Assembly: GCA_015061495.1 (NCBI GenBank)
Contig: SUWL01000021.1
Coordinates: 1 to 40,104, forward strand
Direction: 5' to 3'
Length of the DNA stretch: 40,104 bases
From: Lentisphaerota bacterium
GTDB lineage: Bacteria; Verrucomicrobiota; Lentisphaeria; Victivallales; Victivallaceae
Below the pieces are notes generated by a model, which was given only the letters and a program-made list of their open reading frames with translations, was not told the origin of the DNA and did no database searches. Below, piece after piece: positions 1 to 40,104 of this stretch. How positions within the stretch are numbered: the first letter of the stretch is position 1; every line of letters starts with the position of its first letter. A program made the translations under genes and the position numbers.

Positions 1-739
1 CAGTACCGTCATCTGCAGTCAGCCGGATCAGCATTTCCGCACCGACAAAGTTGTACTGGCACTTTTTGGAAATGACTTCGGCGTAGACGTCACCGGTTTC
101 GATGTTCTCTTCCGGAAGTCCGGCAGTGTCATCGGGTTTGAGCTGCATACCCTGGATATGCACCGTCATCAGATTGTCGGCACCGGCTTCTGCGGGACGG
201 GCTGAAACCGGCAGAGTGATCTCTTTACCCGGAGTAAGTTCCGCCATGATCATGCGGCGGCGGTCCTCGATGCGCAGCGGCAGGTCGGCGGCATTGAACT
301 GCACCATATCCGGCAGGAGATCTGCCGGACGGAACCAGTAATAACCGTAACGGTTGACCGTGATCACGCAAAAACCGTATTTGCCGCCCAGCGGAAAGAC
401 CAGCCGCTGATCTTTCAGGATATCCCCGGCGGTGAATTTGAATTCGCCGTACCGGTTTTTCAGAGTGAATACGGCATTTTCATCACATTCGGCTTTGACC
501 TGCAAGCCGCCCATGGCACGGCGGGTGATGACATTCTGCCAGCTGTTGCCTGCCACGGGGGTCTTTTCCGGAGAATAACAGATGCCGCACCAGACAAACG
601 GATAGGTCAGCAGTTCCATGCTCATGGCTGCCGCAGCATCCGAACACTCCAGTGAACCGTCCCAACAGTATACCTTATGATACAGACGGCGGCTGTAAAC
701 CATCTGATATCCCCAATTGATAACGAACTCAAGTTTCAT
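1..739 (-). CDS. Hypothetical protein, N-terminal 246 residues (runs off the left edge)
   Basis: An uninterrupted reading frame starts with ATG at 739 and stays open to base 2, so 246 codons are visible and the C-terminus lies outside the window. The protein begins MKLEFVINWGYQMVYSR, has no signal peptide or membrane segment, and is rich in aromatic and beta-forming residues. I do not recognise the family. A consensus promoter sits about 95 bases upstream, and the gene is divergent from an AraC-type regulator with a shared control region. The likeliest reading, by context only, is a target of that regulator, perhaps in carbohydrate use. The frame is certainly coding: third-position bias matches the neighbours and there is no stop over 730 bases. 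Confidence 0.75.
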   Translation of the reverse strand, partial: MKLEFVINWGYQMVYSRRLYHKVYCWDGSLECSDAAAAMSMELLTYPFVWCGICYSPEKTPVAGNSWQNVITRRAMGGLQVKAECDENAVFTLKNRYGEFKFTAGDILKDQRLVFPLGGKYGFCVITVNRYGYYWFRPADLLPDMVQFNAADLPLRIEDRRRMIMAELTPGKEITLPVSARPAEAGADNLMTVHIQGMQLKPDDTAGLPEENIETGDVYAEVISKKCQYNFVGAEMLIRLTADDGT

Positions 740-756
740 AATTATTTATCCTGTTA

Positions 757-784
757 TTGTAAAAAATTTTTAATGTGCTATATT
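757..784 (+). promoter_or_regulatory. Promoter for the AraC-type regulator
   Basis: TTGTAA (757-762), 16 bases, TATATT (779-784) on the plus strand, reading toward the regulator at 916. The leader would be about 125 bases. It faces the opposing promoter at 834-862, so the 5' ends of the two transcripts would overlap. Confidence 0.5.
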
Positions 785-787
785 ATT

Positions 788-858
788 CTGTCAATTTGCT
801 GATTTTGTAAAATACGCATGTAATAACGTGCAAAATATACAGCATCTCTGTCGATTTG
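788..858 (+). promoter_or_regulatory. Paired direct repeat, candidate AraC-type operator
   Basis: CTGTCAATTTG at 788-798 recurs as CTGTCGATTTG at 848-858, sixty bases apart and in the same orientation. AraC-family proteins typically bind direct repeats. The right copy overlaps the -35 of the minus promoter, and the left copy lies just downstream of the plus -10. Binding is inferred. Confidence 0.35.
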
Positions 859-862
859 TCAA
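834..862 (-). promoter_or_regulatory. Sigma-70 promoter for the gene at the left edge
   Basis: On the minus strand TTGACA (862-857) is followed after 17 bases by TATATT (839-834). Both hexamers and the spacing are near ideal. It reads toward the ATG at 739 and would give a leader of about 90 bases. Confidence 0.7.
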
Positions 863-915
863 ATTCGCAAAAGACTATTCGGAGTTTTTCAAGAAACATT
901 CTGGAGCAATTCAAA

Positions 916-1686
916 ATGAAAGTTTTTCCAGTTCTGCAATACACCGATTTTGGAGTCTGTGATAAAAACATTCCCATGCACTCCCATAACTTCATGGAAT
1001 GGGTCATGGTCAAACAGGGAATATTCACCGCCAGATTCATCGGCTTCAAAACTCTTTATGGTGAACCGGGAGATATATTTGTCATTCCCGCTAACACAGC
1101 CCATGACCAAGCCCCGGTACCGGATGGAGCAAATGTCTTTGTCCTTGTCAGCGGGATAGATTCTCCTCATCCGCTGCTGATAAAAACCGGGAAAGACCCT
1201 TTGCTCAAAACATGGTTTGACCAGTTGCCCGGATTTTTTCAAGACAACTCATCTCCGGAAGAAAAGTCGCTTTTTATACAGACCATCTGGATGCGGATGA
1301 AACACTTTTGCAGAGATATTTCCTCTAAAGACGCCATTCATCCGGTGTTGCAGAAAGCCGTCACCCTCATCCATACCCGCTTAAATGATCTGCCTGCGGT
1401 AAATGAAATCGCCAGATTGGCAGGAATCAGCCCGTCACACCTGAATTTGCTTTTCCGTAAAAACTTCGGCACAGGAGTATCGGAATATGTCATTTCCATG
1501 CGGTTGGAAAAAGCCAAACTGCTTCTGCAGAATCCTTATTTGAATATCGCTGAAACCGCAGTGATGTGCGGTTTCAACGATCCTAATTACTTCAGCAGAC
1601 TTTTCCGGAAAAAGACCGGCAAAACTCCGGGGGAATACCGCAATATGCACCAGTCTGATCCCGGAATACAATCCTCCAGTCATTGA
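916..1686 (+). CDS. AraC-family transcriptional regulator
   Basis: A sugar-type AraC/XylS regulator of about 256 residues. The N-terminal half looks like a cupin sensor (MHSHNFMEWVMV, then a GDIFVIPANTAHD turn). The C-terminal ~100 residues carry the two helix-turn-helix units: NEIARLAGISPSHLNLLFRK, and IAETAVMCGFNDPNYFSRLF with the usual KKTGKTPGEYR end. I chose ATG 916 because GGAG lies nine bases upstream. A longer in-frame version from TTG 856 would overlap the opposing promoter and lacks a ribosome site. The gene is divergent from the left-edge gene and convergent with the isomerase-like gene, whose last seven bases it overlaps. It probably controls one or both; the effector is unknown. 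Confidence 0.88.
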   Translation: MKVFPVLQYTDFGVCDKNIPMHSHNFMEWVMVKQGIFTARFIGFKTLYGEPGDIFVIPANTAHDQAPVPDGANVFVLVSGIDSPHPLLIKTGKDPLLKTWFDQLPGFFQDNSSPEEKSLFIQTIWMRMKHFCRDISSKDAIHPVLQKAVTLIHTRLNDLPAVNEIARLAGISPSHLNLLFRKNFGTGVSEYVISMRLEKAKLLLQNPYLNIAETAVMCGFNDPNYFSRLFRKKTGKTPGEYRNMHQSDPGIQSSSH

Positions 1687-3086
1687 ACTTTCTGCACTTG
1701 CAATCCCAAGACCCCGGCAAGGATTTCCAACTCCCTGCGGCAGTCACCGTAAACGATAACCAGGTGTTCGCGGGAAACATGCCGGATGAAAAAGTCAAGA
1801 TCATCGAGCCGTAATAAGCCGGTGGATTCGCAGTGAGGCATTCCGGGATGACGGGTCGTTTCAACAACTTCTCCGTGGATTATCATAACATCTTTGCCGT
1901 TGAAGTGCAATTCCATACCGGTAAATTCAGTGTTCCCAGCCAAATCACAATCGATCCCGCAGCCTTTGCCGTCACGCTTCAACTCGTAAGTGCCGCCCCA
2001 ATCGGACAAACGGGCTTTTCCTGACGGACTCATTTCCGGAGAAACAACACCAACATAACCGCAATGTCCGAATCTTGCCAGATTTTTCTGATCTTTCTCT
2101 TTGGACGCCAGTTTGTCCCCGAAGTGTTCTGTCAATGCTCCAACATAAGCAAGCGGATAGATGTTGGACATCATACAGGGCTTATCCAGCAGCATGGTCG
2201 CCATCGCCATATTGATCATGGCACAATAGTCACCGTCACATGCGGCAATGAACCCCTCCTCACGGGCAAGACACTGGGCAAGACAGGGAACATCGCGGGA
2301 ACCTTCTATAATCAATTCGCCATAGCAGTTGACTCCGAAACCGCAAGCCTTTTCCTCATCCATGATATCACGGATTCCGAAGTATGTACGCAACGCAGTA
2401 ATAAGTTCTTTCTGATCGGGAACCTGATTGATATAGCGGTCTTTGTGGTCTTCCCAAAAGGTCAGCAGCTCCTCATCGGAATATTTTTTACCGGCTTCCC
2501 GGAAAGCCTCCAGCGGTTTGACCACCAGCTGCATTCCGATACTGTCACGGATCATTTTACCCCCTGCCAAAACATTCCACGGGAAGTTTTGTTTGCCGAA
2601 AACGACCATGCGGCTGTTGGCAATGAATTTTTTCACAGCCATAGCACGCAAAAGGGTAACGCCCTCTTCGCAGTTTTCAACCAAGTGGACTTCAATACCC
2701 AATGCCCGCATCAAATCTGCCGCTGACCACTTCCAGAAATCCGGTTCATCAAAACGGATAAGGGGCCAGAATATAACCGGCAAACCGCGATTGACCAAAA
2801 CTTCCGGAGCTTCATTCCAAACTTCGGTCGGGTAGCACGGACTGCTCACCGGCATGATGGCATCAACGTCATCGGGCAGATTGCTGACGACCTGATTCCA
2901 GTGTTCAGTGCTTTTGATACATACAAGATCATTAAAAATGACATTATCCCCCGCCATAGCAGCGACTTCAGCGACATCCACGGACGGTTTACCCTCTCTG
3001 GCAAGGATCGGCTGAATTTTTATTTTCGGCAACTGCAGGTACGGACGAATAACTTGCGATTTCAAAAAGCGTTTGACATCTTTCAT
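1680..3086 (-). CDS. L-fucose/L-arabinose isomerase-like fold protein
   Basis: A 468-residue soluble protein without signal peptide. The overall plan fits the FucI/AraA-like sugar isomerase superfamily: an N-terminal Rossmann-type half (VDAIMPVSSPCYPTEVWN, GLPVIFWPL), a middle region with repeated Cys/Glu-rich loops (CGFGVNCYGELIIEG, EEGFIAACDGDYCAMINMAM), and a C-terminal part with GHCGYVGVVSPEMSP and HGEVVETTRHPGMPHCEST. The E and D in the middle segment and the late His could be the metal ligands, but I cannot align them securely. The start has GGAGA nine bases upstream. A promoter lies at 3181-3209. The nearby AraC regulator and carbohydrate-type esterase support a sugar role. The substrate is unknown and a non-isomerase activity is possible. 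Confidence 0.6.
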   Translation of the reverse strand: MKDVKRFLKSQVIRPYLQLPKIKIQPILAREGKPSVDVAEVAAMAGDNVIFNDLVCIKSTEHWNQVVSNLPDDVDAIMPVSSPCYPTEVWNEAPEVLVNRGLPVIFWPLIRFDEPDFWKWSAADLMRALGIEVHLVENCEEGVTLLRAMAVKKFIANSRMVVFGKQNFPWNVLAGGKMIRDSIGMQLVVKPLEAFREAGKKYSDEELLTFWEDHKDRYINQVPDQKELITALRTYFGIRDIMDEEKACGFGVNCYGELIIEGSRDVPCLAQCLAREEGFIAACDGDYCAMINMAMATMLLDKPCMMSNIYPLAYVGALTEHFGDKLASKEKDQKNLARFGHCGYVGVVSPEMSPSGKARLSDWGGTYELKRDGKGCGIDCDLAGNTEFTGMELHFNGKDVMIIHGEVVETTRHPGMPHCESTGLLRLDDLDFFIRHVSREHLVIVYGDCRRELEILAGVLGLQVQKVQ

Positions 3087-3180
3087 AAGAAACGATCTCC
3101 TGTTTCATCCGGAAAATTGTTTTTGCAAAAATCTCCACCGGATAACCTGAATCTTTCTGCATATTTTGGTTGATGCGTTT

Positions 3181-3209
3181 AATATATGTCAAACTACTGT
3201 ATTATGCAA
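3181..3209 (-). promoter_or_regulatory. Promoter for the isomerase-like gene
   Basis: On the minus strand TTGCAT (3209-3204), 17 bases, TATATT (3186-3181). It reads toward the ATG at 3086 with a leader of about 88 bases. Confidence 0.55.
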
Positions 3210-3221
3210 CAGATATCGCTC

Positions 3222-3528
3222 TCACTTTTCAACGATTTTATAGCACAAAATGATTATTTCTATAAACAAACTCCACTTCAGCAACTTCGTGGTTGAGAAA
3301 TCGTGAACTGATTTTACCGGAAAAGCACGAAAAATCTTTTCCCGATCTTTCATCGGGCGTCCCAAGCCACACCAACGCAATGCGTCAGTCAGGAACCTGG
3401 ACGGGCGGACAACTTCCAATATCCGCAAAAATTCCTTCATTTTTCCAGTTATTTCGCCAATTTCTTCTTCCACCATTGGAAAAAGATAACTTTCGGTCGT
3501 AATAGTATATGCCGGACAATCGGTTCAT
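3222..3528 (-). pseudogene. Decayed N-terminal fragment of an IS transposase
   Basis: From 3476 down to about 3279 the minus strand encodes a typical DDE-transposase N-terminus: ALRWCGLGRPMKDREKIFRA followed by an F-x-TTKLL motif, as in IS5/IS1182-like DUF772 proteins. The homology stops at TTKLL, well before the catalytic domain, and about 18 unrelated residues follow to a stop at 3222. At the 5' end a GGAGG site precedes ATG 3528, but that frame is shifted. Removing one A just after this ATG joins it in frame to the transposase sequence. So this looks like a gene broken by a one-base insertion near the start and truncated at the 3' side. No terminal inverted repeats were identified. The family name is from memory of the motif. 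Confidence 0.55.
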
Positions 3529-3586
3529 TTTTACCTCCGGTTGCCGGTCGGAGCTGTAAAATGAACTCTTTGTCCAACTTTTTCAA

Positions 3587-4042
3587 CTATTTTATACCTC
3601 TTGAAGTAAGAAATGCCTGCAGTCCGCGCTCTATATCGTCCCAGGCGGTCTGAAAATCCCCGGAGTACCACGGATCGGAAACTTCCCCCGGAACAGTGGT
3701 GAAATCCATCAGCCGGTACATTTTGTTTTCCGGATCGCCGCCGCAGATCTGTTTCATCCGCCGCAAGTTGGAATCGTCCATGCAGATCAGGAAATCATAA
3801 TACCGGTAATCGGCGACATTCATCTGCCGGGCGGTCTTGCTGCCGGTGGATATGCCGTGATCGGCGAGGATCCTCCGGGCGGGAGGATAAACCGGATTAC
3901 CCAGTTCTTCAGCACTGACCGCCGCCGAAGCGATTTCAAAATCTCCGGATATCCCGCGGTCGGAAACCATTTTTTTCAACATGAATTCCGCCATCGGACT
4001 GCGGCAGATATTGCCGTGACAGACAAAGAGTATCCTGTGCAT
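3587..4042 (-). CDS. Low-molecular-weight protein-tyrosine phosphatase
   Basis: A 151-residue cytoplasmic phosphatase that hydrolyses phosphotyrosine. The signature P-loop is complete near the N-terminus: FVCHGNICRSPMAE with nucleophile Cys8 and Arg14. The general acid is Asp123 in VSDPWYSGDF, and the length is normal for the family. I prefer ATG 4042, which shares one base with the stop codon of the upstream hydrolase (TGATG) and has AGGAG five bases before it; a GTG one codon earlier is possible. The coupling suggests co-expression with the hydrolase. Bacterial members often regulate exopolysaccharide kinases, but no such kinase is visible here. Confidence 0.92.
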   Translation of the reverse strand: MHRILFVCHGNICRSPMAEFMLKKMVSDRGISGDFEIASAAVSAEELGNPVYPPARRILADHGISTGSKTARQMNVADYRYYDFLICMDDSNLRRMKQICGGDPENKMYRLMDFTTVPGEVSDPWYSGDFQTAWDDIERGLQAFLTSRGIK

Positions 4043-6000
4043 CACAACTCCTGCTGGATAAGGTTGTCCGCATAGTTGACGATGGTCAATTTACCGGCAT
4101 TTTGCAACGCTTCATAAATTTCCGGCAGATCGGTGTATTTGAGGATGTTTCTGACCATTACCGAGTGCGGCCAGAGCGTGATCCGGTCTTTTACCATTTT
4201 TGCATAAGATTCGGGAGCGTCAAAGAGTTTCACGGACCGGACATCTTCGCAGACCAGTGCCGTAAAGAGGGCGACCAAAGTTCCCTGACCGCGTCCGGCA
4301 AGGTGGATCTTTTTCACGCCGCGTGCCTTGACAAACGCGATTGCCGCCAGCAGATCCCGCATCCGCTGGATCAGCAGAGATTCACCGAACATCAGGGAAA
4401 TCGAATTGTAGTGGTAATCCGAACCGTAAGCGTGGAAGAAGTTGTCGCCGTAAAAGTCGCAGTTGAGCGAAAGCGTTTCACCAATGCCCCGGACATCCAC
4501 TCCGAAAGCATAACCGGTAACGCTCATATTGCACAGTTCCCGTTCTGCGGAGAGGTGCGGTACATAGAGCGTGACCTCATCGGTTTCGGGGAAGTGGAAA
4601 AATACGGAGGTGAGTTTTTCCGCTTTGAGCAGCATCGGTATCACGATGCCCGGTTCCACATCCAGACCGAAACGGGAGAAGAAAAAGGCGCTGGAGTTAT
4701 CCGGATTGGCATCGCAGGGACGCAGCTGACGGCAGTAGGGTTCCGGCATGGCTGACGGCATGTTGAATTTGCCGGTGCAGAGTTCTTTAAGTTCAGCAAG
4801 GGAAAGTTTTTTGCGGTTTGCCGCCAGACGGTCGACTTCGTCGCAGATCAGCTCATAAACCAGTTTTTTGCCCGGCATGGCAGTGATCTGATTTTCTTTG
4901 GTGCAGAGCAGAGATTGGCGCGGCACGGCAGCGATATCGCTCTCTTTGCTGATTTCCGGGGTGTTGCCGTGTTTGCTGAAAAATCCGTACATGGCGAAGC
5001 GGTTTTCCACGGAGTAGCCGTGATTGACCGGACCGATGAAAAACTGGAGGTTTTCTTCGGCGCCGAGCAGTTGGTAAACTTTGCGGCAGCTCTCATAGGT
5101 TTCCTTGAGTCCTCTGGCATCGAAAAAGTCATTTTTCTGACCGAGCAGCAGCACCGGGCGGGGAGCGTAAGCGAGGATGAAGTCACCCATTTCGCAGCCG
5201 GCGGCAAGGATGCCCGGCGGGATCTGTTCCACGTCGGCGGGCAGTTCGTTCTCAATATTGCGCTGCCAGGAGGTGACATAACAGCTGGGAGCCGCCATGG
5301 TGAACCGGGGGTCAAGTGCCTGCACAAAGGTGGTCATGGTTCCGCCGCCGGAGTTGCCGGTGATCGCCACGCGGGTGGTATCGACCTCCGGACGGGAAAG
5401 CAGATAATCCAGACCGCAAAGGGCATCGTGAGCGCGCCAGGTGCCGAAAAATTCACCGGTAAGCCACATCTGTTTGCCCAGCATATTGTGTTCCCGGGTG
5501 TTGATATTGTGTATCCGGTAGTTGTTTTTGGCATCGGCGAATTGGTAGCGTTCCCCCTGGGCGATGGGATCGACGATCAGCGTGACATAGCCGTTGGCAG
5601 CGAGAGTCTGGGCGCCGGTGCGGTAAGTGTCGCAGATTTTGCCGTCTTCCGAGTGTCCGCACAGAAAAAGACATGCCGGAGCCGGAGCAGTGAGATTTTT
5701 GGGAATGTAGATATTGGCAGTGACCCACAACCCCGGACGGCTCTCAAAGATGACATTTTCGATCCGGCAATCCGGGGCATCCGCGGTGCCGGTTATTTCA
5801 AAAGCGGGCACTCCGGAACGTTCCGGCAGAGAGAAAGATCCGGCAATGGCGGCACGGACTCCGGCGACATAAGCCTCGGCATCGGCTTTGGTTTTCAGAG
5901 AAGCGATTTTTTCATTGCGCCGGGCATTGAGTTCCCGGATGCGGGAAACGTTGTATTCCTGAAGCAGTGCGCCGTAAATTCCGTTGTGTTGATCGTACAT
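4042..6000 (-). CDS. Two-domain alpha/beta-hydrolase (acetyl-xylan-esterase/prolyl-oligopeptidase-like)
   Basis: About 652 residues containing two alpha/beta-hydrolase-like halves. The first half looks active: oxyanion region LFLCGHSEDG, nucleophile Ser217 in ITGNSGGG, an acid at Asp291 or Asp294 (KNDFFDARG) and His327 (VNHGYS). It resembles large acetyl-xylan esterase or dienelactone-hydrolase-like proteins of the PVC group. The second half has an elbow-like AGRGQGTLVALF at about 567-578 where the nucleophile is Gln, so it is probably structural. ATG 6000 is chosen because AAGGA lies eight bases upstream; an in-frame start at 6123 would overlap the promoter and encode a Cys/Phe-rich stretch unlike the family. 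There is no signal peptide, so a cytoplasmic enzyme acting on imported acylated sugars is likely. It is translationally coupled to the phosphatase gene. Confidence 0.8.
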   Translation of the reverse strand: MYDQHNGIYGALLQEYNVSRIRELNARRNEKIASLKTKADAEAYVAGVRAAIAGSFSLPERSGVPAFEITGTADAPDCRIENVIFESRPGLWVTANIYIPKNLTAPAPACLFLCGHSEDGKICDTYRTGAQTLAANGYVTLIVDPIAQGERYQFADAKNNYRIHNINTREHNMLGKQMWLTGEFFGTWRAHDALCGLDYLLSRPEVDTTRVAITGNSGGGTMTTFVQALDPRFTMAAPSCYVTSWQRNIENELPADVEQIPPGILAAGCEMGDFILAYAPRPVLLLGQKNDFFDARGLKETYESCRKVYQLLGAEENLQFFIGPVNHGYSVENRFAMYGFFSKHGNTPEISKESDIAAVPRQSLLCTKENQITAMPGKKLVYELICDEVDRLAANRKKLSLAELKELCTGKFNMPSAMPEPYCRQLRPCDANPDNSSAFFFSRFGLDVEPGIVIPMLLKAEKLTSVFFHFPETDEVTLYVPHLSAERELCNMSVTGYAFGVDVRGIGETLSLNCDFYGDNFFHAYGSDYHYNSISLMFGESLLIQRMRDLLAAIAFVKARGVKKIHLAGRGQGTLVALFTALVCEDVRSVKLFDAPESYAKMVKDRITLWPHSVMVRNILKYTDLPEIYEALQNAGKLTIVNYADNLIQQEL

Positions 6001-6060
6001 GGTGACATTCCTTATCATTGAAGTTTTGAAGTTCTGTGCAAATTTGGTTGCCCGGAAGTT

Positions 6061-6088
6061 AAAATAGCACAAATAGTTTTTTTTGCAA
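6061..6088 (-). promoter_or_regulatory. Promoter for the hydrolase-phosphatase operon
   Basis: On the minus strand TTGCAA (6088-6083), 16 bases, TATTTT (6066-6061), about 60 bases before ATG 6000. Confidence 0.45.
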
Positions 6089-6286
6089 GGCATAAAATAC
6101 CGCAAAAAACAGATTATATCCAAAAAAACAATGTAATATCGGCAGCGTGAACTTTGATTTTTCCATCAACAAGTGGTATTTTATGAAATTTAACAGTTGT
6201 TGTCTCATTTTTTGTGATGCACTGCATCCCCGTCTCCGTTTCACTGCGCCGGGGCAGGCCGTGTGGATCAGACCGTTATTGCGCGG

Positions 6287-6315
6287 TTGACAAATCATGA
6301 TGACTGTGATATATT
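6287..6315 (+). promoter_or_regulatory. Consensus promoter of the MATE exporter gene
   Basis: TTGACA (6287-6292), 17 bases, TATATT (6310-6315). The left part TTGACAAATCAT and the right part GTGATATATT are shared with the promoter at 10273-10301. Transcription from here leaves a long leader of about 130 bases. Confidence 0.7.
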
Positions 6316-6317
6316 TT

Positions 6318-6426
6318 GTCGTTTGCGATTAATCGGAATCAACGACTCGTGAATGCAAGTTTGACAAAATTCAGGACAATTGAAATCATAAAATCCGTAA
6401 AGCGATGATCTGCGGTCGGATTTTTT
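6318..6426 (+). promoter_or_regulatory. Structured leader with terminator-like hairpin (candidate riboswitch or attenuator)
   Basis: The leader starts with a hairpin whose outer stem is GTCGTT (6318-6323) with AACGAC (6341-6346); inside it CGATT and AATCG can also pair. Further on AAAATCCG (6390-6397) can pair with CGGATTTT (6417-6424) and the run of T continues to 6426, as in an intrinsic terminator, ending 27 bases before the MATE start. A terminator inside a 5' leader points to attenuation. I could not match the sequence to a known riboswitch class. Confidence 0.45.
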
Positions 6427-6452
6427 GCAATGCAATAATGTTAAGGAACAAT

Positions 6453-7817
6453 ATGGCAAATAAAATAGTCAAAGATCTCAATCAGGGCAGCGTTACCAAA
6501 ACCATGATCCTTTTTGCGCTGCCGATGCTCTTTTCCGGTTTGATACAGATGCTCTACAACACAGCGGATATGATCATTGTCGGCAAGTTTGTGGGCAGAA
6601 GCGGGCTGGCAGCAGTATCTGTCGGCGGCGATGTCTTTCATTTCCTCGCTTTTGCGGCAATGGGCTTTGCCAATGCCGGGCAGGTGATCATCTCCCAGTT
6701 TCTGGGGGCGGGCATGCGGGAAAGAGCGGGCAAAGTGATCGGTACGCTTTTCACCTTTCTGATCAGTACTGCGCTGATTCTCGGGGCACTGACCTTTATT
6801 TTCCGCGATGAAGTACTGCGGTGGGTCAATGCGCCGGAGGGTGAAACGTGGAAATATGCGTTGAGTTACGTGTCGGTCTGCACCAGCGGCATGGTATTCA
6901 TTTACGGTTACAATATCGTTTCGGCGGTACTGCGGGGAATGGGAGATTCCCGGCATCCCTTTATTTTTGTAACGGTGGCGGCGGTACTCAATATCATTCT
7001 CGACCTGCTTTTTGTACTGGTTTTCAATTGGGCGGTATTCGGGGTGGCACTGGCGACGGTATTGAGTCAGGGGATAAGTTTCATCCTCTCGATCGTGTTT
7101 CTCTACATCCACCGCCAGGATTTCGGGTTTGACTTCAAGTTGAAAAGTTTCAAAATCGACCGGGAAGCCCTTGCCCCGCTGCTGAAACTGGGATTCCCGA
7201 TGTTTCTGCAAAGTGCGGCGATCAGTTTTTCCATGCTGTTCGTAAATCGCTACATCAACAGTTACGGCGAGGTTGCCGCCGCAATGAACGGCATCGGCAA
7301 CAAGGTCGGGATGATCGTCAACATCATCAACTTTTCCTTTGCCGCCGCCGCTTCACCGATGATCGGTCAGGCGATCGGTGCGGAGATCTATTCCAGAGTG
7401 CCTAAAATCGTGGGAGTTTCACTGCTGATCAACAGTTTGATTTCGATACTCATGGCGGCGGTCATGCTGATCGCTCCGCAACTGGTTTGGGGGATATTCA
7501 CCAGCGACGACGAAGTGCTGGCAATGGCAATGGCATACATGCCGGTCATGATGCTGCTTCTGGCAGGCAGCGCCCTGCGTCCGCCGCTGGGAGCATTGAT
7601 CAACGGCGTGGGGAACTTCAAACTCAACTTCGCCGTGGGTATTCTCGACGGAGTGCTGCTGCGCATCGGCTTGTCCGTACTGCTGGGAACCGTGTGCGGT
7701 CTGGGGATCTTCGGATTCTGGTACGGCCATGCCATCGCCGGATTCACACCGTTTGTCATGGGCGGCATCTATTTTCTCACCGGCCGCTGGCGCACCAGAA
7801 AATATATCGTTAATTGA
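6453..7817 (+). CDS. MATE-family efflux transporter
   Basis: An inner-membrane antiporter of the multidrug and toxic compound extrusion family, about 454 residues with around twelve hydrophobic segments in two homologous halves. Typical features are FALPMLFSGLIQMLYNTADM near the start (the P in the first helix is conserved), IVGKFVGRSGLAAVS after it, and a second-half repeat beginning at LKLGFPMFLQSAAIS. ATG 6453 is used because TTAAGGAA lies just upstream; an in-frame ATG at 6405 lies inside the terminator-like hairpin. It would export cationic compounds in exchange for Na+ or H+. The structured leader suggests ligand-dependent or attenuated expression. The substrate cannot be predicted. Confidence 0.9.
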   Translation: MANKIVKDLNQGSVTKTMILFALPMLFSGLIQMLYNTADMIIVGKFVGRSGLAAVSVGGDVFHFLAFAAMGFANAGQVIISQFLGAGMRERAGKVIGTLFTFLISTALILGALTFIFRDEVLRWVNAPEGETWKYALSYVSVCTSGMVFIYGYNIVSAVLRGMGDSRHPFIFVTVAAVLNIILDLLFVLVFNWAVFGVALATVLSQGISFILSIVFLYIHRQDFGFDFKLKSFKIDREALAPLLKLGFPMFLQSAAISFSMLFVNRYINSYGEVAAAMNGIGNKVGMIVNIINFSFAAAASPMIGQAIGAEIYSRVPKIVGVSLLINSLISILMAAVMLIAPQLVWGIFTSDDEVLAMAMAYMPVMMLLLAGSALRPPLGALINGVGNFKLNFAVGILDGVLLRIGLSVLLGTVCGLGIFGFWYGHAIAGFTPFVMGGIYFLTGRWRTRKYIVN

Positions 7818-7909
7818 AAAAAATCCGCTTGAAATTGGCAGGATTTGTTATTATATTTATGTAATCACTGTCCGGTTATTGTCAAATAATACCAAAAATA
7901 AAGGAAAAA

Positions 7910-8347
7910 ATGATGAAAAAAATGATGTTTGCCGCTTTCTTTGCCGCCGCCGCTCTTTTCAGCGGCTGTACCACTGTTGAGTCCACGCAGGTATTCAACC
8001 GGATGGGACTTGGCACTCCCAATGAAAAGGCAGTCTGCCAGACCTATGTTGAGATCCCCGGATATTTCCTTTTCGGCTTGCCGATCGTTGTCGGCAGTCC
8101 CAAAGGTGACGGCGAATGGAGCATGTTCCGTTACAATCTGACCACCACCAATGCGGTCTATCTGCTGACGAAAGAAGCCAAAGAACGTCAGGCGGCACGG
8201 GTGGTCAATGTGCAGGTTTCCAAAACTGAAACGATGATCTTCCCGCCGTTTTTGAGCAAAAAGACCATTCAGGCATCCGGTACGGGAGTCCGCACCCGCG
8301 GGGCGGCGATCAACCGGGCGGCAGCTGATTACGATAATCAACCTTGA
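7910..8347 (+). CDS. Small lipoprotein of unknown function
   Basis: A 145-residue protein with a clear lipoprotein signal: two or three Lys, a hydrophobic Ala/Phe stretch, and lipobox LFSGC with the lipidated Cys at residue 20. The mature part is small and soluble, with a segment YLLTKEAKERQAARVVNVQV, and I do not recognise a family. AAGGA precedes the first ATG by four bases; the second ATG three bases on is equally good. It ends nine bases before the PhoH-like gene and may share its transcript. Confidence 0.8.
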   Translation: MMKKMMFAAFFAAAALFSGCTTVESTQVFNRMGLGTPNEKAVCQTYVEIPGYFLFGLPIVVGSPKGDGEWSMFRYNLTTTNAVYLLTKEAKERQAARVVNVQVSKTETMIFPPFLSKKTIQASGTGVRTRGAAINRAAADYDNQP

Positions 8348-8355
8348 GGTGAAAA

Positions 8356-9744
8356 GTGGCGCAGGCTCCTGACGTAAAGACTTTTGTGCTGGACACCAAT
8401 GTGCTTCTGCACAGTTCAGCGAGCATCCAGTGTTTCAAGGACAACGATGTGGTCATCCCGATGACTGTCATCGAAGAACTTGACAAATTCAAAAAGAATT
8501 CCGACGAATTGGGGCGCAACGCCCGCCGGGTGATCCGTTATCTCGACCGGCTGCGTGAAGAATTCCCCGGCTGTGCCGGAGATTTGGACAAGGGCTTGCC
8601 GCTCAATGCGATCAGCAAAAATACCGTAGGTAAACTCTACGTTTTGAGCGCAGCCGCCATTGATGACGGCAAAGAAAATGAAGCGGATAAGGTCTTTGAC
8701 AGCGATCTGCTGCTTTCTTCGCCGGACAACCGGATCTTGCGCGTGGCATGTTATCTGCGTGACCGCGGCAGAAAGGTGGTATTCATCAGTAAGGATATCA
8801 ATCTGCGGATCAAAGCGGATATGCTGGGACTTACGGTGATGGATTTTGAACGGCAGAAGGTCAAAGATTACGACCGCTACACCGGCTTTACTGAACAGCA
8901 GGTTTCCGGAAATGCCGTCGATGAGTGCTACAGCAAACATGAGATCCCCGCTGAAAAATATCCCGAGCTGCTGACCAATGAATTCCTCCATCTGACCGAC
9001 AGTGCCAATGAACGCAAAAGTGTCCTGCTCCGCAAAAAATCCACCGGTATGCTCACCATACTGCCCGGCAGGATCGAAAGAGTCTGGAACCTCTCGCCGC
9101 GCAACCGGGAACAGCGCATGGCATTGGATCTGCTTCTCGACCCGGAAGTGAAACTGGTCACCCTCATGGGCGGTGCCGGAACCGGCAAAACACTGCTGGC
9201 TCTGGCGGCGGCTCTGCAGCTGACCGTTACGGAAAATCTTTACGAAAAGATCCTCGTTTCCCGTCCGATCATCCCGCTGGGCAACGACATCGGTTTTTTG
9301 CCGGGCAGCAAAGAATCCAAACTTGCCAGCTGGATGCAGCCGATTTTCGACAATCTGGAGTTTCTGCTCGGCGGCGAATCGGAACGCAAACCGAAAAGTT
9401 CCGCCAGATACTCCACCGAAGGATTGATGAATTCACACAAGCTGGATCTGGAAGCTCTGACCTATATCCGCGGCAGAAGCATCCCCCGGCAATTCATCAT
9501 CGTCGATGAAGCGCAAAACCTCACTCCCCATGAGGTGAAAACGATCATCAGCCGTTGCGGAGATGATTCAAAAATGGTTCTCACCGGCGACCCGGCACAG
9601 ATCGACAACCCCTATCTGGATGCCTCCGGCAACGGTTTGAGCTACACGGTAGACCGGCTCAAAGGCGAAGCGGTTTTCGGGCATGTGACACTGCGGAAAA
9701 GTGAACGCAGTGACCTGGCGGCACTGGCGGCTAAAAAATTGTAA
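8356..9744 (+). CDS. PIN-domain/PhoH-like ATPase (PhoH2 type)
   Basis: A 462-residue fusion. Residues 1 to about 150 form a PIN RNase domain (FVLDTNVLLH near the start, IPMTVIEELDKFK, then acidic DSDLLLSSPDNRIL and VFISKDINLR). The second half is a PhoH AAA-like domain with Walker A GGAGTGKT at 272-279 and Walker B FIIVDEAQN with Asp384/Glu385, followed by the usual TGDPAQIDNPYLD sensor segment. Proteins of this architecture couple RNA unwinding to RNA cleavage. Translation begins at GTG 8356 behind GAGGTGAAAA; no ATG fits. The stop codon is followed at once by a tandem repeat array. Whether it pairs with an antitoxin, as some PhoH2 proteins do, is not evident. Confidence 0.92.
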   Translation: MAQAPDVKTFVLDTNVLLHSSASIQCFKDNDVVIPMTVIEELDKFKKNSDELGRNARRVIRYLDRLREEFPGCAGDLDKGLPLNAISKNTVGKLYVLSAAAIDDGKENEADKVFDSDLLLSSPDNRILRVACYLRDRGRKVVFISKDINLRIKADMLGLTVMDFERQKVKDYDRYTGFTEQQVSGNAVDECYSKHEIPAEKYPELLTNEFLHLTDSANERKSVLLRKKSTGMLTILPGRIERVWNLSPRNREQRMALDLLLDPEVKLVTLMGGAGTGKTLLALAAALQLTVTENLYEKILVSRPIIPLGNDIGFLPGSKESKLASWMQPIFDNLEFLLGGESERKPKSSARYSTEGLMNSHKLDLEALTYIRGRSIPRQFIIVDEAQNLTPHEVKTIISRCGDDSKMVLTGDPAQIDNPYLDASGNGLSYTVDRLKGEAVFGHVTLRKSERSDLAALAAKKL

Positions 9745-10250
9745 CTTACTTTCTTTTCACGGGAAAAGAAAGTAAGCAAAGAAAAGCGAGATTACGCGCC
9801 CTTCGCTTCGCTGGGGCGCGGCGTATGCAGTCTGCCACCGTTTAGTCTGGTTCGGCTCTGCGGGCTGACGCCCTTACTTTCTTTCACGTGAAAGAAAGTA
9901 AGACAAAGAAAGCGAGATTACGCGCCCTTCGCTTCGCTGGGGCGCGGCGGTTGCAGTCTGCCACCGTTTAGTCTGGTTCGGCTCTTACGGGCTGACGCCC
10001 TTACTTTCTTTCACGGGAAAAGAAAGTAAGCAAAGAAAAGCGAGATTACGCGCCCTTCGCTTCGCTGGGGTGCGGCGTATGCAGTCTGCCACCGTTTAGT
10101 CTGGTTCGGCTCTGCGGGCTGACGCCCTTACTTTCTTTCACGTGAAAGAAAGTAAGACAAAGAAAGCGAGATTACGCGCCCTTCGCTTCGCTGGGGCGCG
10201 CCGTATGCAGTCTGCAAGCGGTTGGATGGTTCGACTCTTACGGGCTGACC
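9745..10250 (+). repeat. Tandem array, four copies of a 127-bp unit in an A-B-A-B pattern
   Basis: Units begin at 9745, 9873, 10000 and 10127. Each opens with an inverted repeat around CTTACTTTC...GAAAGTAAG, continues with CAAAGAAAAGCGAGATTACG, a GC-rich hairpin (CGCGCCC with GGGGCGCG), and a tail ending GGGCTGACGCCC. Copies 1 and 3 carry CACGGGAAAAG, whereas copies 2 and 4 carry CACGTGAAAG, so the array looks like a duplicated dimer. It starts on the base after the PhoH-like stop codon and ends just before the promoter at 10273. There is no credible reading frame. The inverted repeats could act as terminators or RNA-stabilising 3' structures. The core recurs in the array at 32370. Confidence 0.85.
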
Positions 10251-10272
10251 GACCTTTGTCTTCTTTGTCCGG

Positions 10273-10301
10273 TTGACAAATCATTACATCGGTGATATAT
10301 T
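10273..10301 (+). promoter_or_regulatory. Promoter of the phosphodiester glycosidase-ankyrin operon
   Basis: TTGACA (10273-10278), 17 bases, TATATT (10296-10301), 58 bases before the ATG at 10360. It strongly resembles the MATE promoter. Confidence 0.7.
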
Positions 10302-10359
10302 CTTATATTGTTCTGTCATTTCGGATGTTGATTTTACAAAATTATTGAGGAGATCACCA

Positions 10360-11238
10360 ATGAATAAGTTTCTTGTACTGTTATTTGCCGTACTTTTCCT
10401 GATTCCGGTTGACGCCGAATGGTGGGACGGAAAAAAATTCGACTGGGAGAACAGTACGGAACTGGTTCCCGGCATCCGCTATGCCCATATCGAAAAAAAA
10501 TCTCCCCGGCTGATGAATATCTGGGTCATGCGGGTGGATCTGCAGAAAAAATTCCGGTTCCACACCGTGAAAAAGGCCGCTGAATACGGTCAGCCGATCC
10601 CGACTCACACCCATCGCCAACTGATAATCCATACCAAACGGCAGAAAACTGCGGATTTCATGATGGCGCACCGCAAAAAAGGTATCGATATGGTCGCCGC
10701 ATTCAACGGTTCACCGTGGAGTCCGTGGGATCAGATCCCCAGTCCTTACGCTTCCCGGCTGGGCCTGCTGATCTCCGACGGAGAGTTGATCTCTCCCGTA
10801 CTTAAAGGCAGACCGTCATTCATCGTTTACAAAAACGGCAAAATCGATTTCCGGACCGTCGCTCCGGAAGAAAAAACCGATGATATCCAGCTGGCGGTCA
10901 CCGGTTTCGCCACGGTGATCGCCAAAGGAAAACTTGCCGGACAGAAAAAAGGTCTTGCCCCGCGTACCGGATACGGGTTATCCGCCGACCGCCGATACTT
11001 TTACGTGGCGGTCATCGACGGCAGACAGCAGGATTTCAGCATGGGCTGCTCCACTTACGAAGTAGGCTGTATCCTTCTCTATCTCGGTGCCGATGACGGA
11101 GTGAATATGGATGGCGGCGGATCCAGCAGTTTTGTGATTTTCAACCCCAATAGTCAGAAAGCTGAAATGCTCAATCACCAGCCGCTCGGCAGAGTGCGGG
11201 CAGTCGGCTCTTCTCTGGGAATTTCAATTGCCAAGTAA
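10360..11238 (+). CDS. Exported phosphodiester glycosidase (NAGPA/DUF2233-like)
   Basis: A 292-residue protein with a cleavable signal peptide (MNKFLVLLFAVLFLIPVDA). The body resembles the NAGPA domain that cleaves GlcNAc-1-phosphodiesters: DMVAAFNGSPWSPWD in the middle, RTGYGLSADRRYFYVAVIDG, and the hallmark NMDGGGSSSFVIFN near the C-terminus. ATG 10360 has GAGGAG upstream; the longer frame from 10273 starts inside the promoter. It probably acts in the periplasm or outside on phosphodiester-linked glycans, for example in spore-coat or capsule-type polymers as for related bacterial proteins. It is followed after three bases by the ankyrin-repeat membrane protein. Confidence 0.8.
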   Translation: MNKFLVLLFAVLFLIPVDAEWWDGKKFDWENSTELVPGIRYAHIEKKSPRLMNIWVMRVDLQKKFRFHTVKKAAEYGQPIPTHTHRQLIIHTKRQKTADFMMAHRKKGIDMVAAFNGSPWSPWDQIPSPYASRLGLLISDGELISPVLKGRPSFIVYKNGKIDFRTVAPEEKTDDIQLAVTGFATVIAKGKLAGQKKGLAPRTGYGLSADRRYFYVAVIDGRQQDFSMGCSTYEVGCILLYLGADDGVNMDGGGSSSFVIFNPNSQKAEMLNHQPLGRVRAVGSSLGISIAK

Positions 11239-11241
11239 CTT

Positions 11242-12156
11242 ATGAATGATTCAGAAAAACCGCAAATCCAGGATGATCTGGAAATCGAGCTGACCCCTGC
11301 GACAGAAGTTCCGGCAGAAGTTCCGGTGCCCGCTGTTGCCGACACCCCTCCGGCAGATCCGGCAGAGGAGATCGAAATCACGCTGGATACGGTGGTCAGA
11401 CCACCGGAAAATCCGGCTGCTGCTCCTGCTGCCGCCGAAACACCGCCGGTGCCGGAAGAAAAAGAAATCGGCATCAAAGAACCCGTGCCGGAAACCCATG
11501 AATCTCCGGAAAATCCGGCTGAAGCGCCGGAAGTTGCTGAACTTCCGCAGCCGCTCTTTGAAACTCCGGACATCAAAAGACCGCATTACAAAACCGGGTG
11601 CTTCTTTTTCATCCTCTTTTTACTGGCAATCATTGCCGGCGGGATCTATGCTTACCGTTATCATCTGATGGAGATCCGGGCGGCAATGGTCTGGGTGGAA
11701 CTGAAAATGCATTTCCGCCTTTTCAAAACCGATCTCCGGGAACTGACCAAAGATGAAATCAACGACTTCGATGCCAAAAGACGCACCGAAATGCACAAAA
11801 CCGCTGAAGATGGCGACCTGCCGCGGTTGAAAAAACTCTTCGCCGCCGGTGGAGATCCCGAAATTCAGGATGATGAGAAAAATACCATTTTTCACTACGC
11901 CGCCAAAAGCGGCAATCCGGCAATGATCAAATTTCTCCATGCTAAATTGCCCAAACTTTTCCGGCTGACCAATGCCAATGATGATACCATTTTGCATATC
12001 GCCGCCAAATACAACCATTTGCCGGTGGTCAAATATCTGCTCAAAAACGGCTTGCCGCCCGATGCTTTGAATCTGGACGGCAAAACCGCATACGACCTGT
12101 CAAGTTCGGCAGAGGTGCGCAAACTGTTGAAAAAATGGGCAACGCACAAAAAATAG
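11242..12156 (+). CDS. Membrane-anchored ankyrin-repeat protein
   Basis: 304 residues in three parts. Residues 1 to about 112 are a low-complexity Pro/Glu/Ala linker with PAEVP, PADPAEE and PENPA repeats. A single hydrophobic helix (GCFFFILFLLAIIAGGIYAY) follows at roughly 117-136. The C-terminal ~130 residues hold ankyrin repeats (MHKTAEDGDLPRLKKLFAAG, then NTIFHYAAKSGNPAMIKFLH and DTILHIAAKYNHLPVVKYLL). The acidic N-terminus has no signal sequence, so the helix is a membrane anchor; positive residues on both sides leave topology uncertain. Ankyrin repeats bind proteins. It lies three bases behind the glycosidase gene and is probably co-transcribed, but a functional link is unknown. Confidence 0.75.
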   Translation: MNDSEKPQIQDDLEIELTPATEVPAEVPVPAVADTPPADPAEEIEITLDTVVRPPENPAAAPAAAETPPVPEEKEIGIKEPVPETHESPENPAEAPEVAELPQPLFETPDIKRPHYKTGCFFFILFLLAIIAGGIYAYRYHLMEIRAAMVWVELKMHFRLFKTDLRELTKDEINDFDAKRRTEMHKTAEDGDLPRLKKLFAAGGDPEIQDDEKNTIFHYAAKSGNPAMIKFLHAKLPKLFRLTNANDDTILHIAAKYNHLPVVKYLLKNGLPPDALNLDGKTAYDLSSSAEVRKLLKKWATHKK

Positions 12157-12188
12157 GTCCAAAACCGCATGACCGACTCTCTGAAAAG

Positions 12189-12217
12189 TTGTAAAAAAGC
12201 GCGGTATGTGCTATATT
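12189..12217 (+). promoter_or_regulatory. Promoter of the esterase gene
   Basis: TTGTAA (12189-12194), 17 bases, TATATT (12212-12217), about 70 bases upstream of ATG 12286. It may also serve the citrate synthase and RmuC genes downstream, which follow with short gaps. Confidence 0.5.
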
Positions 12218-12285
12218 ATTAATCGTACTGTATTACTAATATGGTTCGTAATGTGTTATATATGCTAAATTGGAGAGTCTGACAA

Positions 12286-13074
12286 ATGAGAATAGAACTT
12301 CGTCCCCGTAAATCCGCTGAAGAATTTCAACCTTATCTGGATACATTTTTGCTTTCCGGATGCAGCAAACCGCTTGGCGGCGTGCTGGTTCTGCCGGGCG
12401 GAGGTTACAGCGGCCGGGCGGCGCATGAGGGCGATCCGGTAGCGCAGACATTCAATGCGCTGGGCTATCATGCCTTTGTGCTGCAGTACCGTACTTCAAT
12501 CGACGGCGGCGCTTATCCCGATCCCCAGCAGGATCTGATCCGGGCGATCAGAATCATCCGCGCTCATGCCGAACAGTGGCGGCTGGACAAAATCGCGGTA
12601 CTGGGATTTTCCGCAGGCGGTCATCTTGCCGCTTCCGGCACGCTGCTTGCCGGTAAGATCAATGCCGATGAAAATGATGAATATGACCGTTTTTCCGGTC
12701 AGGCAGATGCGATGATCCTCTGTTATCCGGTGATTTCCCTGACCGATGAGTGGGCTCACCGCGGCAGCGGCAACAATCTTTTCGGTGAAAATACCTCCGA
12801 TGAGGTCAAAGCTCAAGCCAATGCTCACTTGCTGATCGACGCGAATACCCCGCCGGCATTTCTCTGGCACACCGCCACGGATGGCGGAGTACCGGTGCGT
12901 AACTCGGTCGCTTTCGCAGAAAAAATGTGGGAAAACGGCCGCCGGTGCGAACTCCACGTCTTCCCGGAAGGCCCCCATGGCCGAGGCTTGGGGCTGGGTA
13001 TCAAAGATATCCGGCAGTGGCCGGAACTTGCCGCCGTATTTCTTGAAACCACAGTAGGTTTCACCCGTTCTTAA
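12286..13074 (+). CDS. Alpha/beta-hydrolase esterase (acetyl-esterase-like)
   Basis: A 262-residue cytoplasmic esterase of the BD-FAE/acetyl-xylan-esterase-like group. The oxyanion loop is VLPGGGYSGRAAHEG at about 36-49, the nucleophile Ser109 in LGFSAGGHLAASG, the acid probably Asp199 (TATDGGVPVRN) and the base His231 (PEGPHGRGLG). The length is normal and the triad complete. GGAGAG precedes the ATG by seven bases. It likely deacetylates plant-type oligosaccharides or similar small esters; the substrate is not deducible. Citrate synthase follows after 29 bases, probably without metabolic connection. Confidence 0.88.
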   Translation: MRIELRPRKSAEEFQPYLDTFLLSGCSKPLGGVLVLPGGGYSGRAAHEGDPVAQTFNALGYHAFVLQYRTSIDGGAYPDPQQDLIRAIRIIRAHAEQWRLDKIAVLGFSAGGHLAASGTLLAGKINADENDEYDRFSGQADAMILCYPVISLTDEWAHRGSGNNLFGENTSDEVKAQANAHLLIDANTPPAFLWHTATDGGVPVRNSVAFAEKMWENGRRCELHVFPEGPHGRGLGLGIKDIRQWPELAAVFLETTVGFTRS

Positions 13075-13103
13075 TCGATCAACGCCGAAAGGTTTTTAAT
13101 ATT

Positions 13104-14423
13104 ATGCTCAAAGCGAAAAAAACTTCAGAAGCAATTCTGCGGTTTGAAGATAAAGAGGTCATCCTGCCGGTTATCAGCGGCACGGAAAATGAAAAGGCCG
13201 TGGATATTTCCGCTTTGCGGAAAACCACCGGTCTGGTCACTCTCGATCCCGGATTTGCCAATACCGCCAGCTGCTGCAGCCAGATCACCTACATCGACGG
13301 TGAAAAAGGCATCCTCCGCTACCGCGGAATACCAATCACCGAACTTGCTGAAAAAGTCTCATTCGTGGATGTGGCGTATTTACTGGTACACGGCACACTG
13401 CCCACGGAAGATGAGCGGATGAACTTCTCCAATCTGCTCAACTATAACTCATTGCTCCACGAGGACATGCGTCACTTTTTCGACCATTTCCCCAAAGGTT
13501 CGCACCCGATGCACATCCTGTCAACCATGGTCAATGCGATGGCGGCATTTTATCCGACGGTGGATGTCAACACCACCGCCCGCAATATCGAACGATCCTG
13601 CGCCCGGGTGATCTCCATCGTCCGCACCATCGCCGCATTTGCGTACAAAAAATCCATCGGCGAACCCATCGTCTACCCCCGGCACGACCTCTCATATTGT
13701 GCGAACTTCCTCAATATGATGTTCGATTCGCCGGTCAAACCGTACCACATCAGCCCCGAAGCAGTGCGGCTGCTCAATGTGCTGTTTATCATCCACGCCG
13801 ACCACGAACAGAATTGTTCCACCACCGCAGTGCGTGCCATCGGCAGTGCCCAGGCTAATTTGTACTCCACCATTGCCGCCGGAGTTTCGGCACTTTCCGG
13901 ACCGCTCCACGGCGGGGCGAATCAGGCGGTGATCGAACAGCTGCGGATGATCCAGGCCGATGGTGATATTGAGAAATTCATCCGCAAAGCCAAAGATAAA
14001 AACGATCCATTCCGCCTGATGGGCTTCGGACACCGGGTTTATAAAACTTACGATCCGCGCGCCGAAATCGTCCGCAATGAGTGTGAAAAATATCTGAAAC
14101 ATGCCGGAATCAAAGATCCGCTGCTGGATATTGCTCACCGGATCGAAGATCTCGCCCGCAAAGATTCCTACTTCGTGGAGCGCGGTCTCTACCCCAATGT
14201 GGACTTTTACACCGGCATCCTCTACCGGGCAATGGGCATTCCGGAAAATATGTTCACCGTGATGTTTGCGCTTGCCCGTCTGCCCGGATGGGTCGCTCAC
14301 TGGCGGGAAATGATCGGAGATTCCACCAAAATCGTCCGCCCGCGACAGATCTACACCGGCAGAACACTCTCGGAAGTCAGCGCCGAAGTGGCAGACTTTG
14401 AACCCCCGGCATTGATCATTTAA
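13104..14423 (+). CDS. gltA: Citrate synthase
   Basis: A 439-residue enzyme that condenses oxaloacetate and acetyl-CoA at the entry of the TCA cycle. It matches the hexameric bacterial type in length and in its N-terminal beta domain (LDPGFANTASCCSQITYIDG, LRYRGIPITELAE). Catalytic segments are present: GPLHGGANQAVIEQL with the substrate His, GFGHRVYKTYDPRA with the second His, and PNVDFYTGILYRAMG with the Asp. GAAAGG lies upstream of the ATG. It sits 13 bases before rmuC, so the two may be co-transcribed. No other TCA genes are present in the window. Confidence 0.95.
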   Translation: MLKAKKTSEAILRFEDKEVILPVISGTENEKAVDISALRKTTGLVTLDPGFANTASCCSQITYIDGEKGILRYRGIPITELAEKVSFVDVAYLLVHGTLPTEDERMNFSNLLNYNSLLHEDMRHFFDHFPKGSHPMHILSTMVNAMAAFYPTVDVNTTARNIERSCARVISIVRTIAAFAYKKSIGEPIVYPRHDLSYCANFLNMMFDSPVKPYHISPEAVRLLNVLFIIHADHEQNCSTTAVRAIGSAQANLYSTIAAGVSALSGPLHGGANQAVIEQLRMIQADGDIEKFIRKAKDKNDPFRLMGFGHRVYKTYDPRAEIVRNECEKYLKHAGIKDPLLDIAHRIEDLARKDSYFVERGLYPNVDFYTGILYRAMGIPENMFTVMFALARLPGWVAHWREMIGDSTKIVRPRQIYTGRTLSEVSAEVADFEPPALII

Positions 14424-14435
14424 GGTGAATACGCA

Positions 14436-15788
14436 ATGGAGTGGGTCATTCTGATCGTGCTGTTGGTCGTTCTGGGGCTGCAGGCGGTGCTTCTGCTGCG
14501 CCGCCACAGCGACCGGAGCGCAGAGATCTGCGAAAGCGGTTTCGCTGCCAATCGCAGTGAACTCAACGAAAACTTTTCCCGCAGCCGCCTGGAACTGCAG
14601 CAGAACTTCTCATTTCAGCAGGAGATGGTCAAAAGTTCCTTTACTGATTTTATGAAGTTCCTGCAGGAGTTCCGCGATGCCGTGCGGCAGGCGGATGAAA
14701 TCAGCGCGGCAAAACTTGCCGCCGCTTTGCTGGAATACACCGACCGCAACGATAAAAAAAGTGCCGAATTGACCCGCACTCTGGAAGAAAAAATCCGGCT
14801 TTTTGAGGAATCTACTGCCGGACAGCTGGCAAGAAACCGGGAATTGCTGGATGAAAAACTGAAAAATATCCAGGACGAAAACCGTATCAAACTGGATGAA
14901 ATGAAAAAAACGGTGGATGAAAAATTGCAGTCATCCATGGAAAAACACTTCAACGAATCATTCAAACTCATCAGCGAACAACTGGAAAAAGTCCATAAAG
15001 GGCTGGGTGAAATGCAGAGCCTCGCCACCGGCGTGGGCGATCTGAAAAGAGTGTTGACCAATGTCAAAACCCGGGGCAATATCGGCGAGATCCAGCTCGC
15101 CGGAATTTTGAGTCAGTACCTCTCTCCGGATCAGTATGCCGCCAATATCGCCACCGTGCCGGGCAGTTCAGAAATCGTGGAATTTGCTATCAAACTGCCG
15201 GGCAAAGAGGACGATGTACCGGTTTATCTGCCGGTGGACAGCAAATTTCCGGTGGAAGATTTCCAGCGTTTGACAGAGTGTTACGATCAATTCTCCGCCA
15301 TGTCCCCGGAGGTCAAAAAAGCGCAGGAGGTTTTCGCCAGAACCGTCAAAAAAAGTGCTTCCGACATCCGGAACAAATACATTTATCCGCCCAATACCAC
15401 CGCATTTGCGCTGATGTTCGTCCCCAGCGAAGGGATCTACGCCGAAATCCTCCGGATCCCCGGTTTGTTTGAAAAATTGCAGAATGAATTGCAAATTTCC
15501 GTGGTTGGTCCCTCCAATCTGGTGGCATTCCTCAACTCACTGCAAATGGGATTCCGGACGCTGGCGATCGAAAAGCGTTCCAACGAAGTCTGGCAGATCC
15601 TCGGCGCAGTGAAAACCGAATTCAACAAATTCGGCAACGAAATGGATGCCACCCGGAAAAGTCTGGTTTCCGTCGTCAATCACATCGAGAGTATCGGTAC
15701 CCGCTCCCGCGCTCTGGAACGCAAACTGCGGAATATTCAGGAATTGCCGGATGCTCAAGCCTCGGCTCTGCTCGATGAAGGGCAGTGA
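14436..15788 (+). CDS. rmuC: DNA recombination protein RmuC
   Basis: A 450-residue RmuC-family protein, thought to limit inversions and rearrangements at short inverted repeats. The N-terminus has one membrane helix (VILIVLLVVLGLQAVLLL), followed by a long coiled coil rich in Glu, Lys and Leu to about residue 190. The PD-(D/E)XK-like core then follows: VLTNVKTRGNIGEIQLAGIL, YLPVDSKFPVEDFQRL, and TAFALMFVPSEGIYAEIL. Length and motif order match the family. GGTGAA lies before ATG 14436. The 3' end overlaps the opposing unknown gene by 34 bases. Confidence 0.93.
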   Translation: MEWVILIVLLVVLGLQAVLLLRRHSDRSAEICESGFAANRSELNENFSRSRLELQQNFSFQQEMVKSSFTDFMKFLQEFRDAVRQADEISAAKLAAALLEYTDRNDKKSAELTRTLEEKIRLFEESTAGQLARNRELLDEKLKNIQDENRIKLDEMKKTVDEKLQSSMEKHFNESFKLISEQLEKVHKGLGEMQSLATGVGDLKRVLTNVKTRGNIGEIQLAGILSQYLSPDQYAANIATVPGSSEIVEFAIKLPGKEDDVPVYLPVDSKFPVEDFQRLTECYDQFSAMSPEVKKAQEVFARTVKKSASDIRNKYIYPPNTTAFALMFVPSEGIYAEILRIPGLFEKLQNELQISVVGPSNLVAFLNSLQMGFRTLAIEKRSNEVWQILGAVKTEFNKFGNEMDATRKSLVSVVNHIESIGTRSRALERKLRNIQELPDAQASALLDEGQ

Positions 15789-16210
15789 TCTGCAAGCTCA
15801 AAACAGACGGTCATCACGCCACCGGCAATGGCAAGCCGGTCGATTCTGCCCGGCAGCGGGCAGATTTGCTGCAGATCCAGAATCAGCCGGGAATCGGAAT
15901 CCCGCATCAGCACTTCTCCGGCAAAACCGGCGATAATACCGGTAATGATCCGGTGAAAGTGCTTCAAAATCAAATGCGCCAACGGATTTGCCGCAAGCCG
16001 CACCACTTCGATAATGATCCTGCCGCGCTCATCACAGGACAAGTGCAGATACACCGTGGTGGCAAGGGCGAATCTCTGTTCAAAAGCCAGGAAATTTTCC
16101 GGAGTGAAACGGATATTGTCCACCTTGGATAATTCGTCGGCATGATACCGTTTTTTGAGCAGTTCCACGATCCTGCGGATATCGCCGGCATCCAAAGTCA
16201 GGGTGATCAT
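15755..16210 (-). CDS. Conserved-looking hypothetical protein
   Basis: A 151-residue soluble protein that I do not recognise. It starts MITLTLDAGDIRRIVELLKK, has a mixed alpha/beta composition and no signal or membrane segment, and ends in a polar tail. Its ATG overlaps the SGNH-hydrolase stop by four bases (ATGA), so the two genes are translationally coupled. Its last 34 bases overlap the convergent rmuC end. The codon pattern is consistent with a real gene, but function and family are unknown. Confidence 0.6.
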   Translation of the reverse strand: MITLTLDAGDIRRIVELLKKRYHADELSKVDNIRFTPENFLAFEQRFALATTVYLHLSCDERGRIIIEVVRLAANPLAHLILKHFHRIITGIIAGFAGEVLMRDSDSRLILDLQQICPLPGRIDRLAIAGGVMTVCFELADHCPSSSRAEA

Positions 16211-16911
16211 GGCTGCGTTTCACCGGCTGGAGAGTTGATCGCTTCAATGACCTGCCGGGCAAACTCTTTCATCCCCTTGACGGAAGGATGGGAACTTTGC
16301 TTGTCGATATTTTTCAAATCGACACACTGCACACCGTAGTAACTGCAGATCTTGCGGACGGAATCATTGATCGCCGGTTTAAGTCCGGAATTGAGAATAA
16401 AAATCACCCTTGCTCCCGGGTAGAGGGTCTTGATTTCCGCAAGCATTTTTGCCATTGCCGGACGGAATGAGTAAAGGTCAGTGCGATTCCACTTTTCCCA
16501 CTTGTATTCACCGACGGGCGAGTTTGCCCAGCTGTCATTGGTGCCGCCGCAGATCAGGATCAAATCCGGATCGCCCAGCAGATTGACCCGGTTGACGAAA
16601 CTTGAACGGCAGGCATCTTTGCCGTAATACCCGGTGAAACAGATGGTCGAACCGCTCCAGGAGTCGTTTTTCTCCAATTTTGCTCCAAGTTCTTTGACCA
16701 CGATATGCCACCAGCACTCTTCGACGGAAGAGACATCATTTTTACTTTTCGGCGTCGGGTAATAGACGGCATTGCCTTTGGGTATCCAGTTGCGAAAGGT
16801 CGAATAACTGTCCCCGAGAATGGAGATCCGCAGACCGTTTTCCGCAGCAGCAACTTCACCGAAGGTCAGCCCGGAGAAGAACGCCGCCATCAATACCATT
16901 TTTTTCCACAT
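16207..16911 (-). CDS. Exported SGNH/GDSL-family hydrolase
   Basis: A 234-residue esterase-type enzyme with an N-terminal signal peptide (MWKKMVLMAAFFSGLTFGEV, cleavage likely after AAA). The SGNH blocks are all present: ILGDSYSTF with Ser35, an oxyanion Gly region, ICGGTNDSW with the block III Asn, and SSHPSVKGM with the catalytic His near the C-terminus. It should act in the periplasm on acylated carbohydrates or lipids. AAGGAG sits six bases before ATG 16911; an upstream in-frame ATG at 16947 lacks such a site and would bury the signal peptide. It is coupled to the unknown gene downstream. Confidence 0.88.
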   Translation of the reverse strand: MWKKMVLMAAFFSGLTFGEVAAAENGLRISILGDSYSTFRNWIPKGNAVYYPTPKSKNDVSSVEECWWHIVVKELGAKLEKNDSWSGSTICFTGYYGKDACRSSFVNRVNLLGDPDLILICGGTNDSWANSPVGEYKWEKWNRTDLYSFRPAMAKMLAEIKTLYPGARVIFILNSGLKPAINDSVRKICSYYGVQCVDLKNIDKQSSHPSVKGMKEFARQVIEAINSPAGETQP

Positions 16912-16964
16912 GATAAACTCCTTTTTTTTGTTTTTTGTCCCATTCATTAATTACACGATCGCCA

Positions 16965-17867
16965 TTACATTTCGCTGATTTTTTTGACAACGATCCCCGC
17001 CCAGGCGACATCGGCAGGAGAAAAGGGGATGATTTTGCCTTCCGGATTGTCGCTGGTCAGGAGAAATGAATCATGCTGCTTGCGGAAACGCTTGCAGACG
17101 ACCTTTTCCGGGATGCCGGATTGTTCATCAAACCGGATGACCACGATCTTGTTGTCAGGAATATCGCTGATCGCACCGGCAGGTTCAACCAGCACAATGT
17201 CATCATCGAGAATGCGCGGCTCCATGGAAATACCGTGGACCCGGAATGCTTTGGTATCTCTCCTGGCATCCGCCGGGATGGGAACAGTCGGAGTGTTATC
17301 CAGATCCCAGCGGCACATGACGACATTTGACGATTCGACAGACTCCAGATGGCTGGCGGCATTTGCCCATTCCACCACGGGAATGGGGCGCACCAGCATG
17401 GCACCGTCACTGTAGAGCCCGCTCGGAGCAAGCAGACTTCTTTCACCGGGCGCAATGGGAGCTGTTTCCGGATCGCACCCTAAAGCATCGAACACCGCCG
17501 AAAGCACATCGGGAAACCAGTTCAATTCACCGTTGAAAAGCCGCCGGAATGAAGAGGTCGATGCATACCCGATCGCCCGGCGGAGCTGCTCGGCATCCTC
17601 CATGCCGCGCCTGTTCATGGCACTGCACAGGTAGTGCCGCAACGCCGGAGTATTGGAAATCGTACCATGCGTATGCGGCGGCACCGGCAGATCCAGTTCC
17701 GGCAGCAATTTCTCCCAGCAGTCATCGGTGATCGATTTCACCTTGCCGCTCAAATAGCGGGAAATATTTGACGCACTGACCTGACATTTGGCGGCAAGTT
17801 CTTTTGCCCCGCCGCAATTTTCCACCGCCTGACGCAATGCATGCAGAATACTGTCATCTATTTTCAT
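16965..17867 (-). CDS. Phage-type repressor, tandem HTH plus S24 LexA/CI-like peptidase domain
   Basis: 300 residues. HTH-like segment 1 is at about 20-41 (AKELAAKCQVSASNISRYL) and a second HTH-like segment at about 91-112 (DAEQLRRAIGYASTSSFRRL). The C-terminal ~130 residues are an S24 peptidase/dimerisation domain with Ser214 in VHGISMEPRI and a candidate Lys259 (VVCKRF), then LLTSDNPEGK. The position expected for the self-cleavage Ala-Gly reads Ala-Ala (EWANAAS, about 170-171), so RecA-stimulated cleavage may be altered. The gene is divergent from the head-gene cluster, with three palindromic operators between them. It should be the master repressor of the island and of itself. Confidence 0.85.
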   Translation of the reverse strand: MKIDDSILHALRQAVENCGGAKELAAKCQVSASNISRYLSGKVKSITDDCWEKLLPELDLPVPPHTHGTISNTPALRHYLCSAMNRRGMEDAEQLRRAIGYASTSSFRRLFNGELNWFPDVLSAVFDALGCDPETAPIAPGERSLLAPSGLYSDGAMLVRPIPVVEWANAASHLESVESSNVVMCRWDLDNTPTVPIPADARRDTKAFRVHGISMEPRILDDDIVLVEPAGAISDIPDNKIVVIRFDEQSGIPEKVVCKRFRKQHDSFLLTSDNPEGKIIPFSPADVAWAGIVVKKISEM

Positions 17868-17912
17868 CTTATACCCCGTTGTTCCATTGGTTTATGAAGC
17901 AGTACATAATAT

Positions 17913-17940
17913 AATATAACCGCTAATTGCGTGCATGCAA
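17913..17940 (-). promoter_or_regulatory. Promoter of the repressor gene
   Basis: On the minus strand TTGCAT (17940-17935), 16 bases, TATATT (17918-17913), about 46 bases before the repressor ATG. The left operator covers its -35, which suggests autoregulation. Confidence 0.55.
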
Positions 17941-17945
17941 GCAAT
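17926..17945. promoter_or_regulatory. Operator 1, palindrome over the repressor -35
   Basis: ATTGCGTGCATGCAAGCAAT, an imperfect 20-bp palindrome centred on TGCATGCA. It shares the ATTGC/GCAAT ends with the two operators to the right but is four bases longer. Confidence 0.5.
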
Positions 17946-17973
17946 TTTTTTGAAAAAAATTCATTTTTCGGTC

Positions 17974-18001
17974 TTGAAAATTGCACGGATGCAATTATAT
18001 T
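17974..18001 (+). promoter_or_regulatory. Island promoter with operator 2 exactly filling its spacer
   Basis: TTGAAA (17974-17979) and TATATT (17996-18001) are separated by 16 bases, and those 16 bases are the palindrome ATTGCACGGATGCAAT (17980-17995). A dimer bound there would block RNA polymerase completely. The promoter reads rightward into the small ORF at 18115 and the head genes. Confidence 0.65.
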
Positions 18002-18050
18002 GGGTAAATGTCGGCTGCTGAATGGCGGGCGGATTTTTTTGCCCGGCGTG

Positions 18051-18066
18051 ATTGCACGCGTGCAAT
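18051..18066. promoter_or_regulatory. Operator 3, perfect 16-bp palindrome
   Basis: ATTGCACGCGTGCAAT is a perfect palindrome, identical to operator 2 except for the two central positions. It lies about 45 bases downstream of the promoter start point and 50 bases before ATG 18115. It could be the highest-affinity site or serve cooperative binding. The centre contains ACGCGT. Confidence 0.65.
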
Positions 18067-18114
18067 CAAACAAATAAACATAGGTAATTGCAAAAGGAGT
18101 AAAAGGAACAAAAG

Positions 18115-18324
18115 ATGAATATTTCCCAGAGACGTATCAGCGATCCGGTGATCGCGCCATCCGGCAAGATCTATTCGGCACACGGCATCAAAACATTGCT
18201 TGCCGCACTTTTTCCCAATCGTGTTGACGATCCTGCGCATTGTTGCAATACAGCAAAGCGCAGGAGGAAAAAATATGGAAAAAGATCAGTTGACCATTCC
18301 GCCGGAGGATGCGGCACTGCTTGA
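18115..18324 (+). CDS. Small first-gene product of the head-gene island, unknown
   Basis: A possible 69-residue protein, MNISQRRISDPVIAPSGKIY and on. AAAAGGAAC lies upstream of the ATG at a normal distance, and it is the first start codon after the island promoter. The first 45 residues look protein-like; the last 20 are translated across the ribosome site and start of the next gene and are Arg/Lys-rich then odd in composition. It overlaps the TerS-like gene by 50 bases in another frame. It may be a genuine small protein or a leader peptide coupling translation to the next gene. Confidence 0.4.
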   Translation: MNISQRRISDPVIAPSGKIYSAHGIKTLLAALFPNRVDDPAHCCNTAKRRRKKYGKRSVDHSAGGCGTA

Positions 18325-18517
18325 CGAAGTGGAAGCGGCACTTTTCCGCCGGGCAACCGGTTACGAGGATGCATCCGGCAAAGTGGTCCCTCCGGATGTG
18401 CGGGCAGCCATGTACTGGCTGGAAAACCGCTGCCCGGAGCGGTGGAAAAAAAGCCGTTCGCCGGAGAAAACCGATGATCCGGCAAAAAATTTGACCGAAG
18501 AAGAAAATCAGCTTTAA
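18275..18517 (+). CDS. Short TerS-like protein (phage small terminase subunit, C-terminal type)
   Basis: 80 residues starting behind a strong AGGAGG. The segment LFRRATGYED then VPPDVRAAMYWLENRCPERW is the pattern found at the C-terminal part of many phage small terminase subunits (VPPD..A..FWL.NR.P..W). The N-terminal DNA-binding helix-turn-helix of normal ~150-residue TerS proteins is absent, so this is a shortened form; DNA recognition might be supplied by another protein of the island. It precedes the portal gene by 13 bases. The family call rests on the motif only. Confidence 0.55.
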   Translation: MEKDQLTIPPEDAALLDEVEAALFRRATGYEDASGKVVPPDVRAAMYWLENRCPERWKKSRSPEKTDDPAKNLTEEENQL

Positions 18518-18530
18518 CAGGGAGGACGTT

Positions 18531-19907
18531 TTGAACAACTACATCTTTCACCGCAAAAATGCCGAATACAGTGCCAATGAGCGCCGCTGGCGCCGTTCAC
18601 AGGAAGCCTATTCCGGCGGCAGAGAGTATATCGAACAGGCGCTGATCCGCCATGTTTCCGAAATCGATCTGGAATTTTCCGAACGCCGCCGCCGTGCCTA
18701 TTACTTCAACTACCCCCGGGCAATCGCCCGCCGGATCACCCAGTATGCGTTGAGCATCTCTCCGGTACGGCGCAATGCCGATGCGGAACTGCTGGAAGAT
18801 TGGAGCCGTACCGGTTTGCGCACCAATGAGGTCATGCGCCAACTCTCCACACTGCTCAATGTCTACGGCAGAGCATGGCTGCTGGTGGAAATGCCCTTTT
18901 TCCGCGGTAATCCAACCATTCAGCAGGCAAAAGAAAAACGCTTGCGCCCATACGCCAAAGCTCTTTCCCCGCTGCAGGTGACCGACTGGGCGGTCGGGGA
19001 TGACGGCAAACTGCTCTGGGCTCTGATCGCTGAAGAAGAGCTGATCTGCTCCGATCCATTCACCCCGCCGGTGCGGGTGAAACGCCGCCGCCTCTATGAC
19101 CGCAACAGCTGGCGGCTCTTTGAGAATGTTTCCGGCAAAGTCATGGAAGTCGCTTCCGGGATCAACCCGACCGGCAGTGTCCCGCTGGTGCCGGTCACTG
19201 AACCGGACGGATTCGGTCTGGCGGCAAATCACTGGTTCGAAGACGTGGTGCGCATCAGCGAAGCGATCATGAATAATGAATCCGAGGCGCAGATGAATAC
19301 TGTCAAACAGATGTTCGGCATGCTGGTGGTTTCCGACACCTTTGCCCGCAGTGCCCGCAAACTGGCGGTGCAGGAGGGACAGACCGACAACTTTTCCGCG
19401 ACCGTGGCACGCAGTGCCGCCATCATCGAATCGGTGGAGGAAAAGGGGATCAGCCGCTACATCAGTCCATCCGGGGTGGCGACGGACACCATCCGTTCCG
19501 AGAACCGCTATCTCAAAGAGGAGTTGTACGATGTGGTCGGTCTGGCAGTGCAGGGCAACTTGCGGGAACATCAGAGTGCCGAATCAAAAGCATGGGATTT
19601 CCAGAATGTCAGCCAGTTCCTCGCCACCAGAGCGGAACTGCTGGAACAGGCGGAGATCGAAGCGTGGAAACTGATGCGCCGCTACGATCTGGATCTGCCG
19701 GTTCCCGAGGTGCGCTACAACCGGAAATTCACCGTCAGCGACCTTGCCGGTGCCATCGCCGGACTGCTGCAGCTGGCAGATATCCCCGCCGGTAACGCCT
19801 ACCGCAAAGCCGTGGGCAGGACCGCCGCTGAATTGCTGGGCCATATCGGACACATTTCGATCCCGGAAAAAGAGGAGATCATCAATGAAATCGACAAGGA
19901 GAAATGA
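18531..19907 (+). CDS. Phage portal protein
   Basis: A 458-residue protein whose order, size and sequence style fit a phage portal: an N-terminal YSGGREYIEQALIRHVSE segment, PRAIARRITQYALSISPVRR, a mid region with QLSTLLNVYGRAWLLVEMPF, and a long C-terminal helical part (SENRYLKEELYDVVGLAVQG, AWDFQNVSQFLATRAELLEQ). The portal forms the dodecameric DNA gate of the head and docks the terminase. The start is TTG 18531, five bases behind GGAGG, with no better ATG in this frame. It overlaps or abuts the scaffold-like gene, consistent with a morphogenesis operon. Confidence 0.75.
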   Translation: MNNYIFHRKNAEYSANERRWRRSQEAYSGGREYIEQALIRHVSEIDLEFSERRRRAYYFNYPRAIARRITQYALSISPVRRNADAELLEDWSRTGLRTNEVMRQLSTLLNVYGRAWLLVEMPFFRGNPTIQQAKEKRLRPYAKALSPLQVTDWAVGDDGKLLWALIAEEELICSDPFTPPVRVKRRRLYDRNSWRLFENVSGKVMEVASGINPTGSVPLVPVTEPDGFGLAANHWFEDVVRISEAIMNNESEAQMNTVKQMFGMLVVSDTFARSARKLAVQEGQTDNFSATVARSAAIIESVEEKGISRYISPSGVATDTIRSENRYLKEELYDVVGLAVQGNLREHQSAESKAWDFQNVSQFLATRAELLEQAEIEAWKLMRRYDLDLPVPEVRYNRKFTVSDLAGAIAGLLQLADIPAGNAYRKAVGRTAAELLGHIGHISIPEKEEIINEIDKEK

Positions 19908-19909
19908 TA

Positions 19910-20338
19910 ATGAACGAAATCGATAATGAAAATCCGTCAACTGAAATTCCGCTTCCCGCCGAAACCGTTGAGCCGGAATGTGAGGAAAATCTGGAGAACC
20001 GCTACGCCCAACTGCAGAAAAAATATGAACTTCTGCAGCGGCAGAACCTGCTGGAAAAGGTCAGCGGCGAAACCGGATGCACCGATCCGGAGTATCTGGA
20101 ATTCTGCGCACTGCGGCGGCAAATCAATGTTGACGATCCCGATGCTCTGCGCAAATTCGCCCGGGAACTTGCCGCAGTTTCACCGGGATGTTTCACCGCC
20201 AGGATCACTCCCGGCAGCAATGCGGGAAGTCCACAAACTTCCCCGGCAGCCTCCGCCGCAGCGGAGGAGTTTTCCGGTGACCGCATCTCCATGATCGCCA
20301 TGTCGGTCAGCAATGCACCTGATGTCGGATGCCGATAA
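19910..20338 (+). CDS. Scaffold-like acidic coiled-coil protein
   Basis: About 142 residues between portal and capsid genes, the usual place for a scaffolding protein. It begins acidic (EIDNENPSTEIPLPAETVEP), continues with a coiled coil (LENRYAQLQKKYELLQRQNL), and ends with an Ala/Ser/Pro-rich flexible tail. ATG 19910 is eight bases behind AAGGAG; another ATG at 19904 overlaps the portal stop. Size and composition resemble scaffolds of SU10-type head modules. No protease gene is adjacent, so it may leave the head uncleaved. Confidence 0.55.
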   Translation: MNEIDNENPSTEIPLPAETVEPECEENLENRYAQLQKKYELLQRQNLLEKVSGETGCTDPEYLEFCALRRQINVDDPDALRKFARELAAVSPGCFTARITPGSNAGSPQTSPAASAAAEEFSGDRISMIAMSVSNAPDVGCR

Positions 20339-20379
20339 TCATAACTCAATTTTTCCAACCAACTGAAAGGACAAAAATT

Positions 20380-21537
20380 ATGCTTTACAACTACTCTTTC
20401 GCCAACCGTAAACGTGATCTCTCTGATGTAATGGCAACTGTCATCAAGGATGAACCGCGTTTCATTTCCAACTTCCGCACTGCTCCGGATGCCGCTTCTG
20501 CCAAGCATGAGTATCTGGAAGATCTGCTCACCGGCAGAAGCGTTTCCGCCGGCGCGGTTTCCAACGGACTGCTGACTCTTGCCGGTGCCGATGCCGCCAA
20601 ACTCAAAGTCGGGACGCTTCTGGCACTCAAGGATGATCCGGCTCTTTTCCGGGTGACGCAGGTCAATGCCGATTCTGCCGCCGTGGAGATCGCCGCGATC
20701 AACGGTTCGGAATACAGTACCGTTTCCGCACTGCCCGCTGAAGGCGGCAAATTCATCATCGTTTCCACCCCCATGAGCGAAGGGACTTCCAACGGAGACG
20801 GGGAGGAAAATTACCGCCTCTCGGAAGTTGAGTGGAATGCCACGCAGATCTTCCGTAAAGAGATCGTGCTTTCCGGTACTTCTCTGGCAGTCAATCTCTA
20901 CGGCAATGCCGACAATCAGCTCAACCGTCAGACGGCGTTTGCGCTTGCCGACCTTGCCCGTGACCTCAACCGGGTGGCACTTTTCGGCAGACGGGTGGAA
21001 GCTGCTGCCAACACCCGCGGCGAAGCTGGCGGTCTCTACTTTTTCGGCACCCGTCCCGGCGTACCGGTGATCGATGCCGCCAAAGCGAAACTGGACAGTT
21101 TCATCATCAATGATGCCGCCCAGATGGTTCTCGGTGAAGGCGGCGATCCCATGCAGATCCTCTGTTCTCCCGGACAGGCGCGGGTGATTTCCAACGAATA
21201 TCGTGACCGCATCCAGATCCTGCGTTCCGATGACCGCCGCGGTGCGTATGTCGCGGTGATCGTCAATGAGATCAACGGCAAAGGAATGACCATCATGGCT
21301 GATCCCGACATGCCCGACGGTGATGCGTGGCTGCTCGACACCAATTGTTTCGCACTTGCCAATCTCTCCGGCAGGGCGATCAGTGATATGGATGCCACCC
21401 CGAATGGTTTTGACGGCATCCGCCGTGTGGCGATCGGAGAGTTGACCTTTGAATTCAAAAATGTCAAACAGCGCTGCTGCCGGATCAAAAATCTGCTTGC
21501 CAGCAGTGATGCCATCGCCGCACTGCGCAGCGCATAA
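20380..21537 (+). CDS. Major capsid protein, SU10/DUF5309-like (HK97 fold)
   Basis: 386 residues beginning MLYNYSFANRKRDLSDVMAT, a start typical of SU10-type major head proteins, followed by PRFISNFRTAPDA with the usual P-x-F/I pattern. The body has the long-loop then spine features of an HK97-fold shell protein (VEWNATQIFRKEIVLSGTSL, LADLARDLNRVALFGRR, ILCSPGQARVISNEYRDRIQ). GAAAGGA lies upstream. It is complete and not visibly cleaved. It is followed by an intrinsic-terminator-like hairpin, which would let capsid mRNA exceed that of the downstream genes. Host-like codon use argues for long residence in this genome. Confidence 0.8.
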   Translation: MLYNYSFANRKRDLSDVMATVIKDEPRFISNFRTAPDAASAKHEYLEDLLTGRSVSAGAVSNGLLTLAGADAAKLKVGTLLALKDDPALFRVTQVNADSAAVEIAAINGSEYSTVSALPAEGGKFIIVSTPMSEGTSNGDGEENYRLSEVEWNATQIFRKEIVLSGTSLAVNLYGNADNQLNRQTAFALADLARDLNRVALFGRRVEAAANTRGEAGGLYFFGTRPGVPVIDAAKAKLDSFIINDAAQMVLGEGGDPMQILCSPGQARVISNEYRDRIQILRSDDRRGAYVAVIVNEINGKGMTIMADPDMPDGDAWLLDTNCFALANLSGRAISDMDATPNGFDGIRRVAIGELTFEFKNVKQRCCRIKNLLASSDAIAALRSA

Positions 21538-21553
21538 GAACTGCGCAACTGCG

Positions 21554-21579
21554 CTTCCCGCCGTTCCGGCGGCGGGAAG
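21554..21579 (+). terminator. Terminator-like hairpin after the capsid gene
   Basis: CTTCCCGCCG (21554-21563), six-base loop, CGGCGGGAAG (21570-21579), then TTCTTT. A perfect ten-pair GC-rich stem with a moderate T tract, probably partial, since three more island genes follow. Confidence 0.65.
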
Positions 21580-21612
21580 TTCTTTATGAAACTGCCAAAA
21601 TCAAGGACGTAA

Positions 21613-22113
21613 ATGATGACTGTTATTGAAATAGACAACTTTTTTCTCACACATCCGCTGTCGGAAAAGTATTTCAGTTTTTCGGATGTGGAACGTGCCG
21701 GATGCGCCGCCGTCGCCGAAAGAGACGTGCGGGCAGTTCTGCTGGATGTGGAAATTTCCACCGGTGAAGAAGCCGCTTTTGTCAATCCCGCCATCGCGGA
21801 ACAAACGGTATTTCTGCTGCTCAATCCGGAGTATCTTACCGGGACCTATTCCCGGATCACGGCGGTATCTTCCGCCGGAGAAACCCGGAAATTTGACCAG
21901 AACCGCTCCATTCTCGGAGAACGTCCGGCGGCATTGATCGCGCCATTGCTTGCCCGGCAGAAAAAAACGGTGGATACCGGAGGAAACACCGGAGGAAATG
22001 CCGGAGGAAATGCCGGAGGAAATACCGGAGGAAACACCGGAGGAAACACCGGAGGAAACACCGGTATTGATGATGATGACACCTGCCCGCTGCTGCGTTT
22101 GTCCCGGGGTTGA
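21613..22113 (+). CDS. Unknown island protein with Gly-Gly-Asn-Thr repeats
   Basis: 166 residues. The first ~115 residues form a globular part (VIEIDNFFLTHPLSEKYFSF, then VRAVLLDVEISTGEEAAFVN) that I cannot assign. Its position just after the capsid gene is where a head-tail connector or head-decoration protein is usual. About eight copies of a TGGN/AGGN tetrapeptide follow, from a 12-bp DNA repeat (about 21976-22065), then an acidic DDDD and a short tail. The repeat should be flexible and could vary in copy number. AAGGA precedes the ATG. Confidence 0.6.
   Translation: MMTVIEIDNFFLTHPLSEKYFSFSDVERAGCAAVAERDVRAVLLDVEISTGEEAAFVNPAIAEQTVFLLLNPEYLTGTYSRITAVSSAGETRKFDQNRSILGERPAALIAPLLARQKKTVDTGGNTGGNAGGNAGGNTGGNTGGNTGGNTGIDDDDTCPLLRLSRG
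21976..22065 (+). repeat. 12-bp coding microsatellite
   Basis: Around seven to eight head-to-tail copies of ACCGGAGGAAAC (or GCC/AAT variants) inside the preceding gene. It keeps the frame at any copy number, so slippage would lengthen or shorten the Gly-rich linker without killing the gene. Confidence 0.8.
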
Positions 22114-22132
22114 ATTATAAAGGAGATTTTTT

Positions 22133-22627
22133 ATGAATGATGCACCGCATTGCTACGGCAAATTTCCCAATGGGAATAATCCCTGTGCCAAGTGTGATTT
22201 TTTCGATTCCTGCCGCTACTATGCCGCCACGGCAAAAAGCGTTGACCGCCGCCGCCACACCGTAAGTTTTGAAGCAGCGCAGGATATTATTGCGGACATA
22301 CCTGCCGACAACAGTATTCCCGGCGGAACTGACGATCCCCCTCCCCGGCAGATGATCGCTGATGCACTGGGAAAATTTTTCCGTTACCTGCTGGAACTCG
22401 ATGAGTACACGCTCGGTCTGATCCGGGAATTGATCGCGCCGTCCTTCCCGGATGGCAAGTGTTCAATTTCCCATCTTGCCGAACTTCACGGCTGTTCCCG
22501 GCAGGCACTTCACCGCAAAATGCTTGCCATCATCGCAGTTCACCCGGAATTGACGGCACTTTTTCTGCTGGCGACCCGCAAATTGAGTGCCGCCAGGAAA
22601 GCGTTTCTGCGGAAACGGGCAATATAA
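22133..22627 (+). CDS. Cys-cluster plus helix-turn-helix protein
   Basis: 164 residues. The N-terminus has four Cys (Cys7, Cys18, Cys21, Cys27; CAKCDFFDSCRYY), which could bind Zn or an Fe-S cluster. The C-terminal third carries a helix-turn-helix candidate (ISHLAELHGCSRQALHRKML), followed by a short basic tail. It looks like a DNA-binding regulator or a recognition subunit. AAAGGAG lies upstream, and the large terminase follows after 18 bases. Given the missing HTH in the TerS-like protein, it could provide packaging-site recognition; late-gene activation is the alternative. Confidence 0.6.
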   Translation: MNDAPHCYGKFPNGNNPCAKCDFFDSCRYYAATAKSVDRRRHTVSFEAAQDIIADIPADNSIPGGTDDPPPRQMIADALGKFFRYLLELDEYTLGLIRELIAPSFPDGKCSISHLAELHGCSRQALHRKMLAIIAVHPELTALFLLATRKLSAARKAFLRKRAI

Positions 22628-22645
22628 AGACATCAGGAGCGGCAG

Positions 22646-23899
22646 ATGTTTGCGTATACTGCACTGCAAATCCAGGCCCTGAAACTTTTGGCATCTCCGG
22701 CGCATCACATCATGCTTTTCGGCGGTTCCCGATCCGGAAAGAGTTTCGTATTGTGCTGTTCGCTGGTTGCCAGAGCTTTGCGCGCACCGGGCAGCCGTCA
22801 CGCCGTGATCCGCCGTTACTGTGCCGCTGCCCGCAGCACCATCGGGATGGATACCATGCCAAAAGTTCTGCGAACCCGTTTCGGCGGCGGTCTGCGTTAT
22901 GTTTTCAACAAAGGGGAAAACTTCTTCCGTTTCGGCAACGCTTCGGAAATCTGGCTCATCGGCTTGGATGATGGAGAACGTGCCGATAAAATATTGGGGA
23001 AAGAGTTTGCCACGATCTACTTCAACGAGTGTTCCGAATTGGACTATTCCGGTATCCAGACGGCACTGACCCGGTTGGCACAAAATGTTCCGCCATTGGT
23101 CAACCGTGCCTATTACGACTGCAATCCGCCGGGTAAAAACCATTGGAGTTACCAGTTATTCATGGAAAAATGCGACCCGGTGAGCCGCACTGCGCTGGCA
23201 ATTCCGGCGGATTACGCCGCCATGCAGATGAATCCGGATGCCAACCGGGCAAATCTGCCGCCGGACTATATCGAGAAAACTCTCGCCAATCTGCCGGAAA
23301 AACAGCGCATGCGTTTCCTCAATGGGCAATGGCTGGACGATATGGATGGCGCATTGTGGAACTACGATATGATCGATCCCTACCGGGTAACGGAACTGCC
23401 GGCACTGGAAAGGATCGTTATCGGTGTCGATCCGGCGGTTGCTTCCGGCAGGAACAATGACTTTACCGGAATCATTGCCGCCGGACGCGACCGCAATGGG
23501 GAATTGTATGTCCTTGCCGACCGCAGTATCCGCAGTACTCCATTGATATGGGTACGCGAAGCGGTCAAACTCTACCGGCAATGGCACGCGGATGAGGTGG
23601 TCATCGAGGTAAATAACGGCGGCGAATTGATAACTTCTCTTTTCGCCAGAGAAGATGGTTCGGTCGCCGTCAAACCGGTACGGGCCTACCGGGATAAATT
23701 CAGCCGCGCGGAACCGGTTGCGGCATTTTATGAAAAAGCCCTGGTCCACCATCTGGGAGTTTTGCCGGAATTGGAACGGCAGATGTGTTCATTCAAAGCC
23801 GGCAGATTTGCCGCTTCTCCGGATCGGATGGATGCGCTGGTCTGGGCGTTGAGCGAATTGGCACTGTTTCCGGATGAACACCGCTTCATCACGGTATAA
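22646..23899 (+). CDS. Phage terminase large subunit
   Basis: 417 residues, the motor and nuclease that drive DNA into the head. ATPase: Walker A GGSRSGKS at 26-33, Walker B ATIYFNECSEL at about 122-132 (Glu128), coupling region YDCNPPGKNHW. Nuclease (RNase H fold): Asp262 in VIGVDPAVASG, Glu321 in VVIEVNNGG and Asp396 in SPDRMDALVWA, so all three acidic ligands are present. Length and motifs fit PBSX/T4-like TerL. AGGAG lies before the ATG. It is unusual that TerL is the last gene of the island, over 4 kb from the TerS-like gene. Confidence 0.92.
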   Translation: MFAYTALQIQALKLLASPAHHIMLFGGSRSGKSFVLCCSLVARALRAPGSRHAVIRRYCAAARSTIGMDTMPKVLRTRFGGGLRYVFNKGENFFRFGNASEIWLIGLDDGERADKILGKEFATIYFNECSELDYSGIQTALTRLAQNVPPLVNRAYYDCNPPGKNHWSYQLFMEKCDPVSRTALAIPADYAAMQMNPDANRANLPPDYIEKTLANLPEKQRMRFLNGQWLDDMDGALWNYDMIDPYRVTELPALERIVIGVDPAVASGRNNDFTGIIAAGRDRNGELYVLADRSIRSTPLIWVREAVKLYRQWHADEVVIEVNNGGELITSLFAREDGSVAVKPVRAYRDKFSRAEPVAAFYEKALVHHLGVLPELERQMCSFKAGRFAASPDRMDALVWALSELALFPDEHRFITV

Positions 23900-23900
23900 A

Positions 23901-23938
23901 TTGACCGGGATTGCTGTAAAATCAGCAGTCCCGGTCAA
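23901..23938 (+). terminator. Terminator-like hairpin after the terminase gene
   Basis: TTGACCGGGA (23901-23910) pairs perfectly with TCCCGGTCAA (23929-23938), extended by TTGCTG/CAGCAG. It starts two bases after the TerL stop and closes the island. A run of T is missing, so it may also serve the convergent coaC transcript or act as a 3' stabiliser. Confidence 0.65.
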
Positions 23939-24130
23939 TCATTATAAGCGATCTCACGCCTTGCTTGCGTTGCTCATTCGGTCACCTGCATAGTATGCCC
24001 GCTTGCTTAAGCCAAAGCAAAAAGGGCGCCTGGAATGCAGGAGGCGGCGTGAGCGCCCCGGCAAAAAAGCGTGCGGAATGCATGCGCCCGGCAAAAGAAC
24101 CGCCCGGACGCGGACAAACAGAACCGGGAA
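23939..24130. other. Intergenic stretch between the island and coaC
   Basis: It includes CGCCTTGCTTGCGTTGCTCA and a GGGCGCC/GGCGGCGTGAGCGCCCC region that can fold back. It has no credible gene. It may be a dispersed repeat or the right scar of the island, but no copy elsewhere in this window was noticed. Confidence 0.4.
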
Positions 24131-24673
24131 TTATGATTCCAGCTGCCGGATAATGATTTCCATGATTTCCGGAGCTTCCATCATTCTGCCGGTACCGGCG
24201 GCGCCGCAGGCGACATTTCCGGTGGCGGGTCCGGCGAAAATCACTCCGCGGCTGCGGAGCAGTTCCACATTTGCCTGACAGGCGGGGCGTGCCCACATTT
24301 CCGGATTCATTGCCGGAGCGTAGAGGTGGCGCCCGTTGTACGTTGCCGCAAAGGTGGTCAGGGCATCATCGGCGATGCCGTTGGCGGCTTTGGCAAGGAA
24401 ATTGGCGGTTGCCGGGACGACTGCAAAGAGATCGGCTTCGCACGCCAGTTCCACATGTTTCGGCCGCCATTCGGATTCATCCTGCCACAAAGTGGTTATC
24501 ACCGGGCGGCGGGAAAGTGTGCGAAAGGTCAGAGGGGTGACGAAACGGCAGGCATTTTCCGTCATTACCACTTGCACATCAAAGTTCCTGGCAAGTTTAC
24601 TGCACAGATCCGCCGCTTTATACGCGGCGATCCCGCCGGTAATTCCCAGTACGATCAGACGGCGTTCATTCAT
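24131..24673 (-). CDS. coaC: Phosphopantothenoylcysteine decarboxylase (stand-alone CoaC)
   Basis: 180 residues of the flavin-dependent HFCD family, which decarboxylate 4'-phosphopantothenoylcysteine in coenzyme A synthesis. Seen: GITGGIAAYKAADL (FMN binding), HVELACEADLF with the active-site His, VPATANFLAKAANGIADD, YAPAMNPEMW, and GNVACGAAGTGRM with the substrate-clamp Cys. The fused CoaB synthetase half of most bacterial CoaBC proteins is absent, so CoaB must be encoded elsewhere. Its ATG overlaps the gmk stop by four bases, which makes it the last gene of a four-gene operon. Confidence 0.88.
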   Translation of the reverse strand: MNERRLIVLGITGGIAAYKAADLCSKLARNFDVQVVMTENACRFVTPLTFRTLSRRPVITTLWQDESEWRPKHVELACEADLFAVVPATANFLAKAANGIADDALTTFAATYNGRHLYAPAMNPEMWARPACQANVELLRSRGVIFAGPATGNVACGAAGTGRMMEAPEIMEIIIRQLES

Positions 24674-25287
24674 TGGAAAATTTCCTCCTGAATATTGGCA
24701 GTACGCAATTTAAGTGCCTTGAGTATGGTGATCAATTCTGCGGCGGCGGTTTCCAGATCATCGTTGACGACCATAAAATCGTAGAGCCGGAAATTTTTCA
24801 ACTCATTCAGTGCGGCATCGACCCGGATCGCCAACTGTTCCGGGGTTTCGGAATTTCTGGCAGTGAGGCGTTCCCGGATGGTATCCAGCGAAGGCGGTGC
24901 GATGATGATGAATTGGGCAGCGGCGCGGATCTCCGGATCTTTTTCTGCGGCGGCGCGGATCTGCCTGGCGCCCTGCACGTCGATATCCAGCAGCACCTCT
25001 TCGCCCCGGCGGATGCGGTTGAGCACTTCGCTTTTGAGTGTACCGTAACGGTGTTTGTAGACATTGGCGAATTCCAGAAACTCTCCGGCATCCAGTTTGG
25101 CGGCAAATTCATCATCACTCAAAAAGTAGTATGATTTACCGTCCGTTTCGCCCTCCCGCGGTGAACGGGTGGTGCAGGACACGGAAAACTGCAATTCCGG
25201 CAATTCGCTCATTGCCCGTTTAACGAGGGTGGATTTACCGACACCGCTGGGGCCGGAAATAACGATCAGGTTGCCATTTTTTTTCAT
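24670..25287 (-). CDS. gmk: Guanylate kinase
   Basis: 205 residues, converts GMP and ATP to GDP and ADP. The P-loop GPSGVGKS is at 12-19. The GMP-binding part has SCTTRSPREGETDGKSYYFL, then EFLEFANVYKHRYGT and DIDVQGARQIR. The length is standard. ATG 25287 is seven bases after GGAG and overlaps the stop of the upstream gene by four bases, so translation is coupled. A gmk-coaBC neighbourhood is common, often with rpoZ between them; no rpoZ is present here. Confidence 0.96.
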   Translation of the reverse strand: MKKNGNLIVISGPSGVGKSTLVKRAMSELPELQFSVSCTTRSPREGETDGKSYYFLSDDEFAAKLDAGEFLEFANVYKHRYGTLKSEVLNRIRRGEEVLLDIDVQGARQIRAAAEKDPEIRAAAQFIIIAPPSLDTIRERLTARNSETPEQLAIRVDAALNELKNFRLYDFMVVNDDLETAAAELITILKALKLRTANIQEEIFQ

Positions 25288-25610
25288 TGGTATTCTCCGG
25301 AACACTTTTCCTGCCAGTTGGGGAAGTTCCATTTATCCGGGAAATTGCGGCACTGCTGCGGTTTTGCCTTTTCGATCAGGCACAGCGAAAGCCCGTTTTC
25401 ATCAACGGCAAGATATTCACATTCGCCATTGGCTTTTTCCCGCAGTGAGAGGTGTTGGCGGTCCGGAGTTATTTCCGTATGTTCCGCCAGAAAAATTTCC
25501 ACGCTCATTCCCAGCAGTTCAGCAATGGCATCTACTTCTGCATCGGTAACTTTGACCGCTCCCGGCCAGCGGCAGCATGCTCCGCAGCGGGAACAGACGA
25601 ATCTTTTCAT
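25284..25610 (-). CDS. YkgJ-family Cys-cluster protein
   Basis: 108 residues with the Zn/Fe-chelating YkgJ pattern: FVCSRCGACCRWPG at the N-terminus (Cys6, 9, 12, 13), another Cys in NGECEYLAVD, and LCLIEKAKPQQCRNFP near the C-terminus. The family is widespread, small and cytoplasmic; its precise role is unknown, with metal or Fe-S chemistry assumed. It lies two bases after the exported-protein gene and overlaps gmk by four bases. Confidence 0.85.
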   Translation of the reverse strand: MKRFVCSRCGACCRWPGAVKVTDAEVDAIAELLGMSVEIFLAEHTEITPDRQHLSLREKANGECEYLAVDENGLSLCLIEKAKPQQCRNFPDKWNFPNWQEKCSGEYQ

Positions 25611-25612
25611 AT

Positions 25613-26191
25613 TCAGCGGCTGAATGAATCAAAACTCAAGTCATCTTCCCGGATGTCGATCATCAGGAAGCCCAGAGCGAGGTCGACCCACTCCACCGGG
25701 TGGATATAGACTCCGGCATCGACGATAAATCCGAGTGATCCGCCGATCGCCCAGTAGTCACGCGGACCGGTGTAGAAGTCGTAGACCCGCATTTCCGGAG
25801 TGGGGATACCGGCGAGAGATTCACCATATTTGTCCACCAGCAAAGTTCCTTCGCGGAGGCGGTAATCCTCTTCACCGATCGAAACAAATGACCAGTACCA
25901 GCCATCTTCCACGCCGATACCGTACTGGCGGTTGTAATCTTTATAAAGTTTGTAAGTTCCTGCACTGTAACCGGCGCCGACATTGGCGAGGCGGGTTCCC
26001 ATCAGTCTGGCTTCCGCCACTGCTCCGACACCGGCCGTCACGGAAAAAATATCCAGAATATCCAGAATGCGGTTGGGCAGGTAAAGTGCGAATTTTTCTC
26101 CCCAGTTGGTACGTTTGGACGGGACGATCTCCGCAGCAAACGCTCCGGAAAAGGTCAGCATGGCAATGGCGATGGCAAAAAACTTTTTCAT
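25613..26191 (-). CDS. Exported protein of unknown function
   Basis: 192 residues with a signal peptide (MKKFFAIAIAMLTFSGAFA, cleavage before EIVPSK). The mature part is rich in Gly, Tyr and aromatic residues, with YYSF-like beta strands and VGAVAEARLMGTRLANVGAG, and could form an envelope-associated beta structure. It begins the operon with ykgJ-like, gmk and coaC. A good ribosome site (AAGGAG) sits before the ATG. I do not recognise a family. Confidence 0.75.
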   Translation of the reverse strand: MKKFFAIAIAMLTFSGAFAAEIVPSKRTNWGEKFALYLPNRILDILDIFSVTAGVGAVAEARLMGTRLANVGAGYSAGTYKLYKDYNRQYGIGVEDGWYWSFVSIGEEDYRLREGTLLVDKYGESLAGIPTPEMRVYDFYTGPRDYWAIGGSLGFIVDAGVYIHPVEWVDLALGFLMIDIREDDLSFDSFSR

Positions 26192-26353
26192 CTTTCAACT
26201 CCTTACAATATTGTTTTTGTTTCAGTTTCAGTCAAAGAAAATACACATCCATAATTTAGCCCGCAGAATGATTTTTTCAAGTGCTTCAAGCAAATTTTAC
26301 GGATTCTTTTTCCAAATTGGCGTGATTATGATGATTTTTCGCCATTGATATGA

Positions 26354-26382
26354 TTGACAACGGGGGGCTTTGGAGTTATATT
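26354..26382 (+). promoter_or_regulatory. Promoter of ileS
   Basis: TTGACA (26354-26359), 17 bases, TATATT (26377-26382), with a leader of about 60 bases before ATG 26450. Confidence 0.65.
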
Positions 26383-26449
26383 AAGTTGCGAAAGTATCTA
26401 TAATATACTAAAAGCAACCAAAATAGTTTACAAGGACTGTGTAAGAGAA

Positions 26450-29400
26450 ATGAAGTTCAAGAACATCTCCAACCAGGTCAACTTTCCGGAAATGGAAAAG
26501 GAGATCCTGAAATTCTGGGAAGCCAACGATACATTCAAAAAATCACTTGATCAGCGCAAAAACGGTGAAGAATTCGTCTTCTACGACGGCCCGCCGTTCG
26601 CCACCGGCCTGCCCCACTACGGACACCTGCTCGCCGGCACCATCAAAGATGTCGTCCCCCGCTATCAGACCATGCGCGGCAAATATGTCGAGCGCCGCTT
26701 CGGATGGGACACCCACGGCCTGCCGATCGAAGCTCTCGCCCAGGACGCTCTGAAAATCAACGGCGCTTATGAGATCCGCGACTTCGGCGTGGATAAATTC
26801 AACGAACAGTGCCGCTCCATGGTGCTGCGTTACGTCGATGACTGGCGCAGAACCGTCACCCGCATGGGCCGCTGGGTCGATTTTGACAACGATTACAAAA
26901 CCATGAATCCGCAATTCATGGAAACCATCTGGTGGATTTTCAAACAGCTCTGGGAACAGGGACGGGTCTACAAATCCTACCGGATCATGCCTTATTCATG
27001 GAAACTCTCCACCCCGCTGTCCAACTTTGAAGCCGGCAGCAACTACAAAAACGTGCAGGATCCCGCCATCACCGTCCGCGCCAAAGTCACTTCCGGCGCC
27101 GATACCGCATGGGGAACCACCTATCTGCTCGTCTGGACGACCACCCCGTGGACTTTGCCGGAAAACCTCGCCATCTGCGCCGGTGCCGATGTGGACTACT
27201 GTGTGGTGCGCGATCTCACCGATCCGGAAAAAGCCTGTTATGTCATGGCAAAAGCGCGCATTTCCACCCTTTTCCGCAAGGAAGAAGATTTCGAGATCGT
27301 TGCTGAATTCAAGGGAGATACCCTCAAAAACTGGACTTACGAACCGCTTTTCCCCTACTTCGCAGAATACGCCAAAGAGGGGGCGTTCCGGGTGCTCAAC
27401 GACAACTACGTTTCGATCGATGACGGTGTCGGTCTGGTGCATATCGCTCCGGCATACGGCGAAGATGACTTCCGGGTCTGCCGGGAAGCGGGCATCGAAT
27501 TGATCGCCGATCCGCTGGATGCTTACTGCAACTTCACCGACAAACTGCCCGAATACGCCGGCAGATTCTGCAAAGATTGCGATAAAGATATCATCCGCCG
27601 GCTCAAAGAAGAGGGTAAACTCGTCCATCAGGCTACCATCACTCACAGCTATCCATTCTGCGACCGTACCGATACCCCGCTGATCTACCGCGCCATTGAA
27701 GCATGGTATGTCAAAGTCGAGGATCTCCATCAACGCCTCGCCGCTGCCAACGGACCGGTCAGATGGCAGCCCGATTATGTCGGCGGCAAACGCTTCACCA
27801 ACTGGCTGCTCAATGCCCGCGACTGGAATATCAGCCGCAACCGCTTCTGGGGATCCTGTATTCCCGTCTGGATCAATGACGAAGACCCCGAAGACCGCAT
27901 CTGCGTCGGCAGCGTGGCGGAACTTGAGGGACTTTCCGGTGAAAAAGTTACCGATCTTCACAAACACTTCATCGACAGGATCGTTATCCGCAAAGACGGC
28001 AAAACTTACCACCGCACCCCCGAAGTGCTGGACTGCTGGTTTGAATCCGGTGCCATGCCCTACGCCCAGGTGCATTATCCGTTTGAGAATAAAGAACGTT
28101 TTGAGAAAAACTTCCCCGCGGACTTCATCGCTGAAGGTCTCGATCAGACCCGCGGCTGGTTCTACACGCTGATGGTACTCGGCGTCTGCCTTTTCGACAA
28201 GTCACCTTACCGCAACGTCGTGGTCAACGGTCTGATCCTCGCCGAAGACGGGCAGAAAATGTCCAAACGCAAAAAGAACTACCCCGATCCCAATGACGTT
28301 ATCGACCGCTGCGGTGCCGATGCTCTGCGGCTGTTCATGCTCGGCAGCCAGGTCGTCCGCGCCGAAGATCTCAAATTCTCCGAACCCGGCGTCAAAGAGA
28401 TCCTCCGCGGCGTGATGATCCCCATGTGGAACGCACTCTCATTTTTCACCACCTACGCCAACGTCGATAATTACGATCCGGGCAAAGGCGAAGTCAAACC
28501 GCCCGCCGCTCCGGCTAATGTCCTCGACCGCTGGATCTTGAGCTCCGCTTCCCAGATGGTTGAGGAGATCCGCATGGAAATGGACAACTACAACCTCCAG
28601 AAAGCCGCCACGCGCTTCTCAAAATTCATCGATGACCTGACCAACTGGTACATCCGCCGCAGCCGCCGCCGTTTCTGGAAAAGCGATTCCGACACCGACA
28701 AACAGCAGGCGTATCAGACTTTGCACTACGTACTGCTGACTTTCGCCAAGACCGCCGCACCCTTTATTCCCTTTACCACTGAAGCGATCTATCAGGCGAT
28801 CAAAACCGAAGGCATGCCGGATTCCGTCCACCTCTGCGACTATCCCGAACCGGACGACTGCCGCGACGAATATCTGGAAAAACAGATGGCACTGACCATG
28901 CTTGCCGTTTCGCAGGGCCGCTTCCTGCGTACCGCCAACAACCTCAAAGTCCGCCAGCCGCTCGCCCGGGCGATCCTCGCTCTGGGCAGCGCCGAAGAAA
29001 GAGAGATGCTTGCCGGTACCGCCAAAATCGTCGCCGAAGAACTCAACGTCAAAAATGTCGATTTCTGCGATGACGAGGAACAGCTGGTCAAACGTTCATG
29101 CAAGGCGAATTTCAAAGCTCTCGGCGCACGGTTGGGCAAAGAAATGAAAGCTGCCGCCGCCAAGATCGCGCAACTCAACGCCGCCGAAATTTCTGCCATC
29201 CTCGGCGGCAATCCGCTGGAAATCACCCTTTCCGACGGTTCAAGTGCCGCCATTACTGCGGATGATTTGATCATCAAACGCGAAGAGCGCCCCGGTCTGG
29301 TCGCTGCCAGTGAAAACGGCGTCACCATCGCACTGGAAACCACCCTCACCCCGGAATTGGAAGCCGAAGGTATGGCGCGCGAGCTGGTCAGCAAACTGCA

Positions 29401-29605
29401 GAATCTGCGTAAAGAAAGCGGTTTTGAAGTTACCGACCGCATCGTGGTCTCCTACTGCGCCGATGAAAAAACCGCCGCCATGTTCGCCGCTTACAGCGAA
29501 TATATCGCCGGTGAAGTGCTGGCAGAGCAGTTCGCCCCCGGCGACGGTGACGAAGTGCTGGATATCAACGGTATTGAAGTAAAAGTCAATGTCAGAAGAG
29601 CGTAA
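26450..29605 (+). CDS. ileS: Isoleucyl-tRNA synthetase
   Basis: About 1051 residues, charges tRNA-Ile. The class I motifs are HYGH at 56-59 (PHYGHLLAGT) and KMSKR at 603-607. The CP1 editing domain is inserted between them (VWTTTPWTLPENLAICAGAD, GVGLVHIAPAYGEDDF). The protein is long and lacks the C-terminal zinc finger of the common bacterial form, so it looks like the type-2, eukaryote-like IleRS, often tied to mupirocin insensitivity in the literature. ATG 26450 starts the conserved MKFKNISNQVNFPEMEKEIL; a longer frame from 26354 overlaps the promoter. The apbE gene overlaps its end by 17 bases. Confidence 0.95.
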   Translation: MKFKNISNQVNFPEMEKEILKFWEANDTFKKSLDQRKNGEEFVFYDGPPFATGLPHYGHLLAGTIKDVVPRYQTMRGKYVERRFGWDTHGLPIEALAQDALKINGAYEIRDFGVDKFNEQCRSMVLRYVDDWRRTVTRMGRWVDFDNDYKTMNPQFMETIWWIFKQLWEQGRVYKSYRIMPYSWKLSTPLSNFEAGSNYKNVQDPAITVRAKVTSGADTAWGTTYLLVWTTTPWTLPENLAICAGADVDYCVVRDLTDPEKACYVMAKARISTLFRKEEDFEIVAEFKGDTLKNWTYEPLFPYFAEYAKEGAFRVLNDNYVSIDDGVGLVHIAPAYGEDDFRVCREAGIELIADPLDAYCNFTDKLPEYAGRFCKDCDKDIIRRLKEEGKLVHQATITHSYPFCDRTDTPLIYRAIEAWYVKVEDLHQRLAAANGPVRWQPDYVGGKRFTNWLLNARDWNISRNRFWGSCIPVWINDEDPEDRICVGSVAELEGLSGEKVTDLHKHFIDRIVIRKDGKTYHRTPEVLDCWFESGAMPYAQVHYPFENKERFEKNFPADFIAEGLDQTRGWFYTLMVLGVCLFDKSPYRNVVVNGLILAEDGQKMSKRKKNYPDPNDVIDRCGADALRLFMLGSQVVRAEDLKFSEPGVKEILRGVMIPMWNALSFFTTYANVDNYDPGKGEVKPPAAPANVLDRWILSSASQMVEEIRMEMDNYNLQKAATRFSKFIDDLTNWYIRRSRRRFWKSDSDTDKQQAYQTLHYVLLTFAKTAAPFIPFTTEAIYQAIKTEGMPDSVHLCDYPEPDDCRDEYLEKQMALTMLAVSQGRFLRTANNLKVRQPLARAILALGSAEEREMLAGTAKIVAEELNVKNVDFCDDEEQLVKRSCKANFKALGARLGKEMKAAAAKIAQLNAAEISAILGGNPLEITLSDGSSAAITADDLIIKREERPGLVAASENGVTIALETTLTPELEAEGMARELVSKLQNLRKESGFEVTDRIVVSYCADEKTAAMFAAYSEYIAGEVLAEQFAPGDGDEVLDINGIEVKVNVRRA

Positions 29606-30596
29606 CAGAACTCAACGCGAGAAGCACCGCCGGAGTGCTGCCGTATTTACTGCGGTGGCATTTCTGGTCATCCTGCTGCTCTTTATCACCGGCAAATATC
29701 TGCTGGGTAAAGAACCGTCCCCCCTTTCGGCTGAATTCCAGACCATGGGGACGCTGGCTAAAGTTACTGTATACTCTTCGGAAAATGACTTGATCACCGC
29801 TTGTGAATTGTGCCAGCGGGAGTTTGAAAATGTCACCGCTCTGTGTTCGCTTTACGATGCCAAAAGTGAGTTGTCCCGGCTCAACGCCATGGCGGCAAGC
29901 GCCCCGTTTGCCTGTTCCAAAGAGATGTGGACTTTGCTTATGCGGGCAAAAAAAGCCTACGAAGAGAGCAGCGGCAATTTTGACATCACCGTAAAACCCC
30001 TGATGGATCTCTGGGGGTTTTACCGGAAACGCAACACGATCCCTTCGGATGAAGAGATCGCCAATGTGATGAAATCTGTCGGATTCGACAAACTCGAATT
30101 TGACGAAAAAGCACGTACCATCCTCTTTACCGTCCCCGGTATGGCTCTGGATATGGGCGGCATCGGCAAAGGTTACGCCGCGGACCGCGCCGCGGAAGCT
30201 CTCGCCGCCGCCAATATCCGCGCCGGAGTGATCGATATCGGCGGTAATCTGCGTATGCTGCCGGAACCGCCGCCGGGAAAAAAGTTCTACCACGTGGCAA
30301 TGCGTGATCCCAAACGGCGCAATTCCATTTTGCCGGATATGCTGAAAATTGCTCCCGGAATGGCAGTTGCCACTTCCGGAAATTATGAACGGTTCGTGAT
30401 TTTTGACGGAAAAAAATACGGACATCTGCTCTCGCCGATCACCGGATCACCCGCGGCAGTCACCGCCGTTACTGCCGTCGCTCCGACAGCCATGGATGCC
30501 GATGTTTTTTCCACTTCATGTGCCATCGGCGGTGAAAGTGCTGCCAACCGGATCAAGGAACAACATTCCGATGTAAAAATCCATTTTGCGAGGTAA
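29589..30596 (+). CDS. apbE: FAD:protein FMN transferase (ApbE)
   Basis: 335 residues. An N-terminal membrane helix (about 18-38) anchors the enzyme outside the cytoplasm, where it attaches FMN to Thr of partner proteins such as Rnf/Nqr subunits. Family features: FQTMGTLAKVTVYS, NFDITVKPLMDLWGF, ALDMGGIGKGYAADRAAEAL, VIDIGGNLR, VATSGNYERF, HLLSPITGSP and the metal-binding MDADVFSTSCAIGG. The length is normal. It starts within the end of ileS (17-base overlap) and nadE follows after four bases. No flavin acceptor protein is visible in this window. Confidence 0.93.
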   Translation: MSEERNRTQREKHRRSAAVFTAVAFLVILLLFITGKYLLGKEPSPLSAEFQTMGTLAKVTVYSSENDLITACELCQREFENVTALCSLYDAKSELSRLNAMAASAPFACSKEMWTLLMRAKKAYEESSGNFDITVKPLMDLWGFYRKRNTIPSDEEIANVMKSVGFDKLEFDEKARTILFTVPGMALDMGGIGKGYAADRAAEALAAANIRAGVIDIGGNLRMLPEPPPGKKFYHVAMRDPKRRNSILPDMLKIAPGMAVATSGNYERFVIFDGKKYGHLLSPITGSPAAVTAVTAVAPTAMDADVFSTSCAIGGESAANRIKEQHSDVKIHFAR

Positions 30597-30600
30597 AAAC

Positions 30601-32397
30601 ATGTTTGATATCAGCCGGATCGCGGCAATTTCGCCGGATTTACGCACTGCCGATACCAGGTTCAATGCCGATGTTTTAAGCGGGGAATACCGCAACGCAG
30701 TAAATAACGGAGCTTCGCTGGTGCTTTTCCCGGCTATGGCAATCACCGGCAAAAGCTGCGGTTCGCTGTTTTTCCTGCCGGGTTTGCTCAATGCCGCTGA
30801 ATCTGCCGCCGGATCTTTCGCCGCCGCCACCGGAAGTGTCCCGGCGGTTTTCGGCATGCCGAAACTTGTCGGCGGCAAGGTGCTGGAATGTGCCGCCATC
30901 GCCCAAAACGGCAAAATCATCGCTTATATCGTCCGAAGTAATCCGGATATCCCGGGCTTTTCCGGAGTTGTTCCGCAAGGGGAAAATTTCCACCCTGCCG
31001 GGACCGTTTTTGATGGCGGTTTGCGTTTTGCAATCAATTTTGACGGCGATATCCCGGTTTTTCCCCAGGCGCATTTACTGCTGATCCTCGGTGCAGATAA
31101 AGAAGTTCCCGGTTCTTTCCGGCAGCGGGAAACGCGCTGCCTCGCCGCAAGTATGCAGATTTCCGGTGCCGTCGCTGCTGCATTTGCCGGATGCGGTGAA
31201 TCAACTACCGATCATATGTACGGTGGTTCGCTGATCATCTGCAACCGGGGAAAATTGCTCGCTTCACGCCCGTCTCCGGCAATGCACAGTGCCAATATCT
31301 GCGCCGATATCGACCGCGAAGTTATTACCGCAGCCCAGATGAAAACCCCATTTGCTCAAGCAGAAAACATCCCGGTTTCAACGGTTCCGGATGCTCCGGA
31401 TTTCCGCTTCCTCCATAACCCGGCGCACCCTTTTCTGCCCGATGATCCGCAGGAATTGGATAACTTCTGCCGCGAAACATTCGCCCTCCAAAGTATCGGA
31501 TTGGCACAACGATTCAAACGCTGTTTCGCTCAAAAAATGGTACTCGGTATCTCCGGAGGACTCGATTCCACTCTCGCACTTATCGTGCTGGCGATGGTCT
31601 GCAGGGAAAATAACCTTCCGCCTGATACCATCATCGCCGTGACCATGCCGGGATTCGGCACCACCGGCAGAACCAGAAATAACGCCACCAGACTCGCCGA
31701 AGTCATCGGCGCTGAAATCCGCGAAATTCCCATCGCCGAAGCGTGTTCCATGCACTTCCGCGATATCGGACACGATCCGAATATCACCAACAGCGTTTAT
31801 GAGAATTCACAGGCACGGGAACGCACCCAGATCCTGATGGATATCGCCAACAGCTGCAACGGGATCGTTATCGGTACCGGCGACTTGTCCGAAATCGCCC
31901 TCGGATGGTCAACATTCAACGGCGACCAGATGGCAATGTATTCCGTAAATTCATCCATCCCCAAAAGCAATATCGCCGCCATGCTGCACTACGCCGCTGA
32001 AGTCATCCCCAATACCAGGGAGATCCTGATGGATGTGATCAATACCCCCGTCAGCCCCGAATTGCTCCCGCTGGACGAAAACGGTGAAATTACCCAGAAA
32101 ACCGAGAATATCCTCGGCGCATACGAAATCCACGATTTCTACCTGTTTAACTTTATGCAGGGTATCTCCAAGCCCGAAAAATTATTCGCCCTTGCTCAAA
32201 ATGCCTTCTCCGGGAAATACCCATCCGAAGAGCTTGAGCGTGTCCGGGAACTTTTTTTCAAACGCTTCTTTTCCCAGCAATTCAAACGTACCGCTGCCCC
32301 CGATGGCATCCAGGCCGGCATAATCTCCCTTTCCGCCCGTTCCTCCTGGCAAATGGGCTCCGACATTTCTTACTTCTTTTCACGGGAAAAGAAGTAA
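30601..32397 (+). CDS. nadE: NAD+ synthetase with a degenerate glutaminase domain
   Basis: 598 residues, two-domain NAD synthetase. The C-terminal ATP-pyrophosphatase part is intact: GISGGLDSTLALIVLAM, VTMPGFGTTGRTRNNATRLA, GTGDLSEIALGWSTFNGDQM and SIPKSN. The N-terminal nitrilase-fold part still aligns (LVLFPAMAITGKSCGSLFF, AFAGCGESTTDHMYGG), but the three catalytic positions of glutaminase are changed: the Glu of FPEL is Ala45, the Lys of VVPKS is Arg112, and the Cys of ICED is about Asp148. The enzyme therefore probably uses free ammonia. The last residues (YFFSREKK) and the stop codon come from the adjacent repeat array. GAGGT precedes ATG 30601. Confidence 0.9.
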   Translation: MFDISRIAAISPDLRTADTRFNADVLSGEYRNAVNNGASLVLFPAMAITGKSCGSLFFLPGLLNAAESAAGSFAAATGSVPAVFGMPKLVGGKVLECAAIAQNGKIIAYIVRSNPDIPGFSGVVPQGENFHPAGTVFDGGLRFAINFDGDIPVFPQAHLLLILGADKEVPGSFRQRETRCLAASMQISGAVAAAFAGCGESTTDHMYGGSLIICNRGKLLASRPSPAMHSANICADIDREVITAAQMKTPFAQAENIPVSTVPDAPDFRFLHNPAHPFLPDDPQELDNFCRETFALQSIGLAQRFKRCFAQKMVLGISGGLDSTLALIVLAMVCRENNLPPDTIIAVTMPGFGTTGRTRNNATRLAEVIGAEIREIPIAEACSMHFRDIGHDPNITNSVYENSQARERTQILMDIANSCNGIVIGTGDLSEIALGWSTFNGDQMAMYSVNSSIPKSNIAAMLHYAAEVIPNTREILMDVINTPVSPELLPLDENGEITQKTENILGAYEIHDFYLFNFMQGISKPEKLFALAQNAFSGKYPSEELERVRELFFKRFFSQQFKRTAAPDGIQAGIISLSARSSWQMGSDISYFFSREKK

Positions 32398-32861
32398 GAC
32401 AAGAAAAGCGAGATCCCCTACTTTCTTTTCCAGAAAAGAAAGTAGGCAAAGAAAAGCGATAATTTCTTTTCACGGGAAAAGAAGTAAGACAGGAAAAGCG
32501 AGATCCCCGGCTTTCTTTTCCAGAAAAGAAAGTAGGCAAAGAAAAGCGATAATTTCTTTTCATGGGAAAAGAAGTAAGACAAGAAAAGCGAGATCCCCGG
32601 CTTGCTTTTTCAGAAAAGAAAGTTGGCAAAGAAAAGCGATAATTTCTTTTCACGGGAAAAGAAGTAAGACAAGAAAAGCGAGATCCCCGGCTTTCTTTTC
32701 CAGAAAAGAAAGTAGGCAAAGAAAAGCGATAATTACTTTTCACGGAAAAAGAAGTAAGACAAGAAAAGCGAGATTCCCGGCTTGCTTTTCCAGAAAAGAA
32801 AGTAGGCAAAGAAAAGCGATAATTTCTTTTCACGGGAAAAGAAGTAAGACAAGAAAAGCGA
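32370..32861 (+). repeat. Tandem array with an exact 90-bp period
   Basis: The landmark CACGGG (or CATGGG/CACGGA) occurs at 32381, 32471, 32561, 32651, 32741 and 32831, exactly 90 bp apart, so five full units and a partial sixth. Each unit contains two inverted repeats: CTTCTTTTCACGGGAAAAGAAG, and CTTTCTTTTCCAGAAAAGAAAG, each followed by an AAGAAAAGCG tail. The core is the same as in the array at 9745. Because 90 is a multiple of three, the reverse strand stays open for 218 codons as a repeating 30-residue peptide. I regard that as a by-product. The array starts inside nadE and supplies its stop codon. Confidence 0.85.
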
Positions 32862-33149
32862 ACAGCCGCCCTTAACTGGGGCTTTGCCCCCGTACCTCCG
32901 ATACTGGTTACGAAAAACAGTTGCCCCCTCCCTCGCATTTTATAATGCTTGGGAGTTCCCCCCCATTTGCGTGATCAAATGCGATTCCACGCTGCCGTTT
33001 TCTCCGTAATTATCCGCACACATCCGTACCAAAACGCTTGCCTGGAATAATAAAGACAAGCGGATGTTTTTGCAGCAAACACTGGTCTGTGGTATGCGGA
33101 CGGAGCAGACGAAAATCATTATGCCCCTGTCACAAACCGTCGAAGAGAC
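32862..33149. other. Non-coding spacer between two repeat arrays
   Basis: About 290 bases without a supported gene. It contains GGGGCTTTGCCCC (small hairpin) near 32878 and a few T-rich segments. No promoter of good quality was seen. Confidence 0.5.
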
Positions 33150-33931
33150 CAAATAAGTGAGTAATCCCATTTTTGCAGACGCAAAAATGAGCAAGGCAAA
33201 AAAAGAAAAAGCAACGGCGGGAAAACTTGTTTTCCAAGCGGGTGCTTGCTTTTTGCAGGGATTTCTCACTATTCTTGAAAAACGGCAAAAAAAATGGAGC
33301 GAGTGACCGGAGTCGACAAGGAGCGCAGCGACGAAGAGCCTGAACGAAAGTGAAGGCAACCGCCAAATAAGTGAGTAATCCCATTTTTGCAAACGCAAAA
33401 ATGAGCAAGGCAAAAAGAAAAAGCAACAGCGGGAAAACTTGTTTTCCAAGCAGGTGCTTGCTTTTTGCAGGGATTTCTCACTATTCTTGAAAAACGGCAA
33501 AAAAAATGGAGCGAGTGACCGGAGTCGACAAGGAGCGCAGCGACGAAGAGCCTGAACGAAAGTGAAGGCAACCGCCAAATAAGTGAGTAATCCCATTTTT
33601 GCAAACGCAAAAATGAGCAAGGCAAAAAGAAAAAGCAACAGCGGGAAAACTTGTTTTCCAAGCGGGTGCTTGCTTTTTGCGGGGATTACTCACGATCCTT
33701 GAAAAACGGCAAAAAAAAATGGAGCGAGTGACCGGAGTCGACAAGGAGCGCAGCGACGAAGAGCCGGAACGAAAGTGAAGGCAACCGCCAAATAAGTGAG
33801 TAATCCCATTTTTGCAAACGCAAAAATGATCAAGCAAAAAGAAAAAGCAACAGCGGGAAAACTTGTTTTCCAAGCGGGTGCTTGCTTTTTGCAGGGATTT
33901 CTCACGATTCTTGAAAAACGGCAAAAAAAAA
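33150..33931 (-). repeat. Tandem array of a 212-213 bp unit carrying copies of the tRNA-Gly 3' end
   Basis: A unit beginning CAAATAAGTGAGTAATCCC starts near 33150, 33364, 33576 and 33789. Each contains CATTTTTGC/GCAAAAATG and GGAAAAC/GTTTTCC hairpins and ends with TGGAGCGAGTGACCGGAGTC at 33295, 33507, 33720 and finally 33932. The last is the true tRNA-Gly; the others are its 3' terminal 22 bases (acceptor end, CCA and part of the T arm, read on the minus strand) followed by unrelated DNA. On the minus strand the T run after each CCA resembles a terminator. Hydrophobic peptides readable on the minus strand shift frame from unit to unit and are not genes. Confidence 0.85.
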
Positions 33932-34007
33932 TGGAGCGAGTGACCGGAGTCGAACCGGCGACAATCACGTTGGCAACGTGATGCTCTACCAACTGAGCTA
34001 CACTCGC
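33932..34007 (-). tRNA. tRNA-Gly (anticodon GCC)
   Basis: A 76-base cloverleaf on the minus strand. Acceptor stem GCGAGTG with CACTCGC, D arm AGCTCAGTTGGTAGAGC, anticodon stem TCACG/CGTGA with loop TTGCCAA (anticodon GCC), T arm GCCGGTTCGACTCCGGT, and an encoded CCA. A T run directly follows. Confidence 0.95.
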
Positions 34008-34029
34008 ACCTGTCAAGATGATATTACCT

Positions 34030-34057
34030 AATATAGCATCAAAAAATAAAATTTCAA
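34030..34057 (-). promoter_or_regulatory. Promoter of the tRNA-Gly gene
   Basis: On the minus strand TTGAAA (34057-34052), 16 bases, TATATT (34035-34030), placing the start point about 15-20 bases before the tRNA. Confidence 0.6.
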
Positions 34058-34085
34058 ATCTTTTCCATGATTTTCCCGGATAAAA

Positions 34086-34114
34086 TTGACAAAATGGCAA
34101 ACAAATGATATGTT
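34086..34114 (+). promoter_or_regulatory. Promoter of uppS-dxs
   Basis: TTGACA (34086-34091), 17 bases, TATGTT (34109-34114), 44 bases before ATG 34158. Confidence 0.6.
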
Positions 34115-34157
34115 ATGGTCATGTTACGATAATATGTTTTAACAGGAAGGTGAAAAA

Positions 34158-34865
34158 ATGATCAAACATATAGCGATAATCATGGATGGCAACGGCAGAT
34201 GGGCGACGGAACGCGGTTTGAGCCGCAGTGAAGGGCATCTTGCCGGTGCGAAAAATATTGGCAAAGTTGTGGATGCGGCGGCGGCGATGGGGATCGAATC
34301 CCTGACGTTGTATGCATTCAGCACGGAGAATTGGAAGCGTCCTGCAAGTGAAGTTACGGCATTGATGACGATTCTGAAAGATTTTGCGGTTTCCGAATTG
34401 CCGGCGATGATGAAAAACGGAGTCCGTTTGCGGACGATCGGCAGGACCTCGGATCTGCCGTTGGCATCCCGGATGGCGCTGCTCAAAGCAATCGACATGA
34501 CGAAAAACAATGACAAATTCACGATCAACATAGCCTTGAGTTACGGCGGCAGGGCGGAAATCGTCGATGCGGTCAACAAGATTTTGCAGGAGCGCAAGAG
34601 CAGAGAACCGGTCACGGAAGAGGAGTTCCGCAATTATCTGTATCTGCCGGACATGCCGGATCCGGATCTGCTGATCCGTACCGGAGGTAATTTGCGGGTG
34701 AGCAACTTCCTTTTGTGGCAGATATCGTACAGTGAATTGTATGTGACCCCGACCTACTGGCCGGATTTCGGAGAGCAGGAATTGCGCGATGCGGTGGAAT
34801 CGTTTTCCGGCAGAGAGCGCAGATTCGGCGGATTGAATAGCCAGAATGACGGCAAAAATGCTTGA
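34158..34865 (+). CDS. uppS: Undecaprenyl diphosphate synthase (cis-prenyltransferase)
   Basis: 235 residues. It adds isopentenyl units in cis to farnesyl diphosphate to make the C55 carrier for peptidoglycan. The pyrophosphate loop IIMDGNGRWA holds Asp10. TLYAFSTENWKRP and the C-terminal DPDLLIRTGGNLRVSNFLLW, SELYVTPTYWPDF are all conserved. The length is normal. AGGAAGG precedes the ATG. The end overlaps dxs; both belong to isoprenoid metabolism, so co-expression makes sense: Dxs feeds the MEP route that supplies the substrate. Confidence 0.96.
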   Translation: MIKHIAIIMDGNGRWATERGLSRSEGHLAGAKNIGKVVDAAAAMGIESLTLYAFSTENWKRPASEVTALMTILKDFAVSELPAMMKNGVRLRTIGRTSDLPLASRMALLKAIDMTKNNDKFTINIALSYGGRAEIVDAVNKILQERKSREPVTEEEFRNYLYLPDMPDPDLLIRTGGNLRVSNFLLWQISYSELYVTPTYWPDFGEQELRDAVESFSGRERRFGGLNSQNDGKNA

Positions 34866-36684
34866 CAAACTGCGCCGTCTGCCTTTGGCAGAACTTCCCG
34901 GAATGGCGGAAGAACTGCGCAGTACGATCATTGATTCTGTCAGCCGCAACGGCGGTCATCTGGCATCGAGTTGCGGCTGTGTGGAATTGATCATGGCACT
35001 GCACCGGGTTTTTGACACGCCTGCGGAGAAGATATTTTTTGATGTCGGACACCAGGCGTATGCCCACAAGTTGTTGACCGGCAGGGAAGAAGGATTCAAA
35101 AAACTGCGCCGTTACGATGGCATCAGCGGTTTCACCACGCCGCTGGAATCGGGATTTGATCCGGCGGTATCCGGTCATGCCGGTACGGCATTGTCGGCGG
35201 CGCTGGGGCATTGTGCGGCAGATCCGGATGCTCCGGAAAAGGTGATCGCCGTGATCGGAGACGGCTCAATGGGCTGCGGAGTAACGCTTGAGGCGTTGAA
35301 TCATGCGGCGACACTCAAAGGGAGCAAGCGTTTGATCGTGATATTGAATGACAACCGGATGTCGATATCCGGCAATGTCGGGGCGCTTTCCAAAGCGTTG
35401 AACCGGGTCATGGCGGCAAAATCGTACAACAAATTCCGCAGCAGAGTGATCAAAATGCTTTCGCCGCTGCCGAAGTTGAAAAACTTTGTCGCGCGGCTCA
35501 ATGAAGCCGGCAAAAGTATGTTTCTGCCGCCGGCACTGCTTTTTGAAACGCTTGGGCTGCGCTATTTCGGAGCGGTTGACGGCAATGATCTGCAGCAATT
35601 GATCCCGACATTGGAAAGATTGCGCAAAATAGATGACCCGGTACTGCTGCATGTGATAACGCAAAAGGGGTACGGATGTGAATTTGCGCAGGCTGATCCA
35701 ACGAAATATCACGGGATTTCCGGGTGTGATCCGGACACGGGTGAAATGGCGGTGAATAACGGCGGATTTTCGGAAGCGTTCGCCGCTGCGATGGTGGACC
35801 TTGCGGAAAAAGACCCGGAATTACAGGCAGTCTGTCCGGCGATGCTGGAAGGCACCGGTTTGCGGAAGTTTGCGGAAAAATTTCCCGACCGCTGTTTTGA
35901 TGTCGGCATTGCCGAAGAACATGCGCTGACCTTTGCCGCCGGTTTGGCGGCGGCGGGCAAACACCCGGTATGCGCCTTTTACGACACATTTCTGCAGCGG
36001 GCGCTGGATGCGGTTTACCACGATATCGCGCTGGCAAAAGTGCCGGTGGTCATAGCGGTCGACCGGGCGGGAGTCGTGGCGGACGGACCGACCCATCACG
36101 GCATATATAACTGTGCATTTCTGCGGGCGATCCCCAATCTGACGGTGATCAACCTTGCCGCTGAATGTGAAATGGCTGAAGCGTTGGAATTTGCCGTAAA
36201 ATCCCGCTTGCCGGTGGTGCTGCGTTACCCGAAAGGCGGCGGGGCAGCCATTCCCGGATTGGTCCCGTTTGAATACGGCAAAGCGGTGATCCGCAAAAGC
36301 GGCAAATCCGGAGAACCGGTATTGTGGGCAAGCGGCAAAGAGGTGGCAACGGCACTTGAAGTTGCCGGAAATCTGGAAAAATACGGTTGCTGCTGCACCG
36401 TGGCAGATGCGCGTTTTCTGAAGCCTTTTGATCGTGAGACGGCGTTGAAATTTGCAGACAGCCAACAGTTTGTGATCGAGGACCACTGTGAGACAGGCGG
36501 GATTTATTCTGCACTGTCGGAAATATTTTCGGCGGTGCCGCACGCCGGGATCTACAGTTTTGCCTGGAGCGCGGAAAAGGTGATTTCCCACGGTGAAATC
36601 GGCAAGTTGAAAGCAGCTGCCGGACTGGATGCCGCATCCATTACTGAAAAAATTGCGGGATTAATGCAAAAAAAACCGATATAA
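34846..36684 (+). CDS. dxs: 1-deoxy-D-xylulose-5-phosphate synthase
   Basis: 612 residues, thiamine-diphosphate enzyme that joins pyruvate and glyceraldehyde 3-phosphate in the first MEP step. Seen: GGHLASSCGCVELIMAL, DVGHQAYAHKLLTGR, the ThDP/Mg motif GDGSMGCGVTLEALNHA ending in NDNRMSIS, DVGIAEEHALTFAAGLA with the catalytic Glu, YDTFLQRALDAVYHDIAL and DRAGVVADGPTHHG. The length is typical. The start is ATG 34846 or 34858; both lie in the end of uppS, giving a 20- or 8-base overlap. The linker around 190-225 is shorter than in E. coli-type Dxs but no motif is missing. Confidence 0.96.
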   Translation: MTAKMLDKLRRLPLAELPGMAEELRSTIIDSVSRNGGHLASSCGCVELIMALHRVFDTPAEKIFFDVGHQAYAHKLLTGREEGFKKLRRYDGISGFTTPLESGFDPAVSGHAGTALSAALGHCAADPDAPEKVIAVIGDGSMGCGVTLEALNHAATLKGSKRLIVILNDNRMSISGNVGALSKALNRVMAAKSYNKFRSRVIKMLSPLPKLKNFVARLNEAGKSMFLPPALLFETLGLRYFGAVDGNDLQQLIPTLERLRKIDDPVLLHVITQKGYGCEFAQADPTKYHGISGCDPDTGEMAVNNGGFSEAFAAAMVDLAEKDPELQAVCPAMLEGTGLRKFAEKFPDRCFDVGIAEEHALTFAAGLAAAGKHPVCAFYDTFLQRALDAVYHDIALAKVPVVIAVDRAGVVADGPTHHGIYNCAFLRAIPNLTVINLAAECEMAEALEFAVKSRLPVVLRYPKGGGAAIPGLVPFEYGKAVIRKSGKSGEPVLWASGKEVATALEVAGNLEKYGCCCTVADARFLKPFDRETALKFADSQQFVIEDHCETGGIYSALSEIFSAVPHAGIYSFAWSAEKVISHGEIGKLKAAAGLDAASITEKIAGLMQKKPI

Positions 36685-36687
36685 CGC

Positions 36688-36715
36688 TTGCATTTTTCTT
36701 TTAACGGGTTATATT
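36688..36715 (+). promoter_or_regulatory. Promoter of rpsO
   Basis: TTGCAT (36688-36693), 16 bases, TATATT (36710-36715), directly behind the dxs stop. It leaves a leader of about 80 bases before rpsO, a region where S15 autoregulation often acts, although no specific motif is identified here. Confidence 0.5.
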
Positions 36716-36804
36716 ATATGTCAACGCTCCGATCAGTGCGATTGCTGCAGTCCGGCATTGCCGCTTGCGGATGCGAAATCAAAAATTTTAAGGAGAACTG
36801 GAAA

Positions 36805-37074
36805 ATGGACAAGGCTGTTAAACAGGAAATCATCAAAAAATATGCCCGCAAAGAGGGTGATACCGGATCCCCGGAAGTGCAGATCGCTCTGTTGAGCCAT
36901 CGTATTTCTGCGTTGACCGAACACCTGCGCGCCAACAAAAAAGACCACAGCACCCGTCGCGGTCTGCTGGCGATGGTTGCGCTGCGGAAAAAACTTTTGA
37001 GCTATCTGGCCCGTGAAAACCGCGCCAGATACATCTCGCTGACTGACGAACTCGGCATCCGCCGTGCGAAGTAA
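36805..37074 (+). CDS. rpsO: 30S ribosomal protein S15
   Basis: 89 residues, binds the 16S rRNA central domain and assists 30S assembly. The sequence is classic: [40 protein letters not shown], and [23 protein letters not shown] 36805 is preceded by AAGGAGAAC at the right distance; an in-frame ATG further upstream (36688) is within the promoter. Confidence 0.97.
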
Positions 37075-37093
37075 GTCACGATAATATATACGC

Positions 37094-37113
37094 AGTCCGG
37101 GGTGGTGCGGACT
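37094..37113 (+). terminator. Hairpin after rpsO
   Basis: AGTCCG (37094-37099) with CGGACT (37108-37113), eight-base loop, then ATAAAA. The stem is short and lacks a T run, so it is a weak terminator or processing hairpin before the tRNA. Confidence 0.4.
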
Positions 37114-37131
37114 ATAAAATCACTCCAAAGC

Positions 37132-37221
<90 letters not shown>

Positions 37222-37271
37222 TTTTTACGCTCAAATTTCAACAAAATGTCCCCACTTTTCCCCACTTGGGG

Positions 37272-37300
37272 TTGCAAAATGCCCATTGTTGTGCTATAAT
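37272..37300 (+). promoter_or_regulatory. Promoter of the integrase gene
   Basis: TTGCAA (37272-37277), 17 bases, TATAAT (37295-37300), 31 bases before the ATG. Just upstream lie two copies of TCCCCACTT and a CCCCA/GGGG inverted repeat, which could be integrase arm or core sites. Confidence 0.6.
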
Positions 37301-37330
37301 CAGCCATAACCTGTTATTTTAGGTATTCGT

Positions 37331-38656
37331 ATGGCAAAAGCAAAAAACAAGGTTGAATCAGTGAAACTTGAATTCGGATCAGTAAGACAAAAAACACCCG
37401 GTGGGACATACTATTTCCGTTATCAACTCAATGGTATACGGAAAGAAATTCCTCTGCACACCCCGAACAAGGAAGATGCCATCAGGCAGGCAAAAGATTT
37501 GATCCCGGTGACCAAAGCCCAAAGTATTGATATGGTTGCCGCTCATGTCAAACAGGCAAAAGGGCTGGAAAAAATTGAAAGAAAACTGCCATTGGATGAA
37601 GCATGGCATATTTACTCAACTCATCCGGATAGAGCTGTGCCCCACACTGTCAGTGAACAACTTGCATATAAGACAACATTTGAAGAGTTTTTATCTTTCA
37701 TATCGACCTTGCCTTGTGGAATCGTCAGTATCCATGAGGTTGATCCCAATACAGTTGAGAGTTTTGCGTCATGGATGAAAACAAAAGCTCTTGCTGTTGA
37801 TACGCATAACCGGAAAATTAAGCGGCTGCGTAAAATATTTGATGTCTTGAAAGAGTATTATCCCCACGGGAATCCATTTAAAAGTAAACATCTGTTACGC
37901 AATGCCCGGGAAGAACAGGATTACGTCATTCGCCGTCAGGCTTTTTCCCGTCAGGAAGAGTTGCAGATTTTGGCTGAATTAAAAAATCCGGCACGCAAAC
38001 TTATGAATAAGGAAGAAATACGGATCGTTTACCATATCGGTATGTTCACCGGTCAAAGGCTGAAAGATTGCGTATTGATGCAGTGGCAGAATATTGATAT
38101 GGAACGTCGCCGCATTTATGTCAAACAGTTCAAAACCGGCAAGGAAGTTTCAATTCCGATTTCCCCGGAGTTGTATGAAGCTCTTGAAACTGCAAAAACA
38201 TGGCAAATCAATCAGTATGTCTGTCCGAAATCTGCCGCACGTTACAACAAACTTAACGAAGCAGGTAAAAATGTAGGCAATAACCTTGTCAATATTGATG
38301 TTTTGCGGGTGATCCGTTGGATCGGCTTGGAACCATCAGTTTCTGTCCCCGGACGAAAAAAGAAAATGACACAATACGGTTTTCACTCATTGCGGCACAG
38401 TTTTGCCAGTTTTTGTGCCGAGGCAGGCGTACCTAAAGCGGTGTTACTTTCTATTCTGGGAACAGATAGCGACATCGCCGACAAATATTATACCCATGTC
38501 GGAGATGCAGCACAGGAGCAGGCAATTCGGGCAATCAGTTTTTCCGGCGTGGAGAAAACTGATAATGAACGGATCGCTGCCGCTATAGAGTTCCTTGATA
38601 AAGAAAAACCGACTCCTGAAAACTGGAATCGGTTGAAAGAAATATTGTCAGAATAA
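37331..38656 (+). CDS. Tyrosine recombinase / integrase
   Basis: 441 residues. The N-terminal part has an AP2-like arm-binding segment (GGTYYFRYQLNGIRKEIPLH), followed by a SAM-like core-binding domain (about 86-195). Catalytic domain: Arg243 in MFTGQRLKDCVLM, a Lys in KTGKEVSIPIS, His352 and Arg355 in FHSLRHSFASF, and Tyr387 in DKYYTHVG. The usual third-box His (LGH) is Thr378 in ILGTDSD, tolerated in some members. The gene lies 110 bases after tRNA-Ser and points away from it, as in elements that integrate at tRNA genes. Its codon use is more A/T-rich than the neighbouring core genes. The stop codon abuts that of the convergent excisionase-like gene. Confidence 0.92.
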   Translation: MAKAKNKVESVKLEFGSVRQKTPGGTYYFRYQLNGIRKEIPLHTPNKEDAIRQAKDLIPVTKAQSIDMVAAHVKQAKGLEKIERKLPLDEAWHIYSTHPDRAVPHTVSEQLAYKTTFEEFLSFISTLPCGIVSIHEVDPNTVESFASWMKTKALAVDTHNRKIKRLRKIFDVLKEYYPHGNPFKSKHLLRNAREEQDYVIRRQAFSRQEELQILAELKNPARKLMNKEEIRIVYHIGMFTGQRLKDCVLMQWQNIDMERRRIYVKQFKTGKEVSIPISPELYEALETAKTWQINQYVCPKSAARYNKLNEAGKNVGNNLVNIDVLRVIRWIGLEPSVSVPGRKKKMTQYGFHSLRHSFASFCAEAGVPKAVLLSILGTDSDIADKYYTHVGDAAQEQAIRAISFSGVEKTDNERIAAAIEFLDKEKPTPENWNRLKEILSE

Positions 38657-39040
38657 TCAACTTGAATTATTCTCTGTCGGAAGTTGAGACTTATTTTGTT
38701 CGTCTTCCGGCAGAGTTAAAATGTATTTATAAACATCAATGTTATAATACCGTACAGCTGTGCCGACTTTACGTCTCTTAAACGGGAATACGCCATCCCG
38801 TTCCAAATTTCTGAAATGAGCAAAGCTGACACCGAGCATCTCAGCGGCTTCTTTTTGATCTATTAACTTTGGGACAACATCCGGCAGCATTTCGCCTTTT
38901 TGGGCAAGGTGCCGCAAATTGCTCATGACTTCATTCATTTCCGGTACAGATATTGTACCGGATTCTGCCAAAGGCAGCAGTAACCGTCCAATTAACCGTA
39001 CCGTAACAGTTCTTACCGGGCATTTTATGAGTTTTTTCAT
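38657..39040 (-). CDS. Excisionase-like MerR-type HTH protein
   Basis: 127 residues. The central part KLIDQKEAAEMLGVSFAHFR then NLERDGVFPFKRRKVGTAVR is the winged helix-turn-helix (HTH_17) of excisionases and small element regulators, followed by the typical YYNIDVYKYI end. The N-terminal ~55 residues are of unknown function. AGAGGATGAT lies before the ATG. It follows the AAA+ ATPase gene by 22 bases and is convergent with integrase, so it probably governs excision or element gene expression. Confidence 0.75.
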   Translation of the reverse strand: MKKLIKCPVRTVTVRLIGRLLLPLAESGTISVPEMNEVMSNLRHLAQKGEMLPDVVPKLIDQKEAAEMLGVSFAHFRNLERDGVFPFKRRKVGTAVRYYNIDVYKYILTLPEDEQNKSQLPTENNSS

Positions 39041-39061
39041 ATCATCCTCTGAAAGATATAA

Positions 39062-40099
39062 TTAAACTGAAATACATCCCTTGGGGATGTCCGGCTTGAG
39101 AATTACGGCTTTTTGTAATTCATTGTCGTTGACGACGATTTCTCCGACATCCAGATAACCGGTCATTCCTTGCTCTGTCGGATCTTTGGTGATTGCTATG
39201 TCGTATGCACGGTTCAACATCCGCTCTACAATATCACGGATTTCACGGGCTCCGTTTTTTGTAGTGTTGGTTTGCAGCAAAGCAAAGTCCACAGCTTCCG
39301 GTGAATATCCGAGAACATTCATATTGCTGGGGAGAAAGAAACCTCCCTTTTCTTTGGCTTGTTCCTGTATGGTTCGGAAATATTCCAGCTTATCATTCAT
39401 AAACTTGCGGGTAATAAGGCGGAGATGCTCCGGTTTCAAACTGTTGAACGCAAAAATTCCGTAGTTGAATTTACCAAACCTGGCAACAAATTCCGGAGAG
39501 TTGAACATCATCACCAGCCGCTGGCAGGCGGCTTCGCATTTGCGTGCCATGGAAAGATGGTTATTTCCCTGAAAAATCTCTGCTCCGACATTGGAGGTGT
39601 AGAACAGCAGAAATCTGGAAATATCATAGGTTTTATTGTTCCAAAGGGTAATGCGTCCGGCGTCAATTTGCTGAAGCATATACTTTGCCGTATCTTTATG
39701 AGCCTTTTCAAATTCATCATAAAGGATGGCTCCTTCGGTGTTGTTTTCCAGAAAATCATAAAGTCTGCCGGGATCTTTTTCGGAACTGCCGATGAGTTTT
39801 CTTCCGACATCACTTCCGGCAGTTTCCCCAAATTCAGACATATCCAGACGGAGCAGTTTTTCTTCTTCCGTTCCGTAAAGATAGTGGATCACCTCACGGA
39901 TGACTTCTGTTTTGCCTGTCCCGGTCGGTCCGAGAAAGAAAAACACCGTGGGACGGCTGGGATTGCTGATTCCCATAAACCAATACCGGAGTTTTTCAGA
40001 AATAGCGTCAATGACATGATCCTGACCGATGATACGGCTTTTGAGATAGGGTTTGAGACCATCAAGGAACTGCATGGCTTCTTTGGGGGGTTTGAACAT
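39062..40099 (-). CDS. Stand-alone ClpB-D2-like AAA+ ATPase
   Basis: At least 345 residues, similar to the second AAA+ domain of ClpA/ClpB without the N-domain, first AAA module or middle domain. Walker A GPTGTGKT at 57-64, Walker B AILYDEFEKAH at about 124-134, then MLQQIDAGRITL and FYTSNVGAEIF, and a D2-small region with LGYSPEAVDFALLQ and sensor-2-like GAREIRDIVERML. It should be an ATP-driven unfoldase or remodeller. The candidate ATG is five bases from the window edge, so its ribosome site and possible upstream extension cannot be judged. It is an element gene beside an excisionase-like gene. Role unknown. Confidence 0.8.
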   Translation of the reverse strand: MFKPPKEAMQFLDGLKPYLKSRIIGQDHVIDAISEKLRYWFMGISNPSRPTVFFFLGPTGTGKTEVIREVIHYLYGTEEEKLLRLDMSEFGETAGSDVGRKLIGSSEKDPGRLYDFLENNTEGAILYDEFEKAHKDTAKYMLQQIDAGRITLWNNKTYDISRFLLFYTSNVGAEIFQGNNHLSMARKCEAACQRLVMMFNSPEFVARFGKFNYGIFAFNSLKPEHLRLITRKFMNDKLEYFRTIQEQAKEKGGFFLPSNMNVLGYSPEAVDFALLQTNTTKNGAREIRDIVERMLNRAYDIAITKDPTEQGMTGYLDVGEIVVNDNELQKAVILKPDIPKGCISV

Positions 40100-40104
40100 G
40101 ATTT

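Follow-up and report, generated by a model that had tools for sequence, protein, structure and literature searches.

The DNA analysed is a stretch of 40,104 nucleotides (hereafter, the window) in which a reverse-strand S24-type repressor gene lies next to a compact forward-strand block of phage head and packaging genes. The features of this island are as follows.

16965..17867 (-), S24-type repressor, 300 aa; Ser motif GISMEP and Lys (VVCKR) retained, linker without an Ala-Gly/Cys-Gly pair
17974..18001 (+), sigma-70-like promoter TTGAAA-16-TATATT, overlapped by operator 1; such promoter-like sites are no commoner than in shuffles
17980..17995 (no strand), candidate operator 1, ATTGCACGGATGCAAT
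18051..18066 (no strand), candidate operator 2, ATTGCACGCGTGCAAT, 71 bp from operator 1
18115..18324 (+), small conserved ORF, 69 aa, without a PHROG match and absent from the ORF list of the initial annotation
18275..18517 (+), small terminase (TerS), 80 aa, shortened at the N terminus relative to longer homologues
18531..19907 (+), portal protein, 458 aa, phrog_145 match
19904..20338 (+), scaffold-like protein, 144 aa, no family match, conserved position
20380..21537 (+), SU10-type major capsid protein, 385 aa, PF17236 match
21613..22113 (+), probable head-tail adaptor (repeat protein)
22133..22627 (+), Cys-rich/HTH protein, possible regulator; L107 homologue matches HTH_11 (1.2e-5)
22646..23899 (+), large terminase (TerL), 417 aa, PF17289 and phrog_979 matches
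23900..23939 (+), hairpin 3' of TerL (I19)

Pfam and PHROG searches identified the repressor (PF00717, 2.7e-15), TerS (phrog_309, 3e-12), the portal (phrog_145, 2.5e-45), the capsid protein (PF17236 SU10_MCP, 1.4e-45) and TerL (PF17289, 1.2e-16; phrog_979, 1.3e-61), and the gene content and coordinates of the initial annotation hold. The scaffold-like, repeat and Cys-rich/HTH proteins gave no confident family in these searches; relatives have homologues of all three in the identical order. In TerL, residues K32, E128, D262, E321 and D396, which we take to be the Walker and nuclease residues, occupy alignment columns that are invariant or have one exception among 30 homologues, in agreement with the initial claim that the catalytic residues are kept. 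The same annotation had described a hairpin after TerL, host-like codon usage and the lack of any visibly broken gene. Consistently, the hairpin was located immediately after TerL, codon usage resembles that of 13 host genes in the window (RSCU r = 0.97) and all island genes are open frames; the GC content is 0.544 versus about 0.51 in host genes. The product of 21613..22113 is probably a head-tail adaptor, based on a structure model with a mostly helical N-terminal domain (mean pLDDT 80) and a low-confidence repeat tail, and on a homologue at the equivalent place in the head-tail cluster L107, whose own match to an adaptor family is weak (phrog_541, E 0.036). PDB profile searches gave no match for the adaptor or the stopper.

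Seven of the nine neighbouring ORFs tested belong to host families (citrate synthase, RmuC, GDSL lipase, flavoprotein, guanylate kinase, CxxCxxCC and class I tRNA synthetase), while two match no family. Neither the island nor these nine ORFs contain an integrase or replication gene, or the set of tail, lysis, replication and integration genes expected at one locus in a complete prophage. An Rfam scan found two tRNAs and nothing more. A 59-bp repeat after TerL was considered as an element end and rejected, the repeat being dispersed in the host.

Of the 34 genus genomes, 30 carry the capsid gene and 30 the portal gene, usually in one copy, and the identical 30 have a strong TerL match. As the initial annotation had proposed to check, the gene order recurs throughout the genus, and a chance origin of the island is therefore excluded. 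Capsid identity is 63-88% across the 30 genomes with frames open in nearly all; apart from the G005 capsid, which is in two pieces, the listed genus matches of capsid, portal and TerL have no internal stops. Genus relatives do not have the block in decaying pieces. Nor was a second capsid, portal or TerL found in this genome (G000), and therefore it has no related full prophage. Based on 28 pairs from 8 genomes, dS is 0.76-1.37 for block genes versus 0.92-1.24 for five neighbouring host genes, and dN/dS is well below 1 for capsid (0.13), portal (0.12), TerL (0.18) and S24 (0.15), with the Cys-rich/HTH protein (0.36) and the tail tube described below (0.33) evolving fast. These ratios, mostly 0.12-0.18, show that the block is under purifying selection, the second check that had been proposed.

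The ileS tree has 9-11 of 23 splits in common with the block trees, which among themselves have 14-17 of 23 in common, and in each block tree, supported splits contradict 4 of 13 supported ileS splits; because of these conflicts, exchange is possible. For five host genes versus the block, 4 of 7 splits are common, which also speaks against full congruence. In favour of co-diversification with the host are a Mantel r of 0.44-0.74, the similar dS and the common positions described below. Agreement between the block's gene trees and the host gene tree is only partial. In the portal and TerL trees, the head-tail cluster G037:C10 from another genus falls among the genus blocks at low support (0.19 and 0.45, respectively), and a later phage origin is therefore possible. 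At 19 of 29 loci, at least two and up to 20 flanking gene families are in common with a relative, whereas the window's own locus shares none. The position varies between groups of relatives and is common within groups, and in pairs such as G017/G029 and G014/G028 the common flanks lie on opposite sides. At 9 of 16 ileS loci, the coaC-gmk-ileS order is intact without a block gene in the sequence covered (which in L172 and L177 ends no more than 0.5 kb from coaC), and therefore the block has moved; no empty site could be defined from these loci.

The initial annotation stated that tail genes are lacking. This is true of the island; however, the genome has a tail-tube homologue on another contig (G000:C89:17040-17450; E 5e-31 with the genus profile), which was missed by one zth2 protein query and the first profile and found only by the genus profile. 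Homologues of this tube, which is assigned via a profile chain, are present in 26 of 34 genus genomes and adjoin one MFS-family gene in seven. Three genus tubes scanned matched no named phage family; a PDB profile search gave a weak match to a phage tail tube (E 0.072), and a PDB search with the genus tube profile returned nothing relevant. Adaptor-, stopper- and tube-like homologues are retained in many genus genomes, and a tape-measure homologue in 2 of 34, one of them weak; searches with one protein and one profile found none in G000. Outside the genus, 12 of 13 genomes with capsid, portal and TerL have these genes kilobases apart or on different contigs, the latter being weak evidence for dispersal in broken assemblies. 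This is clearest for strain zth2, whose closed chromosome (CP071032) has host-like genes in the 10 kb that separate portal from capsid, and TerL 171 kb away.

TerS probably starts at ATG 18275, giving 80 aa. In 10 loci of the window's subclade, TerS has about 77-83 aa, and in six of these a stop closes the frame within 84-100 codons; elsewhere in the genus, it has about 125-132 aa. The window TerS matches phrog_309 positions 196-262 and the zth2 TerS positions 149-255. In the excerpted text of PMC6854486, a TerS without an N-terminal HTH DNA-binding domain is a hallmark of GTA terminases; with the HTH recognised by eye, this fits the window's subclade but not other subclades.

The exact operator pattern is confined to the block in 23 of 34 genus genomes, with no occurrence in the reversed control, and is absent in 7 of 30 block carriers. 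None lies at the tail-tube locus; the idea that the block's repressor governs the tail genes was rejected, as the exact pattern is seen solely at the block. With the window query, S24 was undetected in five block loci having room for it and present only as fragments in four.

We consider it likely that a domesticated gene transfer agent (GTA)-like viriform of Lentisphaeria, inherited mainly by vertical descent, has its head-and-packaging locus in the block and its other structural genes elsewhere in the chromosome. Among the three readings offered initially, this one is best supported because the block is intact in 30 of 34 genomes, with host-like divergence, purifying selection, group-shared positions and separate loci across the family; a satellite and a clean prophage remnant fit worse. 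GTAs, as excerpts of PMC9662315 define them, have caudoviricete-derived structural proteins, are fully endogenized, often at multiple loci, are mostly vertically inherited and co-diversify with the host; they encapsidate mostly random host DNA, cannot package their full own gene set in their small head and deliver DNA to other cells. Both caudoviricete-derived structural proteins and endogenization across multiple loci are found here. In such a system, the S24 repressor would hold the operon off; upon its relief, procapsids would assemble on portal and scaffold, TerL and a non-specific TerS would load them with host DNA by headful, adaptor, stopper and tube proteins from the block and other loci would finish the particle, and the particle may ferry host DNA to kin.

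cfPICI satellites encode their own heads on an island without tails, as in the block, and are mobile elements with integrase and replication genes, horizontal mobility and patchy presence. A capsid-encoding satellite of this kind, packaging itself with tails borrowed from a helper phage, would account for head and packaging genes that lie with an S24 switch without tail genes, for the varying position and for the flipped flanks; however, integrase and replication genes are lacking from the island and its nine neighbouring ORFs, and the block, generally single-copy in the 30 of 34 genomes that carry it, its dS host-like and its positions common within groups, has neither cfPICI-like mobility nor patchy presence, some exchange being possible. 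The dispersal of related genes over separate loci outside the genus, the tube homologue elsewhere in the genome and a short TerS, which would be unhelpful for selfish packaging, also make this origin very unlikely.

The island's order equals the front half of the G037:C10 cluster (TerS-portal-scaffold-capsid-adaptor-minor head-Cys/HTH-TerL, then stopper, neck and terminator), as would be left by a recently lost prophage. Such a clean remnant is highly improbable given a set kept in 30 genomes with diverged capsids and open frames, low dN/dS and operators kept in 23 genomes; neither the broken nor the relaxed genes of a decaying prophage were found. Domestication for another purpose, such as phage interference or DNA-filled tailless heads, fits the missing tape measure in G000, the purifying selection on head and terminase genes, and a self-contained operon whose exact operator occurs nowhere else. 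But adaptor-, stopper- and tube-like homologues are needless for such a role and the TerL catalytic residues are kept; we regard it as unlikely.

Several known systems resemble the proposed GTA-like viriform, and no GTA from its host's phylum was found in the literature searched. RcGTA (type I GTAs, Alphaproteobacteria) likewise has chromosomal caudoviral head and packaging genes at several loci and, as appears to hold for the block, vertical inheritance; it spans five loci (excerpts of PMC9662315) and, like the window's subclade, has a TerS without the N-terminal DNA-binding domain (excerpts of PMC6854486). The block differs from RcGTA in phylum, in its SU10-like capsid family, in having its own S24 repressor and dedicated candidate operators and no detected tape measure; its particles and DNA transfer are predicted. 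Faecalibacterium, the host of FpGTA, belongs to another phylum than the block's host. Like the block, FpGTA occurs in a gut anaerobe, and in one complete genome its genes form two operons separated by about 125 kb, but it is podovirus-like and backed by long reads of particle DNA (excerpts of PMC12946183). In BhGTA/VSH-1 of Brachyspira, TerL lies outside the main cluster, similar to the proposed viriform, and the structural set co-diversifies with the host, as may also be the case here; however, its structural genes form one 16.3-kb cluster (excerpts of PMC9662315), whereas the block's relatives in sister genera lie apart. The head-tail clusters G037:C10 (L044), G039:C90 (L107) and the IMG/VR contig L038 have portal, capsid and adaptor homologous to those of the block, and L044 has the gene order in common with it; unlike the block, they also contain minor head, neck, tail terminator and tape measure genes.

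Laminarin or starch induces hexagonal particles in zth2, a Lentisphaerae strain in culture, and also in strain WC36, where they are under 100 nm (PMC11361711). It is a tentative and rather doubtful suggestion that the particles of both strains are made at least partly by scattered chromosomal genes, which we mapped in zth2 only, and represent a nutrient-triggered GTA found through much of a PVC-group family. Two deposited tailed phages of zth2/WC36 were considered as linked to the scattered genes and rejected, with no significant match. A GTA-like system of apparently separate origin that spans a large part of a Lentisphaeria family, its genes dispersed in most of the genera examined and united in one operon in the block's genus, would illustrate how a phage dissolves into a chromosome, and prophage finders could miss it. 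Strain zth2 is cultured, its genome is complete and its cells already release hexagonal particles, and the idea is therefore testable at once. The carriers belong to a little-studied phylum, and several of them come from animal guts.

We consider a GTA-like working to be the best reading of the block at 16965..23938, and probably the correct one; of the six features that define gene transfer agents (GTAs; PMC9662315), two are present (Caudoviricete-derived structural proteins and full endogenization, often multi-locus), and co-diversification is seen only in part. The window is contig C51 of G000 (2.67 Mb, 123 contigs, 89% complete), and all block genes named in the initial annotation are present in it with open frames and, as claimed there, host-like codon use. 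Host families account for seven of nine ORFs tested next to the block, the other two having no match, and the closest tRNA genes lie at distances of ~10 and ~13 kb. The host belongs to a Lentisphaeria lineage: 31 of the 32 named loci encoding a capsid relative are labelled Lentisphaeria/Lentisphaerae/Lentisphaerota, Victivallaceae, Victivallales or Victivallis, the last being labelled just uncultured bacterium; these loci include several MAGs from the gut of herbivores (sheep, yak, roe deer, horse), one on the complete zth2 chromosome (strain zth2, CP071032), and one from Victivallis vadensis (partial match). A 59-bp repeat at 23940-23998 has six further copies (86-88% identity) on G000 contigs C78, C47, C38, C8, and C65, several close to contig ends; it is a dispersed host repeat and may drive rearrangement. 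A terminator-like hairpin between the capsid and adaptor genes (21553-21580), of a kind whose number is not above that in shuffles, is possibly a partial terminator.

The capsid is present in 71 of 148 genomes searched: 30/34 in the genus, 34/44 in the rest of the family, 7/59 in the order's other families (one at E 7.6e-4 only), and 0/11 outside the order. TerL was found in 51 and portal in 45 of 80 genomes searched, and capsid, portal, and TerL are all strong in the same 30 genus genomes. The four genus non-carriers are 71-87% complete assemblies; G004 has a TerL trace of 40 residues only, and no TerL was found in G018, G023, and G030. Each gene is usually present once. The few exceptions are G021, with a second capsid and a second TerL, and G024, with two TerL pieces; in addition, the capsid of G005 and the portals of G022 and G033 are each split in two. 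The second capsid and more distant TerL of G021 (L056, G021:C46) are perhaps a different phage. An IMG/VR pattern scan with the window capsid returned one relative (58%), and against phage records the capsid reached at most 29.7% and TerL 43.8% (Synechococcus phages).

Based on 40 loci fetched around the capsid, the genus order is TerS-portal-scaffold-capsid-Cys/HTH-TerL wherever the contig extends far enough; the adaptor-like gene follows capsid and precedes Cys/HTH. S24 forms the left end in most genus loci; the window query left it undetected in G005, G006, G008, G024, and G026 and recovered fragments only in G010, G012, G013, and G027. In eight of these nine genomes (all but G006), a divergent ORF of ~145 aa, perhaps another repressor type, stands in its place (L042, L043, L048, L074-L078). 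The genus block loci have no single host flank in common; 19 of 29 form five groups that share at least two flanking gene families (up to 20), which mostly track relatedness (G010 is an exception) and do not include the window's own locus. In some pairs (G017/G029, G014/G028), the shared flanks all lie on the other side of the block, which looks as though it had been inverted in place. The order of coaC, gmk, and ileS, which adjoin the window block, is kept without the block at 9 of 16 ileS loci of relatives.

Protein distances correlate with those of ileS, with Mantel r of 0.71 for capsid, 0.60 for portal, 0.55 for TerL, and 0.57 for Cys/HTH (26 genomes), and 0.44 for S24 and 0.74 for the tail tube (21 genomes; p = 0.0002, for S24 0.0022). 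The capsid and portal trees each have 11/23 and the TerL tree 9/23 splits in common with the ileS tree (relabelled trees: mean 0.2, maximum 3), and the block-gene trees share 14-17/23 among themselves. The capsid, portal, and TerL trees each contradict four of the 13 ileS splits that are well supported, and a tree of five concatenated host genes has 4/7 splits in common with the block (10 genomes). ileS itself may have been exchanged; that of G001, G015, and G019 stands apart. The G001 and G015 genes (66%) are distant from most of the genus, and G067 (C10/C41) and G073 (C46/C66) each carry two full-length ileS-like genes. Among 28 pairs from 8 close genomes, five host genes have median dS values of 0.92-1.24, and those of the block genes are 0.76 for capsid, 1.04 for portal, 1.22 for TerL, 1.33 for S24, and 1.37 for Cys/HTH; dN/dS, the per-gene test proposed initially, is 0.134 for capsid, 0.124 for portal, 0.183 for TerL, 0.148 for S24, and 0.360 for Cys/HTH. 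The tube has a dS of 1.44 (two pairs saturated) and a dN/dS of 0.327. We take these data to mean that the block descended mostly vertically under purifying selection, with some exchange of its genes possible besides.

A tail-tube profile built from phage-like and scattered loci (A1) matched 22/80 genomes, 12 of them in the genus, and a stopper profile (A2) matched 25/80; neither matched G000. Rebuilt with genus sequences (A3), the tube profile found 26/34 genus genomes (all best matches E 4.1e-15 or better), including G000 (C89:17040-17450). Of 24 genomes that have a tube as well as the block, 23 carry the two on different contigs; in G010, they are ~24 kb apart. The tube adjoins a homologue of one same gene, an MFS transporter in G000, in seven genomes including G000, and another common gene, by eye an ABC transporter, in three. 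Tube and stopper of another subclade occupy host contexts that recur in four or five genomes. The name tube is based on the position of a tube-like gene before the tape measure in L107 (G039:C90) and L038 (an IMG/VR contig), weak PHROG and PDB matches, and a beta-rich structure model (six sequences) whose confidence is modest (mean pLDDT 71); three genus tubes scanned matched no named phage family. One-protein and one-profile searches found no tape measure in G000, and matched 1/80 genomes in one search and 8/80 in the other. In six genus genomes, the lone tube gene adjoins a fast-evolving protein, E3 (174-406 aa; L245:7277-8494, L249:8848-9981, and relatives), a candidate tail chaperone or short tape measure; two E3 proteins scanned had no PHROG match.

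Outside the genus, capsid, portal, and TerL were all placed in 13 of the 80 genomes (G034, G036, G037, G039-G043, G045, G046, and, from another family, G085, G092, and G097). In 12 of these, scattered copies lie on different contigs, which in broken assemblies such as G036 is little proof of dispersal, or, as in zth2 and for the capsid and portal of G037, are separated by kilobases that contain host-like genes. In G039, portal, stopper, and a TerL piece lie side by side. The neighbours in the stretches read are host-like by eye. The clear case is the single chromosome of zth2 (G043):

about 1.604 Mb, TerS-TerL
1.774 Mb, capsid, adaptor, and two tube-like genes
1.786 Mb, portal and stopper-like gene
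0.74 and 1.28 Mb, further tube-like genes

G037 and G039 additionally have a head-tail cluster. That of G037 (C10, locus L044) has the block order plus a minor-head gene between adaptor and Cys/HTH, followed by stopper, neck, and tail terminator; genes upstream of it resemble, by eye, an AAA ATPase and an RloB-like partner. The portal and TerL trees nest G037:C10 within the genus block, weakly supported (0.19 and 0.45), the portal tree placing G039:C90 next (0.99). In the capsid tree, the genus block falls among the scattered genes and neighbours G046 (0.96). Between them, these trees would be compatible with an operon that came first, with a scattered state that came first, or with two domestications.

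In zth2, laminarin is reported to raise phage-associated genes 4- to 200-fold, in WC36 a phage integrase and a phage portal protein are among the most up-regulated genes, and filamentous, hexagonal, and icosahedral particles appear (PMC11361711). The phages sequenced there are located outside the chromosomes, and the term gene transfer agent is absent from that article. The scattered zth2 genes had no significant match to the two deposited tailed phages of zth2/WC36, and our literature search found no GTA for Lentisphaerae, Victivallis, Lentisphaerota or the PVC superphylum.

Palindromes ATTGCAYNNRTGCAAT are repeatedly found in the S24-TerS interval, often as a pair ~70 bp apart. The exact pattern occurs once or twice in each of 23/34 genus genomes, all block carriers, and always within about 1 kb upstream of the portal gene or a portal piece; it is absent from seven block carriers, and the reversed control had no match. 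Putative operator 1 overlaps the region's sole forward promoter-like site. Among 18 long S24 proteins, the Ser motif is kept in 14 and missing in four, and 12 of these 14 have a linker without Ala-Gly or Cys-Gly (WANAAS in the window). Given what is known of phage repressors, such a linker would argue against ordinary SOS cleavage. In ten loci of the window's subclade (W, L059-L067), TerS has ~77-83 aa; several of these have longer alternative starts, and in six the frame is closed by a stop within 84-100 codons. The rest of the genus has a TerS of ~125-132 aa, whose N terminus is HTH-like by eye. Upstream of the short TerS, most subclade loci have a conserved ORF of ~65-78 aa (18115-18324 in the window), whose start resembles D-P-x-x-S-x-x-G-x-x-Y-S.
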